64,000 nucleotides of DNA from NCBI GenBank assembly GCA_018697095.1, contig JABHSG010000003.1, positions 482,839-546,838 on the forward strand, written 5' to 3'. Made by a program: the position numbers and the translations under genes. The notes under the pieces are model-generated. The model saw nothing but the letters and a program-made list of their open reading frames with translations. It searched no databases and was not told the DNA's origin. This DNA comes from an archaeon. Lineage in GTDB: Archaea; Nanobdellota; Nanobdellia; Woesearchaeales; GW2011-AR9. Below, one piece after another: positions 1 to 64,000 of this stretch. The number at the start of each line of letters is the position of its first letter. The stretch's first letter is position 1.

Positions 1-21
1 AAATCAGAAGGTAAAAAATAA
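1..21 (+). CDS. 3' end of an upstream gene (possibly Rrp4)
   Basis: Frame 1 reads Lys-Ser-Glu-Gly-Lys-Lys-stop and ends directly against the ATG of rrp41. Archaeal rrp41 usually follows rrp4, and Rrp4 proteins often end in a charged tail, so this may be the Rrp4 C-terminus. Only six codons are visible, so the identity rests on gene order alone. Confidence 0.4.
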   Translation, partial: KSEGKK

Positions 22-777
22 ATGGCATATACTAAAAGATTCGACGGACGAAAAAATGATGAACTTCGTCCAATGATAGTAAAAGCTGGAGTTATCAAAA
101 AAGCAGATGGCTCAGCTTATTTTAAAATAGGAAACACTGAATGCTTTGCATCAGTTTATGGGCCACGCGAATTACATCCAAGGTTTTTACAAAACCCTAA
201 AAAAGGAATTATTCGTTGCCACTACAACATGCTTCCATTTTCCGGAACAGGTAGTCGTATTCGTCCAGGAAACAAACGTAGAAGTCAAGAAATTTCTATG
301 GTTATGGAAAAAGCACTTAATCCAGTTGTTGATTTAACTGCTTACCCAAATACAGTTGTAGACATTTATATTGAATTTCCACAAACTGATGCTGGAACAA
401 GATGCGCAGCAATTTCTGCAGCATCTATTGCTCTAGCAGACGCAGGAATTCGCATGAAAGAAATGGTGTCAAGTGTTGCTATGGGCGAAGTTGACGGAAC
501 TGTTGTTGCGGATTTAACTTACGCTGAAGAAGCATTCGATGGAATTGTTTCTGATATCCCAGTTGCTATGGTAAACTCTACTCAAGAGATTACTCTTTTG
601 CAAATGGATGGAGAAATTACTAAAAAAGCTTTAATTGAATCTCTTAATGCAGCAAAAGCAGCAACAGCTAAAATCCATGTTCTGCAAGAAGCAGCACTTA
701 AGGCAAAATACGCAGGTGCAAAGACAAGCGCAAAAGTTGCAAATGCGCAAACTAAACCTGTGGAGGGATCACAATGA
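22..777 (+). CDS. rrp41: Exosome subunit Rrp41 (catalytic RNase PH-type 3'-5' exoribonuclease)
   Basis: Catalytic subunit of the archaeal RNA exosome, which degrades or tails RNA 3'-5' by phosphorolysis in a hexameric ring with Rrp42. At 251 aa it has the usual family length. The N-terminus has the RFDGR signature (residues 6-10), a phosphate-binding region lies around QTDAGTR (121-127), and DLTYAEE (164-170) and SDIPVAM (177-183) contain the acidic active-site residues. The ATG follows a GAAGG Shine-Dalgarno. The stop overlaps the rrp42 start by 4 nt (ATGA), which implies translational coupling. The Ala/Lys-rich C-terminal tail is typical of the family. Confidence 0.96.
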   Translation: MAYTKRFDGRKNDELRPMIVKAGVIKKADGSAYFKIGNTECFASVYGPRELHPRFLQNPKKGIIRCHYNMLPFSGTGSRIRPGNKRRSQEISMVMEKALNPVVDLTAYPNTVVDIYIEFPQTDAGTRCAAISAASIALADAGIRMKEMVSSVAMGEVDGTVVADLTYAEEAFDGIVSDIPVAMVNSTQEITLLQMDGEITKKALIESLNAAKAATAKIHVLQEAALKAKYAGAKTSAKVANAQTKPVEGSQ

Positions 778-1571
778 TAATTAACAAAAAAAGGGTCCAA
801 AAATTAATGGCTGAAGGTAAACGTCTTGATGGCCGTGGCTTAACAGACTACCGTGGACCAATTGAAATTGAAGTTGGTGGCGTAAAAACTGCTGAAGGTT
901 TTGCTAAAGTTCGTATTGGTGAAACTGTTGTAATGGCTGGAGTAAAACTTGGCCTTGAAAAACCATACCCAGATACACCCGAAGATGGTGGAATCATGGT
1001 TAACTGTGAACTAACTCCACTTTCAAGCCCAGAATATGAATCTGGACCACCTGGTATGAAAGCAGTTGAAATCGCAAGAGTAATTGATCGTGGTATTCGC
1101 GAGTCTCACGCAATTGATACAAAAAAACTTTGTATTGAAAAAGGTGAAAAAGCTTGGTTCGTTATGGTAGATATCATCTCAATTAACGATGCTGGGAATA
1201 TGTTTGACGCAGCAGGACTTGCAGTTTTAGCAGCTTTAAACGATACTCGGTTAAGAGACTTTGATCCAGTTACTGGGGTTGTTGACTACAAATCTAAAAC
1301 AGATAATAAATTGCCAATGACTAAGCAAGCAATTCCAATTACTGTTTACAAGTTAGGCGATAAGTTGTTTGTAGATCCAAGCTCTGAAGAAGAACATTGC
1401 TATGACGCAAAACTAATTGTTGGTTCAGATGATAAAGGAATCATCTCAGCACTTCAAAAAGGTGGAGACACTCCAATTAGTGTAGAAGACGTTGAAGCTA
1501 TGGTGGATATTGCTCTTGAAAAATCAGCAATGCTACGAAAGGTATTTAAAAAAGCCTTAAAACTAAAATAG
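774..1571 (+). CDS. rrp42: Exosome subunit Rrp42 (non-catalytic RNase PH fold)
   Basis: Structural partner of Rrp41 in the archaeal exosome ring; it helps bind RNA but lacks the catalytic acid. The 265 aa product has the RNase PH signature RLDGRGLTDYR near residues 17-27, the family block ELTPLSSPEYESGPPG around 83-98, and the IDRGIRES segment. The start overlaps the rrp41 stop. An rpoK homologue follows closely, forming an RNA synthesis and decay operon. Confidence 0.95.
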   Translation: MIINKKRVQKLMAEGKRLDGRGLTDYRGPIEIEVGGVKTAEGFAKVRIGETVVMAGVKLGLEKPYPDTPEDGGIMVNCELTPLSSPEYESGPPGMKAVEIARVIDRGIRESHAIDTKKLCIEKGEKAWFVMVDIISINDAGNMFDAAGLAVLAALNDTRLRDFDPVTGVVDYKSKTDNKLPMTKQAIPITVYKLGDKLFVDPSSEEEHCYDAKLIVGSDDKGIISALQKGGDTPISVEDVEAMVDIALEKSAMLRKVFKKALKLK

Positions 1572-1590
1572 ATCGTAATAGGTAAATACT

Positions 1591-1851
1591 ATGGCAAAAA
1601 AAAATACAAACTCAGTTGACCCAAATAGCTTTAACAAATACGAGAAAGCTCGTATGGTAGGTTCACGTGCATTACAACTAAGCATGGGCGCTCCATTTTT
1701 GCTAAAACTTGGAACTAAAGAATTGGAAGAACTAAATTATAATCCTGTGAAAATTGCATTAGCAGAATTTGATGAAGGCGTTATTCCAATTACTGTAAGA
1801 CGTAGTGAACCCAAAAAAGAAGAAGCAAGTGAAGCTAAACCAGCTGCATAA
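1591..1851 (+). CDS. rpoK: DNA-directed RNA polymerase subunit K (Rpb6/omega homologue)
   Basis: Small RNA polymerase core subunit that stabilises the clamp and largest-subunit assembly. The 86 aa protein shows the Rpb6/omega core: NKYEKARMVGSRALQLSMGA (residues 15-34), followed by NPVKIALAEFDEGVIPI and the conserved basic RR. An acidic/Ala-rich tail follows. It lies 19 nt after rrp42, so it is probably in the same operon. A T-rich stretch follows the stop and may terminate transcription. Confidence 0.94.
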   Translation: MAKKNTNSVDPNSFNKYEKARMVGSRALQLSMGAPFLLKLGTKELEELNYNPVKIALAEFDEGVIPITVRRSEPKKEEASEAKPAA

Positions 1852-1854
1852 GCT

Positions 1855-1880
1855 TATTTTTTTATTTTATTTTTTTTATC
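1855..1880 (+). terminator. T-rich archaeal-type terminator after rpoK
   Basis: A run of T with a few A and C directly follows the rpoK stop. Archaeal RNA polymerase terminates at oligo-T tracts without needing a hairpin. Some transcripts may read through, because the next gene starts within 70 nt. Confidence 0.5.
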
Positions 1881-1917
1881 CTTATTTTAAATTAAAAAAA
1901 TTATTTCTAAAACCAAA

Positions 1918-2265
1918 ATGGAATCAGAAAATACTAACGATCTTTCTTCACAAAAATCATTCTCAAAAGAGTCACCAAATAACTTAGTTACAACAAAAAA
2001 ACTTCTTGCATATTTCAAAATCAGTAAAGAAGCTCTTGATATGGCTCGTGATGCATTTGACCCAGATAGAATTGAAACTGCTAAAGATTTTTTCAACATG
2101 GCGCAGTGTTACTACAGTGATGCAAAACATTTCTACAACGAAAAACACGACATGGTGCTTGCCTTTGCAGCTCTTAATTACGCTCATGGTTGGCTTGATG
2201 CTGGAGCACGTATAGGAATTTTCCAAGTTAAAGATGACAGACTTTTTACAGTAGACTCTGACTAA
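1918..2265 (+). CDS. DUF357 family protein (archaeal helical bundle)
   Basis: A 115 aa archaeal protein of unknown role. After a Ser/Asn-rich head of about 25 residues comes a helical body with the family hallmark DMVLAFAALNYAHGWLDAGA (about residues 78-97), including the NYAHGWLDAG core of DUF357 proteins. The preceding AKDFFNMAQCYYSDAKHF helix is also typical. No membrane segment or catalytic motif is seen. It follows the exosome/rpoK cluster on the same strand. Confidence 0.8.
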   Translation: MESENTNDLSSQKSFSKESPNNLVTTKKLLAYFKISKEALDMARDAFDPDRIETAKDFFNMAQCYYSDAKHFYNEKHDMVLAFAALNYAHGWLDAGARIGIFQVKDDRLFTVDSD

Positions 2266-2331
2266 TTAAATCTCTAATCACTCCTAATTAGGCTATTTCC
2301 ATAATGAAAACAACTCTTTCTACCAACTGTT

Positions 2332-2371
2332 GTCACTTTGCAGTAAAAACGAAAGCAAAAGATTTATAAAG
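2332..2371 (+). promoter_or_regulatory. Promoter of the TrmB-like gene with shared upstream element
   Basis: GTCACT (2332-2337), four bases, then AGTAA (2342-2346); the TATA box TTTATAAAG starts 31 nt after the first G. The same arrangement occurs before four other genes in this window. The inferred transcription start lies near 2392, leaving a leader of about 100 nt. Confidence 0.65.
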
Positions 2372-2399
2372 AACTCTCATTCTTAGACTACTCTTAGCG

Positions 2400-2495
2400 T
2401 TTAAAACAAATCGTTCCTCTATAGCGATTTCACTTGGTGGTGGGAGATGTTAGCGTCAAAGAAATATTTACTTTGGCACTTTTAGGAGGAAAATA
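2400..2495 (+). promoter_or_regulatory. 5' leader of the TrmB-like gene with hairpins and strong SD
   Basis: The leader contains a possible AATCG/CGATT stem (about 2408-2433) and a GTCAAAG/CTTTGGC stem (about 2454-2478). It ends in AGGAGG eight bases before the ATG. It could hold post-transcriptional control, but no known riboswitch class is recognised. Confidence 0.4.
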
Positions 2496-2497
2496 CA

Positions 2498-3274
2498 ATG
2501 ATTGTAAGTCAAGAATTTTTAGGAAAGCTCAAAGACTTTGGGCTAAACTCATACGAAAGCAAACTTTGGGTTGCACTACTTAGCCGTGGAGTATCCACTG
2601 CTGGTGAATTATCAGATATATCAAGCGTACCTCGTTCTCGTACCTATGATGTTCTTGAATCTCTTGAAAAAAAGGGTTTTATTGTAGTTAAAGTTGGAAA
2701 ACCAATTAAATATTTGGCAGTATCTCCAAGCGAAGTTGTTGAACGTGTAAAAAAGCGTGTTCTAAAAGAAGCAGAAGCTAAAAGCAATACTCTAAGTAAA
2801 CTAAAAGACTCTGAAGTTCTAACTGAATTAAATTCTCTTCATACTCAAGGAGTTCAGATGGTTGATCCAACTGACAAATCAGCATCTTTTCGTGGCCGTG
2901 ACAAAGTATACGATCACATGAACATGATGCTTAAAAACGCAAAGCGTTCAGTTCACATTATGACAACTGGAAAAGGTCTTGAGCGAAAGTCATCTTCTTT
3001 AATGAATCAACTAAAAAAAGCAAACAAGCGTGGTGTAAGTGTTACAATTGCTGTTCCTTCTGGAACTTCTAAAAAAGTTATCAAGGAATTTTCAACTGTA
3101 GCAACTGTTAAAGAAAATAAAATGGCAAACGCTCGTTTTATGGCTGTTGACGGTAAAAACATTATGATGATGATGACTGGCGAAGAAGCTCACCCAAGTT
3201 ATGATAGCGCAGTTTGGGTTGAAGCACCTACTTTTGTTAAACATTTTACTGGTATGGTAGAAAACTCCTGGTAA
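2498..3274 (+). CDS. TrmB-family transcriptional regulator
   Basis: A 258 aa archaeal regulator. Residues 11-75 form a TrmB-type winged helix: LKDFGLNSYESKLWVALLSR, then VPRSRTYDVLESLEKKGFI as recognition helix and wing. A coiled linker (about 82-105) leads to a C-terminal effector-type domain (about 125-258) resembling the TrmB/phospholipase-D-like fold. No sugar-binding signature is obvious, so the ligand is unknown. The ATG has an AGGAGG site. The promoter carries the palindromic element also found at four other promoters here, which is compatible with autoregulation (inference). Confidence 0.85.
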   Translation: MIVSQEFLGKLKDFGLNSYESKLWVALLSRGVSTAGELSDISSVPRSRTYDVLESLEKKGFIVVKVGKPIKYLAVSPSEVVERVKKRVLKEAEAKSNTLSKLKDSEVLTELNSLHTQGVQMVDPTDKSASFRGRDKVYDHMNMMLKNAKRSVHIMTTGKGLERKSSSLMNQLKKANKRGVSVTIAVPSGTSKKVIKEFSTVATVKENKMANARFMAVDGKNIMMMMTGEEAHPSYDSAVWVEAPTFVKHFTGMVENSW

Positions 3275-3294
3275 TATTTTTACCATTAACAAAA

Positions 3295-3666
3295 ATGGAT
3301 GAAGATGCACAAGTTGGGGATGTTTTAAGATTCCATAATCCTCTAAATACTCCACCTACTACTCAACATTATCTTGTTCTTGCAACACCTAGTGATCTTG
3401 AAGATACTAGGCGAAGTGGGAGATATGCAGTTCTTGAATTAATGGTTGGCTCTATTTCTCATGATGATTCCTTGAATGGCACTTTTTATATGAATGAAAA
3501 ACCAAGTTTTCCTCAAGATAGTGTGTTTAGAGATTCAAGATATTCCTTAGTGGATAATATTGAAGGAATAGGTCCATATCCTAATAATTTAGACTCCCTT
3601 GGAACATTAATCCATGATCATCCTGGCCTTGATAGATATACTGCTGTAACTCATAGAAGACTTTAA
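3295..3666 (+). CDS. Hypothetical protein, 123 aa
   Basis: Soluble, acidic protein with no family I recognise. It starts 20 nt after the TrmB-like gene and is probably cotranscribed. The middle has DDSLNGTFYMNEKP, and the C-terminus carries a His-rich stretch (LIHDHPGLDRYTAVTHRR). No signal peptide or membrane helix is seen. Codon use matches the neighbours, which supports a real gene. Confidence 0.6.
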   Translation: MDEDAQVGDVLRFHNPLNTPPTTQHYLVLATPSDLEDTRRSGRYAVLELMVGSISHDDSLNGTFYMNEKPSFPQDSVFRDSRYSLVDNIEGIGPYPNNLDSLGTLIHDHPGLDRYTAVTHRRL

Positions 3667-3746
3667 TATTTTTTCAAACTACTGCTTTCACCATTCTCAA
3701 AGCAACATTTATAACCAAATTCTCTTTATTTCTTAATTGAACTTAC

Positions 3747-4097
3747 ATGGCAGACACTTTCAAACAAGTAATCTTAGTACGGCAAGACCTTAAACTTCCT
3801 AAAGGTAAAGCCTGCGCCCAGGCAGCTCACGCATCTGTAGAAGCTGTTCTTAGGTCCAACTCTCAGATAATAGCAGATTGGCGTCATGAAGGCATGGCTA
3901 AAGTAGTTCTAAAAGTAGAAAACGAAAAAGAATTAATCAAATTTTTTCAACTAGCTAAAGATGAAGGTATTGCGGCATCTCTAATCACTGACGCAGGCAG
4001 AACAGTCATCAGTCCTGGAACCAAAACTTGTGTTGGTATCGGTCCAGATAAAGTAGAAACAATTGACTTACTGACAAAAGAACTCAAACTTCTTTAA
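3747..4097 (+). CDS. pth2: Peptidyl-tRNA hydrolase, type 2 (Pth2)
   Basis: Hydrolyses the ester bond of stalled peptidyl-tRNA to recycle tRNA. The 116 aa protein has the full Pth2 fold: QVILVRQDLKLPKGKACAQA near the N-terminus with the conserved Lys and Gln, AAHASVEAV with the active-site His, KVVLKVENEKEL, and the C-terminal TCVGIGPD loop. Length and motifs match archaeal and eukaryotic Pth2. A TATA box (TTTATAAC) lies about 37 nt upstream of the ATG. Confidence 0.95.
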   Translation: MADTFKQVILVRQDLKLPKGKACAQAAHASVEAVLRSNSQIIADWRHEGMAKVVLKVENEKELIKFFQLAKDEGIAASLITDAGRTVISPGTKTCVGIGPDKVETIDLLTKELKLL

Positions 4098-4144
4098 ACA
4101 CAAAAATAAATTAAAAAAAATAATAGTAATAAAAAATAACTCTT

Positions 4145-6040
4145 TTATCTAAGTCTAATTGTTTCCAAGTTCTTAGGCACTATTGTTTCTATTCGAAACT
4201 GTTTGTGAATTGAAGAAGCTAAATCAAGACATCTACTTGCTTCTCCGTGCTGCACAATAACCTTACGTGGTGTTGGGTTACAACGTTTAATGTAATTCAT
4301 TAGTTGCCGCCTATCTGAATGGTTAGTGATTTCAATTTTGTGTACCTGCATAAGTATCTTCAAAATTTTCATTTTCCCACCCTCAGGCATTGGGATTTCT
4401 GTATTTCCTTCACGAATTCGATGTCCCATACTTCCTTTTGGTTGATAACAACTAAAAATCAAACTATTATTTTTCCCATCAGCAAGGTGCTTTAGGTATT
4501 CAACTGATGGGCCACCAGTAAGCATCCCAGAAGTTGCTAAAATCAAACATGGTTCGTCAGATAAAATAATCTCTTTACGTTCTTTGTTTGATCCAACTTT
4601 CACAAAAATATCTGATAAGAACGGGTTGTTCTCTTTATGGAAAATTCTATCGCGTATATTACGGTTCAAAAATTCAGGGTATGCTGTGTGAATTGCAGTA
4701 ATGTCCCAAAGCATTCCATCGATATAAACTTTACAAGTTGGAATTTTTCCACTTTTCATCAGTTGTTCAATAATTACCATCACTTCTTGAGCTCGACCTG
4801 AACCAAGTACTGGCATTAGTACCTTTCCACCTCGCTCAAAAGTTTCTTTGATAATTTTCTCAGTGTAATCATTAGCATCTTTTTCTGCCATAACATTACT
4901 GCGCCCACCATATGTTGACTCGACAATTACTGTTTCAGCTCGTGCAAACTGGGAGTGTGTTGGTTCCAAAACATTAGTTCGCCCATATTTCATATCAGCT
5001 GTGTATACTAAGTTGTGTAATCCATTTCCAATATTCAAATGCGTAACTGAACTACCAAGGATATGTCCAGAATTAAAAAATGTTAAACGCACATCTGGTG
5101 TGATGTCAGTTACTTTGTCCCATGGAATTGTAATACAATGAAGTACAAAGTTTTTTACATCTTCACTGGTATAAATTGGATCTCTTCCATCATTACGTTG
5201 GATTTTAATCATATCTAATTGCAAAAGTGCCGAAACATCACGTGTTGGCGCAGTACAATATACTGGTCCTCGGTATCCATATTTGTACAAGTAAGGTACA
5301 AGTCCACTGTGGTCCAAATGTGAATGTGATAAAATTACAGCATCAATTTCACTGATGTTAAATTCTGGGGCATCTAAGTATGGGTAACTGTTTGGCCCTC
5401 CATCTTCTTGCCCAGGGTCAATTCCACAATCCATTACAACTCTACTTTCAGGAGTTTGCAAAAATAAACATGATCTTCCTACTTGTCGTCCTGCTCCTAA
5501 AAAAGTAAGTCTGATCCATTCTTGTTTTTTAGCGCGAAGCCATCCGTCATATACACGGTGTCCAGTTTTAGCCAAAAATTTTTTACGATAATCTGCATTT
5601 TCATAAAGTACTGCTCTAACGCTTTCAATTAGTTTACATCTAATTGGAGGGAGCCTTTTTACAACAGGAATCCAAAGAGTTTTCTCCTTAATCTTTTTGA
5701 GAACGTCTCCTCCTTTGCCAATTATTACACCTGGCTTTTCCGCGTGAACAATTACAACGGATCTTGGAGGGTCAAAAATTAAATCTTGTATTCCTGCTTC
5801 TTTTGGAACAAGTTTTTTAATCGCAAGTTCAGCATCTTCACGCTTCATGCAAGTACTTGGGTCTGGGCGAAGTTCAATTCGCTTTTTGAATTCACGAACG
5901 AGTTCGCGTATTTTATTCATCTCATTGAAGAAGAATTCTTTATCTTTAGTATATAGCACAATATTAGCTGCTTCAAATGTTGCTTCTGAGATGCTTCCTT
6001 TTGGTAATTTTTCTAGAATTTCTTTTAATATATCTGCCAT
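4145..6040 (-). CDS. aCPSF1: KH-domain beta-CASP ribonuclease (archaeal transcription termination/3'-end factor)
   Basis: Archaeal CPSF73-like endo/exoribonuclease; orthologues act as the general termination factor that cleaves RNA at U-rich 3' ends. The 631 aa protein has the family order: N-terminal KH domains (about 1-145, with an IIGKGG loop at 106-111), a metallo-beta-lactamase core with HSHLDHSG (239-246) as zinc ligands, further His/Asp motifs (GHILGSS, YTADMKYG), a beta-CASP insert and a C-terminal NHSDRRQL. All zinc ligands I can check look intact. T-rich tracts after many genes in this window fit such a system. Confidence 0.95.
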   Translation of the reverse strand: MADILKEILEKLPKGSISEATFEAANIVLYTKDKEFFFNEMNKIRELVREFKKRIELRPDPSTCMKREDAELAIKKLVPKEAGIQDLIFDPPRSVVIVHAEKPGVIIGKGGDVLKKIKEKTLWIPVVKRLPPIRCKLIESVRAVLYENADYRKKFLAKTGHRVYDGWLRAKKQEWIRLTFLGAGRQVGRSCLFLQTPESRVVMDCGIDPGQEDGGPNSYPYLDAPEFNISEIDAVILSHSHLDHSGLVPYLYKYGYRGPVYCTAPTRDVSALLQLDMIKIQRNDGRDPIYTSEDVKNFVLHCITIPWDKVTDITPDVRLTFFNSGHILGSSVTHLNIGNGLHNLVYTADMKYGRTNVLEPTHSQFARAETVIVESTYGGRSNVMAEKDANDYTEKIIKETFERGGKVLMPVLGSGRAQEVMVIIEQLMKSGKIPTCKVYIDGMLWDITAIHTAYPEFLNRNIRDRIFHKENNPFLSDIFVKVGSNKERKEIILSDEPCLILATSGMLTGGPSVEYLKHLADGKNNSLIFSCYQPKGSMGHRIREGNTEIPMPEGGKMKILKILMQVHKIEITNHSDRRQLMNYIKRCNPTPRKVIVQHGEASRCLDLASSIHKQFRIETIVPKNLETIRLR

Positions 6041-6162
6041 TTTTTATATTTCATTTACCTTAATTTTTTTTAGAACTATGTTCTTAGTTTCATTTAGTGT
6101 TTTCGAATATCAATACGATTTATAATAATTAAAAATAATAAAAAAAAGCAAAAGAACTTTAT

Positions 6163-6795
6163 TTACAAACTATAATTTAGTTCTCTAACTTCTACTTTTT
6201 CTGCCATTTTTCCAGGCTTAACAACTGCGATTTCAATCCCATTTCCAGATGCACTATCTCGCTGAAGTGCCGCGTTTACACATTTGGTAGCTAGATCAAT
6301 TCCTTCAGCAACACTCATGCCTTCCTTGTATTGTGTTTCTAGTACTCCATATGCAAATACTGATCCACTTCCAGATGAAACATAATCAGGTACTTTTGTA
6401 ACTGATCCGTCAGGGAATAAATCGTAAAGGTAAGTTCCACTATTATCTTGTGCACCAAGTAAAAAGTGTGCAACTGCTGGAATCATACTCATCCGTCTAA
6501 TACTGCTATAAAGTAATCCACCTAGTAAGTTTGCACCTTCTTTTGCAGTAACTCCTTTGCGGGTTCGAATCTCTTTAAGTTTTAATTCGGCTTTAATTAA
6601 TTTGATTAAAAGTTGCGCTTCTGAAACTGACCCTGCAATAGTACATGCAAAATTATCTCCAAGTAAATGTACTTTTTCGGCACGTTTATCAACAATCATG
6701 CTTCCTGCTGTTGCTCGTCTATCTGCTGCTAATACAATTCCATCTTTACACACAATTCCAACTGTTGTAGTTCCTGTTTTAAGCATTGTTTCCAT
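6163..6795 (-). CDS. psmB: 20S proteasome beta subunit
   Basis: N-terminal nucleophile protease subunit of the proteasome inner rings. The precursor is 210 aa. A short propeptide (METMLKTG) precedes the conserved TTTVGI, so Thr-9 should become the catalytic N-terminus after self-cleavage. Downstream come LAADRRATAG with the key Asp/Lys environment (about 23-32), the GSGS loop with VFAYGVLE, and RDSASGNGIE near the end. It is transcribed from the same strand as aCPSF1, with about 120 nt between them. Confidence 0.95.
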   Translation of the reverse strand: METMLKTGTTTVGIVCKDGIVLAADRRATAGSMIVDKRAEKVHLLGDNFACTIAGSVSEAQLLIKLIKAELKLKEIRTRKGVTAKEGANLLGGLLYSSIRRMSMIPAVAHFLLGAQDNSGTYLYDLFPDGSVTKVPDYVSSGSGSVFAYGVLETQYKEGMSVAEGIDLATKCVNAALQRDSASGNGIEIAVVKPGKMAEKVEVRELNYSL

Positions 6796-6825
6796 AATTC
6801 ATAACACCATTTATTTTTTATCTTG

Positions 6826-6841
6826 TTAATTTTAAAATTAA
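6826..6841. repeat. 16-bp AT-only palindrome between psmB and polB
   Basis: TTAATTTTAAAATTAA is a perfect palindrome in the divergent intergenic region. It may simply be a promoter AT tract; an operator role is possible but unsupported. Confidence 0.3.
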
Positions 6842-6982
6842 GGCAAATAACCACTAATTAACATCATCTCCAAGCAATCAATATTCAATACTTGGAAAAG
6901 AAATCTTACGCCCCAATAGTTCTCTCAAACCCGTTTTCTTATTTAAACCTTACGCTAACTCTCAGAACAAAAGCCTAACTAA

Positions 6983-6993
6983 ATATTTATATA
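6983..6993 (+). promoter_or_regulatory. TATA box of polB
   Basis: ATATTTATATAG lies about 30 nt upstream of the polB ATG with no Shine-Dalgarno between, consistent with a leaderless or near-leaderless transcript. Confidence 0.55.
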
Positions 6994-7015
6994 GCGTTAT
7001 TCTTATGACTAACTA

Positions 7016-9760
7016 ATGCCTGGTACAATTAAATCAACTGATTCTGATCAAAAAAAGCAGCTTCACTTCTATCCTTATTCTATCTCCCATATCAATATCC
7101 CTAATGACAATACTAGTGGTCAAAACCCTCATTCTGGAGACTGTTTTGTCCAAATATTTGCACGTGAGCAAACTTCGAGCCAAAGAATTTGTATTCAAAC
7201 TCTTTTCACACCTTATTTTTACATTTCACTAAAAGGCGCAGACAAAAAAAAAATTGACCAATTTCTAAAAGATAAAAAACAGATTAAACAAACCAGTGAA
7301 ACAAACCTTTTGCTTTTTGGAGATGAAGAAGAATTTCTGAAAGTAGAAACTTATTTCCCAGAACAAATAAGGGATCTTGAAAAAAATTTAATCAAAACTG
7401 GACTAAAAATATTTGAAGCAGACATTCCAATACATAGGCGTTTTCTTGTAGACAAAAAAATAATCCCACTTAAACTAACTAGCGCTAAAGTAGCAAAAGT
7501 AGCACCCAAACAAAACAAATCTTTAAACATCCCTTTATATCTCGCAGAACCAAATTCTTTCTCTCAAAACACTGACTTAGCTGACAAAAGCGCAGAACCA
7601 AGCCAAACAATCTCTTTTCCAAAAACTTTAGCAATTGATATTGAAACATATAATGAAATAATGCACATTGATATGCAAAAAAATCCAATTCTAATGATTG
7701 CTCTTTATGGGGAAGAAATAAACAAAAAAACAAACAAGACAACAATCTACAAGAAAGTTCTAACTTACAAAACTCCAAATGGGTCTCCAGTAATCAAAGA
7801 CAAACAAGTAAGTGGTTACACAGAAATCCTAGAGAACGAAAAAGAAATGCTCAAACGTTTCCAAGAGTGCATAAAAGAATTCAATCCTGAATTTCTAACT
7901 AGTTATTTTGGTGATGGTTTTGATATGCCTTACATAAAAAAACGTGCAGATATTCTTAATTTAAAATTGAGCCTCGCTCCAGACAACTCAGGTATCTGGC
8001 ATTCAGGTATAACTGTCAAAAAAGCATTAATTAAAGGAATTCCTCATTTAGATATTTTCAAGTTTATCAGATACATTTATGGTGTTTATTGGAAAATTGA
8101 TTCCTACTCACTTGACAACGTAGCATATAAACTTCTAAAAGAAAAAAAAATTGATGTTGACTTAAATAAATTAGCGCCTGCCTGGAATACAAACAACAAA
8201 GAACTAGAATTATTCATTAAGTACAACCTACAAGACTCTAAAATCACGCACGCGCTCACAAAAAAAGTCTGGCAAAGTATCACTGAGTTTTGTGCAATAG
8301 TGGGGATTATGCCTGATGATTTAATCAGGATGAGATTCTCAAGGCTCGTTGAAAATTTTCTTCTAAAGCAAGCAAACAATCAACAAAGAACTAAAAACCA
8401 AAATCAAATTATTCAACCTCAAAGACCTAGTCAAAAACAAATCTCATTTCGTATGACAAAGCACATTGAAGGTGCATTTGTATTACAACCAAAACCAAAT
8501 CTCTATGAAGACGTAGTTATTTTTGATTTTCTTTCACTGTACCCTACAATCATTATCTCTCACAATATTGGAAGAGAAACAGTTCTCACAAAATCCAAGT
8601 TAGATAAACTTCCAAAAAATCAAAAACCAAAACAAGCAAAACTAACAAAAGTTCCTGAACGTACATACCAAATAAATAATGAAAAAACATCCTTTATAGC
8701 GCAGGAGCTCGGCATCATCGTAGACAAACGTGTTGAATTAAAAAAACAATTAAAAGAATTAAAAATAGCTAATTCAACAAAATCAAAAGCAAGTGCACAC
8801 TCTACTACTACTAACACAGATCAGCAAATAGATCACGTAAAAAGTCAACTTGACGCATTAAAGGTTCTTGCTAATTCTTTTTATGGTTACTTTGCTTTTT
8901 ATGGGGCACGTTGGTATTCTTTTGAAGGAGCGGATTCTATCACAGCTTTCGCTAGAAATTACATTAAAGATGTCATTAAAAAAGCAGAACTTGCTGGCTT
9001 TCCAGTAATTTATTCAGATACTGATAGTATTATGATCACTCTAAAAGATCCAAGTACAAAAGAGCAAATAAAAACTCAAAAACAAGCGCATGAGTTTGTA
9101 AATAAAATAAATGAAACCCTTCCAGGTTCAATGGAACTTGAGTTTGAAGGGTTTTTTCCTAGAGCAATTTTTGTAGCATCTAAAGGTGATAAAGACAAAA
9201 CTACTGGTGCAAAAAAGAAATACGCAATGATAGATGAAGAAGATAATCTAAAAATAGTTGGATTTGAAACTGTAAGAAGGAACTGGAGTAAAGTAGCTAA
9301 AGTTACGCAAAAAGAATTTTTAAGATTAGTTCTTACAAACAAGCAAGATGAAGCTATGATCTACTTAAAACAAGTAATCAAAGATCTTAAAGAACATAAA
9401 CTTACAGCAGATCAATTAATTCTAAAAATGCAATTAAAACAACCAGTGGACAAATACAAATCAATTGGCCCACATGTGAAAGTCGCTAAAGACATGATCA
9501 AAAAAGGCATTGATGTTAAAGCTGGAACATTAATTGAATACATTGTCAAGGAAGGTACTGGCCCAATTAGAGATCGCGCAATAATGCCTCAGGAATTCCA
9601 AGAAAATAATCAAAATAAAAAACAAATAAAATATGATGTTAAATATTATCTGAATAATCAACTTCTTCCATCAATAGAAAGTATTCTAAATGTCCTAAAC
9701 ATAAAAATAGATCAGCTCACAAAAGAATCAAGCCAGTCAGGCCTTGGCGGTTTCATCTAA
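7016..9760 (+). CDS. polB: Family B DNA polymerase with 3'-5' exonuclease
   Basis: Replicative or repair DNA polymerase, 914 aa, a single uninterrupted chain with no intein. Exo I is AIDIETYNE (about 206-214), Exo II is YFGDGFDMPY, and Exo III is YNLQDSK. Polymerase motif A is DFLSLYPTIII (about 503), motif B KVLANSFYGYF (about 615-625) and motif C YSDTDSIM (about 664-671). All catalytic Asp residues are present, so both activities are expected. A charged insert between motifs A and B (about 535-610) is longer than usual. The polymerase is not split, unlike in Nanoarchaeum. Confidence 0.96.
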   Translation: MPGTIKSTDSDQKKQLHFYPYSISHINIPNDNTSGQNPHSGDCFVQIFAREQTSSQRICIQTLFTPYFYISLKGADKKKIDQFLKDKKQIKQTSETNLLLFGDEEEFLKVETYFPEQIRDLEKNLIKTGLKIFEADIPIHRRFLVDKKIIPLKLTSAKVAKVAPKQNKSLNIPLYLAEPNSFSQNTDLADKSAEPSQTISFPKTLAIDIETYNEIMHIDMQKNPILMIALYGEEINKKTNKTTIYKKVLTYKTPNGSPVIKDKQVSGYTEILENEKEMLKRFQECIKEFNPEFLTSYFGDGFDMPYIKKRADILNLKLSLAPDNSGIWHSGITVKKALIKGIPHLDIFKFIRYIYGVYWKIDSYSLDNVAYKLLKEKKIDVDLNKLAPAWNTNNKELELFIKYNLQDSKITHALTKKVWQSITEFCAIVGIMPDDLIRMRFSRLVENFLLKQANNQQRTKNQNQIIQPQRPSQKQISFRMTKHIEGAFVLQPKPNLYEDVVIFDFLSLYPTIIISHNIGRETVLTKSKLDKLPKNQKPKQAKLTKVPERTYQINNEKTSFIAQELGIIVDKRVELKKQLKELKIANSTKSKASAHSTTTNTDQQIDHVKSQLDALKVLANSFYGYFAFYGARWYSFEGADSITAFARNYIKDVIKKAELAGFPVIYSDTDSIMITLKDPSTKEQIKTQKQAHEFVNKINETLPGSMELEFEGFFPRAIFVASKGDKDKTTGAKKKYAMIDEEDNLKIVGFETVRRNWSKVAKVTQKEFLRLVLTNKQDEAMIYLKQVIKDLKEHKLTADQLILKMQLKQPVDKYKSIGPHVKVAKDMIKKGIDVKAGTLIEYIVKEGTGPIRDRAIMPQEFQENNQNKKQIKYDVKYYLNNQLLPSIESILNVLNIKIDQLTKESSQSGLGGFI

Positions 9761-9797
9761 TTAACCTTTATAAAAAACAAGTCAATTTACGTTCTTA

Positions 9798-10295
9798 ATG
9801 GATCTAGCAGCCTTACTATTACTTGCAGCAAGCACAACTTCAACTGCGCAAGCTGCTCCTGAATCAAACACACCTAGTTTTTGGTTAGCAGCTTCAACTT
9901 ATGCTGGGGAGTCAAACACTTCTTTAGTAGGGACCGCAGATCTGCATTTTGCAGAACTAGCTCCTTATTTTACAGTGGGTGGAGGATATAGCTTGTCAAA
10001 TAATGATCAGCCAGATTCTGGTGTTGCAGTAGTGGGCACAGGAGCAGACGCATTTGACTTCTCAAGAAACGTTGATTTTGGTGCCAGAGCAGAAGGGCTT
10101 GCTTGGTACATGGCGCAGGATCACACTTTTGCACTTTCAGGAACTCTTGGCCTTGTTGCAAGATACAATGTAGGATCACTCACTTGGGAATTAGAAGGTG
10201 GAATTGGTGGTACTTACGAAATAAAAAAAAACAAAGAAAACAAAACTAGTCCTTTACTTTACGTAGGATTAACGTTCCAAATACCAACAGATTAG
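9798..10295 (+). CDS. Secreted beta-rich protein resembling a small beta-barrel
   Basis: A 165 aa protein with a signal-like N-terminus (LAALLLLAASTTSTAQAAPE, probable cleavage after AQA). The rest alternates polar and hydrophobic residues in short strands: SFWLAASTYAGE, ELAPYFTVGGGYSL, HTFALSGTLGLVARYNVG, LTWELEGGIGGTYEI, and a final LLYVGLTFQIPTD. That layout recalls bacterial OMP-type barrels, including a nearly aromatic C-terminal strand. I cannot assign a family, and an archaeon has no classical outer membrane. A TATA-like CTTTATAAAA precedes the ATG by about 30 nt. Confidence 0.6.
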   Translation: MDLAALLLLAASTTSTAQAAPESNTPSFWLAASTYAGESNTSLVGTADLHFAELAPYFTVGGGYSLSNNDQPDSGVAVVGTGADAFDFSRNVDFGARAEGLAWYMAQDHTFALSGTLGLVARYNVGSLTWELEGGIGGTYEIKKNKENKTSPLLYVGLTFQIPTD

Positions 10296-10297
10296 GC

Positions 10298-11602
10298 TTA
10301 CTTTTTATTTGCTGCAATAACTTCAATTCCACTCATATAAGGAATCAAAACTTTAGGGATTTTAACACTACCGTCTGCTTGTTGATAATTCTCAAAAATC
10401 GCAACCATTGCCCGTGAAGTTGCAATTGCAGTATTGTTAATTATGTGCGGGTAACGCTTTTCTCCCTTTTTTGAAGTATCAACATATTTAGTATTCAAAG
10501 TAACACTTTGATAATCTGTGCAATTACTACAACTAGTAACCTCTCGATAAGCTCCTTTTTTTCCATTTTGTCCAGGGTACCAAGCTTCTATGTCGTATTG
10601 AAGTGCTTGTTTGTTTCCAATATCACCAGTGCAAATTTGTTGTACTCGAAATGGAATCCCTAATTGACTAAATATCTCTTCACTAATTGCTTGGGATTCA
10701 TCAAAAAATGCTTTGCTCTCTTCAGGTTTACAGTAAATGATCTGTTCAATTTTTGTGAATTGGTGTACTCGAAATATCCCTTTAGTGTCTCGGCCATGGC
10801 TACCTGCTTCTTTTCTAAAACAAGTGGATGTCCCAGCAAGTTTCAAAGGAAACTCTTTTTCATTCATCACAGAGTCTTTTTTGAGTGCTACAAGTGGATG
10901 CTCTGAAGTACCAATCAAATACAAATCTTCATTTTCAATTTTGTAAATTGTATCTTCGAATTCTGATAAATTGACTCCACCTTCAAGAGCTGCTCGGTTT
11001 AACATAAAAGGCGTATAGATTAAATTGAATCCTCGATTTCTAAGTAAGTCAAGTGCGAAGCGTTGCAGTGCATAATCGAGTAGTACAGCTTCATTTTTCA
11101 AAAAGTAAAAGCGTGCTCCACTAATTGCAGCAGCTGTATCCAGGTCTACCAAACCCAATTCTTCCATAATCTCGATGTGATCTTTAACCTCAAAATCAAA
11201 CTTTGGCTTAGTACCAACTTCACGTAGAGTTACATTCTCAGATTCATCTTTTCCTTTAGGTACTGATTCTTCCAAAACATTCCCAATTTTTTTCAAACTA
11301 GCATTTCTTTCATCTAAAAAACCATTAACTTCTGCTTCCTTACTCTTCAGTTTTTCAACAAGTTCTTTCATCTCTTTGATTTTAGGTACTGCGTCAGCTT
11401 TCTTGCCAGCTTTCATCAGCTTATTGATCTCTTCAGAAACTGTATTACGCATTTTTTGCATCTCTTGCAAACCAGTTTTTGAACTTCGCCAAGCTTCATC
11501 CATTTCAAGCGCAGCATCAACATTACTAGAATCACGACCACGACGTTTCTCACTAGCCAAAACCAAATCAACATTTTCCCGAACAAACTTAATATGTAAC
11601 AT
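10298..11602 (-). CDS. serS: Seryl-tRNA synthetase (bacterial/eukaryotic-type SerRS)
   Basis: Class II synthetase charging tRNA-Ser. I chose the internal ATG (434 aa, MLHIKFVREN) because GAGGAG sits just before it; nine further in-frame codons upstream have no such site. Residues 1-105 form the long helical hairpin that grips the tRNA variable arm. Motif 2 is STCFRKEAGSHGRDTKGIFR with the TSEHPL serine site before it, and motif 3 is NTAIATSRAMVAIFEN. This is the common SerRS, not the rare methanogen type. Confidence 0.95.
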   Translation of the reverse strand: MLHIKFVRENVDLVLASEKRRGRDSSNVDAALEMDEAWRSSKTGLQEMQKMRNTVSEEINKLMKAGKKADAVPKIKEMKELVEKLKSKEAEVNGFLDERNASLKKIGNVLEESVPKGKDESENVTLREVGTKPKFDFEVKDHIEIMEELGLVDLDTAAAISGARFYFLKNEAVLLDYALQRFALDLLRNRGFNLIYTPFMLNRAALEGGVNLSEFEDTIYKIENEDLYLIGTSEHPLVALKKDSVMNEKEFPLKLAGTSTCFRKEAGSHGRDTKGIFRVHQFTKIEQIIYCKPEESKAFFDESQAISEEIFSQLGIPFRVQQICTGDIGNKQALQYDIEAWYPGQNGKKGAYREVTSCSNCTDYQSVTLNTKYVDTSKKGEKRYPHIINNTAIATSRAMVAIFENYQQADGSVKIPKVLIPYMSGIEVIAANKK

Positions 11603-11774
11603 AATTATCTCCTCACTAAGATCAATCACTCTCTTTTAAACAATGATTTAAACTAAAAGCAAGAATAACTATATTTAAGCATTGCGACCATAAACCAATC
11701 AATCAAGAAGAGAATGACATAAAATAAACATAACTAGAAATAATAACTAAAGAAAAAAAAATAAAAAGAAGGTC

Positions 11775-12278
11775 TTACTCTTCTTCTTCTTCTTCTCCAC
11801 CGCTAAGGTCTCCATCTGGGCCAGATTCATCACTAACTCCATCTCCAGAATCTCCACCGTCAGCCTGAGTTTCAGCTGGTGTTTCTGCTGGCGATTCATC
11901 ATCGTCAAAATAGTCTTTCCCTTCTGTTCTCATATACCAATTAGCTATAGCATTCATTGTATCTTGTCCGGGTAAGCCTGATGCTGGTCCTGATTTTGTT
12001 AAAACTCCATTTTGGGGATTCCCATTAGCGTCATCTACTCCATATGTTTCAAAATAATTGTCTGCAAGTTGAGAAAATTCTTCGTAAGCCTCAACCATTT
12101 TTAATTCATCTCTTGCCTGTCTTCGCTCTTCAAAACTGGTGCCACTTGCAAAAGCTTCTCCAGTTGTACTTATTTCCAAGTCTAGTCCAACACTATCTCC
12201 TGCTGTAACCATTAATACTAAACCAACTAGTGCAACTATTCCAACAACAGCCACTAGATATTTCCCTATATCTTCCAT
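11775..12278 (-). CDS. Membrane-anchored acidic protein, unknown function
   Basis: The likely start is the ATG encoding MEDIGKYLVAVVG, 167 aa, because GGTGA lies eight bases upstream; thirteen more in-frame codons exist further upstream. One hydrophobic helix (about residues 7-28) serves as an anchor or uncleaved signal. The following domain is helical with EERRQARDELKMVEAYEEF, and the last 45 residues are dominated by Asp/Glu/Ser ending in six Glu. No family recognised. It probably faces outward with a negatively charged tail. Confidence 0.6.
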   Translation of the reverse strand: MEDIGKYLVAVVGIVALVGLVLMVTAGDSVGLDLEISTTGEAFASGTSFEERRQARDELKMVEAYEEFSQLADNYFETYGVDDANGNPQNGVLTKSGPASGLPGQDTMNAIANWYMRTEGKDYFDDDESPAETPAETQADGGDSGDGVSDESGPDGDLSGGEEEEEE

Positions 12279-12482
12279 TCTTTTTTCACCTTTTTTAATT
12301 TTAAAATAATTAATCAACTATTAGTAAAAACTAATAGCATTAAAATCAACAAAAACAAACAAACTTTTTCCCCTTATAAAAGTTAGGTCAATTGTACTCT
12401 CTAATATGTATTAAATCACTCTCGACAAATGCCCCAAGATAGCAACATATATAAACTAAAAAATGAACCTTCCTTTCAGTAA

Positions 12483-14108
12483 ATGGTGAAAAAAGGTGTT
12501 GGATTTAGGTCTTCTCTAGTAATGCTATTAGTAATAACTCTATTAATCTCAATCTCTACAACTGTTTTTGCAGTAGGTGAAGGAGAATTATGTACTGAAG
12601 ATGGCCATTGTGATACTGATCTTTATTGTGTAGATTATTTTTGTTCAACAGAAGAAAGCACAACAACCAGTACAACCACTGATGATACGACTACTGATGA
12701 TACCACTAGTAGTGATGAAGTAACTTGTTTAACTGATGATGATTGTGATTTTTATTTAGGCTCTGGTTATGAATGTGATATAGATTGGCTTGTTTGCGTA
12801 GAAGCCAGCGATGATGATAGTTCAACTTCAGAGGCTGACTTAGAATCCATTCAAGATAACCAAGATGACATTGCAACTTTAACTGATGATGTAAGTCTTC
12901 TTAACAGTCAACTTAGTGGGATTGATTCAAGGCTATTAGCAGTTGAAACTACTACCACTTCTACCTCCTCTGACATCACAGCAATTGATACAAGCTTAAC
13001 AACAATTGATTCTTCAGTAACGCAACTTACAACTAAGGTTGACACATTAAATACGAACATTCAACTTTTATCAACAGATCAAAATCAATTAGAACGTAAC
13101 ATCGAACAAGAGGTAAATACTCTTCAAGCGCAAGTTGGAAACTCCATTGCAACTTTAGAACAAGAAATAGATACTGCTAAAGGAGATCTAGATGACACTA
13201 AAGTTGCATTAGAAGCGCAAGCAAAAAAAGCTCAAAATTATCGGACAGTTACTTTAATTGTTGGAGTTATCGCTATTTTTAGCGCAATTGCATACGTTTT
13301 AATGGTTCATTCAAAACGTCAAACTCAGCTTCCAAAAGAAGCAAAACAATTTATTACAGATCAAATCAAATCTGGCCAAACAAAACATCAAATTACAACT
13401 TCTCTTCAAAAAAGTGGTTGGAGTGAACACGACGCGCAGTGGGCATACGACCATACTAAAACAGAAAATTATAATGAGTATCTTATCTCACAAGGAAAAG
13501 ATCCAAAAGCTTTACCAGCAAGAAAGGCGGGAAGTGGTCATCATCAAAAAGCGTTAGCAATTTCAATCATCAGTATTTTGATTTTAGGTGTTATGCTTTT
13601 CTTTGTAAAAAATTCTGTAGGTAATGCAATTTTTATTACAGGTTCAGGAACTCAAAGTGACTTATCTGAAACTGTAGAAAGTTTGCTTGAAACATATGTT
13701 GATCAAAATGCTTTTTACAACGAAATAGATTATATTGAACTTTGTGTGCAAGTTGATGACGGATCACTCTCTTCTTCTTGGCTGGTTCTAAAAACTCCTT
13801 ATGGTCATAGCGTCACGCAAAACGATGCTTGCGAGTGGGACCCTACTGATTACGATTTTGCAATAAAGTTCACAAACTACAACAGTTTTGAATCAGCAAT
13901 GACTTCACTTACTTGTACTAATGCTGGTCTAGTTCACCGTGTACTCTCAGGGTCATCAGTAACAAGAGGAGCATTTGTACTTCCATCATACTTTATTGAC
14001 GAAGGTATGTCAGCAAAATCCAGTGTAGATTATTCGGATTATTGTGATGCACTAAGTCTTTGTTTTAGTGCAAGTGACATTGTGACTCTTGGTGTAAATG
14101 ATTGTTAA
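12483..14108 (+). CDS. Large membrane protein: Cys-rich ectodomain, coiled coil, two TM helices
   Basis: 541 aa. Signal peptide or first helix at about 10-30 (SLVMLLVITLLISISTTVFA), then two short Cys-rich units (about 35-60 and 80-103, each with DxDC/CxxDxxC spacing) separated by Thr/Asp-rich linkers. A long coiled coil follows (about 118-250, repeated LTTKVDTLN-type heptads), then a TM helix (about 257-275). A cytoplasmic segment contains KQFITDQIKSGQTKHQI and GWSEHDAQWAYDH, then a second TM helix (about 358-374) and a Cys-containing C-terminal domain outside. It resembles a sensor or surface-stalk architecture. Function unknown; the neighbouring kinases are suggestive only. Confidence 0.65.
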   Translation: MVKKGVGFRSSLVMLLVITLLISISTTVFAVGEGELCTEDGHCDTDLYCVDYFCSTEESTTTSTTTDDTTTDDTTSSDEVTCLTDDDCDFYLGSGYECDIDWLVCVEASDDDSSTSEADLESIQDNQDDIATLTDDVSLLNSQLSGIDSRLLAVETTTTSTSSDITAIDTSLTTIDSSVTQLTTKVDTLNTNIQLLSTDQNQLERNIEQEVNTLQAQVGNSIATLEQEIDTAKGDLDDTKVALEAQAKKAQNYRTVTLIVGVIAIFSAIAYVLMVHSKRQTQLPKEAKQFITDQIKSGQTKHQITTSLQKSGWSEHDAQWAYDHTKTENYNEYLISQGKDPKALPARKAGSGHHQKALAISIISILILGVMLFFVKNSVGNAIFITGSGTQSDLSETVESLLETYVDQNAFYNEIDYIELCVQVDDGSLSSSWLVLKTPYGHSVTQNDACEWDPTDYDFAIKFTNYNSFESAMTSLTCTNAGLVHRVLSGSSVTRGAFVLPSYFIDEGMSAKSSVDYSDYCDALSLCFSASDIVTLGVNDC

Positions 14109-14189
14109 TCTATTTCTTAATTTTTGATTATTATATCTCTGTTTTATGTCATTTTCTCATAATCTAGTTCTCTCCCTTAAGTGAAGCAT

Positions 14190-14200
14190 ATGTTTTATAT
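14190..14200 (+). promoter_or_regulatory. TATA box of the first kinase gene
   Basis: GTTTTATATAA starts about 38 nt before the kinase ATG. It fits the archaeal promoter pattern seen across this window, with a short leader. Confidence 0.45.
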
Positions 14201-14229
14201 AACTGCCACTAACATGCAGTGTTCTTACC

Positions 14230-15240
14230 ATGGGAGAATTAAATTTAGACAGTGTTGAACGTGAATTGCCTTTGATGTATCAAGTAGCAACAAAAGTTGC
14301 AAACTTTCATGGTTATCAATTAAAAGGCGTTTTTGGTAAGGGTGGGTTGTCCTATGTTTTTGAAGCATCATCAGGTAATGGTCCTGTTGCGATAAAAATC
14401 CTTACCAAAGATTCAACTGATCGTGGCTTCCATATTGGTCAAGAGGTAACAACACAACGCGAAGTATATTCTCGGATTACTCCAAATGGTAATGGGCATA
14501 TTCCTGTTGCTCAAGTTTTAGGACATAATGCACATTGTACTCCTGGATTACCAAGAGAATATGCAGTCTTTTCTGCATGGCCAAATGGTTCTTGCCTTGC
14601 TGGGAAAACGTTAGGGTATTCTGGAATTCAAACTGTAGTACATGATGTTGGGTCTGTTTTTGGAGTTGTTCATGGTTTGGGCAAGCTCTTTAATGACGCT
14701 AAAAGGCGTAATCTTTACCTAACTTCTTCTGGTGCAGCAGTGGGTGATTTTGGTTCTGTGATGGAAAAAGGTAAGATTCCTCCTTTTCTCACACTTGATT
14801 ATGCTTCGCCAGAACAACTTGCTGATTTGCCTTGTTTTGAAAAAAGTGATGTTTTCATGCTTGCTCAAGTTTTGTATAGGTTAGCTACTGGTCTCGAAGT
14901 AGTTAATTTTTCATTACAAAATGGCTTAAACTATGGGGAATTAAAACAAACTGTTCTAAATCAAACTGAAACTACTTTTTCAACCCCTAACAGCGTCAGG
15001 GATATAAGAAATCATCTGGATCTTTATTTACCAACATCTGCAGCAGATGTAGTAATGTCTGCTTTAGAAATGAGTCCAGATAATCGTCCGACTTTAGGTG
15101 AATTAATCGCTGGCTTTGAAGTTAGCCCTTCAGTTGCTGAAGAAAAACCTGTCTCTTCTCCTACTTCTAGTGGTAGGTCACAATTATTAGATGGACATAC
15201 TTTTCCTGCTGGTTGGGAAATGCCCTCACTAAATAAGTAA
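14230..15240 (+). CDS. Hanks-type protein kinase, divergent
   Basis: Eukaryotic-like Ser/Thr kinase fold, 336 aa. The glycine loop is GKGGLSYVFE (36-45), VAIKIL gives the ATP-binding Lys (about 56), and the catalytic loop reads FNDAKRRNLYL (Asp about 155), so the usual HRD is replaced by FND while Asp, Lys and Asn remain. DFGS (about 172) supplies the metal ligand. YASPEQL matches the APE region and SDVFMLAQVLYRLATG the F helix. A Ser/Pro-rich tail of about 50 residues follows. The substrate is unknown. It is followed by a second kinase with its own promoter. Confidence 0.82.
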   Translation: MGELNLDSVERELPLMYQVATKVANFHGYQLKGVFGKGGLSYVFEASSGNGPVAIKILTKDSTDRGFHIGQEVTTQREVYSRITPNGNGHIPVAQVLGHNAHCTPGLPREYAVFSAWPNGSCLAGKTLGYSGIQTVVHDVGSVFGVVHGLGKLFNDAKRRNLYLTSSGAAVGDFGSVMEKGKIPPFLTLDYASPEQLADLPCFEKSDVFMLAQVLYRLATGLEVVNFSLQNGLNYGELKQTVLNQTETTFSTPNSVRDIRNHLDLYLPTSAADVVMSALEMSPDNRPTLGELIAGFEVSPSVAEEKPVSSPTSSGRSQLLDGHTFPAGWEMPSLNK

Positions 15241-15280
15241 TCACTATCAAGTGACTATTTAATGACAATATTTATAAATG
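15240..15280 (+). promoter_or_regulatory. Promoter of second kinase with shared upstream element
   Basis: ATCACT (from 15240), four bases, AGTGA, then the TATA box TTTATAAAT at 15271, exactly 31 nt after the element start. The gene ATG is 30 nt after the TATA start, so the transcript is likely leaderless. The element overlaps the stop codon of the preceding kinase. Confidence 0.6.
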
Positions 15281-15300
15281 AGACTGAGAATTAAAAGACG

Positions 15301-16209
15301 ATGGATATCATAGAAGCAAGAAGCTTAATCAAAGGTAGAAAGCCTAACTATTCTGGCGGTGGTGGTGAAGTATACATTGCTATGTCTAAGACTGGGATTC
15401 CTGTTGCAATTAAAACAACGCATCCTGGTAGAAGGCCTTCTGAGTTATTTGACTTGGATAAAATAATGGTTAGGCGAGAAATCCTTAAAAGAGAAATAGA
15501 CTGTGCACTCAGGTTTGGTGATCATCCCAATATCCCTTCGCTTTTGTGCTATGGTAATTTTCCTTTTGGTCATCGTGCTGATATTATGGTTCAACAATAT
15601 GCTGGTACTTCTGCAAAAAATTTAAGATATCCATCGACTCCTCGTTCAATATCTGATATCGCCTCGAGAGCTACTTCAGTTGCAAGGGTTCTTGGATACT
15701 TAGAACAAAATAATGTTGTTCATCAAGATGTAAAACCTTCTAATATCCTCACAACAGATCAAGGAATAACTTCTCTTGCTGATTTTGGTATTGCAATGCA
15801 TTGGGGGGAAGCTAGTACTAGATTATCTCAGGGTTTTTCTACTGGAACCCCTAGCTATACATCTAAACTTAAAAAATCAACACCTAAATCAAAAGATTGT
15901 CTTGGAATTGTAAAAGCTGCTGATCGTTTTGCATTAGGTGTAACTCTAACTGAGTTTTTATTTGGTGCGAATTCATCACCTGATTTAAGAAGAGAAGTTT
16001 TAGAAAGTGTTAGTAATTCTGATCGTATTTTTGATGTAGCTAATTCCTTGATGGGAGACTATAACATGCCTTGGGATAATGTAGTCGATACTCTTCAAGA
16101 AATCTCTGGTATTGATCCAGTAATGTATTCTCCTGCTGTTTTTGGTACTGTTGATGATGTGCCTGTTAACATCCCAGATATCACTAGGGAAGACCGTATT
16201 GTCCCTTAA
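15301..16209 (+). CDS. Hanks-type Ser/Thr protein kinase
   Basis: 302 aa kinase with a near-canonical core: SGGGGEVYIAM glycine loop (18-28), VAIKTT (ATP-binding Lys about 39), a conserved Glu in LKREIDCALRFGDHPNI, catalytic loop VVHQDVKPSNIL (about 139-150), and LADFGIAM (about 158-165). STGTPSYTS follows the activation segment. No membrane helix or extra sensor domain is present, so it is soluble. It shares kinase ancestry with the preceding gene but is more conserved. Its promoter belongs to the five-member set with the palindromic element. Confidence 0.88.
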   Translation: MDIIEARSLIKGRKPNYSGGGGEVYIAMSKTGIPVAIKTTHPGRRPSELFDLDKIMVRREILKREIDCALRFGDHPNIPSLLCYGNFPFGHRADIMVQQYAGTSAKNLRYPSTPRSISDIASRATSVARVLGYLEQNNVVHQDVKPSNILTTDQGITSLADFGIAMHWGEASTRLSQGFSTGTPSYTSKLKKSTPKSKDCLGIVKAADRFALGVTLTEFLFGANSSPDLRREVLESVSNSDRIFDVANSLMGDYNMPWDNVVDTLQEISGIDPVMYSPAVFGTVDDVPVNIPDITREDRIVP

Positions 16210-16231
16210 AGTACTACTTGATGTCTTTTCC

Positions 16232-16591
16232 TTAAGCCATACTTTCTCTTAAGTCAAAGTCAAAGCGCGCAATAAACTGTGCTGCAATATTTTCATTCTT
16301 AGATTTTATTTGTAAATACACATCTTTACTGTAGCAGTGTGCACAAAGTCCCATCTCTTTTCCACATTGGATACAATTAGTATCGCCTGAGATCTCACAT
16401 GGATCAATCTCACTAGCAAGTTCTGGGTCAAATTCGCCAACCATCACTTTCATTTGACTATGCAAACAATGTGAACAAATTGGTTGGGTAATTATGTCTT
16501 GGCAATCAACACAGCGGCTACCTGCACTATGTCCATTATGTTCTGAGCGTATTATCTCAAGTCCATTCCTAAGTTCTTTGTGGCTTACCAA
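16232..16591 (-). CDS. Small zinc-ribbon protein with four CxxC pairs
   Basis: I chose a TTG start because GGAGG precedes it by eight bases, in the same context as the AGGAGGAAAATACA before the TrmB-like gene; five more codons are open upstream. The 119 aa product has CVDC, CSHC, CIQC and CAHC pairs in the middle, enough for two zinc ions. A helical, aromatic C-terminus follows (IAAQFIARFDFDLRES). No nuclease or DNA-binding motif is clear. Likely a protein- or nucleic-acid-binding zinc protein; family not recognised. Confidence 0.65.
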   Translation of the reverse strand: MVSHKELRNGLEIIRSEHNGHSAGSRCVDCQDIITQPICSHCLHSQMKVMVGEFDPELASEIDPCEISGDTNCIQCGKEMGLCAHCYSKDVYLQIKSKNENIAAQFIARFDFDLRESMA

Positions 16592-16735
16592 TGTATTTTC
16601 CTCCAATTCAGAATGTACAAAACAAATCGTGGTTTTGCGTTTCTATTCGCTTATCTTTTATTTATAGAAAAACAATCTCGCAGCAACTATATATACTTTG
16701 TGGATTAAACATATATAGGAGATATACTTAAGCTA

Positions 16736-16933
16736 TTATTCACTAAACTCTTGACAAAATCTCTTTCTAATGAAAGTCAATTCACTTGAACTTAGATCTC
16801 TTGCATTTACTCTCTCAAGTTTAACTCTACGAGAATTTCTACCTTTTAAAATGGATTTTTGTAGACGAGCTTCTACACTTCCATAAACGTACTTTGTGCA
16901 GCTTAGAGCTTGCTCTACATTGTTATATTGCAT
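16736..16933 (-). CDS. Small basic hypothetical protein, 65 aa
   Basis: Basic protein (SILKGRNSRRVKLERVNARD in the middle) with two lone Cys. No family recognised. Support for a real gene comes from upstream signals: a minus-strand TATA box (17046-17055) and a strongly paired leader placed where the 5' UTR should be. It could be a small nucleic-acid-binding protein (inference). Confidence 0.5.
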   Translation of the reverse strand: MQYNNVEQALSCTKYVYGSVEARLQKSILKGRNSRRVKLERVNARDLSSSELTFIRKRFCQEFSE

Positions 16934-16955
16934 AAAAATGAAAGTGAACAGGCAA

Positions 16956-17016
16956 GGGGAAACCGGATTCCAAAGAAGAGGGGGTGAGGGTGGTAGAATC
17001 TATGGAATCCGATCCC
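16956..17016 (-). promoter_or_regulatory. Structured 5' leader of the 65-aa gene
   Basis: On the minus strand CGGATTCC and GGAATCCG form a perfect 8-bp stem, extended across an internal loop by GGG/CCC, around a C-rich loop of about 32 nt. The minus-strand TATA box at 17046-17055 predicts a transcription start near 17022, so the hairpin lies right at the mRNA 5' end. The motif matches no riboswitch class I know. Confidence 0.5.
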
Positions 17017-17133
17017 AATACCTTAATGAGACAAATACATAACAACTATATAAATGTTACTAATTTCCACACTAGTTACCTAAAACCTGCAAAAAGTTCA
17101 ATTCCACCTTCATTTGGTTTTTTAATCATTAAT

Positions 17134-17490
17134 TTAAACTACTCTTCGTGGTAGAAGGCTTTTTACTAAATCAACTAATTTATTTGAATCATAGTCTCGT
17201 ACTTGTAAAAGACCACTCTGTTCAATGCCAAGTCTTTCTATTACAGCTTCTAATGCGCTATCGTATCCAAAAATAACATCTGTTCCTTGTGAGTTTAGTG
17301 CACTATATGTTTTAATTGCTTCATCTAATCCAATATCTGGAAGAATCAATCCAAGGTCATATCCTTTGACTTTTTCAGGGTTCCAATCACACCTGTACCC
17401 TACTTCAAACAAAATCATTTGTTCATAACCACTTAAGTCAGGGTGTCCAAAACAAGCAATTGGTATTTTGTAACTCATATCAAAATCCAA
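17134..17490 (-). CDS. Hypothetical protein, 118 aa
   Basis: Soluble protein beginning IPIACFGHPDLSGYE and containing GYDLGLILPDIGLDEAIK and VIFGYDSALEAVIERLG. The alternation of beta strands and helices suggests a small Rossmann-like or response-regulator-like alpha/beta fold, but no diagnostic motif is present. An alternative start four codons in (MSYKIP) is possible. No clear operon partner. Confidence 0.55.
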   Translation of the reverse strand: MDFDMSYKIPIACFGHPDLSGYEQMILFEVGYRCDWNPEKVKGYDLGLILPDIGLDEAIKTYSALNSQGTDVIFGYDSALEAVIERLGIEQSGLLQVRDYDSNKLVDLVKSLLPRRVV

Positions 17491-17535
17491 TGGACAAATA
17501 ACTATAATCTTCTGGGGTGAATAAGTTCACCAAAA

Positions 17536-17874
17536 CTAAGAAATCAATTCAAAACGTTTAACTTTAGTTCCACCTTTTGGTGCAAAGGAACCCTTGGTTC
17601 CTTGCACAAGAGAGCTTTGCTCTTTTTGTGCCAAAAATCCTTCTGATTTTTTAGCATCTTCAAGAACTTTCTCTCCTAGAAAATCTGAAAGAGGCCTAGT
17701 CCAAATCGGTTGGTTACCAAACTCTTTACTATAGTAAGTTCCTTGATACACAACTAAATGTTCAAGTGTATCGCTGCTTCTAGCAACTCCAAGAACAACG
17801 TACTCACCACCTTTAAAGTGTCGATAGCGACCACCAACAATCACTTTTTTCTCGTCAGCATTATAAATTCCCAT
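17536..17874 (-). CDS. DUF1653 family protein
   Basis: About 112 aa from the ATG that lies one base after the stop of the DUF1385 gene; fifteen more codons upstream overlap that gene and are less likely. The core VGGRYRHFKGGEYVVLGVAR then LVVYQGTYYSKEFG and WTRPLSDF is diagnostic of DUF1653, a small beta-barrel family of unknown function usually near 70 aa. The C-terminal 50 residues are an extra Lys/Ser-rich tail. Likely cotranslated with the upstream membrane protein. Confidence 0.8.
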   Translation of the reverse strand: MGIYNADEKKVIVGGRYRHFKGGEYVVLGVARSSDTLEHLVVYQGTYYSKEFGNQPIWTRPLSDFLGEKVLEDAKKSEGFLAQKEQSSLVQGTKGSFAPKGGTKVKRFELIS

Positions 17875-17875
17875 T

Positions 17876-18745
17876 TTAAGCAAGTACTTCACTCCCTTCC
17901 AAAACTTTGTGATCATCAAGTACTGCCTTCAAACTAGCAATTCCAACTTCAATCTGCGAATCTGTTGGCTCTTTAGTTGTAATGCGTTGAGTCCAAAGTC
18001 CAGGAGCAATAGCCAACCTCACAAGCCAATTCTTATCAAAGCGATAACTAAGTTTGATTGCTTCAAAACCTAGTGCTGCTACTACTGGAATTAATACAAC
18101 CCGTCCTACTAATTTCATAATTGTACCACCAGGAATTAGCATAAATACTAAAATCGAAATTCCACCAACAAACACTAAAAATGAAGTCCCGCAACGTGGA
18201 TGAAATCTACTATACTTACGCACATTAGAGACAATCAAATCTTCGCCAGCTTCATAGCAAGCAATCGATTTATGTTCTGCTCCATGATATGCAAATAATG
18301 TTTTCACATCATCCATACGTGATATAAGTAAAATGTATCCCAGAAAAAATCCTACTCTAAATAACCCATCAACCAAATCAAACAGTACTCCATCAATTCC
18401 AATCCACTTAGTCAAAAAGAACGGTATCCCTACAAACACAACTAGTGCAATTCCAAAAGAAAATATCATTGTCAAAACAGCTTCATGAGGTTTGATTACT
18501 TCGTCTTCGTCAAGTTGCTGGTTTCCAGACCAAATTAGTGCGCGAATACCATCATATAATGTAAACCATAAACCCAGTGCTCCTCGAACAAAAGGCCATG
18601 AAAAGAATTTAGGGAACTCTCGCGCTTTCTCTTTTTTAATCTCAATACTCCCATCAGGTTTGCGAACAGCAATTGCGAACTTCTCTTTATTACGCATCAT
18701 CACGCCTTCAATTACTGCTTGTCCACCAACATTCATAATTAACAC
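17876..18745 (-). CDS. DUF1385 (YqhQ-like) membrane protein
   Basis: 289 aa integral membrane protein. It opens with NVGGQAVIEGVMMRNKEKFA, the DUF1385 hallmark, and has AYHGAEHKSIACYEAGEDL and SRFHPRCGTSFLVFV in the centre, also family-specific with conserved His, Glu and Cys. Four or five hydrophobic segments lie between about 95 and 240. The start is GTG with GGAG nine bases upstream; an ATG three codons on is the alternative. Function is unknown across the family, which is common in bacteria. Paired with DUF1653. Confidence 0.88.
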   Translation of the reverse strand: MLIMNVGGQAVIEGVMMRNKEKFAIAVRKPDGSIEIKKEKAREFPKFFSWPFVRGALGLWFTLYDGIRALIWSGNQQLDEDEVIKPHEAVLTMIFSFGIALVVFVGIPFFLTKWIGIDGVLFDLVDGLFRVGFFLGYILLISRMDDVKTLFAYHGAEHKSIACYEAGEDLIVSNVRKYSRFHPRCGTSFLVFVGGISILVFMLIPGGTIMKLVGRVVLIPVVAALGFEAIKLSYRFDKNWLVRLAIAPGLWTQRITTKEPTDSQIEVGIASLKAVLDDHKVLEGSEVLA

Positions 18746-18925
18746 TCGCCTCGTCTCCTTTAAAAAGATTACGCGCGAAGCAAGAAATCTTCAAAAATCT
18801 TTGATTCTCATAATATCACCCGCGAAGCTAGTAATTGTCAATATTTTTATTTTTGTAACTTAATCTTAATTAAATTCAAAAAGATCTAACAAAAGATATA
18901 AATTAACTAAGGGCTAAAAATTTCT

Positions 18926-20380
18926 GTGGAAGAAATATTCAGTCTTAAGATAGATAAAAGTAAATTGTCTTCTAAATATTATATCTGGGAACGCCCAGCA
19001 TCTTTATTTTATATCAGTTTTCCTTCAGAATCAGTTGTACTTCCAATCAAAAAGTATCTAGGGGTACATTGGGGGAGAACCCTTGGATTTTTCAAAAATG
19101 GAATGGTGAAGATGATCTTCCAATTAGACAAAACTACGGTTTCAGGAATTCAGATAATAAATCAGTTTATGAGTAAAGATGTTTTAAACAAAAACCTAAA
19201 GATAATAGCTGCTCTAGAAGATAAAATAAAATCTCACTTCAATAAATCAATCAAAACTTTATCAGATAAAAAATTAAATTTAGAATTTCAAAATTTCTAC
19301 AAAGTATATCTAGATTATTGGGGGATAACTCATCTTTCGGAATTAGTAGGCTTTGCAAGCGAGTACCTTCTAAGTGACTTACTAAGTCAAGAAGAATTAG
19401 CTTTACTAACAACTCCTTTAGAAAAATCATTTTCATTAAAAGAAGAAGAAGACATTCTAAAAATATTAGAAAAAGTACAAAAAGATCCTTCATTAAAACT
19501 AGACAACAAAAAAATATTAAAACTTCTAAAAGATCATTGTGAAAAGTATTATTGGGTCCAAAACAATTATCTTACAATTAAAAGATTAGCTCCAGATTAT
19601 TTTCAAACTCAAATAATGGATCTTCTTAAAGAAAAAGTATCAGCAACTAAAAGATTAGAAAGCATAAATTCACACATTAAAAAAACCAAAGAAAATCAAA
19701 CTCGGATCATTAGTGAAAAAAATCTAACTATTGCTCAAAAAAAATTAATTCAAATCTCACAACAGATGATCATCTTGCAAGATGATAGAAAAGCTCTAAA
19801 CCTAGAAGCCAATGTTTATCTTTTGGAAATATTAAAAGAATTAAGTTCTCGTACACACATTCCTTTAAATCTTCTTTTATGGTCAACTTCAAAAGAATTT
19901 TCTAAGTTAATTGCTGGTGAAGATCTAACTAATGAATTTACTCAGCGTAAAAAATCATGTGTGTTGATAGTAGATGAAGATGAATTTTTAGTAAAAACAA
20001 AAGACCAATATGGAAAGCTTTACCAAGAATATTTTGGTGATATCAAAAACCAAAATCGCACGGAACTTGGAGGCAGGCGTGCACAAGGCGGCAGAATTAC
20101 TGGCAAGGCAAAAATTATTTTGAATCCTCATGAAGCAAACAATTTCCAAAAAGGAGATGTTCTTGTAACAACAATGACTAGCCCTGACTTTATTTCGTTA
20201 ATGAAAAAAGCTTCCGCAATAGTCACAGACCAAGGTGGTATTACTTGCCATGCTGCAATTATTAGTCGCGAATTGCAAATACCTTGTGTTGTCGGAACCC
20301 AGTTTGCAACTCAAACTTTTAAAGATGGGGACATTTTAGAAGTCAATGCCAATCACGGTTTAGTGAAAATTCTAAAGTAA
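18926..20380 (+). CDS. PEP-utilising-type phosphohistidine swivel domain protein without ATP-grasp
   Basis: 484 aa. The last 100 residues are a PEP-utilising mobile domain: GRITGKAKIILNPHEAN, GDVLVTTMTSPDFISLMKKA, DQGGITCHAAIISRELQIPC with the phospho-accepting His, then GDILEVNANHG. The N-terminal 370 residues are helical and charged and resemble the linker regions of PEP synthase/rifampicin phosphotransferase-like proteins, but I see no ATP-grasp or PEP-binding TIM barrel. The GTG start lies 31 nt after a GATATAAAT box, so it is probably leaderless. It may accept phosphate from a partner enzyme (inference). Confidence 0.78.
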   Translation: MEEIFSLKIDKSKLSSKYYIWERPASLFYISFPSESVVLPIKKYLGVHWGRTLGFFKNGMVKMIFQLDKTTVSGIQIINQFMSKDVLNKNLKIIAALEDKIKSHFNKSIKTLSDKKLNLEFQNFYKVYLDYWGITHLSELVGFASEYLLSDLLSQEELALLTTPLEKSFSLKEEEDILKILEKVQKDPSLKLDNKKILKLLKDHCEKYYWVQNNYLTIKRLAPDYFQTQIMDLLKEKVSATKRLESINSHIKKTKENQTRIISEKNLTIAQKKLIQISQQMIILQDDRKALNLEANVYLLEILKELSSRTHIPLNLLLWSTSKEFSKLIAGEDLTNEFTQRKKSCVLIVDEDEFLVKTKDQYGKLYQEYFGDIKNQNRTELGGRRAQGGRITGKAKIILNPHEANNFQKGDVLVTTMTSPDFISLMKKASAIVTDQGGITCHAAIISRELQIPCVVGTQFATQTFKDGDILEVNANHGLVKILK

Positions 20381-20449
20381 CAGAACTTTTGCAACTTACT
20401 TTACTCTTTTTCAAATGTTACGAAAGGTGAGTAACGTCAAAAAGTGTTT

Positions 20450-20851
20450 TTATGCTTTTTCAAAACCTAAACTACAACTATTAATGCAATAACGTTTCCC
20501 ACCTTTTTCTTTTGGGCCATCATCAAATACATGTCCTAAATGTGAATCACATCTAGCACATCTAACTTCTACTCGTTTCATTCCATGTGAATTATCGCTA
20601 AGCAGTTTTACATTTTTACTCTCACTAACATCACTAAATGCTGGCCACCCACAACCACTATCAAACTTCGAATCAGAATCAAATAGGTTTAACCCACATG
20701 CTTTGCATTTAAACTTCCCTTTAGATTTAAAATGATCATACTCTCCACTAAACGCAGCTTCAGTTCCACTCTCACGAAGAACACGATACGAATCAGCATC
20801 AAGTTCTGCCTTCCACTGCTTCTCACTCTTTACAACTTTTTCCATACCCAA
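20450..20851 (-). CDS. msrB: Peptide-methionine (R)-S-oxide reductase MsrB
   Basis: Repairs oxidised methionine (R epimer) in proteins. The 133 aa chain has the zinc-binding CKAC (48-51) and CARC pairs, FDSGCGWPAF, SHLGHVFDDGP, and the catalytic Cys in RYCINS near the C-terminus. The next residue pair is CS where many homologues have AS or VS; this extra Cys could act in resolution. The single-domain form is not fused to MsrA. Confidence 0.95.
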   Translation of the reverse strand: MGMEKVVKSEKQWKAELDADSYRVLRESGTEAAFSGEYDHFKSKGKFKCKACGLNLFDSDSKFDSGCGWPAFSDVSESKNVKLLSDNSHGMKRVEVRCARCDSHLGHVFDDGPKEKGGKRYCINSCSLGFEKA

Positions 20852-20901
20852 AATAAAATAGCTTAGGCAATTAAAGCTTACGAAAGCACACCAATCAATT
20901 A

Positions 20902-20940
20902 GTCACTGCCAAGTAATAAAAAAGACAAAGATTTATAAAG
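20902..20940 (+). promoter_or_regulatory. Promoter of secreted repeat protein 1 with shared element
   Basis: GTCACTGCCAAGTAA is followed by TTTATAAAG at 20932. About 40 bp here align with the promoter of the next secreted gene (22141-22180), including CAAAGATTTATAAAG and the following AAAGCTC. The start codon is about 130 nt after the TATA, leaving a leader of about 100 nt. Confidence 0.65.
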
Positions 20941-20974
20941 TAAAGCTCTTTCTAGGATAATACACACCTCAAAC

Positions 20975-21018
20975 CACCTTAAAGGTGAAGGCGCAACTCG
21001 TGATGGATGGGCGCCTTC
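20975..21018 (+). promoter_or_regulatory. 5' leader double hairpin with conserved GTGATGGATGG loop
   Basis: CACCT-TAA-AGGTG (20975-20987) abuts GAAGGCGC (20987-20994) paired with GCGCCTTC (21011-21018). The second stem presents a 16-nt loop ending GTGATGGATGG. The same loop on a shorter stem lies in the minus-strand leader at 45471-45495. Position between TATA and ATG implies an RNA cis element. A T-rich tract follows the stem, so an attenuator-like terminator is also possible. Confidence 0.6.
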
Positions 21019-21061
21019 CCTTTTTCCTTTTCAAAAAAATCAGAACCTAAAAAATACAAAG

Positions 21062-22099
21062 ATGAAAGCAAATCTAAATTCACTTTTAGTAGGGGCAATC
21101 ACCTTAGCAGCTACATCATTATTTCCTAATTCTGCTCATGCAACATCAGGGCAAGAAATTCAAACAACTTATGATCAAATGTTTCATGATGCTAAGATCC
21201 CTTCAGAATTATATTCAACTCTAAAGCCTTCTGCAGAATTATTTACAATGTTTTGTATTGAAGGTAGAATAAACGATACAGATCGAAGGTTACAAGTAAT
21301 TAAACACAGAAAAAAAGATCTTTCTAATGCAGGGATAAAACTTGATTTAGGATCAACTTCTTATTTAGTTGCCCCTGACGATATTACTTTTAGTTGTGAT
21401 GACAATGTGCCTAGTTTAGAAAATCATCTTCCTACAGAAAGAGAGTTCCTAGCTAGTATGGCCTCTGCTGATGGGTATCGTTCTCGTTCAGACCAAAGAA
21501 AAGCAAGGCAAACAAATGCTCAAAGAAACCCTTCATTTCTTTTAACTGAGCTAGACACTCTAGGTGAAGCGTATTTTGTGGCTTGTGCAAATGGTTTTGC
21601 TGACCCATACGATACTGGTAGTATGATGAGTTCAACACAAATAAAAAAATTAGTTGTAAAACAACTTCAGACATCTGGGTGTACTACTGAAGTTGAAATT
21701 TCTTGTAATAGTGGAATGTATGGTGCAAGATTTGATATTCCAACAGACTTGGAATGTGGCACTCGTGATTATAATTTAACTTTTGCAAAAACTCCAGGGA
21801 GTAAATCTGAAACTGCTTACATAGCCCCAATTGACCCTGAACTAAAAGCTACTTTGGAAGGCCCAGTAGATACAATCGCTACAGCGTGTAGTGATGGAAC
21901 CCTCCCTAACCAAGATACTGGTCTTCAAGACACCGGTGTCAATGAAGCTTATCAGATTATTTTTGAAACATTAGAAAATGCGCAGTGTCCTGAAATTTTT
22001 GATACCTTAATCACTTGTAAATTAGAACCAACTGGGTATCAGCCAAAAACAAATTGGGACGCTCTTGGATCTTGCAATAATTATTCTTTAGAACTTTAA
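21062..22099 (+). CDS. Secreted Cys-containing repeat protein 1
   Basis: 345 aa with a signal peptide (SLLVGAITLAATSLFPNSAHA, cut near residue 28). The mature part appears to hold three diverged modules with a Cys-x-x-G start: FCIEGRIND (about 71), VACANGFADPYDTG (about 180) and ATACSDGTLPNQDTG (about 275). Each continues with a helix and a strand pair carrying further Cys (SGCTTEVEISCNSG and AQCPEIFDTLITCKLE), so disulfides outside the cell are likely. Family not recognised. It shares promoter and helix features with the next gene. Confidence 0.62.
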   Translation: MKANLNSLLVGAITLAATSLFPNSAHATSGQEIQTTYDQMFHDAKIPSELYSTLKPSAELFTMFCIEGRINDTDRRLQVIKHRKKDLSNAGIKLDLGSTSYLVAPDDITFSCDDNVPSLENHLPTEREFLASMASADGYRSRSDQRKARQTNAQRNPSFLLTELDTLGEAYFVACANGFADPYDTGSMMSSTQIKKLVVKQLQTSGCTTEVEISCNSGMYGARFDIPTDLECGTRDYNLTFAKTPGSKSETAYIAPIDPELKATLEGPVDTIATACSDGTLPNQDTGLQDTGVNEAYQIIFETLENAQCPEIFDTLITCKLEPTGYQPKTNWDALGSCNNYSLEL

Positions 22100-22140
22100 A
22101 TCCATTAGTTTGCCTTACTTTTTCCTTTCTCAATAAATTA

Positions 22141-22180
22141 ACTACTTTCAAGTAATAAAATCAACAAAAGATTTATAAAG
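22141..22180 (+). promoter_or_regulatory. Promoter of secreted repeat protein 2 with shared element
   Basis: ACTACTTTCAAGTAA followed by TTTATAAAG at 22172, 30 nt before the ATG at 22202, so the mRNA is likely leaderless. Sequence from the element through AAAGCTC closely matches the promoter at 20902-20950. Confidence 0.6.
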
Positions 22181-22201
22181 AAAAGCTCCTATTGTACTAC
22201 T

Positions 22202-23875
22202 ATGGTTGGTATAAAACAAAGTGTGATGGCTGGTTTGACTTCTCTACTAATGGCTGGAGCTACAATGGCTCCAAGTACTGCAATGGCTCAGGATTCAGTA
22301 AATCCTAATTCAGCTTTTTGTCCAACAGGTATTGATAATTCACTATATGAAGATATTAACGAGCAAGGAGCATACGGTGATCGTTCTCTTAGTGCAACAG
22401 TCCCTTTTCTAAATGACGTTTTAGTTGCTTGGAATGATCAAAATCCTCGTTCTACAGAATATAAAATTAGGTTAAGGTCATCATCTCCAGAAATATTTGC
22501 TAATTTAATGCAAACTAGTCATGGTTTGGGTTTATCCACAACAGAAAAAGGAAAACCAATTACTATTGCGACTGTAAACACTCAAACTTATGTGATCAAT
22601 ACTCCTGGTAATGTTTTAGATACCTATGTAAAATCAGATGGAATTGTTTCTGGCATACTTTTTAATGTTGCAAGAAGAATTGCAAAAGCTTGCGTAGATG
22701 GCCCAACTGTTAGTGCAACTAGTTACACTCGTGTTCCAGTAGCATCACCACCAGCACCAAGAGCAAAACCTAAAACTCCAATCACAAGAGTTCCAATTAC
22801 AGGTCAAACTAATCAAGCAGCAAGAGATGCATTAGTAAGGCAGCCAACTGTTAGCGCAGCCAGTGCACCACCAGCCCCGCAAACTGGTTCTAAAATACCT
22901 TCAATGTTTGAAGCTGCACCGTTAAGTCTCAATCCAGGAACTCCTCCTACTAGCCTTTATACAGATCCAGTAGCTGCAACAGCAACTGCAAGGCCAGCAG
23001 GCCCTAACCCTCCTGCTTCTACAAGACGAAATTACGATGGTTACGAATCTTTTTTTAAAAGTGGTGAATTTCCAAATATCGTAATCTTCGCATCCGAAGG
23101 TGGCCAAAGAACACTTCTTGATCGCCGCAATGACAAAACACTAACTTGTAATACAAATCCAGGATACAACGTTGCTACTGCAATAAGTGAGGGTTACGTT
23201 GCTGATGATTATGGGAGTCGTGGAGTTCTAGTAGGTTTAGATAGAGTAATCCAATCTGCAGAAGAAGGTTTCAGTGTTAGTAGAATATCAGAAGGTGGAA
23301 AAGAATCTTGGTGGACTCATAAAAATTCTATTAATTATTTTGAGTTTGAGTTAGAACATAGATCTGATCCAAACGTGTACTCAGTAAGTGACACACCTCT
23401 TGGTATTGGTGCTGATAGCGCTAGGATTTGGGTAAAACGAAATAGCACAAAATTAGAATCAGATAGTGCGATGGAAGATTTCGGTTTTCCAATCTATGCG
23501 CAAGTTCTAACAGACTTAGCAAAACTTTGTGATCCTTCAAAAACAAAACCAGTAGCGCAAACAGCTCCACCTCCATTAGCAAAAGCAAAATCTACTCCTT
23601 CAAAACTTGAAATCACTGGCCGTCTTGAATGTCCAACTGGTATTGACTATACAAGTGTTGCAGATACCTCTGAGGCTTATCGAACCATGTTTCTTGATAT
23701 GGTGAAAACTCGTGATGGTGACAGGTATATTAGTCCATTCATTACAAAAGATGGTTCAAATTCAACTGTCGTTTTAAACAGTGAACTTGGCCCAAATGGA
23801 CCAGTTCTATATCTTGAATTAATGTCTAAAGGTTCAAATGGTGTTAGTGGCCATATGGAAATGTATGTTCCATAA
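22202..23875 (+). CDS. Secreted three-module repeat protein 2, interrupted by an in-frame stop
   Basis: 557 aa to the first stop. Signal peptide (SLLMAGATMAPSTAMAQ, cut near residue 30). Module 1 starts CPTGID at residue 40 and ends AKACVDG (about 167). A Pro/Ala-rich linker (about 175-275) leads to module 2 (about 277-455, ending LAKLCDPS). A second Pro/Lys linker leads to module 3, which again starts CPTGID at residue 477. Module 3 breaks at TAA (23873-23875), but the same frame stays open for 57 codons to 24049, ending with a helix and Cys (LGNLVAPYCADQ) like modules 1 and 2. So the gene is probably a recently truncated 615-codon gene, or the stop is read through. Function unknown. Confidence 0.72.
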   Translation: MVGIKQSVMAGLTSLLMAGATMAPSTAMAQDSVNPNSAFCPTGIDNSLYEDINEQGAYGDRSLSATVPFLNDVLVAWNDQNPRSTEYKIRLRSSSPEIFANLMQTSHGLGLSTTEKGKPITIATVNTQTYVINTPGNVLDTYVKSDGIVSGILFNVARRIAKACVDGPTVSATSYTRVPVASPPAPRAKPKTPITRVPITGQTNQAARDALVRQPTVSAASAPPAPQTGSKIPSMFEAAPLSLNPGTPPTSLYTDPVAATATARPAGPNPPASTRRNYDGYESFFKSGEFPNIVIFASEGGQRTLLDRRNDKTLTCNTNPGYNVATAISEGYVADDYGSRGVLVGLDRVIQSAEEGFSVSRISEGGKESWWTHKNSINYFEFELEHRSDPNVYSVSDTPLGIGADSARIWVKRNSTKLESDSAMEDFGFPIYAQVLTDLAKLCDPSKTKPVAQTAPPPLAKAKSTPSKLEITGRLECPTGIDYTSVADTSEAYRTMFLDMVKTRDGDRYISPFITKDGSNSTVVLNSELGPNGPVLYLELMSKGSNGVSGHMEMYVP

Positions 23876-24049
23876 TTTGGTGCATCAGATGGACACGTTT
23901 ATAGGGAATCTTCTTCATCTTCTCTTAATGGTATCTCTGAAACAAACGGGATGGCTAAACCTCATTCTAGGGGAGCATTATTTGAATTAGGAAACTTAGT
24001 AGCACCTTACTGTGCAGATCAAACAACAACCACAAAACCTTCACCTTAA
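23876..24049 (+). pseudogene. In-frame continuation of the secreted repeat protein beyond TAA
   Basis: 57 sense codons follow the TAA with no shift of frame, then TAA at 24047-24049. The translated tail (starts FGASDGHVYRE, ends TTTTKPSP) supplies the missing half of module 3, including the terminal Cys helix. It has no start codon or promoter of its own. It is either dead coding sequence or a readthrough extension. Confidence 0.7.
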
Positions 24050-24050
24050 T

Positions 24051-24080
24051 TTTATTCTAATTAATTTTTATTCTAATTAA
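24051..24080. repeat. 14-bp direct repeat upstream of orc1/cdc6
   Basis: TTTATTCTAATTAA occurs twice (24051-24064 and 24067-24080). The repeat is purely AT-rich apart from one C and lies 70-100 nt before the initiator gene. It may be a terminator-like tract or part of an origin unwinding element; no classical origin recognition box is visible. Confidence 0.45.
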
Positions 24081-24121
24081 CTAATCTATCTTTAATACAC
24101 TCATTCTGAATTAAAGTAATT

Positions 24122-24130
24122 TTTATATAC
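24122..24130 (+). promoter_or_regulatory. TATA box of orc1/cdc6
   Basis: TTTATATAC begins exactly 30 nt before the ATG with no Shine-Dalgarno, the leaderless arrangement seen throughout the window. Confidence 0.6.
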
Positions 24131-24151
24131 CAAGCATAACCCAAAACTCTT

Positions 24152-25219
24152 ATGTCTATTTTCAAAGAGATGTTAAAATCAGGTGAAACTCTATTTCGTG
24201 ATACTATAGTTCTAGACTATGATTTTCAACCAAAAATTCTCAAGTTTCGTGAAAATGAGCAAGCACGTTTTGCTGTAGCTATTAGGCCGCTATTCCAAAA
24301 CCATTCTGGAAAAAACCTTTTTGTTTACGGAGCTCCAGGTATTGGAAAAACAACTGCTTGCAAAAATGTAATTCGTGAACTTGAAGAAGAAACTGATGAC
24401 ATCTATGCAATTTATGTTAACTGTTGGAAATTTAATACGACTTTCAAAGTCTTCAATAAAATTTGTGAAGAACTCGGTTTCAGATTCATTCAAAACAAAA
24501 AAACAAGTGAGCTATTTGCATTAATTAAAGAAAAACTAAACAAAACTGCAGCAGTTTTTATTTTTGACGAGATAGACAAATTAGAAGACACAGATTTTCT
24601 TTATACAATCCTTGAAGATATTTACAGAAAAACAATCATCTTACTTACAAATTACCGCGATACTTATTCTGAAATGGATGAGAGGATCAGGTCTCGCTTA
24701 TCTCCAGAGTTTTTACACTTTCGTGAGTACAAAGAATCAGAAGTTAAAGGCATCTTAGAAGAGCGAAGAAAATATGCTTTTGTACAAAACTGCTGGAACG
24801 AAGAAGCCTTTGATGAACTTGTTTTGAAATGTACACAAACAATGGATCTAAGAATTGGTTTGTACCTAATGAAAGAAGCAGGTAACATCGCTGAGGAAAA
24901 AGCTAACAAAAAGATAACTGTTGAACATGTAGCTAGAGCGATTCAAAAAGTTGATGAGTTTTATATCAAACCTAAAGAAGCGCTTCCAGCAGAACTTTTG
25001 CAAATATTAGACCTCATAAAATCCAAGCCAGCCAGTAAAATAGGGGATGTTTACAATGAGTTTTGCGACCGTGGTTCAGAAATGAGCTACAAAAGTTTTC
25101 AAAGAAGAATTGTCAAACTTGAGCAAGGCAAATATATTCAAACTCAAAAGAAAACCACAGAAAAAGGCAACACTACTATCTTGCATTATAACACTGTGAA
25201 AAAGCTCAGCGAATTCTAG
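24152..25219 (+). CDS. cdc6: Orc1/Cdc6 replication initiator
   Basis: AAA+ origin-binding and helicase-loading ATPase, 355 aa. Walker A is GAPGIGKT (about 60-67), Walker B FIFDEIDKL (about 135-143), sensor 1 IILLTN and the arginine-finger region IRSRLSPEF. A C-terminal winged helix (about 275-355, SYKSFQRRIVKLEQGKYI) binds DNA. Archaeal origins often lie next to this gene; the AT-rich repeats just upstream fit but do not prove that. Confidence 0.94.
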   Translation: MSIFKEMLKSGETLFRDTIVLDYDFQPKILKFRENEQARFAVAIRPLFQNHSGKNLFVYGAPGIGKTTACKNVIRELEEETDDIYAIYVNCWKFNTTFKVFNKICEELGFRFIQNKKTSELFALIKEKLNKTAAVFIFDEIDKLEDTDFLYTILEDIYRKTIILLTNYRDTYSEMDERIRSRLSPEFLHFREYKESEVKGILEERRKYAFVQNCWNEEAFDELVLKCTQTMDLRIGLYLMKEAGNIAEEKANKKITVEHVARAIQKVDEFYIKPKEALPAELLQILDLIKSKPASKIGDVYNEFCDRGSEMSYKSFQRRIVKLEQGKYIQTQKKTTEKGNTTILHYNTVKKLSEF

Positions 25220-25237
25220 TAGGCATCACTTCATAAA

Positions 25238-25747
25238 TTATTCACTGCGGCAAATTGAACCATCATCTTTCTTTGCAGCTTTAATTATCTCGAGTCTACT
25301 TGTCAAAAAGATTGCTAAATAATTTCCCATTCCAACAAAACTAACTTCACTATCAGGGTTAAACCTTTCAGTGTCAATTCCAGGAGAACTATCAAATAGA
25401 CTTGGTATAATAAGGCCATGAAAAGCACGTTTAGGATAATTTCTTTCTTTTTTCAAATTAACTTCAACTCCTGTACCAGAATATCTTACTGCGGCTAAAA
25501 TGTCCATTGGATCAAGTCTAGTCCCTAGAGGATCACTCAATTCAGAAAATCCCCTGGAAATTGATTCTCTTCCATCTGCTAAACTATGAAGAGTAAGAAA
25601 TCTATCTCCTATTGCATGGTGAAGATACATTCTAGAGACTTCAGGAATGCACGGCCGAAGCATTGTAGGGAAAGGCAAGTATCTCTCTTTTCCCATATTA
25701 ACTTCATGGATTCCAACATAATGGTTTGTCATCTCTCTCAAAATCAT
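25238..25747 (-). CDS. Hypothetical protein, 169 aa
   Basis: Soluble protein with no recognised family. Contains MYLHHAIGDRFLTLHSLADG and a C-terminal SFVGMGNYLAIFLTSRLEIIKA that looks like a strand plus helix. No signal or membrane segment. GGAG lies about eight bases before the ATG, which supports this start. Confidence 0.58.
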   Translation of the reverse strand: MILREMTNHYVGIHEVNMGKERYLPFPTMLRPCIPEVSRMYLHHAIGDRFLTLHSLADGRESISRGFSELSDPLGTRLDPMDILAAVRYSGTGVEVNLKKERNYPKRAFHGLIIPSLFDSSPGIDTERFNPDSEVSFVGMGNYLAIFLTSRLEIIKAAKKDDGSICRSE

Positions 25748-25852
25748 CTCCTGCTTTAAGAAACCTTTACTCTAACTTCACCAAATCCACCATAATCTTT
25801 ATAAATTAACTATAGTTAAGTGAGCTAGTTTAAAGAAGAAAAACTTAGCAAA

Positions 25853-26008
25853 ATGAATCAGATAAATAAAATTGACATTCAAACAGCAGTTTCAAAATCA
25901 AGCTATATTAAGGACGCTTGCTGTGAAAGTTACAAAACACAGCGTGGCAGATGTTTTAGCTGTCCTAATGCAACCCGTAACAAGGATCCAGATAAAGAGA
26001 TTTACTAA
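25853..26008 (+). CDS. 51-aa Cys-rich small protein upstream of the Suf region
   Basis: A short open frame starting MNQINKIDIQT and ending DPDKEIY. The second half holds four Cys as CC...CFSC (DACCESYKTQ, then GRCFSCPNAT), which could bind zinc or an Fe-S cluster. It precedes by 38 nt a regulator gene that also carries a Cys cluster and then the suf operon. Good codon use and the Cys pattern support it; no family recognised. Confidence 0.5.
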   Translation: MNQINKIDIQTAVSKSSYIKDACCESYKTQRGRCFSCPNATRNKDPDKEIY

Positions 26009-26046
26009 ATAAAAAATACAACTACAACAATTAACTCAAATAAAGC

Positions 26047-26454
26047 ATGGCAAAAACAACAAAAATAATTTTCCCTCCAGAGATAGAAGTTTGGTATATC
26101 TTGCCAGCGGTACGTAAACATATTTCACTAGAACTAATTAAGACAGGTCTTGCACAAAAACAAGTTGCTAAAATTATTGGGGTAACTGAAGCAAGTATCT
26201 CTCACTACAAAAAAGATAAACGTGCTAAAGAAGACATATTAGATGAAGCTTGCCTTAAACTAGTAAAAATTGCAGCAGGTGATATTGCAAAAGATCCTCT
26301 TCACTTTTACAAACGTGCAACTACTCTTCTAAATGAAATAAAAAAAACAGGACTTCTTTGTAGGCTCTACGAAGAAAAAACAGTTCTCACAGAAAAAGAA
26401 AGAGCTTGCGGCAATTGCAAAGAAGCAGAAAAAAAACTTTGTTTTGAAGAATAA
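26047..26454 (+). CDS. XRE-type HTH regulator with C-terminal four-Cys cluster
   Basis: 135 aa. The central helix-turn-helix reads LAQKQVAKIIGVTEASISHY (about 38-57), followed by a helical region. The C-terminus has Cys at TGLLCRLYEE, then ERACGNC and KKLCFEE, giving four Cys suited to an Fe-S cluster. This layout is known in archaeal COG2522-type predicted regulators. Directly upstream of sufB, it may sense cluster status and control the operon (inference from position and Cys pattern). Confidence 0.78.
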   Translation: MAKTTKIIFPPEIEVWYILPAVRKHISLELIKTGLAQKQVAKIIGVTEASISHYKKDKRAKEDILDEACLKLVKIAAGDIAKDPLHFYKRATTLLNEIKKTGLLCRLYEEKTVLTEKERACGNCKEAEKKLCFEE

Positions 26455-26488
26455 AACAATCAATCAAAATATAATCAATTAATAAAAA

Positions 26489-27898
26489 ATGGCTTCTGAA
26501 TTAAAATCAAAAATAAACATTGGGATCAACCGTGATCTCTACGATCAAGCAGATGATCATAAAGCAAAACTAATTGCAAAACTTGGGATCAATGAAGAAG
26601 TAGTAAGGCTTATCTCCAAAACAAAAAACGAGCCAGAGTGGATGCTCAATTTAAGGCTTAAAGCATTCAAATTATTTCAAAAAACTCCTCTACCATCTTG
26701 GGGCCCAGACTTAAACAAACTAGATCTAAACAAAATCACTTATTTTGTAGATCCTAATGCTAAAGAATCAAACTCTTGGGATGATGTTCCAAAAGAAATC
26801 AAAGACACTTTTGATAAATTAGGAATTCCAGAAGCAGAAAAAAAATCACTTGCAGGAGTTGGAGCACAATATGATAGTGGTATGGTTTACCACAATATCA
26901 AAGAGTCGCTAAAAAAGCAAGGCGTTATTTTTGAAAACATGGATGTAGCAATAAAAAAATATCCAGAACTTGTAAAAAAATATTTTATGACTTCTTGTAT
27001 TCCAATTACTGACCATAAATTTATCATGCTGCACGCAGCAGTTTGGAGTGGTGGAACTTTTATTTACGTTCCAAAAAACATAACTGTCGACCTTCCACTG
27101 CAAGCTTATTTTCGTATGAATCAGCAAAGTGGTGGGCAATTCGAACACACATTAATTATTCTTGAAGAAGCAGCTCAGCTGCATTACATTGAAGGCTGCT
27201 CATCTCCACGTTACCAAAAATCCAGCCTCCACGCTGGTTGCGTTGAAATCCATGTAAAAGATAATGCAAATATGAGATACACTAGTATTGAGAATTGGTC
27301 ACGTAACGTTTACAATCTTAACACCAAACGTGCAATTGTACATAAAAATGCCAAAATGGTTTGGGTGAACGGCAACATGGGCAGTGCAAAAACAATGCTT
27401 TACCCTTGTTCAATTCTTCTTGGAGAAAACGCTTATGCTGAAAATCTTGGTGTTGCTTTTGCAGGATCAAACCAAGATCAAGACACTGGTAGTAAAGTAA
27501 TACATGCAGCCTCAAATACTAAGTCATTAATCCGAGCTAAGTCCATTAGTAAAGATGGTGGGGTCAGTTCCTATCGTGGTCTTGTGAAAGTACTACCAAA
27601 AGCTAAAAATTGTAAAAGCCAAGTTGAGTGCGACGCATTACTTCTTGACAAAGATTCAGTTTCCAAAACATACCCGTATATGAGTATTAAAAACTCAACT
27701 ACTCAAATTGGTCACGAAGCTAGTGTGAGTAAAATAAATGATGAGCAATTATTTTATCTTAAAAGCCGTGGCCTTAGTACAGAGCAAGCCACAAAACTAA
27801 TTGTTTCAGGTTTCATTTCTGATATTGTCAAAGCACTCCCACTAGAATACGCAGTGGAACTCAATAAACTAATCGAACTAGAAGTGGAGGGTATGTAG
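26489..27898 (+). CDS. sufB: Fe-S cluster assembly scaffold SufB
   Basis: Core scaffold of the SUF system, which builds Fe-S clusters with SufC and SufD. The 469 aa protein has the typical helical N-terminus (MLNLRLKAFKLFQKTPLPSW) and the beta-helix domain with GGTFIYVPKNITVDLPLQAY. The C-terminal region QIGHEASVSKINDEQLFYL and the Cys in AKNCKSQVECDALLL match cluster-assembly positions. Stop and next start are directly adjacent, which implies coupling with sufD. Confidence 0.95.
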   Translation: MASELKSKINIGINRDLYDQADDHKAKLIAKLGINEEVVRLISKTKNEPEWMLNLRLKAFKLFQKTPLPSWGPDLNKLDLNKITYFVDPNAKESNSWDDVPKEIKDTFDKLGIPEAEKKSLAGVGAQYDSGMVYHNIKESLKKQGVIFENMDVAIKKYPELVKKYFMTSCIPITDHKFIMLHAAVWSGGTFIYVPKNITVDLPLQAYFRMNQQSGGQFEHTLIILEEAAQLHYIEGCSSPRYQKSSLHAGCVEIHVKDNANMRYTSIENWSRNVYNLNTKRAIVHKNAKMVWVNGNMGSAKTMLYPCSILLGENAYAENLGVAFAGSNQDQDTGSKVIHAASNTKSLIRAKSISKDGGVSSYRGLVKVLPKAKNCKSQVECDALLLDKDSVSKTYPYMSIKNSTTQIGHEASVSKINDEQLFYLKSRGLSTEQATKLIVSGFISDIVKALPLEYAVELNKLIELEVEGM

Positions 27899-29038
27899 GT
27901 GGCAACAACATCTTCTCTTCCTAATTTCAAATACGGTCCAGGTTTAGGTTCCAATACTAAAAACCTAAATCTAGATTTAGAACTGCAAACTCTTAGGGAT
28001 ACAAAACAAGAGGTAGCTAAAGTATCAAACACTAAAATTGAAACAAAAGAGTCTTTTGAAGATATTGTTGACTTTAGTAAAGATGCAGTTTTAGCTTCAC
28101 ATGAACTTGTAGCTCACAAAATAAACCTTCTTGTCCCTAAAAACCAAGACCAAAAAGAAACTTTAGAACGAAGTGATAAACTTCACACAAGTGAAGGTTT
28201 AGAGGATTCAAAAAGTTCTCAAAAAGGTTTAGACACTGGCACAGTTTCAAAAACAATAGTATTAGAAATAAATTCAAGTCAAAGTCATGTCGCTAGCACA
28301 ATCACTGTTGTTGCAGAGGAAAATAGTAGTTCAACCATTTTTGTTGAAAGCAAATGCAAAAATCCTATCCTTCAATCAACAGTAATTCAAGTCATCGCAA
28401 AACCAAACTCAACACTAAATATCACTACAAAGAACTTAAACTCAGCAAAGATAAATCTCATCTACACTAAAACTCAAATTCAAAAAGGAGCATCTATTAC
28501 AATCACTGACGATTTAACAATTACAAATAACAAGAACAAGGATTCATTTACTTCTCTTCGAGTAGATCAAAACAACATAAGCCAAAATGCAACTGCCAAA
28601 ACTTTCACATCTTTCATTCAAAACCAAACTCAGCAATTTGATCTTAAAACAAACATTCATCATTTGGCAAACAATACCTCAGGGAAAATGTTAGCACGTG
28701 GTGTGCTTCAAGATAATAGTAAAGTGAGTTTCCAAGGGAAAATTCATGTCCCGAAAAATACCATCGATACTACCTCGCATCAAAATTTCAAAGTACTTAC
28801 TCTTGGAGATAAAACGTCTTGCGATGCTGTGCCAGTTTTAGATATTCATAATGATGATGTTTCAGTGTCTCATGGAGTGGCCCTTGGCAGAATAGATGAA
28901 GAGCAACTTTTCTATTTGCAAAGTAAAGGTATCTCAAAAGAAAAAGCAATCCAAATTATTTCGCAAGGATTCTTAAATCAAGCTTTAATCAATATGCCTA
29001 AAAGTAATCAAAATCAACAAGGAGATGATTTGCAATGA
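27899..29038 (+). CDS. sufD: SufD-like partner of the SufBCD scaffold
   Basis: 379 aa, diverged but clear: the C-terminus HNDDVSVSHGVALGRIDEEQ followed by LFYLQSKGISKEKA matches SufB/SufD, including the conserved His. The N-terminal 120 residues are charged and shorter than in bacterial SufD. GTG start, supported by GGAGGG eight bases upstream inside the sufB end. The middle forms a beta-helix of short hydrophobic strands. The stop overlaps the sufS start by 4 nt. Confidence 0.88.
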   Translation: MATTSSLPNFKYGPGLGSNTKNLNLDLELQTLRDTKQEVAKVSNTKIETKESFEDIVDFSKDAVLASHELVAHKINLLVPKNQDQKETLERSDKLHTSEGLEDSKSSQKGLDTGTVSKTIVLEINSSQSHVASTITVVAEENSSSTIFVESKCKNPILQSTVIQVIAKPNSTLNITTKNLNSAKINLIYTKTQIQKGASITITDDLTITNNKNKDSFTSLRVDQNNISQNATAKTFTSFIQNQTQQFDLKTNIHHLANNTSGKMLARGVLQDNSKVSFQGKIHVPKNTIDTTSHQNFKVLTLGDKTSCDAVPVLDIHNDDVSVSHGVALGRIDEEQLFYLQSKGISKEKAIQIISQGFLNQALINMPKSNQNQQGDDLQ

Positions 29039-30297
29039 ACCCAGAATTAATCAAAAAAGATTTTCCAATCTTAAATCAACAAATAAACCAAAAAGATCTA
29101 GTTTACTTAGATAATGGAGCAACTAGTCAAAAACCATCGCAAGTGATCAAGGCAATCACTCATTTTTATGAAACAAGCAATGCAAATGTGCATAGGTCAA
29201 TTCATACTTTAGCAACCAGAGCAACTATTGGTTACGAAAAAGCCCATGAAACTGTGGCGAATCTCATCAATGCAAAATCTCATGAGGTTATCTTTACACG
29301 TGGAACAACTGACGGCCTGAACAAAATAGCCAGGTCTTTAAAAAATTCAACAATCAATAATGCACCTGTCTTTCAAGATGGCGACGAAATAGTTCTTACA
29401 GAAATGGAGCACCACGCAAACATTGTCCCATGGCAACAAGTCAAAAAAGATCTAAAAAAGCAAAACATCAATATTACTCTCAAATGGATCCCTTTAACAG
29501 ATAACTACGAATTAGACCTAAGTAACCTAAATCAAATAATTACCAAAAAAACAAAAGTTCTTTCTCTCACTCATATCAGTAATGTTCTTGGTACAATCAA
29601 TCCAGTAAAACAAATTATCAAACAAGCAAAAAACATAAACCCAAATATCATAACTATTATTGATGCTGCTCAATCAGTTCCACATATGCCAGTGGACGTA
29701 AAAGACTTAGGCTGCGAAGTCTTAGTTTTCTCAAGCCACAAAATGCTTGGCCCAACAGGTATTGGCGCCTTGTATGGTAAAGAATCTCTTCTAAAAGAAA
29801 TTGAGCCATTCAACTACGGTGGAGATATGATTATGGATGTCTCAAAAGAATCAGCGAACTGGAACGAACTACCTTTCAAATTTGAAGCAGGCACACCTAG
29901 TTTAGCGCAGGCAGCAGGATTTAAATCAGCAATTGATTATCTAACTACTATTGGTATGCAAAAAATTAAAGAGCATTCAGATGAACTTACCTCATACATG
30001 CTTGAAAAACTAAGCGCAATCAAGGGCCTAAAAATCATCGGTCCAAACACAGCAAAAAACAGGGCACCAGTAGTTTCATTTACAATAAATTCTATTCATA
30101 ATCACGACATCAATGAAATTTTAAATAGCGAAGGTATTGCAATTCGTGTTGGAAACCACTGCGCTATGCCACTTATGCAATCATTAAGTATCTCAAATGG
30201 AACTCTTAGAGCTTCAGCATATATCTACAATACAAAAAAAGATGTTGACAAATTAACAACTACTCTCAATAAAGCAATTAAAATATTTTCAAAATAA
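29035..30297 (+). CDS. sufS: Cysteine desulfurase SufS (group II)
   Basis: PLP enzyme that takes sulfur from cysteine for Fe-S assembly; 420 aa. YLDNGATSQKP opens the fold, TEMEHHANIVPW carries the PLP-stacking His, DAAQSVPHMPVDV the PLP Asp, and VFSSHKMLGPTGIGALYG the Schiff-base Lys (about 236). The active Cys sits in RVGNHCAMPLM (about 378). Start overlaps the sufD stop (ATGA), with GGAG upstream. No SufE/SufU partner is seen in the window. Confidence 0.95.
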   Translation: MNPELIKKDFPILNQQINQKDLVYLDNGATSQKPSQVIKAITHFYETSNANVHRSIHTLATRATIGYEKAHETVANLINAKSHEVIFTRGTTDGLNKIARSLKNSTINNAPVFQDGDEIVLTEMEHHANIVPWQQVKKDLKKQNINITLKWIPLTDNYELDLSNLNQIITKKTKVLSLTHISNVLGTINPVKQIIKQAKNINPNIITIIDAAQSVPHMPVDVKDLGCEVLVFSSHKMLGPTGIGALYGKESLLKEIEPFNYGGDMIMDVSKESANWNELPFKFEAGTPSLAQAAGFKSAIDYLTTIGMQKIKEHSDELTSYMLEKLSAIKGLKIIGPNTAKNRAPVVSFTINSIHNHDINEILNSEGIAIRVGNHCAMPLMQSLSISNGTLRASAYIYNTKKDVDKLTTTLNKAIKIFSK

Positions 30298-30317
30298 ATC
30301 AAAGAAGGAAAATCAAA

Positions 30318-31118
30318 ATGACAAAACAAACACTAATCATCAAAGACCTACATGTTGAAGTAGAAGGCAAAGAAATTTTGCACGGAATCAATCTCGAATT
30401 TGAATCAGGAAAAGTTCATGCAATCATGGGGCCAAACGGTTCAGGAAAATCTACACTCGCTAATACTATCATGGGTCATCCTAATTATAAAGTTACTAAA
30501 GGAAAAATCTTATTAACTAAAAATAAAAAAACCAGTGACATCACTTTTTGGTCAGCAGATAAACGTGCTAATGCAGGAGTTTTTCTTAGTTTCCAATATC
30601 CAAGTGAAGTTCCTGGAGTTAATATTAATTCATTTTTAAGAACTGCAGTGAACGCGCAAAGAGAAAACAATAAACTTAAACCATACACTATTCCTGAATT
30701 TTTCAAACTTCTAAAAGAAAAAATGAAACTTCTTGGCCTTGATGCAAGTTTTCGTAAAAGGTCATTAAACGAAGGATTTTCAGGTGGAGAAAAAAAACGC
30801 AGCGAAATGCTCCAACTACTCTTGCTCAAACCAACATTTGCTATCCTTGACGAAACCGATAGTGGTCTTGACGTTGATGGTATTAAGGCAGTTGCAGATG
30901 CAATTCATACAGCAAGGAAACAAGATGCGACTGAATCAAAAAGCAAAACAAGTGGTATGGGTATAGTTCTGATAACTCATTATGAAAGATTCATTAAAGA
31001 ATTAATGCCAGACAAAGTAAGCATTCTTTGCGGCGGTAAAATTATCACTCAAGGGAGCACAGAACTTGCAAAGAAGATTCATGAGAAAGGTTTTGATCAG
31101 TTCATCAAAGGTAAATAA
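30318..31118 (+). CDS. sufC: SufC ABC-type ATPase of the SufBCD complex
   Basis: ATPase that drives the scaffold. 266 aa with Walker A GPNGSGKST (about 39-47), the Q-loop SFQYPSEVPG, signature FSGGEKKRSEM, Walker B AILDETDSGLD and switch His in LITHYERF. These details, especially DETDSGLDVDG, are specific to SufC rather than transporters. GAAGGA lies ahead of the ATG. Cotranscribed with sufB-D-S. Confidence 0.96.
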   Translation: MTKQTLIIKDLHVEVEGKEILHGINLEFESGKVHAIMGPNGSGKSTLANTIMGHPNYKVTKGKILLTKNKKTSDITFWSADKRANAGVFLSFQYPSEVPGVNINSFLRTAVNAQRENNKLKPYTIPEFFKLLKEKMKLLGLDASFRKRSLNEGFSGGEKKRSEMLQLLLLKPTFAILDETDSGLDVDGIKAVADAIHTARKQDATESKSKTSGMGIVLITHYERFIKELMPDKVSILCGGKIITQGSTELAKKIHEKGFDQFIKGK

Positions 31119-31130
31119 AACAACGACAAA

Positions 31131-31511
31131 ATGGTATTAACAAAAGCTTTGGAACGTAGTGAACAAAGGTCTACTAAGCCAAAGGGGCTTAGCAGAAAAG
31201 AAGTAATTGCAGTATGTAAAAAGGTAGAAGACCCTGAACTATTTTTGGACATTTACACTCTTGGTCTTATTTATGAAATCACTATTAATGATTCGCCAAA
31301 AATAATTGAAGGAACTAAAGAACTAGGGCCGCAAATTCACATCCTTATGACTTTCACAACACCGATGTGCCCATACGGCCCACAAATGGTTCAAGAACTT
31401 GAGACTCAGTTAGAACTTGCTGGTGCAGACATTGAAAAAACAAGCATCGAAATCACTTTTGATCCACCGTGGAAACCAAGCGAAGACTTAAGGGACATGA
31501 TGGGAATATAA
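31131..31511 (+). CDS. MIP18/SufT-type Fe-S assembly factor (DUF59)
   Basis: 126 aa. Core VEDPELFLDIYTLGLIYEI, MTFTTPMCPYGPQMV with the conserved Cys, and EITFDPPWKPSEDLRDMMG, all hallmarks of MIP18/DUF59 proteins that help deliver Fe-S clusters. It starts 12 nt after sufC and closes the suf operon. The N-terminal 25 residues are a basic extension. Confidence 0.9.
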   Translation: MVLTKALERSEQRSTKPKGLSRKEVIAVCKKVEDPELFLDIYTLGLIYEITINDSPKIIEGTKELGPQIHILMTFTTPMCPYGPQMVQELETQLELAGADIEKTSIEITFDPPWKPSEDLRDMMGI

Positions 31512-31524
31512 TAAGGAAAGAAAG

Positions 31525-31842
31525 TTACTTTTTTCCTTGGCCTTCTAATTCTGCTTGCACAATACGCAGCTCAAGGCCTTTAGGTCCGGAATCCAAATGA
31601 AGTTTTTGAACATGGACGTATCTTCGCTCAAAATCACCACATATCTCTTCTCTACTAGGGCCATATCCATTCTCTATTAATTCTATATAATTATTGGATA
31701 ACAATGCACGCCCAATTGCTTCTTCATGGGATCTCGCAATGACAACTGTTCCATGCAACCCATCAGATCCAGGTTCCAAACGAACCCCATCTTCACTAAA
31801 ATGAACCAGATATGCAATTTCATTGTTGTTTTCAATACTCAT
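31525..31842 (-). CDS. Hypothetical protein, 105 aa
   Basis: Soluble acidic protein convergent with the suf operon. It has YLVHFSEDGVRLEPG at the N-terminus, suggesting a small alpha/beta fold, and ends with QAELEGQGKK. GAGGAG just before the ATG supports the start. No family recognised. Confidence 0.55.
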   Translation of the reverse strand: MSIENNNEIAYLVHFSEDGVRLEPGSDGLHGTVVIARSHEEAIGRALLSNNYIELIENGYGPSREEICGDFERRYVHVQKLHLDSGPKGLELRIVQAELEGQGKK

Positions 31843-31969
31843 ATCTTCTCCTCAATAAATTCATGTCTTACACAAAGGAAAAAGAGTTTATACTTTAATT
31901 TTAGCGCCCCCTAAGTAGGGGTTTACAAAAAGATTTAAATAAACACAAGACAATAAAAAAAGATAGAAA

Positions 31970-32731
31970 ATGGTTGCAAGCAAACTTAAGGAGTTGGGGT
32001 TAACAAAAGGAGAAATTAAGGTATATTTAGCCTTGCTTAAAATTGGTATTTCAACAAAAGGTCCAATTGCATCTAAAGCTAAAGTGTCAGAATCAAAAGT
32101 CTACGAAATATTGGATCGTCTTACAGCAAAAGGTCTTGTTTCAAATGCTATGAAAAAAAAAGGAGCAAGACAAGTTAAGCAATTTAAAGCAGCTAATCCT
32201 ATTTTGCTAAAAGATTTTCTAAACAAAAAGAAACGTGCAATAGAGAAAGAAGAAAAAATAGTAGATTCCATTCTTCCAATGCTTCAAGCTCAATTAACAG
32301 CGCAAGATTGCGAGTATAGTGCTGTAATCTATGAAGGATTCAAAGGGATTAGAACAAACAACAAAGAAGTTCTTGAAATGATTGGCAAGGACGATGAGTG
32401 GATGGCAATGGGTGTTAGTTCAAGCAAGGCAAAACAATACAATGCATTTTGGGTACAGTGGTTAAAACAGCGTGCAAAAAGAGGTGGGCCAGCTCGTATT
32501 TTGTTTGTTGACAAAGCAACGAAGTATTACCAAGACTTAAGCAAGATTAAAAACACACAAGTTGGATACTTAAAATCAGTTGCACCTTCAGCTGTGGTAA
32601 TGACAAAGAATCGAGTGATGATTCTAACTTATGGGGATACTCCTGCTTGTTTAGCTATTACTAATAAACAAGTCTATGAGTCTTTCAAAGGATTTTTTGA
32701 AAGTTTATGGAGCTTAGCAAAAAAAAATTAA
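31970..32731 (+). CDS. Second TrmB-family transcriptional regulator
   Basis: 253 aa. Winged helix at residues 1-75: LKELGLTKGEIKVYLALLKI and SKVYEILDRLTAKGLVS. A coiled linker and a C-terminal domain (about 110-253) follow, with KTRMV-type basic helices and TYGDTPACLAI. It is a paralogue of the regulator at 2498 in architecture but with low identity. TATA-like TTTAAATA lies about 35 nt upstream. Placed between suf genes and the HesB fusion, it may control part of this region (inference). Confidence 0.82.
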   Translation: MVASKLKELGLTKGEIKVYLALLKIGISTKGPIASKAKVSESKVYEILDRLTAKGLVSNAMKKKGARQVKQFKAANPILLKDFLNKKKRAIEKEEKIVDSILPMLQAQLTAQDCEYSAVIYEGFKGIRTNNKEVLEMIGKDDEWMAMGVSSSKAKQYNAFWVQWLKQRAKRGGPARILFVDKATKYYQDLSKIKNTQVGYLKSVAPSAVVMTKNRVMILTYGDTPACLAITNKQVYESFKGFFESLWSLAKKN

Positions 32732-32887
32732 TAGACACCTACTTCTTTTGCCAGTAAAGAGTGCGTATTTTAATAAAGAAAAATCAATTCACTAAAAAAA
32801 TTCAAAACAGAGTTTTTAATTACATCTTAGGTAACAATTCAAATTCTTCCAGAACTATTATAAAACACCCCTTGTACTAACATAGCA

Positions 32888-33538
32888 ATGACACAAGTAA
32901 TTCCAAATAATCAAGAAACACAGAGCCAAAAAGCGATCACTAAACAAACTCTTATTGGAGATATCGTAGACCAGTATCCTCATTTAGTACCAACTCTATT
33001 GTCTTTTGGTGTCCACTGCGTTGGCTGCCACGTAAGTCCATTTGAGCCATTAGGTGAAGGACTAGCAGGTCACGGCATGGATGAAGCTAAGATCCAAGAT
33101 TGTCTAGAAAAACTAAACAAAGCGCATCAAGAACACTTAGGGTCTCAGGGTGCAAAAAAAACACAAAATCAAGATATTCAAAATTCAATTTCCAAAGAAG
33201 AAAGTACAAAAGAACTCACTCTAACACTTACTCAAAAGGCTGTTGATAAGATTAAAGAATTAACAAAAGAGCATAAAAAAAACGCACTAATGATTGCAGT
33301 TAAGCCTGGCGGATGTTCTGGCTATGAATATGTTCTTGAACTAGTAGAAGATAAAGACAAACAAGAAAACCAGCACATAATCTCTCAAGATGATGTTAAA
33401 GTTTTCATAGACAAAGAATCTCTAAAAATTATGAATGGCTCTCAAATAGATTATCAAAACACACTTCAAGATGCTGGTTTCAAAATCAATAATCCTAGTG
33501 CCAAGAACACTTGCGGCTGTGGTAACTCTTTTTCATAA
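32888..33538 (+). CDS. DUF1858-HesB/IscA fusion protein
   Basis: 216 aa with two domains. Residues 18-80 match DUF1858 (GDIVDQYPHLVPTLLSFGVH, then CVGCHVSPFEPL with a CxxC, then AGHGMDEAKI). After a Gln/Lys linker, residues 108-216 form an A-type Fe-S carrier: LTLTQKAVDKIKEL, GGCSGYEYVLEL and the C-terminal NTCGCGNSFS, giving the three conserved Cys. The DUF1858 Cys pair may hand over or bind metal or sulfur. The fusion next to suf genes points to cluster delivery. Confidence 0.9.
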   Translation: MTQVIPNNQETQSQKAITKQTLIGDIVDQYPHLVPTLLSFGVHCVGCHVSPFEPLGEGLAGHGMDEAKIQDCLEKLNKAHQEHLGSQGAKKTQNQDIQNSISKEESTKELTLTLTQKAVDKIKELTKEHKKNALMIAVKPGGCSGYEYVLELVEDKDKQENQHIISQDDVKVFIDKESLKIMNGSQIDYQNTLQDAGFKINNPSAKNTCGCGNSFS

Positions 33539-33614
33539 GTTATTCTTTTTTTCCCACTAAATTTTTCTCAAAATAGTAATCTTTTTATATTTCTAGTATA
33601 GTCTTATATCTTTG

Positions 33615-34223
33615 ATGGATCACCCAGATGCAACAAGCGCTACATCAACTTCTCATGCACCAAATTCATCCATCTCAACAACTGTAACTACTACCTTGCA
33701 AAGTAAAATTCACGGCCCTTTGTACTTTGAAAGGTCAATGGCTGCTGCAATTGCAACTAATCGATACACTTTTATTTTTATTGAAACAACAATCGCTGGT
33801 CTAGGTCCAGTACTAGCAGATCGCTTGGTTGGAAATTATAGATTTGCACCTTTTGGAGATGGAGTAACTGGTCCGAGAATAGCAAGAGGTCAAGTCTCTG
33901 GCCTTCATCACTTAGTTCAATTTTATGATAAAACAACAACTGCAAGAGAAAAAATCCCTACTGCACGGATCTATTTAAGAAAGCCACATGGCCAGGCAGG
34001 AAAATTAATCTTAGGGGCACATAGGTGTTCTCCGAAAGGTAATGGTAACTTGAAAGGTGCAAATCTACTTGACTTAGTTTATGTCCCAGGGGGAGAATTA
34101 TTTGAAGCAGTTCTATCATTAACTACTGTCCCTTCAGATCTGCAAGCAATTTACTGCGCTAGCGCAAAATCTAGAACTTTGGCTAATTGGGTTCCAAGAT
34201 ATAAAGGGCCAATGCCTACGTAA
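33615..34223 (+). CDS. Hypothetical protein, 202 aa
   Basis: I take the ATG at 33615 rather than the TTG just before it: TTTATATT lies 31 nt upstream, matching the leaderless rule. The N-terminal 30 residues are Ser/Thr-rich. The body has strand-like TFIFIETTIAGLGPV, a basic Gly-rich middle (RLVGNYRFAPFGDGVTGP) and LLDLVYVPGGELFEAVLSL. No signal, no known family. Confidence 0.58.
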   Translation: MDHPDATSATSTSHAPNSSISTTVTTTLQSKIHGPLYFERSMAAAIATNRYTFIFIETTIAGLGPVLADRLVGNYRFAPFGDGVTGPRIARGQVSGLHHLVQFYDKTTTAREKIPTARIYLRKPHGQAGKLILGAHRCSPKGNGNLKGANLLDLVYVPGGELFEAVLSLTTVPSDLQAIYCASAKSRTLANWVPRYKGPMPT

Positions 34224-34282
34224 TTAATGATATAATCTTAATTACCATAACTCTTATATTCTCATGCCATACCAGTGTCTTT

Positions 34283-35434
34283 ATGATTAAAGATCCTAGT
34301 GCCAGCACTACAAAAGAAGCTAATAAACAGATACTACCTTTAGCTATGCCTTTTCCAAAGCAAGCAGGATATTTTGATTTTTCTATGACTGGAAAAATAC
34401 TCCTGCAAGGGGAAAAAAGAATAGAATTACTCCAAGGCCTCACTACGAACAATCTCAACAATCTTCTTCCTGGCCAATCAATTCAAGCTTTCATCCTAGA
34501 TAAATTTGGCAAAATTCAATCTCCACTTACAATTTTACAATTCAAAAAAGATACTTTACTACTACTTCCATTTTTGCAAACAGACAAAATCTCTGGCCAG
34601 TTAACAACTGCAGCAAAACTTCTAGATTGCGAGATTCAAAATATGACTTTTGAATTTGCACTACTAAGCGTTATGGGGAAAAATGCAAATGAGCTACTCG
34701 AAAAAACCTTTGGTGAAATTGAGCCACATTCCTTTACCCTTCATTCACTGCATTCCATAGTCTTTCAACATAAAGGTGGGGTGGATAAAGCAAAAGAGCA
34801 ATCAACTATTCCTTCGTTCAATGACACAAAAAAAACACCTCTACCTGGGTTCACTAAAATTAAAGGTGAAGTTGATTTTGCAATAATCAAAAGTCAAAGA
34901 ACCACTATTCAAAATTATGACTTATTAATTCCTAAAGATGGTCTTGAAAAAGTTATGACTAAATTAAAACAAACAAGTATCACAAAACAAAATCCAGAAC
35001 TTTTTGAATTGCAAAGAATCAAAGATGGTTTTTTGCAGTGGAGTACAGATTACAATGAATCAAATAATCCAATTGAATTAAGCGAATATGCAAACAAATT
35101 TCTCAGTGAAACAAAAGGCTGTTATCTTGGCCAGGAAATAATTGCTAGGTTAAAACATCGAGCAGATTCTAAAACTGCTAAAAAAATAGTTCAATTAACA
35201 GCTAAAAATCAACTTTCTAAATCTAGCACAATTAAAGTAGATGACTTGATTTTTTACAATTATCAGGGAGAAACAAAACAAATTGGGAAAATTACAAGTG
35301 CGGCTCATGGTAACGGTACTCAAATTACTTTTGCAATAGCTTATCTTAAAAAGCCATATTATGATGAATTAGTTAGTAAAGAGGTCCTTGTGGGCGATGC
35401 TCGCATCAGAGCCACTGTTCAAATTTCAAGTTAG
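34283..35434 (+). CDS. ygfZ: YgfZ/GcvT-like folate-dependent Fe-S protein
   Basis: 383 aa aminomethyltransferase-fold protein. The family motif KGCYLGQEIIARLKH (about 287-301), with the essential Cys and Lys-Gly, identifies YgfZ, which helps build or repair certain Fe-S proteins using folate. The N-terminal GEKRIELLQGLTTNNLNNL is the usual GcvT-type folate region. An insert (about 165-195) is rich in Lys/Thr. It sits with the suf genes, in keeping with that role. It is common in bacteria and some archaea. Confidence 0.88.
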   Translation: MIKDPSASTTKEANKQILPLAMPFPKQAGYFDFSMTGKILLQGEKRIELLQGLTTNNLNNLLPGQSIQAFILDKFGKIQSPLTILQFKKDTLLLLPFLQTDKISGQLTTAAKLLDCEIQNMTFEFALLSVMGKNANELLEKTFGEIEPHSFTLHSLHSIVFQHKGGVDKAKEQSTIPSFNDTKKTPLPGFTKIKGEVDFAIIKSQRTTIQNYDLLIPKDGLEKVMTKLKQTSITKQNPELFELQRIKDGFLQWSTDYNESNNPIELSEYANKFLSETKGCYLGQEIIARLKHRADSKTAKKIVQLTAKNQLSKSSTIKVDDLIFYNYQGETKQIGKITSAAHGNGTQITFAIAYLKKPYYDELVSKEVLVGDARIRATVQISS

Positions 35435-35510
35435 TGTCTTATTTTCTAAAAAATCACCCTTCTTATTTAAAATCACAATTCTTAAATACAAAATCTGTTA
35501 GATTAAAGTT

Positions 35511-37022
35511 ATGATGGACATAAAATTCTTAACTGACGATTTAAAAGAGCAAGGCAGCGATGCAATAGTTATCCCTTGTTTTGAAGATGAAGAGCAAAAT
35601 AATTTTCTTGATTTGTGTGGCGATGACTTTGCCTCTGAATACCAAAGGCTTCTAAAAAATAAAGTCTTCACTGCAAAAGCTCTTACAACTAGCACAATTA
35701 ATACTCTTGGCAAGATAAATGCTGATAATATTATTTTAATTGGTCTTGGGGAAAAAAAAGATTTGACTGCAGAAACTATAAGGCGCGCAGCATCTAAAGC
35801 GCACAAAAAAGTAAAAGCTCTCAAGGCAAATAGTTATGTTTCGCTTCTAAATCAAGTTTCAATTACTAATCTGTCTTCTAGCAGCGCAACTGTTAATGAA
35901 ATAATTGCTGAAGTAGTTTTACTTGCAAATTATGAATTCAACCTTTATCGCAAAAAATCAATTGAAGAAGGAGATAATTATCATGGCCCAAGTACAATGC
36001 ATTTATGGTCTGCAAAACAAGCTAATAAAAGCCAATTAGACAAAATCGCAAAAGCTCAAATCACTGCAGAAGCAACTTGCTTTGTAAGAGACTTGGTTAA
36101 TACTTCTCCACATGAAATGTATCCTGAAATTTTGGCAAAACATGCACTTTCTTTAAAGGCACCAAATACTAAAGTAACTGTTTTTGACGAGAAGCAGCTT
36201 CTAAAAATGGGTTGTAATGGAATACTTGCTGTTGGTAAGGGTTCACAAAGGCCTCCTCGTTTAATTGTAATTGATTACAATCCAAAAACCAAAACTAACT
36301 CAAAATCAGTTGCAATTGTTGGTAAAGGGATTACTTTTGATTCAGGCGGACTAAACATCAAGCCTGGTAAATACATGGAGACTATGAAAAGCGACATGTC
36401 AGGGGCTGCAAACGCTATTGCAATAATTAAAGCAGTTCAAAAACTAAAAATCCCAAAAAGAGTATTTGCAATTTGTGCTTGCGCAGAAAACATGCCAAGT
36501 GGAAAATCCTATCGTCCTGACGATGTGATTACTATGTATTCTGGGAAAACTGCAGAAATTGGTAACACTGATGCTGAAGGAAGAATTGTTCTTGGGGACG
36601 CACTCGCTTACACTGAGAAAAATATCAAACCAGACCAGATGATCGACTTTGCAACTTTAACTGGAGCTTGCGTTGTAGCACTTGGTAATTTCACCAGTGG
36701 CTTAATGACAACTCAAGATGATATGGCTAGTGATCTCACAAATGCTGGATTAGCAACAGGTGACAAAGTTTGGAGACTTCCACTTTGGGAAGATTACAAA
36801 AGTCTAATGAAATCAAGTATTGCTGATGTGAGAAATATCTCTAGTGGACGTGCAGCAGGTAGTATTACTGCGGCAATATTTTTGCAACACTTTGTAGAAA
36901 AAACTCCTTGGGCTCATATTGATATCGCAGGAACCGCATTTTTGGACAAAGCGCACCACTATAATCCAAAAGGTGCAACAGGTTCTGGTGTTAGATTGAT
37001 TTTAGAATACTTAAGGCAGTAA
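35511..37022 (+). CDS. pepA: Leucyl aminopeptidase, M17 family
   Basis: Two-metal cytosolic exopeptidase; 503 aa. Catalytic domain motifs: GKGITFDSGGLNIKPG (metal Asp, about 270-285), MKSDMSGAANAIA, and NTDAEGRIVLGDALAY with the diagnostic NTDAEGR. The N-terminal half is the usual macro-like domain. The two adjacent ATG codons make the exact start uncertain by one codon. A TTAAATAC box about 30 nt upstream suggests a leaderless mRNA. Confidence 0.95.
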   Translation: MMDIKFLTDDLKEQGSDAIVIPCFEDEEQNNFLDLCGDDFASEYQRLLKNKVFTAKALTTSTINTLGKINADNIILIGLGEKKDLTAETIRRAASKAHKKVKALKANSYVSLLNQVSITNLSSSSATVNEIIAEVVLLANYEFNLYRKKSIEEGDNYHGPSTMHLWSAKQANKSQLDKIAKAQITAEATCFVRDLVNTSPHEMYPEILAKHALSLKAPNTKVTVFDEKQLLKMGCNGILAVGKGSQRPPRLIVIDYNPKTKTNSKSVAIVGKGITFDSGGLNIKPGKYMETMKSDMSGAANAIAIIKAVQKLKIPKRVFAICACAENMPSGKSYRPDDVITMYSGKTAEIGNTDAEGRIVLGDALAYTEKNIKPDQMIDFATLTGACVVALGNFTSGLMTTQDDMASDLTNAGLATGDKVWRLPLWEDYKSLMKSSIADVRNISSGRAAGSITAAIFLQHFVEKTPWAHIDIAGTAFLDKAHHYNPKGATGSGVRLILEYLRQ

Positions 37023-37087
37023 GGTCAGACAATGTTCTTTTTATTTTTTAATTAATTTTTATTTGATAAATCAACATTAACTTCTAT

Positions 37088-37510
37088 TCATTCTCCATCT
37101 TTTCCTTTAACCTTAACATTATGACCGATCACTTCCATCTTTCCTTCGTATTCTTCGAGTGTTCCAAGTATCTCAACATAGTCTCCTTCATTTAGCCACA
37201 CGTCATAATTTGTAAACAATACGACGGTTGTCTCTTCTATCTTCTCATTCTCAACTTCCATGAATGCAACCTTTTCAAGTTGCGTCACTCGGCCAACTTT
37301 GCCACGTATTACTACAGCGGTGTCTTCACGTAGTCCGTCCAAAGACGAGATTGGGTCAAGTTCCAAGTTTCCAGAATAAAAAAACAACAAAACAAGTCCA
37401 ACAAATGCGCTAATAATCACAATACGAGTTAATTGTTTCTCAGAAATATTTTTTTTAAAAAGATCATTTTCACTATTTGGGTCATCCATCACTTCAGATA
37501 TTTTTTTCAC
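37088..37510 (-). CDS. Membrane-anchored OB-fold protein
   Basis: 140 aa. One TM helix (about 28-45, IVIISAFVGLVLLFFYSG) after a basic N-terminus, then a beta-rich domain (about 62-138) with TAVVIRGKVGRVTQ, VVLFTNYDVWLNEGDYVEIL and GTLEEYEGKMEVI. The strand pattern fits the small OB-fold (tRNA-anti-like) domains found in many archaeal membrane proteins. Ligand and role unknown. Confidence 0.65.
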   Translation of the reverse strand: MKKISEVMDDPNSENDLFKKNISEKQLTRIVIISAFVGLVLLFFYSGNLELDPISSLDGLREDTAVVIRGKVGRVTQLEKVAFMEVENEKIEETTVVLFTNYDVWLNEGDYVEILGTLEEYEGKMEVIGHNVKVKGKDGE

Positions 37511-37608
37511 ATATTTAAAACTGGACTTAGTATCTTGCCTGCGAATTAACTATTAATTAGGAGTTACAATGAATAGATTTATATCTAGTCTCTTAAATGC
37601 TCAGCTCT

Positions 37609-38337
37609 ATGTCTAATCAGCCTATGCCTCTCCCTAAACCTCTTGGACCTGCTTTCTCTACTCGTGACTATTCAGTCCAAACAACTATTCTTCCAGGAAC
37701 TGATTTAGCCTTAGTTGCCACAGCTCCATCTGAGCACAGTCCTTTGGTTGGTCTTTCTCTTTATGTTCAAAAAGAAGAAATCAAAAGGGAGGCTTCTCAA
37801 TGTGGCCTTTTGAGGATGTTTGGCTCAGCGTTAGATTCAATGGGTCTAGTAGGGCCTGTTTCTCGTGAACCAATTAGTATCGACTGGGAAAAAGAAGCAA
37901 GAGGTGCAATTGGTAATCTTACTTATCGTGGTCCAGGTAGTGGTTCTTCTGTCCATCATTTTGAAACAGAAATAAACTCTAGGTTTCTTCACGTGCCATA
38001 TATCTTCGACGATCATTTTTACGTAGATTCTTTAGGTCGTTCACCTGAGCATCGTCCTCCTCTGGCTAGTAAGGCGCAGTGCCAAATAGATATGTCTCAA
38101 ATTTCACCTATTTTTCCAAATTTATTCTATGTGTCTGCACAATCAAATTTCCCTGGTACTGATGATCCTCTTATTGAGGCGCATTTTCCTTTTGTAGTTA
38201 TTCCTAATCATCATCCTTCTGGGCCTGGCGAAGTCTATTCTGTGGGTTCTGCTCTTGATTTTTTGAATGGTTTATTCATTCAAGGAGTAGATCTTTCTCG
38301 AAGGTCCTTTACTGTAGAACGAAAATATAAATTTTAA
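37609..38337 (+). CDS. Hypothetical protein, 242 aa
   Basis: I prefer the second ATG (MSNQPMPLPK) since TTTATATC lies 31 nt upstream, matching the leaderless spacing of neighbours; an ATG four codons earlier is the alternative. The protein is soluble, Pro/Ser-rich with strand-like segments (TDLALVATAPSEHSP, FLHVPYIFDDHFYVDS, EVYSVGSALDFLNGLF). No family recognised. The C-terminal FIQGVDLSRRSFTVERKYKF is typical of a final amphipathic strand. Confidence 0.58.
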   Translation: MSNQPMPLPKPLGPAFSTRDYSVQTTILPGTDLALVATAPSEHSPLVGLSLYVQKEEIKREASQCGLLRMFGSALDSMGLVGPVSREPISIDWEKEARGAIGNLTYRGPGSGSSVHHFETEINSRFLHVPYIFDDHFYVDSLGRSPEHRPPLASKAQCQIDMSQISPIFPNLFYVSAQSNFPGTDDPLIEAHFPFVVIPNHHPSGPGEVYSVGSALDFLNGLFIQGVDLSRRSFTVERKYKF

Positions 38338-38360
38338 TTTTTTCGTTCTCATCCTAAAAG

Positions 38361-38480
38361 TTTATAAACCACATTCATTCCAACATGATCGCTGAGTCAC
38401 CACTAATTGTGGCAGATTGTGCTTGAAATCTATGTTTCTGTAGGTTCTTGACGCATCTTAAGGCTCGGGGAGATAAAAAA
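38361..38480 (+). promoter_or_regulatory. Promoter and leader of ribosomal protein S6e
   Basis: TATA box TTTATAAA (38361-38368) is about 120 nt before the ATG. The leader includes a CCAC-AATT-type hairpin (CCAC 38400-38403 with GTGG 38409-38412) and ends with a GGGGAG Shine-Dalgarno. Autogenous control of a ribosomal protein through such a leader is plausible but not shown. Confidence 0.5.
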
Positions 38481-38481
38481 T

Positions 38482-38916
38482 ATGGCAAGTGAATTAGATT
38501 TTAAAGTTGTTATCGGACAAAAAGACGGTAAAACTCATCAACAAAAATTAGAATCAACTAATGCTGAAGCTTTAATGCGAAAACGTATTGGTGAAACTGT
38601 AAGTGGCGACGCTTTAGGCTTCCCTGGTTACGAATTTCAAATTACTGGTGGTTCAGATAATGCAGGTTTTCCTTTAAGAAAAGGAATTTTGGCTGCTCGT
38701 AAAAGAATCTTAGCGCAAAAAGGTGTTGGTATTTCTGGAAAAACTAGAAATAAAAACAAACAAAAAGGACTTTACCGAAGACGAACTGTTAGTGGAGAGA
38801 TGATCTCAACTGGAACTAGTCAAATCAACATGAAAGTAACCAAGGTTGGTCCAAATCCTCTTGGTGGCGCTCCAGCAGCTGAAGAAAAACCAGAAGCTGC
38901 TCCTAAAGCAGAATAA
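38482..38916 (+). CDS. rps6e: 30S ribosomal protein S6e
   Basis: 144 aa. Family core: SGDALGFPGYEFQITGGSDN (about 40-59), then GFPLRKG and the basic KGLYRRRTVSGEMIS. Binds the small subunit. The last 20 residues are an Ala/Glu/Pro tail, as often seen in archaeal versions. A strong SD and a leader with possible structure precede it. Confidence 0.95.
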   Translation: MASELDFKVVIGQKDGKTHQQKLESTNAEALMRKRIGETVSGDALGFPGYEFQITGGSDNAGFPLRKGILAARKRILAQKGVGISGKTRNKNKQKGLYRRRTVSGEMISTGTSQINMKVTKVGPNPLGGAPAAEEKPEAAPKAE

Positions 38917-39011
38917 TTTAAGATAAACAATTAGAAATATTTTTATTATCTTTTTATTTATATCATCAAAAAGAAGACGTTTGGCTAAAAATATTTATCC
39001 AAGGTATAACA

Positions 39012-39194
39012 ATGAATATGAACGAATTAAATGCAAAAATCACAAGTGGATTTCAAAACATTGTGACTTTAGTGACCTCTAGACTAAAAAATTTTAAAGT
39101 GATCTCTTTAGCAGAAAAAATTGCTTATCCTTTGGCTTTTCTGGGTTGCACTTTTGCTTTTCTGGGACTAATCTTTATAATTTTAGGAATATAA
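39012..39194 (+). CDS. Small membrane protein, 60 aa
   Basis: Amphipathic N-terminal half followed by one hydrophobic helix (about 37-59, YPLAFLGCTFAFLGLIFIIL). No family recognised. It lies 15 nt before the CRM-domain gene on the same strand, so the two may be cotranscribed. Confidence 0.5.
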   Translation: MNMNELNAKITSGFQNIVTLVTSRLKNFKVISLAEKIAYPLAFLGCTFAFLGLIFIILGI

Positions 39195-39209
39195 ATTAAA
39201 CTAAATATT

Positions 39210-39569
39210 ATGGCAATCCCAAGATCAAGATCCAAATTTACTCCTTCTAATAGTGAGTCCTTTGGACAATCAGCTTCAAGAACTTTAAACTCAAAGAAAT
39301 TTCTAAAAACTAAGAGCAAAAAACTAAAACCTATGCTTCAAATTGGAAAGCTCGGCCTAACACCTAATACTCTTAAACACATAAAAACATTAGTTCAAAA
39401 ACACAAACTAATCAAAATAAAACTTTTAAGGTCATTTAAGGATGAGCAAAAAGAATCTAGTCCTGATAAGACTGCAAAAGAATTAGCCCAAGAATTAGCT
39501 GACAAAGTTAATGCAAGGTTAATTGATAACGTTGGACTTACAATTGCACTTGCTAAAAAGAACCTTTAA
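39210..39569 (+). CDS. YhbY/CRM-domain RNA-binding protein
   Basis: 119 aa. After a Ser/Lys-rich head, the CRM domain spans about 34-119: KLKPMLQIGKLGLTPNTLKH contains the conserved GKLGLT loop, then KHKLIKIKLLRSF and a C-terminal VGLTIALAKKN. The family binds pre-ribosomal or ribosomal RNA and may assist large-subunit assembly. Confidence 0.88.
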   Translation: MAIPRSRSKFTPSNSESFGQSASRTLNSKKFLKTKSKKLKPMLQIGKLGLTPNTLKHIKTLVQKHKLIKIKLLRSFKDEQKESSPDKTAKELAQELADKVNARLIDNVGLTIALAKKNL

Positions 39570-39695
39570 TCCCTTAACTATTTCTTTTATGAATATTTTT
39601 TCTTATCTTAATTTTCTTCACTAAAGGCAAAAATATAAAAGCGCCATCTTCCTTTACTCACATTAACTTAGGTAATTAGCTAAGTATTGGTGATC

Positions 39696-40523
39696 ATGGT
39701 ACATGCAAACGACGTTCTAGAAATAATCAAATCTCGAAGAACTATTGAGGAATTCTTACCAAAATATGTTGATTGGGATAAGATTAGTAAAATTCTTGAC
39801 GCTGCAAGGCACGCTCCTAGTACTGGAAATATTCAAAACTGGAAATTTATTGTAATTGATGATTCTTCTCAAAAACAAGCACTGGCTGCAGCAGCTTACG
39901 ATCAGTACAAAATCACTATGGCTTCTCACTTAATTGTTGTTGTCGCGCAAATAGAAAAAGCTCAACGATATTATGGTTTGAGAGGAGTTAGGCTTTATAG
40001 TATTCAAAATTGCGCAGCAGCTATTGAGAATATGTTAATCATGGCGCAAGCATTAGGGCTTGGGACAAAATGGATTGGCGCTTTTGACGAAGATAAAGTT
40101 CGTGCTGTTTGTGGGATCCCAGCAGCAGTTAGGCCTCAAGCAATTATTGCAGTGGGTTATGCAAAAGTTCAGCCACCAAAACCTCCTAAGTATCCTTTAG
40201 AGCCTCAAGCTTATCTTGGCAAGTGGCGTAACAGAATCAGGGATGCGAATAGATATATGGGAACGTACTCTGCGATTTTAAAGAAAAACCTAACTGCAAT
40301 TAAAGATACTGCAGCAGCTGCAAGTAAAATGGCAGAAGAAAAGTTTGCTCCAAATTTAAAAAAGCAATCCATGCAAAAAAAAGATACTATTCAAAAAGCA
40401 GGAACAAAAGGAATTCTCTCAATAACAGATAAGATTCGAGCAAAACTCAAAAAACAATTGGGTCAAGAAGAAGAATCAAAACCTAGGCCTAAAAAAGATA
40501 ATATTGAAGATGAAGAATTCTAA
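39696..40523 (+). CDS. Nitroreductase-family flavoprotein with long basic tail
   Basis: About 275 aa from the ATG; TTG and GTG codons just upstream are in frame but weaker. The FMN-binding fold shows IIKSRRTIEEFLPK, ILDAARHAPSTGNIQNWKFI, and IENMLIMAQALGLGTKWIGAF, then PQAIIAVGYAKVQPPKP. These are nitroreductase signatures, usually NAD(P)H-dependent reduction of quinones or nitro compounds. The last 85 residues form a Lys/Ala-rich helical tail outside the family core. The substrate is not predictable. Confidence 0.88.
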   Translation: MVHANDVLEIIKSRRTIEEFLPKYVDWDKISKILDAARHAPSTGNIQNWKFIVIDDSSQKQALAAAAYDQYKITMASHLIVVVAQIEKAQRYYGLRGVRLYSIQNCAAAIENMLIMAQALGLGTKWIGAFDEDKVRAVCGIPAAVRPQAIIAVGYAKVQPPKPPKYPLEPQAYLGKWRNRIRDANRYMGTYSAILKKNLTAIKDTAAAASKMAEEKFAPNLKKQSMQKKDTIQKAGTKGILSITDKIRAKLKKQLGQEEESKPRPKKDNIEDEEF

Positions 40524-40603
40524 TAACTTACTTCTGGATTAATTATTTTTACTCTTAATCAAAAAACTTCTCACTTATTCTTCACTTTTTGGTGTAAACA
40601 AAT

Positions 40604-41112
40604 CTTTAAATAGAATTTACTCCTTGTCAGAATCAGTTAGTCTTATACTTTTGAACTCTGTTCAAAGTTGATAAAAAGAAAAGTTTAATTTGAGATTGGT
40701 AGTCTCGATGATTGTGTAGTTGTTTTCGGTAGGTTTCGTAGTCGTTAGTTTCTAATTAGTGTTAGCATCGCGTGTGTTTCTCGTCGGTAGTAAGCGTTTG
40801 CTATAGATTAAGTAATGCTAAACTAGTATATATTGATTTATATGCTGGAGTATATAGGTAGAGCTATCCCTACAAAGAAAGTGTCATTACAAAAGCACTT
40901 TAATCAAAGCATCAAAGTAAAGATGTCAAGAAAATAGTGGGTTTGGATCAACTAAAGCATTAAAAGTTGTTTTTGAAAAAAAAACAGCATGACCTAGCAG
41001 ATCATCGCTGGTAAGTCGAGTAATCGGCGGCCCTAAAGTATGTGGGACTCAAATTCTGAGCTCATGTGTATTGGGGGGGTGAAAGTAACAAAACAAAACT
41101 GAGGTGGAAAAA
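40604..41112 (+). promoter_or_regulatory. Long non-coding region and structured leader of ftsZ
   Basis: A gene-free stretch of about 590 nt. TATA-like CTTTAAATAG (40604-40613) predicts a start near 40635, leaving a leader of about 480 nt. It holds a perfect TTTGAAC-TCT-GTTCAAA hairpin (40650-40666), a GAGA/TCTC stem (about 40692-40706), and an AAAGTG/CACTTT stem (about 40879-40902). A G-rich 3' part and a GAGGTGG SD end the region. Base composition is G/T-rich in places, unlike the neighbours. No tRNA, SRP or RNase P signature seen. It could contain a separate small RNA. Confidence 0.55.
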
Positions 41113-41115
41113 CAC

Positions 41116-42180
41116 ATGGATTTTATAGTAGAAAGCGCATTACAAAGTATGCCAGAAGAAAACTTTGAAGATATGACACAAGCAAACATTAAGGTAATTG
41201 GTGTTGGTGGAGCAGGTAACAACATGGTTGGCTGGCTTTACAAAAAAGGCATCAAAGGTGCTGAGATTATTGCAACAAACACAGATCACCAGCACTTAGG
41301 AATTACTGGTGCTGACAGAAAATTTCTAATTGGAAAAGACTGTACTCGTGGTCTTGGTTGTGGAGGATACCCAAGTAAGGGTGCTGAAGCAGCTCAGGAG
41401 AGTATGGCTATGCTAAAAGAATCACTTAAGGCTTCAGACATGGTTTTTGTCTGCGCAGGTATGGGTGGTGGAACAGGTACTGGAGCAGCTCCAGTAGTTG
41501 CGCAAGTAGCTAAAGATACAGGTTCAATTGTAATTGGAACAGTTACTATGCCTTTTAGTATTGAAAAAGCACGATGTGATAAAGCAGAGTTTGGTTTACA
41601 ACAACTTCGTCAAGTATGTGACACTGTTATTGTAATTGACAACAACCGTTTAGTTCAAATTGCGGGTAACTTACCAATTCAGCAAGCTTTTGCTGTAGCT
41701 AACGAGTTAATTGCAACTATGATTAAAGGAATTGTAGAAACAATTGCAGTACCAAGTTTAGTAAACCTGGATTATGCAGATGTTCGTGCAATTATGACTA
41801 ATGGTGGAGTAGCAGCTATTGGTGTTGGGTCTTCTGATACTAACAACCGTGTTGAAGAAGCTGTTAAAGGCGCACTTGCAAATCCTCTTCTAGATATCAA
41901 CTACGAAGGAGCAACCGGTGCACTAATTCACGTAACTGGTGGACCAGATTTAACACTTGAAGAAATTTCCAAAATTGGAGAAATGGTAACAGAATCCCTT
42001 GACGATGACGCGAATGTTATTTGGGGAGCAAGAGTTCTTGATGCAATGAAAGGTAAAGTAACAATTATGACCATCATTACTGGAGTTAACTCACCATGGA
42101 TCTTAGGAAAGATGGATGTTAAAAGGCAAAAAGCACGTGCTCAAGCTTTTACCAAAGAACTCGGAATTGAATTAGTTTAA
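41116..42180 (+). CDS. ftsZ: Cell-division GTPase FtsZ
   Basis: 354 aa tubulin-like GTPase that forms the division ring. I chose the ATG with GAGGTG about ten bases upstream over a GTG four codons earlier. GTP site motifs: VIGVGGAGNNMV (about 26-37), GMGGGTGTGAAP (about 115-126), and T7 loop NLDYADVRAIM, which contacts the next subunit. The C-terminal domain is intact, but no long tail or bacterial-type binding peptide follows, as in some archaeal FtsZ. Confidence 0.95.
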   Translation: MDFIVESALQSMPEENFEDMTQANIKVIGVGGAGNNMVGWLYKKGIKGAEIIATNTDHQHLGITGADRKFLIGKDCTRGLGCGGYPSKGAEAAQESMAMLKESLKASDMVFVCAGMGGGTGTGAAPVVAQVAKDTGSIVIGTVTMPFSIEKARCDKAEFGLQQLRQVCDTVIVIDNNRLVQIAGNLPIQQAFAVANELIATMIKGIVETIAVPSLVNLDYADVRAIMTNGGVAAIGVGSSDTNNRVEEAVKGALANPLLDINYEGATGALIHVTGGPDLTLEEISKIGEMVTESLDDDANVIWGARVLDAMKGKVTIMTIITGVNSPWILGKMDVKRQKARAQAFTKELGIELV

Positions 42181-42187
42181 TACTAGT

Positions 42188-42217
42188 TTCTTTTTTCTTT
42201 TTATTTTCTTTTTTTTA
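42188..42217 (+). terminator. T-rich terminator after ftsZ
   Basis: A long T-rich tract with scattered C follows the ftsZ stop and is flanked by short ACTAGT inverted copies. Fits archaeal T-run termination. Confidence 0.5.
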
Positions 42218-42282
42218 ATTAGTACTAGTGCTAACTTTGCAAATCACATTTAGTAAATCAAATTTCATATTTAACACCTGAT

Positions 42283-42396
42283 TTAGCGAAAGCTAAGTCA
42301 ACACCACCCCCAAAACGCTAAGCGTGCGGGAGCATCTGCCACCCAGCAGTTGTTCTAATTAACACACCTTGCTCTCGCACCGCTTTGCCTTTTTTT
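42283..42396 (+). ncRNA. Possible structured RNA between ftsZ and the next gene
   Basis: TTAGC-GAAA-GCTAA forms a GNRA-capped hairpin (42283-42296). Further on, GCGTGCGGGAGCA (42322-42334) pairs with TGCTCTCGCACCGC (42370-42383) in 13 pairs with one bulged C and one G-U. Inside, CTGC-CACCCA-GCAG (42336-42349) makes a small hairpin. A T-run follows the long stem. The GC-rich stem stands out in an AT-rich genome. No known RNA family recognised. It may also act as a termination hairpin. Confidence 0.5.
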
Positions 42397-42430
42397 CTTA
42401 AGAATTACTCTATAAGTTTAATAACGAAGT

Positions 42431-42847
42431 TTATCTCAAACAAGCAAGTGCTAGTCCTTCGTAATTTTCTTGTAAATCACCAGCAGCTCCCATTAATCTC
42501 ACTGTATTTTGATATACTTGTGTCTCTTTTTGTCCAAGTCGTCCAAGCAAACCAATCTGTCCATCCATGACATCTTGGAATTCTTCAAAAAAATCACCAA
42601 TCCTTACAAGTGTATCATATCTATCTTCAGGGGATAATGGTTCAACACAAGCAAGGAGTCTACTTGCACCTTGCTCTAATTGTTCAAAAGCTCCACTTGG
42701 GTTCTTTGTAGCATAACTCGCAGCTCCATCTAAAAGCCCATAAGCTTCAAACATTTCAGCTCCTTCTCTTTCAACATCTGCAGCGGTAAGAGTATAGTCT
42801 ACTTGAAGATCTTCTACTCCTCTATCGCCTATTTGGTCTTCTGCCAT
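42431..42847 (-). CDS. Helical hypothetical protein, 138 aa
   Basis: Acidic, all-helical protein with long amphipathic stretches (GAEMFEAYGLLDGAASYA, then EDRYDTLVRIGDFFEEFQ). No signal or metal motif. The next gene on the same strand ends 21 nt before its start, so they may form a pair. Unknown function. Confidence 0.55.
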   Translation of the reverse strand: MAEDQIGDRGVEDLQVDYTLTAADVEREGAEMFEAYGLLDGAASYATKNPSGAFEQLEQGASRLLACVEPLSPEDRYDTLVRIGDFFEEFQDVMDGQIGLLGRLGQKETQVYQNTVRLMGAAGDLQENYEGLALACLR

Positions 42848-42868
42848 CTTTCTAAATTAACTTACTGA

Positions 42869-43108
42869 TTATCTCCAATTTCTATCAAGCAAATCTTGTC
42901 TATGTTCTCTTTCATTATCCCATCTTCCTTTTTTAGTGCGCTTGTTATGTCTATATCTATCAGCTTGATTTAAGATTCCTTTGTGATGTTTTACTTTTTG
43001 ACCAAAAATAGGTCCAACTGCCTCTAAACTAGTGGGGTCATATTTAGTAATGTTCCCTTGTCTTTTATTGTCTTTGTAATGGTTGCCTGGACTGCTGTAT
43101 TCTTCCAT
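42869..43108 (-). CDS. Small basic hypothetical protein, 79 aa
   Basis: Rich in Lys, Arg, His and Asn with the C-terminal cluster NKRTKKGRWDNEREHRQD, suggesting nucleic-acid contact. Its TATA box starts 30 nt before the ATG, indicating a leaderless mRNA, and its promoter carries the shared palindromic element. It is probably cotranscribed with the helical gene downstream. Confidence 0.52.
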   Translation of the reverse strand: MEEYSSPGNHYKDNKRQGNITKYDPTSLEAVGPIFGQKVKHHKGILNQADRYRHNKRTKKGRWDNEREHRQDLLDRNWR

Positions 43109-43129
43109 AAGGGTCAGAAAGATGTATCT

Positions 43130-43169
43130 CTTTATAAAATCTACTGAGAATTAGTCACTTCCAAGTGAC
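43130..43169 (-). promoter_or_regulatory. Divergent promoter with perfect palindromic element
   Basis: GTCACTT-CC-AAGTGAC (43154-43169) is a perfect inverted repeat. Read on the minus strand it lies 31 nt before TTTATAAAG (43138-43130), the same spacing as in the other four promoters. It sits between the 79-aa gene and proS, but matched spacing exists only toward the minus-strand gene. Confidence 0.65.
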
Positions 43170-43207
43170 AATAACTTAATCAAACTAAAATCTTTCTAAA
43201 ACCTTAC

Positions 43208-43216
43208 ATTTATATA
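43208..43216 (+). promoter_or_regulatory. TATA box of proS
   Basis: TTTATATAC begins about 30 nt before the proS ATG, consistent with leaderless transcription. Confidence 0.55.
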
Positions 43217-43238
43217 CGAAATTGCTACCTTCCAAAGC

Positions 43239-44777
43239 ATGGCAAATCCTGACTCCAAATCAAATCAATCTAAACAAAATAAATCTCAATCCAATAAATC
43301 TGACCGTAAATCAAACTTAGGTCTTACAGTAACTAAAGAAGAAAACTTTTCTGAGTGGTATACTCAACTTATTCAAAAAGCAGAATTAATTGAATACTCT
43401 CCAGTATCTGGATGTTACATCTTAAGGCCACGTTCATATTTTATTTGGGAACAAGTCAGAAACTATCTTGGTGGATTAATTACTGATGACGGTGTACAGA
43501 ACTCTTACTTTCCACTTTTCATTCCAGAATCTCTTTTAACAAAAGAAGAAGATCATGTTGAAGGGTTTGCAGCAGAAGTTGCTTGGGTAGAAACTGGCGG
43601 ACACAGCAAATTAAAAGAACGTTTAGCTGTAAGGCCTACTTCTGAAACAGTAATGTATGATTCATACAGCAAATGGATCAGATCATACAAGGACCTTCCT
43701 TTAAGGTTAAATCAATGGGCAAACGTAGTACGTTGGGAATTTAAACATTGTACTCCATTTCTACGCAGTCGAGAATTTTTATGGCAAGAAGGCCACACTG
43801 CTTTTGCTACTAAAAAAGAAGCTGATGAAGAAGCACTTAAGGCCCTAAATTGGTATGCTCAAACTTTCAAAGAACTTTTTGCAGTTCCAACATTAAAAGG
43901 TCAAAAATCAGACTCTGAAAAATTTGCTGGAGCAGATTATACTTTGTCTGTTGAAACATTCCTGCCAGATGGAAAAGCGATCCAAGGAGCAACATCTCAT
44001 CACCTTGGTCAAAATTTTGCAAAAGCTTTTGATATCAAATTCAAAGATCATCATGAAAAAGACCAACTTGTTTTTCAAAACAGTTGGGGTTTTACAACTA
44101 GAACAATTGGTGTTTGTATTTTAATGCACTCTGACGACAAAGGTTTAGTTCTTCCACCAAAGGTTGCGCAAACCCAAGTTGTAATAGTTCCACTTTTGTT
44201 CAAAAAAGGACGTGAAGAAGTATTAGCAGCAACTAGTAAACTTTATGATGAACTAAAAGCAGCTGGCTTAAGAGTTCACCTTGACAACCGTGAAGATCAG
44301 TCAGCTGGCTTCAAATATAATGAGTGGGAACTTAAAGGAGTTCCAATTAGAATTGAACTAGGACCACGCGACTTGGAAAACAAACAAGTAATGATGGCGC
44401 GCCGTGATACTGGTGATAAACTTTCAGTTCCACTTGATAATAATTTAACAAAGGTAATAGAAACAACACTCACTAAAATTCACGACAACTTGTACGAGAA
44501 AGCAAGTGATTACCTTAGCAAATCAATCATTCAATGTGAAACAAAAGACGATGTTCTAAATGCAATCAAAAACAAAAAGATAGCTTTAGTTCCATGGTGT
44601 GGTTCTAAAGAATCTGAAGAAGCTTTCAAAGAAGAAACAAGTATCAAATCATTAAACACACCTTTAGATACAAAAGGTCTTCCAGAGTTAACTAGTAAAC
44701 ATAACTGCTTCTTAACTGGAGAATCACACACAAATAAAACTCCTTTAAGATGGTTCCACTTCGGTAAAAGTTATTAG
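43239..44777 (+). CDS. proS: Prolyl-tRNA synthetase, archaeal/eukaryotic type
   Basis: Class II synthetase, 512 aa. After a Ser/Lys/Asn-rich head of 30 residues come LIEYSPVSGCYILRPRSYFI, RPTSETVMYDSYSKWIRSY (motif 2 region), the FLWQEGHTAF proline-site block and HHLGQNFAKAF. The anticodon domain and the C-terminal zinc-like region follow, ending WFHFGKSY. The usual Cys set of the C-terminal zinc site is thinned (only CFLTGE and an earlier PWCGSKES remain), so zinc may be absent. No bacterial-type editing insert. Confidence 0.95.
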   Translation: MANPDSKSNQSKQNKSQSNKSDRKSNLGLTVTKEENFSEWYTQLIQKAELIEYSPVSGCYILRPRSYFIWEQVRNYLGGLITDDGVQNSYFPLFIPESLLTKEEDHVEGFAAEVAWVETGGHSKLKERLAVRPTSETVMYDSYSKWIRSYKDLPLRLNQWANVVRWEFKHCTPFLRSREFLWQEGHTAFATKKEADEEALKALNWYAQTFKELFAVPTLKGQKSDSEKFAGADYTLSVETFLPDGKAIQGATSHHLGQNFAKAFDIKFKDHHEKDQLVFQNSWGFTTRTIGVCILMHSDDKGLVLPPKVAQTQVVIVPLLFKKGREEVLAATSKLYDELKAAGLRVHLDNREDQSAGFKYNEWELKGVPIRIELGPRDLENKQVMMARRDTGDKLSVPLDNNLTKVIETTLTKIHDNLYEKASDYLSKSIIQCETKDDVLNAIKNKKIALVPWCGSKESEEAFKEETSIKSLNTPLDTKGLPELTSKHNCFLTGESHTNKTPLRWFHFGKSY

Positions 44778-44798
44778 AATAAAGTAAAAAAAAAGAAT

Positions 44799-45197
44799 CT
44801 ATTTTGCTCTCTTATCAAGGCAAAGTTTAAAGAGTGAAATCTTTGCTGCAGCAAAAAGGTCCATGGCATCACTGTCAGAGTTGCCTCTAAAACTATCAAG
44901 GGTTAAATCAGTAAGAGTTTCATTAGTATATCTGGCCTGAACGATATAATGATCATTAGCCCTTCCACTAAATGTCGTAACAGTAACTCTCTTATCATCA
45001 TTAACATTAAAATTACGGATTCTATAAGAATCACCATCGCATTCTTGTATACCAACTGGTAGTTCTAGAAGAACTTCAGCTAAAGCATTTTTTGCCACGT
45101 AACCTTCCACTTCATGTGGTTTTGCAAACGCAGTTCCACTCATACTAGCAGCGCCTAAAGCCACTGCACCAACTAAACTTGTCATATAATCTACCAT
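44799..45197 (-). CDS. Secreted single-module protein, 132 aa
   Basis: Signal peptide (SLVGAVALGAASMSGTAFA, cut near residue 25); GGAG eight bases before the ATG supports the start. The mature part has ECDGDSYRIRNF, strands RVTVTTFSGR and HYIVQARYTNE, and ends with a helix and Cys (AAAKISLFKLCLDKR). The terminal helix-Cys resembles the ends of the repeat modules in the protein at 22202 (LAKLCDPS), suggesting one module of a related secreted family (inference). Likely cotranscribed with the 63-aa gene upstream. Confidence 0.58.
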   Translation of the reverse strand: MVDYMTSLVGAVALGAASMSGTAFAKPHEVEGYVAKNALAEVLLELPVGIQECDGDSYRIRNFNVNDDKRVTVTTFSGRANDHYIVQARYTNETLTDLTLDSFRGNSDSDAMDLFAAAKISLFKLCLDKRAK

Positions 45198-45243
45198 TTT
45201 TAATCTCCTTTATTTTTATTTTAAATTTGAATCCATTTTATGG

Positions 45244-45435
45244 TTACTGTCCGCTTATTCGTTTATTTGGGTCTCCAATAAATGGGTCTCCAAAACCAGT
45301 GTGCACAGCACTTGGCCTTGCCATTTCTACTTTCTTTCCAGCAATCTCATGACTACCAGATTCAAGCATAAGTAAAATCTCGCTATCACTAACTTGTGAG
45401 CTAAGTCCGAGTAGTTTTGCGTATCCTTCTTTCAT
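45244..45435 (-). CDS. Small hypothetical protein, 63 aa
   Basis: Soluble, with DSEILLMLESGSHEIAG in the middle and a Gly/Pro-rich C-terminus (TGFGDPFIGDPNKRISG). No family recognised. It follows the leader hairpin on the minus strand and precedes the secreted 132-aa gene by 46 nt, so it is the first gene of a short operon. Confidence 0.48.
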   Translation of the reverse strand: MKEGYAKLLGLSSQVSDSEILLMLESGSHEIAGKKVEMARPSAVHTGFGDPFIGDPNKRISGQ

Positions 45436-45470
45436 TTTTTAAACCAATTTTTTGAAATTAAATGTGGGAG

Positions 45471-45495
45471 AGGCCCATCCATCACAAATTTGCCT
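45471..45495 (-). promoter_or_regulatory. 5' leader hairpin with conserved GTGATGGATGG loop (second copy)
   Basis: On the minus strand AGGC and GCCT close a 17-nt loop ending GTGATGGATGG; the 13-nt block GTGATGGATGGGC is identical to 21000-21012 on the plus strand. A minus-strand TTTATAAAG (45534-45525) places the hairpin at the mRNA 5' end. Stem length and sequence differ from the first copy while the loop is kept. Confidence 0.6.
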
Positions 45496-45640
45496 TTCTT
45501 CACAGTGGTCTAAAAGGGACATTTCTTTATAAAGATTCTGCCTAATTCACTACTTACTAGTAATTAATCAAATTAAATTAAACTAATTCACTCTTCAGCT
45601 AATACAAACTCTTATTAATCAAAATAGCTACCTTTAATCT

Positions 45641-46357
45641 ATGGGGGCAGGAGCAATTTTACCAGATATTTCTCAGATTTTAGAATCAGTAGAATCTACT
45701 CTAAAAGATAAAAAGTCCTGGGCAAAACCCCAAAAAAAAGCAAATTCCAAAAATATTTTGGTGACTTTTGAAGACATTAAATCATTTTTAGGTATTGATT
45801 CTTCTAAGAAAAAACTAAACAAAAAATCTTCTAAAAGTAAAAGACTACAAAATGAATCTGAACATGATTCTCTTAAAACTATAATTCGCCGAGTTAATTC
45901 TAAAAAAAAATCTAAAGTAAAAGAGTTAGAAGAAGTTATAGATAAAGAAGCAAAAGAAATTGGTGAAGAAACAAAAGAAGATAAAAAATCTAACCGTTTA
46001 GTTTCTGAAGTTTTAGACTACTCAGCGTTAGAACGACATTTTTTAATTGAAAAACCACTTTACTTTGGCAAAGAATCAAGTTACTTAGCACATTTTGAGT
46101 CAGAGTTCGGAAGCCCTTATGAATCTGAAGAAGTTGATGCTTATGTTATGGGTGATACTCACACTATGGATGAAGCTGAAGCTCAAGATAAAATTCAGCA
46201 GATCATGGCAGATGCTACTACAGGAGGATATTCTGAAGTGAGCCATAAAGATAAAGAACGTCTAAGCAACTGGGTAACCTTTAATCCAGCATTGTTCAAG
46301 TTATATCAATCAACTTCTATCATGCCAACAGGTAACGTTGATATCCGCTACATCTAA
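45641..46357 (+). CDS. Lys/Ser-rich hypothetical protein, 238 aa
   Basis: N-terminal 120 residues are Lys/Glu/Ser-rich and probably flexible or coiled (KVKELEEVIDKEAKEIGEE). The C-terminal half is more ordered: LVSEVLDYSALERHFLIEKP, EVDAYVMGDTHTMDEAEA and LSNWVTFNPALFKLYQS. No known domain or signal peptide. It may be a structural or adaptor protein; not recognised. Confidence 0.58.
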   Translation: MGAGAILPDISQILESVESTLKDKKSWAKPQKKANSKNILVTFEDIKSFLGIDSSKKKLNKKSSKSKRLQNESEHDSLKTIIRRVNSKKKSKVKELEEVIDKEAKEIGEETKEDKKSNRLVSEVLDYSALERHFLIEKPLYFGKESSYLAHFESEFGSPYESEEVDAYVMGDTHTMDEAEAQDKIQQIMADATTGGYSEVSHKDKERLSNWVTFNPALFKLYQSTSIMPTGNVDIRYI

Positions 46358-46468
46358 TTATTCTTAACTCGCCTAAATACTAATCTCTTATTTCTACTAC
46401 TTTCGTCGTAGCGATTGTTAATATGTTTCTTATGATTCTTAGTTATTACAAATTAGGAGCGTGATACA

Positions 46469-46663
46469 ATGCAATATTCATTACAAGGATCAAGAATTCC
46501 TCATGCAAGAGTTATACCTGGTACAGAATTATATTCTCTGCAAGGTAGACAATCTATGGTTAGGGAAGGACAGACTAGGATAGTAAATTTAGCAAATCCA
46601 GGAGTTTTAGCTACTTTGAGATTTAGAAATAGTCTTGCCAAAATGGGTAGGGTCTACCGCTAA
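46469..46663 (+). CDS. Small hypothetical protein, 64 aa
   Basis: Basic protein with a clear TAGGAG site nine bases before its ATG. Contains IPHARVIPGTELYSLQGRQS and ends LAKMGRVYR. No family recognised. The good ribosome site and a leader of about 60 nt support a real gene. Confidence 0.5.
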   Translation: MQYSLQGSRIPHARVIPGTELYSLQGRQSMVREGQTRIVNLANPGVLATLRFRNSLAKMGRVYR

Positions 46664-46693
46664 CTTCTTAAATAGTTAATTCAGTAATCTTGT

Positions 46694-47362
46694 ATGAGTC
46701 AAGACCAAAAATCTCAAGAACTAAAATACGATGCTATCATTATTCTTAGTGGAGGAATTAGGGGCGAAAATTCAGTTCCACTTTGGGTGCAAACTAGAAT
46801 CGACAAAGCAGTAGAACTCCAAAATCAAACAAAGTACATAATCACAACTTCAGCAGCAACACCTCACAAAGCACTTCCTCTAAATGAATCAGGTCAACCT
46901 CTTTATGATGCAACTGTTATGGCTAATATCTTAATAGAGCAAGGTGTTCCAAAAGAAAAAATTCTTCTTGAACAATTCTCTAAAGATACAATTGCTAATG
47001 CTGTTTTTACACGTCTTCTAATAACTGACCATTTAAAATTAAAAAAACTCCTAGTCATTACAAGTGACTTTCATATGCCTAGATCAAAAATAATCTGTGA
47101 CAAAGTATTCAACCTAAACCCAAATACCATGAACTATCAATTAGAATTCTTAACCACAGAAAACACAGGCATGCCTGAAGATATGTTAGCAATTAGAACA
47201 AAAAAAGAACAGCAAAGAATTGAAATGTTTCAAACAGATCACAAAGATAGAGCTACTTTACAAGAATTTCAAAAATGGCTTTTTACTGAGCATGAATCTT
47301 ATAAAGCAAAAGGAGACACTTCTAAATATGTATTAACAGCACAAGACAGCGATAGTTATTGA
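46694..47362 (+). CDS. DUF218 (YdcF/SanA-like) protein
   Basis: 222 aa. Starts YDAIIILSGGIRGENSVPLW, then YIITTSAATPHKALP, and LLVITSDFHMPRSKIICDKV: the DUF218 pattern of a Gly-rich loop, a central Glu region and a SDFHMPRS motif. These cytosolic or membrane-linked proteins have been tied to cell-envelope physiology in bacteria, but the reaction is unclear. No membrane helix here. TTAAATAG about 28 nt upstream suggests leaderless expression. Confidence 0.82.
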   Translation: MSQDQKSQELKYDAIIILSGGIRGENSVPLWVQTRIDKAVELQNQTKYIITTSAATPHKALPLNESGQPLYDATVMANILIEQGVPKEKILLEQFSKDTIANAVFTRLLITDHLKLKKLLVITSDFHMPRSKIICDKVFNLNPNTMNYQLEFLTTENTGMPEDMLAIRTKKEQQRIEMFQTDHKDRATLQEFQKWLFTEHESYKAKGDTSKYVLTAQDSDSY

Positions 47363-47420
47363 CTTCTGCAATTTTTATGTCCAAACCTTAATAAATAAAT
47401 CTCTGGAAATAATTGTCTCG

Positions 47421-47708
47421 ATGACATTAGATGAAGATTTATCTGGTACATATTCTAGGGAATATTACGGAGGGTCAAGGGGTGTACGCTCTTTGCCAAG
47501 GAAACCAAGCCCAATAGAGCTAATTGGAACTGGCAGTGCCTTACATAATAGTCAAACTGGTAAGTATAGTCTCAGAAGAGCTGGGGTTCAATTAGTTGCA
47601 AAAGCCATTGGTTATGTGGCTGATCCTTTTACTGAATTCTCTTGGTCAGCAAGAAGTTCTTCTCCTAAAAGAAATTGGTTTGCTGAGAAGTATTGGCAAA
47701 GTAAATAA
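47421..47708 (+). CDS. Basic hypothetical protein, 95 aa
   Basis: Rich in Arg, Ser, Tyr and Gly at the N-terminus (SREYYGGSRGVRSLPRKPS) with a more hydrophobic middle (LVAKAIGYVADPFTEF) and a basic aromatic end. A TATA-like tract lies about 31 nt upstream. No family recognised. It meets dphB tail to tail. Confidence 0.48.
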   Translation: MTLDEDLSGTYSREYYGGSRGVRSLPRKPSPIELIGTGSALHNSQTGKYSLRRAGVQLVAKAIGYVADPFTEFSWSARSSSPKRNWFAEKYWQSK

Positions 47709-47711
47709 TTT

Positions 47712-48530
47712 CTATTTCCACATTTCTAAAAGTTCTTCTTCGTGAAAGTGTAAATCCCCAGGAACAACTAAGCTGTGAAGTGGTCCACCAAAATCAAAAT
47801 CAAGTAACTCAGAAATACTTCCATACTTAACAATCATATCAGAACATCCTAAACGAGCTACTGCAACAACTTTCGTAGACAAATCAATCAACTCTTCGCC
47901 AAGACGCTTCTCAATATCAAGTAGTACCTCTAAGGCCTCTTTAACCGTCATAAACTTAGTATTACTTTCACTGTCTGTATTCTCTGCGCTAGCAGCTTTA
48001 TTTCCAGTCTCCAAGTCAACATTATCTACCATAATATCAAGTAAACATAATGTGTGAGCTCCAATACTTTTATTCGCTTTAATCACATGATATGGTGTTT
48101 CAAGTCCAGGTACTCTTTCTAAAAATGGAATAGATGTAGTTTTACCAAACTTATACAATTGCAAACCCGTTACGCCAATTGCAGTGAATACAGATGCATT
48201 ATTTACAATAGAAACCTTAACTCCAGCTTCTTTTGCTTCTCGATACATTTCCATGTGTGTTGTAGCACTAACGGGGTCACCAATCACTAAAAACGCAACA
48301 TCTGAAGTCTTAGCCAAAGAAACCATCTTAGAAATTCCTTGCTCACTAGCTCCTCTGTCACAAACAACAACTTTGCAACCATAAAGCGATTCTAAGTCAG
48401 CTACTGAACACTGAAGTAAACTAGTATAATTCTCTAAGTACACTACAGGACAGCTTCGAACAGTCTCCAAACCAGCAACTGTGATATCTTTAGCGCAAGA
48501 TAGTCCAAGTCCAATAATGTGTAGTGCCAT
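47712..48530 (-). CDS. dphB: Diphthine synthase (DphB)
   Basis: S-adenosylmethionine-dependent methyltransferase that trimethylates the modified His of elongation factor 2 on the way to diphthamide. I chose the inner ATG (MALHIIGLGLS, 272 aa) as the family starts there. Motifs: LHIIGLGL, VYLENYTSLLQ, FLVIGDPVSATTHMEM (GDPxxATTH is diagnostic) and VNNASVFTAIGVTGLQLYKF. Present across archaea and eukaryotes. Confidence 0.94.
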   Translation of the reverse strand: MALHIIGLGLSCAKDITVAGLETVRSCPVVYLENYTSLLQCSVADLESLYGCKVVVCDRGASEQGISKMVSLAKTSDVAFLVIGDPVSATTHMEMYREAKEAGVKVSIVNNASVFTAIGVTGLQLYKFGKTTSIPFLERVPGLETPYHVIKANKSIGAHTLCLLDIMVDNVDLETGNKAASAENTDSESNTKFMTVKEALEVLLDIEKRLGEELIDLSTKVVAVARLGCSDMIVKYGSISELLDFDFGGPLHSLVVPGDLHFHEEELLEMWK

Positions 48531-48615
48531 AACAAAGTTCCAAAACAAGCCTCATTTTTAATCTCTTCCCTAAAACTACCCACTCAATTTTAAATACGCT
48601 TCATTTTGGACTAAC

Positions 48616-49725
48616 ATGCAAACTCTTGATGAAATAATCCACCAGCGTAGACTTAGAGATACTCTTTCAATGTTCACTCTTGATGTGATGCATAGTGAAG
48701 ATGGCCCAACAATCATTGAAGTAGGTGAACCTGGCTGCGCGACAACTCCAGATATGGATCGCGCCTTAGCTGTAGCCCTTCATCGGGATGCATTTAATCC
48801 TAGGGGAAAGCCAGTTATTATTATTCAAAATGAAGTTTGTATTCGTCAACCTGATAGAGGGTTAGTTAGGACTTTAGTTGATGATGGTGTTTTTTCTCGA
48901 GAAAAAAAGGGGCAAATTCACTCAGTTTCTTTTGATACTTATAATAGAATAATTGTAGATAGGGCTAATACTCAATCAAATAGAGGTGATGTTACCTCAC
49001 GTGATCCAAATAAAACCATTGCAGTAAATTCTCCTTTTTTTAATCAACTTTCACGAGGGAAGTTTCTTGCACTTTACTGTTTAACAAACGTGTTCTCTCC
49101 AGAAACAGGGTACTTTGGCAAAAAATTTCCATTAGGAGATTCTTTCCATAGGTTCGTTGGAAAAGACGTTGTATTAAAATCATCTGTTGGCGCAAGGTCA
49201 GTTGGAATTCGTTATGTAGATGGTTGTAGTCTAGATAAAGTCAGAACAGAATTAGGTGAGTTTAAGGTAACTCCTGCGGAATGGCCAGGATTAATTGAAG
49301 GGTCTGAATTTCATGATAGATTAAATGGGAATTACTTCCCTGATATTATTCAACAAAGAGTTAAATCAGTTAAAATTAGAAGTGAATACAATACTAGAAG
49401 ATTACATGAAACAGTAGATCGAGTTGCAGTTTTGGTATCTTCAAATAATGGTGGAATCTCAGTAGAGTATTTGGGTGGATTCCATCGTTTTAGAATAACT
49501 TCTCCTGGACAAAAACCAGTGAACAGACCTCTTTCTATTAACTTAGGCACAGCTTTCCCTGAGAATCTCACTCCAAAACAACACAACGAAATGCAAGACT
49601 TTGTTCAAGGAGCAATCCCTGCCATGTATCGTAACGCCCTCTCATTTCCCCCTATGTTTTATCAAGATGGCCCAGATGTGGTTGGTGGACAGCCAGTTGA
49701 CTTCTCTAGATACTTAGCAGCTTAA
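48616..49725 (+). CDS. Hypothetical protein, possibly ATP-grasp-like, 369 aa
   Basis: No clear family match. Middle and C-terminal segments KDVVLKSSVGARSVGIRYV (Lys plus Gly/Ser loop), DIIQQRVKSVKIRSEY and RPLSINLGTAF recall the nucleotide-binding layout of ATP-grasp ligases, but the spacing of acidic metal ligands is unproven. The N-terminus has TIIEVGEPGCATTPDMDRAL and PVIIIQNEV. TTTTAAATAC about 29 nt before the ATG suggests leaderless expression. Function unknown. Confidence 0.6.
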   Translation: MQTLDEIIHQRRLRDTLSMFTLDVMHSEDGPTIIEVGEPGCATTPDMDRALAVALHRDAFNPRGKPVIIIQNEVCIRQPDRGLVRTLVDDGVFSREKKGQIHSVSFDTYNRIIVDRANTQSNRGDVTSRDPNKTIAVNSPFFNQLSRGKFLALYCLTNVFSPETGYFGKKFPLGDSFHRFVGKDVVLKSSVGARSVGIRYVDGCSLDKVRTELGEFKVTPAEWPGLIEGSEFHDRLNGNYFPDIIQQRVKSVKIRSEYNTRRLHETVDRVAVLVSSNNGGISVEYLGGFHRFRITSPGQKPVNRPLSINLGTAFPENLTPKQHNEMQDFVQGAIPAMYRNALSFPPMFYQDGPDVVGGQPVDFSRYLAA

Positions 49726-49767
49726 AATAAATTTAACTCAGAATTATTTTACTCTTACAAATAAACT

Positions 49768-52308
49768 TCACTTCTTCTTTACAGTTTTAGATTTAGCTAC
49801 TTTCTTTTTAACTGTCTTCTTTTTCTTAACAGTTTTTTTCTTTTTGACAGCTTTCTTTTTCTTAACTGTCTTTTTCTTCACTGCCTTGCCTTTTCCTTTC
49901 TTAGCAAAAACTTTTGAAAGAGCTTCTTTGCATTCAGCAAGTGTAAGTGTTTCTGGTTCCTTATCTGAAGGGATTTTTGCATTCTTAGTTCCATCAGTTA
50001 TGTAAGGTCCATAGCGACCCTTTAGAACAGAAATTCCTTCTTTTTCAAAAACTTGAATGTACTTATCTTTTTCAGCTTGGATTTTCAAAGCTACAATCTC
50101 TCGAGCTCTAGCTAAATCTATTGTATAAGGATCATCTTCTTTTGGAATAGATGCATATCTTTTAGTGCCATATTGAACGTAAGGACCAAAACGACCAACA
50201 TTAACTTTGATCTCATTTCCACCAAATTCAGCAACGCTATCTTCAACCTTACCCAAAACTTTTGGCAAACTAAACAACTTCAAAGCTTCCTCTAAATTAA
50301 TATCATCAATATTGATTGTTTGTGGAATAGAAGCAAACCTTGGCTTCTCAGAAGACTCATCAGCTTTTTCGCCAACGTTCGATTCGCCAATTTGAGCCAT
50401 AGGACCGTAGCGACCAATTCTAACAATCACTTTTTTACCAGACTTAGGGTCAACTCCTAGTTCACGAATATTAGCTGCTAGTGTACGGGTTTCTTTAATG
50501 GAAGCCAAGATCTCTTTTCCAATCTCTTTTTCCTTTGGCTTAAAAACTTTGAATAAGTCAGTTAATAATTTTTTAGCAGACGCTAAAATCTTTTCTTCAA
50601 CTTTTTCACTTTCTTTACGATTTTTAGCAGAGCGAATACTTGCCATCTCAGATTCAATGTCAGCTGTTAATTTTTCATCAACAATAATTGGTGCATGCTT
50701 CTCAAGTAAACCTACAGTATCAATTCCAAGTTGCGTAGCTTCAATTTTAACTCCATTGATGTATCCACGTTTAAACAAACGATCAAGGATGTCAGCACGT
50801 GTTGCTTTTGTTCCTAAATTTCTCTTCTCTAATTCTTTGATAATAGAAGATTGATTGTATCTTTTTGGTGGCTGGGTTTCTTTGTCAATTCTTTCAAATG
50901 AATCTACACTAACAATTTCACCTTCTTTCATTTTTGGTAAACTAACTTCTTCAAGTCTAACATATGGGTGATAAAAAACATGCCAGGCAGGATCAACAGT
51001 CCGAGTTCCTTTGGTAACAAAAGATTCTCCTTTAACATCTAGTGTTACTGTTTGTGTTTCACGAGTAGCTGGTTTAGCAAAAGTTGCCATGAAACGTTTT
51101 ACAATCAAATCGTATACCTTTTTTTCACGATCATGCAGTTTTCCAAAATCAGGCATTGGGCCAGTAGGGTAAATAGCAGGATGTGCAGGATCAGTTTTTT
51201 TACCATTGTTAGGCTTAAGTGATTTCCCACCATCATTACGCTTAAGTAACTCTTTCACCAAATCCCTATATACAGTTTGCTTTTCCAACTGCTTCAAAAC
51301 ATCTACAAATCCTAATTTAGGATCGAGTTGCTGGGAACTTGTACGTGGATAAGACATCCATCCACCAACATACAACTTTTGTGCAATCTCAAGGGTTCGC
51401 TTAGGTGTAATCTTGAATAGTTTATATGACTCAGTTTGTAAATCTGTTAAATTAAATGGGGTAGGTGGCTGTTGTTTTCGAGTCGTTGCAGTTACTTTGC
51501 TAACAGGTGCAGTTTTTTCCCCATCAATAACTTTCATAATTCGATCTCGCTCTAACGGGTCAAAGATTTTGTCAGCTACATGTTTAGCATCAACTTGTTC
51601 TTTTTTCTCGCCACTAGTTTTCCCATGCAGCATAATCTCCCAAAATGGTACAGGGATAAAAGCGCGAATTTCTTTTTCACGATCAGTTAAAATCTTTAAT
51701 GCAGGGCCTTGAACACGACCAGTGCTCAATACTTTAAAAGAACCAGCAGCTTGCACTGATTTCATCAAAGCCCTAGACAAATTAATCCCATAAAACCAAT
51801 CAAGTTGATGACGGGTAACTCCAGCGACAGCTTGTCCCCAATTCAAATGTTCCTCGCGATGAGCGTAAGAGTCAATTAAATCTTTTTTAGTAAGAGTAGA
51901 AAACTTCATTCGAGATGCATCGTCTCTTCCACATGCAAATCGCATTGCGTTAAGTCCAATAACTTCTCCTTCAACATCATAATCGCATGCTACTATAACT
52001 TCGTCAACTTGGCCAGCCAAAAATTCAATCGTTTTTAGGTAAGCTTTGGTATATTCAAGTCCCTTGTTATCATAGGTAGCTTTCCATTCGATATCATAAA
52101 CTGGATACTCCCATGACTTTCCGCCTTTTTCAACAAGACCATACAAATGTCCAACACATGAAGCGATGTATACTGTTTGTCCGCCAACATCAAGTTCAAA
52201 ATAGAATCCTTTTTTGTGTTTTTTACGGGTAGGCTTGCCATTTTCAGCCAAAGCAGCTGCCACTTTCGCAGCAGAACTTGGCTTCTCACATATAATCAAT
52301 TGACTCAT
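49768..52308 (-). CDS. topA: DNA topoisomerase I (type IA) with C-terminal repeats and Lys tail
   Basis: 846 aa. TOPRIM domain at the N-terminus (SQLIICEKPSSAAKVAAAL, then VIVACDYDVEGEVIG with the acidic DxDxE). The catalytic Tyr is in GWMSYPRTSSQQL (about 320). From about residue 610 come three modules of the bacterial TopA C-terminal type, each with an IGRYGP/VGRFGPYVQ/LKGRYGPYI core and no zinc-finger Cys. The tail (about 800-846) consists of TVKKKK-type hexapeptide repeats, like histone H1. It relaxes negative supercoils; the tail probably adds DNA affinity. Confidence 0.93.
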   Translation of the reverse strand: MSQLIICEKPSSAAKVAAALAENGKPTRKKHKKGFYFELDVGGQTVYIASCVGHLYGLVEKGGKSWEYPVYDIEWKATYDNKGLEYTKAYLKTIEFLAGQVDEVIVACDYDVEGEVIGLNAMRFACGRDDASRMKFSTLTKKDLIDSYAHREEHLNWGQAVAGVTRHQLDWFYGINLSRALMKSVQAAGSFKVLSTGRVQGPALKILTDREKEIRAFIPVPFWEIMLHGKTSGEKKEQVDAKHVADKIFDPLERDRIMKVIDGEKTAPVSKVTATTRKQQPPTPFNLTDLQTESYKLFKITPKRTLEIAQKLYVGGWMSYPRTSSQQLDPKLGFVDVLKQLEKQTVYRDLVKELLKRNDGGKSLKPNNGKKTDPAHPAIYPTGPMPDFGKLHDREKKVYDLIVKRFMATFAKPATRETQTVTLDVKGESFVTKGTRTVDPAWHVFYHPYVRLEEVSLPKMKEGEIVSVDSFERIDKETQPPKRYNQSSIIKELEKRNLGTKATRADILDRLFKRGYINGVKIEATQLGIDTVGLLEKHAPIIVDEKLTADIESEMASIRSAKNRKESEKVEEKILASAKKLLTDLFKVFKPKEKEIGKEILASIKETRTLAANIRELGVDPKSGKKVIVRIGRYGPMAQIGESNVGEKADESSEKPRFASIPQTINIDDINLEEALKLFSLPKVLGKVEDSVAEFGGNEIKVNVGRFGPYVQYGTKRYASIPKEDDPYTIDLARAREIVALKIQAEKDKYIQVFEKEGISVLKGRYGPYITDGTKNAKIPSDKEPETLTLAECKEALSKVFAKKGKGKAVKKKTVKKKKAVKKKKTVKKKKTVKKKVAKSKTVKKK
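49801..49883 (-). repeat. 18-nt tandem repeats encoding the Lys-rich tail of topA
   Basis: Four to five imperfect units of about 18 nt encode Thr/Ala-Val followed by four Lys. Such repeats can gain or lose copies by slippage, so tail length may vary between strains. Confidence 0.7.
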
Positions 52309-52358
52309 GAAGAATGAAAAACAAATTGCTCTATTATAAATGCTTCTTTAACAAATCT

Positions 52359-52727
52359 TTAAGAATCGCGACTTGGTTTAATCCGACTTCCTATGTGGTA
52401 TGCACTAATCCTTGGATTATCAGAATCAAATCTCAATCCTGTCTCAGTAATACTAAAAGAGTCTAATTCTGGTCCTTCTATGCCTATTGGCCTGTAACCA
52501 GGCACAAATTCAGGGGTAAATCCTTCAATTTCTCCATGTATTAACTGTTCTAATATTCTTCCACCACTAAACTTTGAATCTGTGACAAAGGCACTATTTC
52601 TACTTGCATCTACTGAACCAATATAATGCCGAAATCTGGTTTCTCCAGAGGGCTTTCTTCTAACCCAAATCCCTGAATCTAACTTGGAATAAGTAGATCC
52701 TCCTTCTGTAGCAAATTTGAATGTCAT
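52359..52727 (-). CDS. Hypothetical protein, 122 aa
   Basis: Soluble, beta-rich by pattern (TYSKLDSGIWVRRKPSGETR, FSITETGLRF). No signal or motif. Ends with a basic RIKPSRDS. Not recognised; short distance to topA on the same strand. Confidence 0.52.
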   Translation of the reverse strand: MTFKFATEGGSTYSKLDSGIWVRRKPSGETRFRHYIGSVDASRNSAFVTDSKFSGGRILEQLIHGEIEGFTPEFVPGYRPIGIEGPELDSFSITETGLRFDSDNPRISAYHIGSRIKPSRDS

Positions 52728-52877
52728 CTCTTCTTTAAACTCATCACTACTTTAAAAAACTACTCCTCAGTAGTCACGCTACATTTGTGTGCACCTTTTT
52801 AAATTTAATAACGAGCTTGTCAAATCAAAATTCTTCTCTAAATGTTTAAAAAACAGGCTTTGTTTTAACAAACAGAT

Positions 52878-53645
52878 ATGAAATCAACTTCTCTTACACG
52901 TGTTCTTTCCTCACCACCAGTATCTCCACGCCCATATGCTGCAAGGACAATGAAGATGGGAACAGGTTATGCTAGAAAATTTCAAACATTTGTTTATCAA
53001 GTGGAAAATCAATTTGGAGAACTAGTAATCTCCCGTCGTGAACCAGGTGATTTTGCTCTCAATCCAAACAATTTTCTTTTCCGCAAAAGTTTTACTGTTG
53101 GTTATTTAAATGGTGGATGGTCCACAGTTCAACCAATTGATCATAGTCTGCCAAGTGATGTTGGTAAAAATATGGAGTTTAAAAGTATTGCAGAATTACG
53201 TGTTTACCATGATGCAAATTTTGATCCAAAAGCATTGGAAGAAATACTTGATCCACAACGTGGTACATACAACTTAGGACCAAGTCAAACTGGAAAAAAA
53301 CTAACTCTTTTATTTCCAGCTTCTGTTTTAGATATTTTAGGTATAGAAGACATTGCAACATTTTATGATGCTATCAACAACACAGCTCCTGGCGAATTTA
53401 ACCATGAAGTAACTATGCCAACAAAACTCACTCGTTTTACGGATGGAAGAGTAACTGTTGCAGGGATTAATTATAGGGGATTAACCACTAGTTTAGATCA
53501 AGCAACAACTATTAGTGAGGTGGGCTCGTCAATAATCAGAACAAGTAAAAGTTTTCAAGCAACTACAGATCAAAGATTAACTGCTCTTCTAAGTGGATTA
53601 GTGCATGAATTAGCTCACAAAAAAAGAGCCAGATACAGTGTTTAA
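52878..53645 (+). CDS. Hypothetical protein, 255 aa, with terminal HELAH-like motif
   Basis: The C-terminus reads LLSGLVHELAHKKRARYS; HELAH matches the HExxH zinc-metallopeptidase signature, but it lies only 10 residues from the end, so no third ligand can follow in the usual way. The N-terminus is basic and Ser/Pro-rich; the middle has TLLFPASVLDILGIEDIATF. No signal peptide. A zinc role is possible if a ligand comes from upstream, such as His in VYHDANF (inference). Confidence 0.58.
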   Translation: MKSTSLTRVLSSPPVSPRPYAARTMKMGTGYARKFQTFVYQVENQFGELVISRREPGDFALNPNNFLFRKSFTVGYLNGGWSTVQPIDHSLPSDVGKNMEFKSIAELRVYHDANFDPKALEEILDPQRGTYNLGPSQTGKKLTLLFPASVLDILGIEDIATFYDAINNTAPGEFNHEVTMPTKLTRFTDGRVTVAGINYRGLTTSLDQATTISEVGSSIIRTSKSFQATTDQRLTALLSGLVHELAHKKRARYSV

Positions 53646-53748
53646 CTAAAATACTAGGAGTTTTCCAGTTTAAGATAATCTCTTGGTTCATAAAAATTAT
53701 TTTTCAAAGACAACAATCTTTTTAACTCCAAATCACCTGAAAGCTTCT

Positions 53749-55767
53749 ATGGATCAAGACAGCTCAGTTTCTAGTATCAGTACTGGTAAAATCGCCCTTC
53801 TGCCTGAAGACTTAATCAATAAAATCGCAGCAGGGGAAGTAATAGAGCGGCCAGCGAGCGTAATCAAAGAACTAATCGAAAACTCAATTGACGCAGATGC
53901 TACAAGTATCGATATTGAAGTAAAAAACGCTGGAAAAGATCTCATTAAAATAAAAGACAATGGTTTAGGGATGTCTAAAGAGGATGCTAAACTAAGTATT
54001 TTACGTCATGCAACAAGTAAACTAAGAACCACAGCGGACCTATTCAACATCCAAAGTTTAGGGTTTCGTGGAGAGGCGCTAGCAAGTATCTCTGCAGTTT
54101 CTTTTACAACAATTACTACTAAGCAAGCATCTCAAGGTCACGACTCTATACAAAACACAGAAGCTACAAAAATCACAGTGCACGCTGGTTCTATTGTCAA
54201 AGAAGATATAGCTGCGCACGGTGTTGGAACTACAATCAAAGTTCAAAATTTATTCTTCAATACACCTGCTAGAAAAAAATTCATGAAATCAAATCATTTA
54301 GAAATCAAACATATAATTAATATCATCACTCAATACTCACTTTTGCACAACAATATTTCATTCACTCTTGTAATAGACGGTAAACAAGTTCTCTCTTCAC
54401 CAAATACTAATGATCAAAGAGCTAATATTGCAGCTATTTATGGAGCGCCATCTGCTAAACAATTACTTGAAGTAAAAACTAACACAACAACTGACAATGA
54501 AGAAAATCAAAACCCAAATATTTCTGTAACTGGATATGTTGGGAAACCGCTCGCTGCCAAATCTGATAAATCTGCGCAATCACTATTTGTCAATGGCCGT
54601 TATGTCAAAAGTAAATTAATCAGTGATGCAATTTACGAAGCTTACCACTCAACTCTTTTCACTTCGCGCCACCCAAGTTACGTTCTCAAAGTAGAGCTTG
54701 ACCCAAAGACAATAGATGTGAATGTTCATCCTTCTAAAACAGAGGTCAAAATAGAACAACGTGAATTAGTTTTCAAGGAGGTATATCGAGCTGTAAAAGC
54801 AACCCTCGAATCCAACTCTTTAATTCCAACTGGTGATTTCAAATCAGAGCAACTTAGTTTCGCTGCCCCAGAAAAAGACACAAGAGACCTGCAAGAACCT
54901 CGTAAGTATCAATTCGAACCAAGTAGTCAAACAGTTTTCACAAATGAAGTCGCAATGGCTCAAGGGCTACAAGAATCAGAAACTATGGAGCAAACAAGTA
55001 CTGCTTCGTCTACTGTTCAATCTCCTTACTCTTATTCTCCAAAAACTTCTGTAGTTCAAGAAAACACGAGTATTACTAGTTCAGAGCAAGAAGATACTGC
55101 TGTTGCTGGACCGTCAATAATTACTCCTGAGCACCAAACTGATAACTTTGTTGAGGGTTCAATTAAATTCCCTGAAATGAAGATCTTAGGGCAAATTCAC
55201 AAAACCTTCTTTGTGGCAGAAACTCCTGGGGGAATGCTTCTAATTGATCAGCACGTTGTAGAAGAAAGAGTTCTCTATGAACAGTTCATGAACGAATATC
55301 TAAATAAACAACTAAAAACGCAAACACTTCTAACCCCACAAATAATTACTCTTGCGCCATCTAAAGCGCAAATTCTTCTAAATGAAGACAACCTCACAAC
55401 ATTAGAGGGTTTAGGATTCACAATATCTCATTTTGGAGCAAATGATTTTTCACTTTCAACAATTCCAAGTATCCTTGGACGTACTCAAAAAAATTATCAA
55501 GAGCTAATTGAGCAAACAATTAACGACTTAGAGAATTACACTAGGCAGTCTCAAAAAACAATTCATAACTTACAAGAAGAAATTATCACTATGATGTCTT
55601 GTAGAGCGAGCGTAAAAGCTGGTGATACTATGACTATCCCTCAAATAAAGAACCTTCTAAAAAAGCTCACAGAATGTACACTTCCATACACTTGCCCTCA
55701 TGGACGTGCAATTGTAATTAAAATCAGTGCAGATGAATTAGAAAAGAAGTTCTTAAGGCACGGATAA
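53749..55767 (+). CDS. mutL: MutL mismatch-repair protein with endonuclease motif
   Basis: 672 aa from the inner ATG (MDQDSSVSS), 22 codons inside the longer open frame. N-terminal GHKL ATPase: INKIAAGEVIERPASVIKEL, ENSIDADA, DNGLGM and GFRGEALASISAV. A Ser/Thr/Glu-rich linker (about 370-470) joins the C-terminal domain, which holds DQHVVEERVLYE (about 500; fits DQHxxxExxxxE of nicking MutL), SCRASVKAGD and CPHGRAIVIK. So it is the endonuclease form used where MutH is absent. No mutS lies in this window. MutL is patchy in archaea, so transfer from bacteria is likely (inference). Confidence 0.94.
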   Translation: MDQDSSVSSISTGKIALLPEDLINKIAAGEVIERPASVIKELIENSIDADATSIDIEVKNAGKDLIKIKDNGLGMSKEDAKLSILRHATSKLRTTADLFNIQSLGFRGEALASISAVSFTTITTKQASQGHDSIQNTEATKITVHAGSIVKEDIAAHGVGTTIKVQNLFFNTPARKKFMKSNHLEIKHIINIITQYSLLHNNISFTLVIDGKQVLSSPNTNDQRANIAAIYGAPSAKQLLEVKTNTTTDNEENQNPNISVTGYVGKPLAAKSDKSAQSLFVNGRYVKSKLISDAIYEAYHSTLFTSRHPSYVLKVELDPKTIDVNVHPSKTEVKIEQRELVFKEVYRAVKATLESNSLIPTGDFKSEQLSFAAPEKDTRDLQEPRKYQFEPSSQTVFTNEVAMAQGLQESETMEQTSTASSTVQSPYSYSPKTSVVQENTSITSSEQEDTAVAGPSIITPEHQTDNFVEGSIKFPEMKILGQIHKTFFVAETPGGMLLIDQHVVEERVLYEQFMNEYLNKQLKTQTLLTPQIITLAPSKAQILLNEDNLTTLEGLGFTISHFGANDFSLSTIPSILGRTQKNYQELIEQTINDLENYTRQSQKTIHNLQEEIITMMSCRASVKAGDTMTIPQIKNLLKKLTECTLPYTCPHGRAIVIKISADELEKKFLRHG

Positions 55768-55841
55768 ACTAAGTCGACAAATACTAAAAATAGCCATAAA
55801 TGTGCCACTACTTTTTTAAAAAAGAGCAATAAAAAAAGAGT

Positions 55842-56540
55842 ATGGCATTAGATTCAATATTGTATAATTTTGGATTCAGATCTCAAGGTGATGAACCAGG
55901 GTGGGTTAAGCGAGGTCCTACTTATATTGAATTTGTTCAACCTTCAGATATACCTTTCAGAGGTGCTAAAGGTAAACATTTTCAATTGTCTGTTGGGCAG
56001 ATCTGTAATGACCCAAGTCTTGATTCAAGATATTCACATCTTAAAGTGGGGTTTTCAATGGATATTAGTCTTGCTTCTAGTCGTGCAATTAGTGAATTAC
56101 CATTATTGCTTCTTTACATTAAGAAAATAACTGATGGCCAATATTGTGATGTTCCTGAAATAGATCCAAAACATTCTGCAACTTATATTGGTATGTCTAC
56201 TGCTGGTAGTATGGCAAATGGTGTTGTTGGAAGTTATCAAATAAATAGTGGTGATACAAATGTTCGGTTTGTTGCAATTGGTGAAAAAGAAGGTGTTCCT
56301 ACTGTGTATTCTGCAATTATTGAAAGACATTCTAATGTATTATCAAATGGGAGTCAAGTAATGGCTATAGAAGAGAAATTCCCTAAAGGAACAAAACTTA
56401 CTGATCCTTTAATTGTAAAAGCTTCTAACTGGCAAAAGCAAGTAATGCAAAGATATGTTTTAAAATTTGGCATTAAAAACACTTCACTCAGTGACTTATC
56501 TCTTCTATGGAATCCTCCTTCTTCAGATAGTTTTAGTTAG
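55842..56540 (+). CDS. Hypothetical protein, 232 aa
   Basis: Soluble, probably two similar halves of strands and helices: HFQLSVGQICNDPSLDSRYS and IGMSTAGSMANGVVGSYQI. No signal peptide. The start lies 30 nt after a TTTTTTAAAA box, so it is leaderless. Not recognised. Several nearby genes of 200-240 aa have a similar feel, but I cannot prove they are related. Confidence 0.56.
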   Translation: MALDSILYNFGFRSQGDEPGWVKRGPTYIEFVQPSDIPFRGAKGKHFQLSVGQICNDPSLDSRYSHLKVGFSMDISLASSRAISELPLLLLYIKKITDGQYCDVPEIDPKHSATYIGMSTAGSMANGVVGSYQINSGDTNVRFVAIGEKEGVPTVYSAIIERHSNVLSNGSQVMAIEEKFPKGTKLTDPLIVKASNWQKQVMQRYVLKFGIKNTSLSDLSLLWNPPSSDSFS

Positions 56541-56653
56541 AAAGTGAAGATTGGGCGTGAATAAGAATTTTACTTTTATGCACTTGGGGGTGCTAAAAAG
56601 AAAAACATATTCTTAAACTCACTCTGCCCTAAAAAATAAAACTTCTAATTTTC

Positions 56654-58063
56654 TTAACTTGCGTATTTCACCTGCACAATCCCTTTAGTGTCATGTAACC
56701 CTCTTAAGTTACGTGGACTTGTTGTAAACAAAGTATCATAATCGTTCACCATTACTTGTCTCCAAATCAAATTTTCTGTTTCTGTCAAATTTAATTTACG
56801 AAGTTTTGAATCGCCATTTTGATCATAATCAACCATCACTGTCCTATCACGTAATGTGTGCCAGATATCCATCATTTTTTTACGTGGGATCACAAATGGT
56901 AAATCTTGCATCAAATATCCTTCTTTATACTTAGTTGATCCACCATGGTTTCCTTGCGGTGGTTTATGTAATCTATGAACGACATGCGCAGCTGCAATAC
57001 TCGAAGCTGTGAACCTGTGATTTTGTGGGACACTGCTCTGTTCAGAATCTCTTCTTCCTTTCATTCTGTTTTCAACATACCCTTGCCTTGAAGACGCACC
57101 TCGGTCAACAGCTGTCATTGCCCAAACATTTGCAAGTACATCTCCAAATTCAGAAGAGTAGTGGTGGCCAGGTAAATTAGTAAAATCAATACTGTGTGTA
57201 ATCAAATCTCCTTTTGAATCTCGTCTACCTTTGCGATTTGGAACACGTACATTCCAACCAGTTCCATATTGGTTTGGTGCGCAAGAAACTTTGATATAAT
57301 CCTTTGGATCAAACGGTAATTCTCCAAGAACATTTTTGTCAATGTGTGAATCACAGTGGTGTACGAATCTGCGTTTGTCGGGCCCATTAAGCATTCCTTG
57401 CAAATGTCTTTGCCAAAAAACCATATTACTAATCATAGCAATCTCCCATCCTTGGATTGCTTCAGAGAATGAATAACTATTAGTTCCATTACTTCCATCA
57501 GGAAGTTCCCATGAGACTCCAGAATAAACTCTATTGATATCAGAGTGATCAGCTACAAGGCCAGTGACTACTCGAAGAACACTTCCAGAATCCATATTAT
57601 TTTGGACAATTTCGTTGCGATCAAAACCATTGCCCCCTACAAAATCTGGTCCAAGTAATGCTCTTTTCATAGCTCTTCTATCTAGCTGTACGTAACAACT
57701 AGGGTCATGTGCAGTAACCCATTGTGCACTACGATGTTTTACAGTTCCTTTAGATCCACTAATACGATAATTATTTGACAAAACAACAAGGGAACTACTG
57801 TCTGAAGATGCTTGTGAGATTTGACGTGCAAGTACCAAGTCGTCAATTCCAGACTCATCTGGGTTACGAGAATTAGCAAGCAAATCACTGATGTCTCCAT
57901 CTACTACAACTCTTTCTACTTGGTCTTTTGCAAAATTTCTAAGTAAATCGATGTTTGATCTTCCAGAACTAGCACCTTGATCTTTTAGCATTAATCTCAC
58001 GCTTGGATTACTATAAACTCCTCTTCGTCCAATTGTTTGTACTGCTCGCAGATCAATAATCAT
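56654..58063 (-). CDS. Large hypothetical protein, 469 aa
   Basis: I take the inner ATG (MIIDLRAVQTIG); 14 more codons are open upstream. The N-terminal part has strand-helix units (QVERVVVDGDISDLLAN, SSLVVLSNNYRISGSKG). A His/Asp-rich centre (RRFVHHCDSHIDKNVLG, DFTNLPGHHYSSEFGD) could bind metal. Several Arg-Arg-Asp stretches (GRRDSKGD, GRRDSEQS) repeat. No known family, despite good length; a nuclease or hydrolase is only a guess. Confidence 0.58.
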   Translation of the reverse strand: MIIDLRAVQTIGRRGVYSNPSVRLMLKDQGASSGRSNIDLLRNFAKDQVERVVVDGDISDLLANSRNPDESGIDDLVLARQISQASSDSSSLVVLSNNYRISGSKGTVKHRSAQWVTAHDPSCYVQLDRRAMKRALLGPDFVGGNGFDRNEIVQNNMDSGSVLRVVTGLVADHSDINRVYSGVSWELPDGSNGTNSYSFSEAIQGWEIAMISNMVFWQRHLQGMLNGPDKRRFVHHCDSHIDKNVLGELPFDPKDYIKVSCAPNQYGTGWNVRVPNRKGRRDSKGDLITHSIDFTNLPGHHYSSEFGDVLANVWAMTAVDRGASSRQGYVENRMKGRRDSEQSSVPQNHRFTASSIAAAHVVHRLHKPPQGNHGGSTKYKEGYLMQDLPFVIPRKKMMDIWHTLRDRTVMVDYDQNGDSKLRKLNLTETENLIWRQVMVNDYDTLFTTSPRNLRGLHDTKGIVQVKYAS

Positions 58064-58217
58064 AACTATTCCAATCCTCAAAACATTAAAAGAAACTGTG
58101 GTCACCTACTTCACACCACTTTGCATAGTGCTCTCTCTCTTCTTTTTATCCATCACTCCCTCAAACATTTCATTTTAACCAGAAATACTTATTTATAACA
58201 ACTAAAAAAACAACTTC

Positions 58218-58925
58218 GTGGCATTAGAATCATTAGTTGAATCTCTTCAAAAAATTGGTTGGAATAAAGAACAATCTTCTGCTAGGGCCGCAAATCTAAG
58301 TAGGGGTCTAGGTAAAGGCGCAGTTGCTCATTTTAGCTGTGTCTCGAAATTTCAAGGTGGTAAAGCAGGTTATGATTTAGCTTTAGGAATTGGCGGATCA
58401 GATGAAGATGGTTTTTTCTATGACTTTTTCACTGTCCAGTATTGGGTTCCCCAAAGGTTCTTAGCAGTAGGAGCTAGCAGACAAATTAATTTATTATCTC
58501 TTGATGACAATACAGAAACTTCATCTGATCATAAAGTTTATTTTGAAAGTCTTGGCTTTTCAGTAAACAGGGTTGAAGAATTAAATGAAGGATATTCTGA
58601 AATTAAAAAAGAAGAATATAAAATTAGTTTTGCAGGTTTAGAGATCATATTAGATGTGGATGCAAATGAAAAAGAGATCGTTGTAAGCTCGCAAATCACA
58701 TCTCCTTTGGCCAATTCTCCAGTTTATCTTTATAGAGAAACAATTGATTATCCTAGTTTTGAAGATTTAGGTGAAGTTGACTCCATTGATCCTAACATCA
58801 CTCCAGAAATAAGCGCCGAAATAATTCGTCAGTTAAATTACTGTGTAGCTTATATCTCAGAATTTTTCTTAGAACTGCCACTGGAATCATCACTTGGTCT
58901 TTTAGCAACTGGCTATACTCATTAA
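58218..58925 (+). CDS. Hypothetical protein, 235 aa
   Basis: GTG start about 26 nt after an ATTTATAAC box; no Shine-Dalgarno. Begins with a helix (ALESLVESLQKIGWNKEQS), continues with strands (VQYWVPQRFLAVGAS, YKISFAGLEIILDVDANE) and ends with a helix (AEIIRQLNYCVAYISEFFLE). Soluble; no family recognised. The fold pattern loosely resembles the gene at 59306. Confidence 0.54.
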   Translation: MALESLVESLQKIGWNKEQSSARAANLSRGLGKGAVAHFSCVSKFQGGKAGYDLALGIGGSDEDGFFYDFFTVQYWVPQRFLAVGASRQINLLSLDDNTETSSDHKVYFESLGFSVNRVEELNEGYSEIKKEEYKISFAGLEIILDVDANEKEIVVSSQITSPLANSPVYLYRETIDYPSFEDLGEVDSIDPNITPEISAEIIRQLNYCVAYISEFFLELPLESSLGLLATGYTH

Positions 58926-58987
58926 TTTTTTAAATTTCATCTCCTTTTATCCTATGTATTTTTAAACTTCCAATTCTCAAATGCATT

Positions 58988-59200
58988 ATGGAATTAGAAC
59001 AAAGAGTTAGATCTGCGCTTAGTACTGTAGCAACAGCGGCACTTATTGGAACTACTTTCTTAGCAGCTCTTGATTATGAACTTGATTTAGGTATTGGTCA
59101 AAGAGTAGGTGAATATGCTTCTTCTACTCTTAATGATTTGAAATCTACAGAACAATATGCAACAGGAGATTCAGGTTTATATCTCAATCAAATGCCATAA
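58988..59200 (+). CDS. Small membrane protein, 70 aa
   Basis: One hydrophobic segment near the N-terminus (VATAALIGTTFLAAL, about 12-26) followed by an acidic, Ser/Tyr-rich tail. TTTTTAAAC lies about 28 nt upstream. It could be anchored with the tail outside. Family not recognised. Confidence 0.5.
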   Translation: MELEQRVRSALSTVATAALIGTTFLAALDYELDLGIGQRVGEYASSTLNDLKSTEQYATGDSGLYLNQMP

Positions 59201-59305
59201 AACATAACTACTTCAAAAATTCAATTAATCAGAAAATAAACTAACTACGTAGCTTTGTTTTATGTCGTATGCTTTATAAAAAGTGTGAATCCTTCTTTTC
59301 TTCTC

Positions 59306-59899
59306 ATGCTTAGAACTTTAGAAAGAACAAATTGGGTTGGCCCATACGAAACAAGTTCTGGCAATCACTATGCAGTTAGATATGTCAAAATCGATGGCGA
59401 TGGGTTTATTAGGAAAGTTGAATTAAGACTTGGAAAAAAATTCAGAGTTATTGCAGGGCTTACTAGAAAGACTTCTCAAGGAAAAATACCTCTTGCGGGA
59501 TCAGTTACATATTGTACAGATAAACAAATTTCAAATACTGTTGATGCTGCTGTTGGACAACTAGAAGCTGCTTTATTAGAACCGCAATTTTTGGGATTAA
59601 GTTTTGCTCAGGCACTTTCTTTTGGGAATTGGCAAAAAATGGGTTCTTCAAAGGAAGTTTATAGGAGGCAAACTAGGTTAGATGGTTTAGTTGAAGAGAT
59701 AGAAATTAGGTCTGAAGATAGTAGTATAGAAGTTAATTCTGCAATTTTAAAGACAACAGATATTTACTCAGGGTTTAGTTCAATAGAATACGCAGCTTGG
59801 CGTCATATGTCTAGTCCCTTGCATGTGGCATCGCAAGTAATCGAACAAACAATGCTTCTTAATCATAGGGCAATGCATAATCCTCACGGATACAATTAA
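59306..59899 (+). CDS. Hypothetical protein with internal duplication, 197 aa
   Basis: I take the ATG at 59306 (MLRTLERTNWVG) since the TATA box TTTATAAA at 59273 rules out the longer frame, whose first ATG precedes the TATA. Two similar halves: W-x-G...YAVRYVKIDGDGFIRKVELR (about 8-40) and W...KEVYRRQTRLDGLVEEIEIR (about 107-140), each followed by strands and a helix. This suggests a duplicated alpha-beta domain of about 95 residues. Function unknown. Confidence 0.58.
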   Translation: MLRTLERTNWVGPYETSSGNHYAVRYVKIDGDGFIRKVELRLGKKFRVIAGLTRKTSQGKIPLAGSVTYCTDKQISNTVDAAVGQLEAALLEPQFLGLSFAQALSFGNWQKMGSSKEVYRRQTRLDGLVEEIEIRSEDSSIEVNSAILKTTDIYSGFSSIEYAAWRHMSSPLHVASQVIEQTMLLNHRAMHNPHGYN

Positions 59900-59953
59900 T
59901 ATTCTCTTAAACACCCAATAACTTTTAATACTCTTTCAACGCAAATCTTTCAT

Positions 59954-61819
59954 ATGACACAAGAAAAATCACTTAGTGCTCTTAGCACATCAGACTTATC
60001 TGCAACTTGGGATCTAACTACAATTATCCCTAAAGGTCAATCTCCAGAATCTCTATTAGATGAAATAAAACAAGACCTCACTAAATTTGAAACAATCAAA
60101 CAACATTTAATTCCAACTATCACTGAAGATAAATTCAAGGAGATTCTAACCCAAAACGAAAATTTTAGTAAAAAAATAACTAGGTTAGGTTGCTACATTT
60201 CTTTACTATTAGCAGCGAATTTGCAAGACAAAGACGCAAGAGCTTTAGACTCAAAATTAAATTCATTTAGAATTGAGCTAGCTGACAAAACCAGGTTCTT
60301 TGGCAGATGGCTTAAGGGTCTCGAAACTATCAACAATCAAACTCTTGACGACACAAATGCGACAAGAATTTTCAAGGCAAGCCCAGATCATACTTTCCAA
60401 TTAACAAAAACCAGAGAAGCTAAAAAACATACTCTCACTGAAAACGAAGAAAAAATAATCCATAGAAAAGACGCTACTGGAATTGAAACAGTAACTGAGC
60501 TTTACGACTTGATTACAAACGACTTTACTTACACTCTAACTTACAAAACAAAAGACAAAGATAACAAAGAAGAAACAATCACTACAGTTATCGAGAACCA
60601 AGGTGAACTACTTTCTCATGTTCATAGCGACAACCCATCTATCAGAAAAGCAGCATACGACGCATTATTCACAGAATACAAAAAGCACTCTGATAAATTC
60701 TACTTAATTTATTCTTCAATTGCTAAAGACTGGAGTGAAGAAGCAAAACTAAGGTCCCACAAAAACAGCATCGCTGTAAGAAATTTCGCTAATAAAGTTC
60801 CAGGCGAAGCAGTCAATACACTCCTAGAAGTTTGCAAAGACAACATAACTCTTTTCCAAGACTTCTTTAAACTAAAAGCCAAGCTGCTAAAAGGACAAAA
60901 TAAAATTCAAACTGATAAACTCACAAGATACGATCTTTATGCACCAATGCCTAGCAGCCCAAAAGATAAAATATCATTCGAAGAAGCAAAACAAATCGTA
61001 CTCACAAACTTCAAGGAGTTCTCGCAATCTTTTCATGATAAAGCAAAAGAAATTCTTGACAAAGGCCACTTAGACTCACATCCTCGAAAAAACAAGCGTT
61101 CTGGAGCTTTTTGCATGTCTGTGACTCCACAAATCACTCCTTATGTTCTAACTAACTATGATGGGACTGCAAGAGACGTAAGCACCTTAGCTCATGAACT
61201 AGGGCACGGTATCCATGATCTTTACGCGGCATCTAAACCTCATTCAGTTATGCATCCACCACTTCCTCTTGCTGAAACAGCATCCACTTTTGGGGAGATG
61301 ATTGTTTTTGAAGCTCTACTTAAACGTGCAAACTCAAGTGAGGAACGCCACGCACTAATCATGGACAAGTTAGCATCCAGCTACGCAACTATTATCCGTC
61401 AAAACTATTTTGTCCTTTTTGAAATCACAGCGCACAATCTCTTAATGAATGGCGCATCTGAAGATGAACTATGCGAGGCTTACATGCAAACATTAAAAGA
61501 ACAATTCGGCGACTCCATTGAAATTCCTGAAGACTTCAAGTACGAATGGAGTTACATCCCACATATTTACCACAGTCCGTTTTACTGTTATGCTTACAAC
61601 TTTGGTGAACTTCTAAGCTTAGCCCTTTACCAAAGGTATAAACAGCAAAAACAAGCAGGCAAAGACTTCGTCCCAATGATTGAAAAGATTCTGAGTGCCG
61701 GCGGATCACAAAATCCAACCGAGCTACTAAAAAGCATTGACATCGACATTAACGATAAAGAATTCTGGCAAGGTGGTTTCACAATCATCAAAGAATGGAT
61801 CAGTCAAGTACAAGAATAA
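59954..61819 (+). CDS. pepF: Oligoendopeptidase F (M3 family)
   Basis: Zinc peptidase that cuts short peptides in the cytoplasm; 621 aa, as usual. The metal site is LAHELGHGIHDLYA (about 411-424, HExxH) with the third ligand in LAETASTFGEMIVFEALL. SYIPHIYHSPFYCYAYNFGE near 535-555 is also typical of PepF. No signal sequence. A TATA-like tract is poorly defined upstream. Confidence 0.94.
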   Translation: MTQEKSLSALSTSDLSATWDLTTIIPKGQSPESLLDEIKQDLTKFETIKQHLIPTITEDKFKEILTQNENFSKKITRLGCYISLLLAANLQDKDARALDSKLNSFRIELADKTRFFGRWLKGLETINNQTLDDTNATRIFKASPDHTFQLTKTREAKKHTLTENEEKIIHRKDATGIETVTELYDLITNDFTYTLTYKTKDKDNKEETITTVIENQGELLSHVHSDNPSIRKAAYDALFTEYKKHSDKFYLIYSSIAKDWSEEAKLRSHKNSIAVRNFANKVPGEAVNTLLEVCKDNITLFQDFFKLKAKLLKGQNKIQTDKLTRYDLYAPMPSSPKDKISFEEAKQIVLTNFKEFSQSFHDKAKEILDKGHLDSHPRKNKRSGAFCMSVTPQITPYVLTNYDGTARDVSTLAHELGHGIHDLYAASKPHSVMHPPLPLAETASTFGEMIVFEALLKRANSSEERHALIMDKLASSYATIIRQNYFVLFEITAHNLLMNGASEDELCEAYMQTLKEQFGDSIEIPEDFKYEWSYIPHIYHSPFYCYAYNFGELLSLALYQRYKQQKQAGKDFVPMIEKILSAGGSQNPTELLKSIDIDINDKEFWQGGFTIIKEWISQVQE

Positions 61820-61862
61820 AAATTAATTATTGTCAATTAATATTTTTACTTTTTTTAAAAAC

Positions 61863-62111
61863 CTATTTTAACCTAACTACTTCAAAACCAGCGTCTTCAA
61901 AGGCAGCAACTGTGTCATCAATACTATTTCTGCCTGGCCGAAAAAGAAGTTTAGATCCTTGCGCTAATTCACTTACGTATTCATTTTGGAGTCCAAGTCC
62001 TCCACTATACACTCTAACAGTATATTTTGGATTTCCCTTGGCTGGCGGCAAATTTTCAGCAAGGTCTGGGACATCAGCATTCACAAAAAAATATGTTGGT
62101 ACATCTTCCAT
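61863..62111 (-). CDS. Hypothetical protein, 82 aa
   Basis: Small soluble protein with VPTYFFVNADVPDLAENLPP, KYTVRVYSGGLGLQNEYV and a C-terminal DDTVAAFEDAGFEVVRLK. The strand-strand-helix-strand layout suggests a tiny alpha/beta domain. Not recognised. Confidence 0.52.
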   Translation of the reverse strand: MEDVPTYFFVNADVPDLAENLPPAKGNPKYTVRVYSGGLGLQNEYVSELAQGSKLLFRPGRNSIDDTVAAFEDAGFEVVRLK

Positions 62112-62227
62112 AAAAAAGCAAGAACCATTTCTTTCTTAAACACTCTTGACAATAATATTCTTATGGGAATAAACTTAATAACTAAATATTCTTTTTAATT
62201 AACTTTACTAAGGCCATCTTTGATGAA

Positions 62228-62692
62228 TCATGGTTGATAAAATAATCTGTTTGGCAACATTTCAAGAAATGCTAATTCTGTTTCTTGTAAAATATTTCTA
62301 GGGATAGGGTTTGTTTTACTCTGTAGGTATTTACAAACAAGGCCAATATTTATTGGAGTGGGGTTCATCATTTCTTCTCTTCCTATCTCCTCTGAAAAAA
62401 AATTTGCTTTACCAAATCCAAGCAAAAAAGTAATCTTTCCTTGGTCTCCAATATAAGACCCATTCAATGATATCAATTTTCCTTTATTAAAATTCTGACT
62501 CATTGAAAAATAAGGTTGTGTAGGTATTTTTTGTGATGCAACATTAACTTCAACAACTCCACTGAATTTATTCTTCTTAGCAGATCTCCCTGGATATCTT
62601 TCTAATGGGATGTCATTATCAAAATAGCCTTGAGATACTGTCCCAATTTTTACTGAACTAATGGTTGCAGTGATATGTAGTTCTAAACTCAT
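62228..62692 (-). CDS. Hypothetical protein, 154 aa
   Basis: Begins LELHITATISSVKIGTVSQG, a pair of likely strands, with more strands later (KITFLLGFGKANFF) and a C-terminal helix (ILQETELAFLEMLPNRLF). No signal or motif. Not recognised. Confidence 0.52.
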   Translation of the reverse strand: MSLELHITATISSVKIGTVSQGYFDNDIPLERYPGRSAKKNKFSGVVEVNVASQKIPTQPYFSMSQNFNKGKLISLNGSYIGDQGKITFLLGFGKANFFSEEIGREEMMNPTPINIGLVCKYLQSKTNPIPRNILQETELAFLEMLPNRLFYQP

Positions 62693-62776
62693 GTTTTTTA
62701 AAAATTCAGTCCTTTTAAGAATCCTTTCTCTTTACTTGAACAAAAAAAATATAAACAATCTTTTTACAAATATTCT

Positions 62777-63352
62777 ATGATGAATTCAAAAGTGATAATA
62801 AATCAAAAACTCACTAGCAAAGACTTTTCCTCCAAAACAATTCCTTCTCAAGATTTTGAAAACCAGCACTTTCAAAATTGCAATTTCACTAGTACTATCC
62901 TTAGTTCAATCAAATTCATAGATTGCCAATTCACTAATTGTAACTTCAGTAACTCTCAACTGAGCAATACCAGGTTCCAAAATGCAAGTTTCCAATGCTG
63001 CAAAATTTTAGGACTTGACTTTACTAAAACAGATCAATTTCTATTATCTCTAAGTTTCAAAGAATGCTTAATCTCTAGCTGCAACTTCTCAAACTTAAAA
63101 ATTCCTAAAACAGAGTTCAAAAAATGTAAACTTACAGATTCTTATTTCACAGGTGCAGACCTAACAAATTCAAACTTCCAAGAATCTAATCTTCAAGGAA
63201 CTCAATTTCACGAAACAAATTTAGAAAAAGCAAACTTTCAAGCTGCCATCAATTATCATATCGACCCAAGAACCAATAAAATCAAAGGCGCAAAATTCTC
63301 AATGCCTGAAGCCGCAGGTCTCCTCACCAGTTTTGAGATAATTCTTAATTAA
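62777..63352 (+). CDS. Pentapeptide-repeat protein
   Basis: 191 aa made largely of pentapeptide repeats of the A(D/N)LXX class (FQNCNF, DCQFTNCNFSNSQLSNTRF, DLTNSNFQESNLQGTQFH, NLEKANF). These fold as a right-handed square beta-helix. Some family members mimic DNA and protect gyrase, but most have no known role, and the mixed F/L centre gives no target clue. Two adjacent ATG codons leave the start uncertain by one codon. Confidence 0.85.
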   Translation: MMNSKVIINQKLTSKDFSSKTIPSQDFENQHFQNCNFTSTILSSIKFIDCQFTNCNFSNSQLSNTRFQNASFQCCKILGLDFTKTDQFLLSLSFKECLISSCNFSNLKIPKTEFKKCKLTDSYFTGADLTNSNFQESNLQGTQFHETNLEKANFQAAINYHIDPRTNKIKGAKFSMPEAAGLLTSFEIILN

Positions 63353-63407
63353 TTTACTTCTAAACAACCAAACAAATATTTATAACAAAGAGCCATACAT
63401 AAACCTC

Positions 63408-63986
63408 ATGTTTGAATACAAAGCAGTTCTGGGAATAATTGCAATCATCATAGCCTTTGTAGCTTATATTCCTTATTTCAGGGACATCTTTTCTGGGAAA
63501 ACAAAACCTCATGCTTACTCTTGGCTTGTTTGGGGAATTTTAACTGGAACTGCTTTTTTTGGACAGCTCTTTGGTAGTGGTGGTGCAGGAGCTTGGGTCA
63601 CAGCTTTCACTGCAATGTTTTGTTTTGTAATATTTTTCCTAGCATTGAATAAAGGAGAAAAAAATATCACCTTTTCAGACAAATTAAGTTTATTGGCAGC
63701 AGCCTTTGCATTAATCTTGTGGTTTGTTACAAATAGTCCACTAATTTCAATTATCTTAATCACTTTTGTTGACATATTTGGTTTTTATCCTACTTTTAGA
63801 AAATCATATCATAAACCAAAACAGGAAACTCTAATTACATATTTTCTTAGTGGGACAAAGTGGGTGATTGCAATAATTGCTTTAGAAAATTATTCTGTGG
63901 TGACTTGGCTATATCCAGCTTCCTTGATCTTCCTAAATTTTACTTTTGTAATCTTAATCACAATCAGAAAAAAACAACTTCACTAG
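63408..63986 (+). CDS. Six- to seven-helix membrane protein with PQ-loop-like repeats
   Basis: 192 aa integral membrane protein with six or seven hydrophobic segments. Two similar units stand out: AYIPYFRDIFSGKTKPHAYS followed by WLVWGIL, and FGFYPTFRKSYHKPKQETLI followed by YFLSGTKWVI; each resembles a PQ-loop/SWEET-like half (Pro-containing helix, basic loop, aromatic helix). A small-molecule transporter is possible (inference). TTTATAAC lies 29 nt before the ATG. Confidence 0.68.
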   Translation: MFEYKAVLGIIAIIIAFVAYIPYFRDIFSGKTKPHAYSWLVWGILTGTAFFGQLFGSGGAGAWVTAFTAMFCFVIFFLALNKGEKNITFSDKLSLLAAAFALILWFVTNSPLISIILITFVDIFGFYPTFRKSYHKPKQETLITYFLSGTKWVIAIIALENYSVVTWLYPASLIFLNFTFVILITIRKKQLH

Positions 63987-64000
63987 TAATTAAAATTTCA

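Follow-up and report, generated by a model that had tools for sequence, protein, structure and literature searches.

A probable young nonsense mutation in the third module of an orphan secreted protein from a Woesearchaeales archaeon

The interrupted gene and its modules

The window, a stretch of 64,000 nucleotides of archaeal DNA, carries on its forward strand an open reading frame of 557 residues (22202–23875) for a secreted multi-module orphan protein. This is the annotatable frame from ATG 22202, and it ends at an apparently premature TAA (23873–23875). Reading on from that codon, which lies 557 codons into the frame, we find 57 further sense codons (the extension, 23876–24046) before a second TAA at 24047–24049, exactly as the initial annotation had described. 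A T-rich tract at 24050–24080 (+ strand), consisting of two direct copies of a 15-nucleotide unit placed 16 bases apart from start to start, follows directly upon the second TAA; we take it to be a candidate archaeal-type oligo-T terminator.

The translation begins with what we assume, applying the AxA rule, to be a probable Sec signal peptide (residues 1–29, 22202–22288, with AMA before Gln30). Module 1 extends from Cys40 to Cys164 (22319–22693) and is separated by a long Pro-, Ala- and Thr-rich linker, as read from the translation (22709–23017), from module 2, which extends from Cys316 to Cys443 (23147–23530). A short linker then leads into module 3, which starts at Cys477 and is split by the in-frame TAA. 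Its partner cysteine, Cys604, lies in the extension, and with module 3 read across the TAA (23630–24013, like all these features on the forward strand) the three Cys-Cys distances are 124, 127 and 127 residues. The extension therefore completes module 3 with a terminal cysteine, as had been claimed for it, and restores a sixth Cys, while the truncated 557-residue product has an odd count of five. The protein is presumably secreted, with its modules bounded by disulphides.

When six cysteines were placed at random, three pair spacings within 3 residues of each other arose in 0.11% of trials, in a test that was framed post hoc. Alignment shows significant similarity between modules 1 and 3 (p about 0.006, or 0.002 with other module bounds). 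Pairwise alignment of module 2 with modules 1 and 3 gave no significant similarity (p 0.48 and 0.16, respectively; 0.118 and 0.216 with the other bounds), and this module may be counted as a repeat by its place in the 124/127/127 series of paired-Cys spacings and by its C-terminal motif. The extension is matched by the C-terminal ends of module 1 (p 0.004) and module 2 (p 0.012), stretches that were picked after they had been seen; shuffling the extension by itself did not significantly lower the score between modules 1 and 3 (p 0.18). Two AlphaFold2 models built from module alignments have mean pLDDT values of 36.3 and 36.9, that is, very low confidence. In each, strands precede a helix at the C-terminal end, an agreement that proves little given that the same three sequences underlie both. 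Thus, of the proposed threefold repeat with a common helix-Cys ending, the likeness of modules 1 and 3 and the final cysteine stand, while the similarity of module 2 falls short of significance in pairwise comparison and the helix appears only in models of mean pLDDT 36–37.

Coding character of the extension and the original end of the gene

We scored codon usage with a model whose training set comprised open reading frames no shorter than 120 codons, drawn from the window and from 300 kb of the same genome; the set amounted to 98,455 codons, and the gene under study was excluded. The extension scores 0.198 per codon, compared with 0.201 for the 557 codons upstream of the TAA and 0.199 for the last 57 codons before it. 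True coding windows of 57 codons have a mean of 0.167 (sd 0.097, n = 1532), and 63% of them score no higher than the extension; out-of-frame windows of the same length from this genome have a mean of −0.180, and none of 3064 reaches its score. When the bases of the extension were shuffled, 2.5% of the shuffles kept the frame open, and its codon score was attained by none of 20,000. The remaining five frames of the stretch all contain stops. Given that the extension matches the body of the gene and is unmatched out of frame, it must be translated in this frame now or have been so until recently. We conclude that the 57 codons are coding, or were until recently, and are not a chance open frame; downstream codon use, whose randomness would have spoken for an ordinary gene end, is not random. 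The frame from ATG 22202 continues with undiminished score; we can also uphold the view that the lesion is a single nonsense codon, and a frameshift is rejected. So is a separate small gene inside the extension, where the sole start-like codon is an ATG at extension codon 26.

A survey of 330 genes, each with a visible further in-frame stop, puts this extension in context. An in-frame run of at least 57 codons past the stop occurs in 18 of them, most of these runs entering the next gene, and the higher-scoring ones enter a downstream gene with a separate start that lies close to where the run begins. With such next-gene runs set aside, the extension studied here has the best score of the 330. 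Among the 233 runs overlapped for less than 20% by another kept open reading frame, two reach 57 codons, namely this extension and a small gene in its own right, which by eye we take to be Nop10-like. No other surveyed gene has a clearly comparable lesion. Another gene, at L016:10131–10763 (+), has a frame that stays open for 53 codons past its TAA, with a weak score of 0.057 per codon and several cysteines.

Base composition bears on where the gene used to end. The G+C fraction is 0.357 just upstream of the first TAA and 0.398 in the extension, falling to 0.196 in 24050–24151. The 60 bases past the first TAA have a G+C content equal to or above that after 93% of 287 gene ends, while the 60 bases past the second lie at the 14th percentile of the same set. 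A T-run is found 15 bases past the second TAA; 44% of genes have one within 60 bases. Because the drop in composition and the T-rich start come after the second TAA and not the first, we infer that the TAA at 24047–24049 is the natural end of the gene.

Searches for relatives and families

For genome searches we used either the protein with its stop written as X or profiles built from the three modules. The protein search found the gene's own genome only among 58 relatives (1/58), and among 49 genomes of the family it found two, its own and one weak match to a short part (E 0.015). With the three-module profiles at E ≤0.1, 9 of 352 genomes of the order gave matches, these being its own and eight weak partial ones (E 0.006–0.07); with a threshold of 0.1 per genome, about 35 chance matches were to be expected, compared with the eight genomes beyond its own. 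The same profiles at E ≤0.001 returned only its own genome among 371 of the phylum (1/371), a set that overlaps that of the order. We rejected the weak genome matches as orthologues, as they cover short parts only at E 0.006–0.07. Scans of the genome_contigs and viral_contigs collections returned no relative, the protein belongs to no Pfam, NCBIfam or PHROGs family, and four PDB sequence matches (best E 0.68) were taken as chance. An Rfam scan of the window found no family.

The adjoining downstream gene (24152–25219) is of the Orc1/Cdc6 type, and its best relatives, at 62–71% identity, are in records named Candidatus Woesearchaeota, Nanoarchaeota or archaeon. At 34 loci around such relatives (33 of them titled Woesearchaeota, Nanoarchaeota, Nanoarchaeia or archaeon, and 20 with their upstream open reading frames listed) we detected no relative of the interrupted gene, the best tblastn match having E 2.2. 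The upstream neighbour (21062–22099, +) encodes 345 residues with 10 cysteines and also looks secreted; it has no NCBIfam or PHROGs match and a sub-threshold Pfam match only (E 0.13), and a second copy is absent from its own genome. The two genes would thus encode orphan secreted proteins side by side. Being secreted, lineage-restricted and without a recognised family, the interrupted protein resembles the rapidly evolving secreted proteins discussed in the available text of PMC3506625; that work concerns bacteria, and the link to an archaeal protein is one that we draw ourselves.

Origin of the in-frame stop

We favour a nonsense mutation of recent origin, either fixed or segregating, and assign this explanation a probability of roughly 70%. 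The original gene would have ended at the TAA at 24047–24049 and encoded a secreted protein of 615 residues with three disulphide-bounded modules. A single nonsense substitution at 23873–23875 would now end translation within module 3, depriving Cys477 of its partner, and would be too young for the 57 codons downstream to have decayed. The nonsense allele may be fixed, or may still segregate in the population behind the assembled genome. It is important to note that this explanation takes the change to have run from long to short, and the TAA to be a real base in the organism; both appear to us to be so.

How young the stop might be was gauged by simulating neutral decay with A+T-biased substitutions and with indels at 10% of substitutions. 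In the simulation the extension escaped both a new stop and an indel with a probability of 0.63 when 0.02 substitutions per site had accumulated, and this probability fell to 0.30 at 0.05, 0.096 at 0.1 and 0.01 at 0.2. By this model the lesion would probably have arisen less than about 0.1 substitutions per site ago, provided that translation no longer runs through the extension.

The alternatives differ in how they read the intact frame beyond the stop. A flawless coding extension with no second lesion would also fit an error at the level of a single base, whether from sequencing, polishing or consensus building, or a base taken from a minority strain, in which case the actual gene would have no interruption. 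With 4 contigs and 94.5% completeness for a 1.28-Mb genome, the assembly is not a complete one. The lesion, however, is of the substitution type and not an indel, and with nothing clearly comparable in the other genes of the survey the assembly is not visibly error-ridden here; we therefore consider such an artefact unlikely, though worth keeping in mind. That the first TAA is instead the true and long-established end, with a chance open frame beyond it, might be entertained given that some 2.5% of shuffles of the same composition leave 57 codons open, so that some such runs are expected across many genes, and that 18 of the 330 surveyed genes do have runs of this length, albeit mostly into the next gene. 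Against it are the codon score, which no shuffle and no out-of-frame window equalled, the cysteine spacing and the step in composition at the second stop, and we hold it to be highly improbable. A genome-wide switch of TAA to a sense codon has this one site to recommend it, and is in our estimation negligible: TAA terminates 172 of the 288 training genes, and no second clear unexplained coding extension was seen in 330 genes.

Readthrough requires a fuller treatment. Here ribosomes would sometimes decode the TAA, making a major secreted protein of 557 residues and a minor one of 615, with the extension under selection. Codon usage is undiminished in the extension, and continuous translation predicts just these statistics. 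Belinky et al. 2021 (PMC7918605), in the available text, report that dN/dS stays below 1 (0.74 for TAA) in the sequence surrounding orthologous in-frame stops of prokaryotes, and argue that conserved in-frame stops mean frequent readthrough in prokaryotes. The present stop is like those in being in frame and in being followed by a frame that retains coding character; as described there, they rest on conservation among orthologues, whereas we found no orthologue of this gene. Several observations also run counter to readthrough. The 557-residue product would carry five cysteines. The context TAA-T is common, T following TAA in 64 of 173 genes that end with this codon, and so the base after the stop is ordinary for a normal TAA end. 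Folding of the 100 nucleotides that start at the stop is no stronger than that of their shuffles (z 0.60), giving no sign of a stable RNA structure. None of the 28 tRNA matches has a stop-reading anticodon, in a tRNA set that is incomplete, the genome being 94.5% complete. For one of these, L025, ARAGORN leaves the choice between Lys and Stop, and by eye it is a tRNA-Lys with a 16-nucleotide intron. Considering these points together, we regard readthrough of any kind as quite unlikely, and its programmed form in this DPANN archaeon, with a short product whose unpaired cysteine stays free and a longer product in which a disulphide closes module 3, as slightly less likely still. Recoding by pyrrolysine (TAG) or selenocysteine (TGA) was rejected, as it had been at the outset, since the codon at the site is confirmed to be TAA. 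Thus, of the causes initially listed for the stop, readthrough has become unlikely, while truncation, error and population variation are not fully separable from one another.

A young nonsense mutation would be an unremarkable occurrence. Liu et al. 2004 (PMC522871), as far as the available text goes, give pseudogene fractions of 3.3–3.9% in archaeal, pathogenic and non-pathogenic groups, Mycobacterium leprae set aside, and describe recent pseudogenes as carrying few disablements. The gene studied here resembles young prokaryotic pseudogenes in having one in-frame stop in a coding frame that is otherwise intact. It differs from them in that the lesion is deduced from codon statistics and internal modules and not from an intact homologue, and in that the gene loses its last tenth only and may still work in part. 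On the reading that we favour, the stop is an ordinary event, one more recent lesion in a secreted protein confined to its lineage. In practice it means that gene callers will give a 557-residue protein without the end of its last module. Readthrough, if true, would be the surprising outcome, as an archaeal lineage without cultured members would then have regulated readthrough of TAA. Arguably more interesting than the stop is the protein itself, an orphan with three Cys-bounded modules for which we found no relative.

Some further features of the genome and the window were recorded in passing. With introns allowed, ARAGORN places introns in 15 of the 28 tRNA matches (L019–L046), some of them oddly positioned, and L025 makes a sixteenth by eye. 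Upstream in the window, two adjacent genes with protein-kinase domains (14230–15240 and 15301–16209, +; Pfam Pkinase E 1e-11 and 4e-18, respectively) are preceded by a coiled-coil-like gene (12483–14108), and a gene on the reverse strand (17876–18745) has a strong match to DUF1385 (PF07136, E 4e-78) in this archaeal genome.
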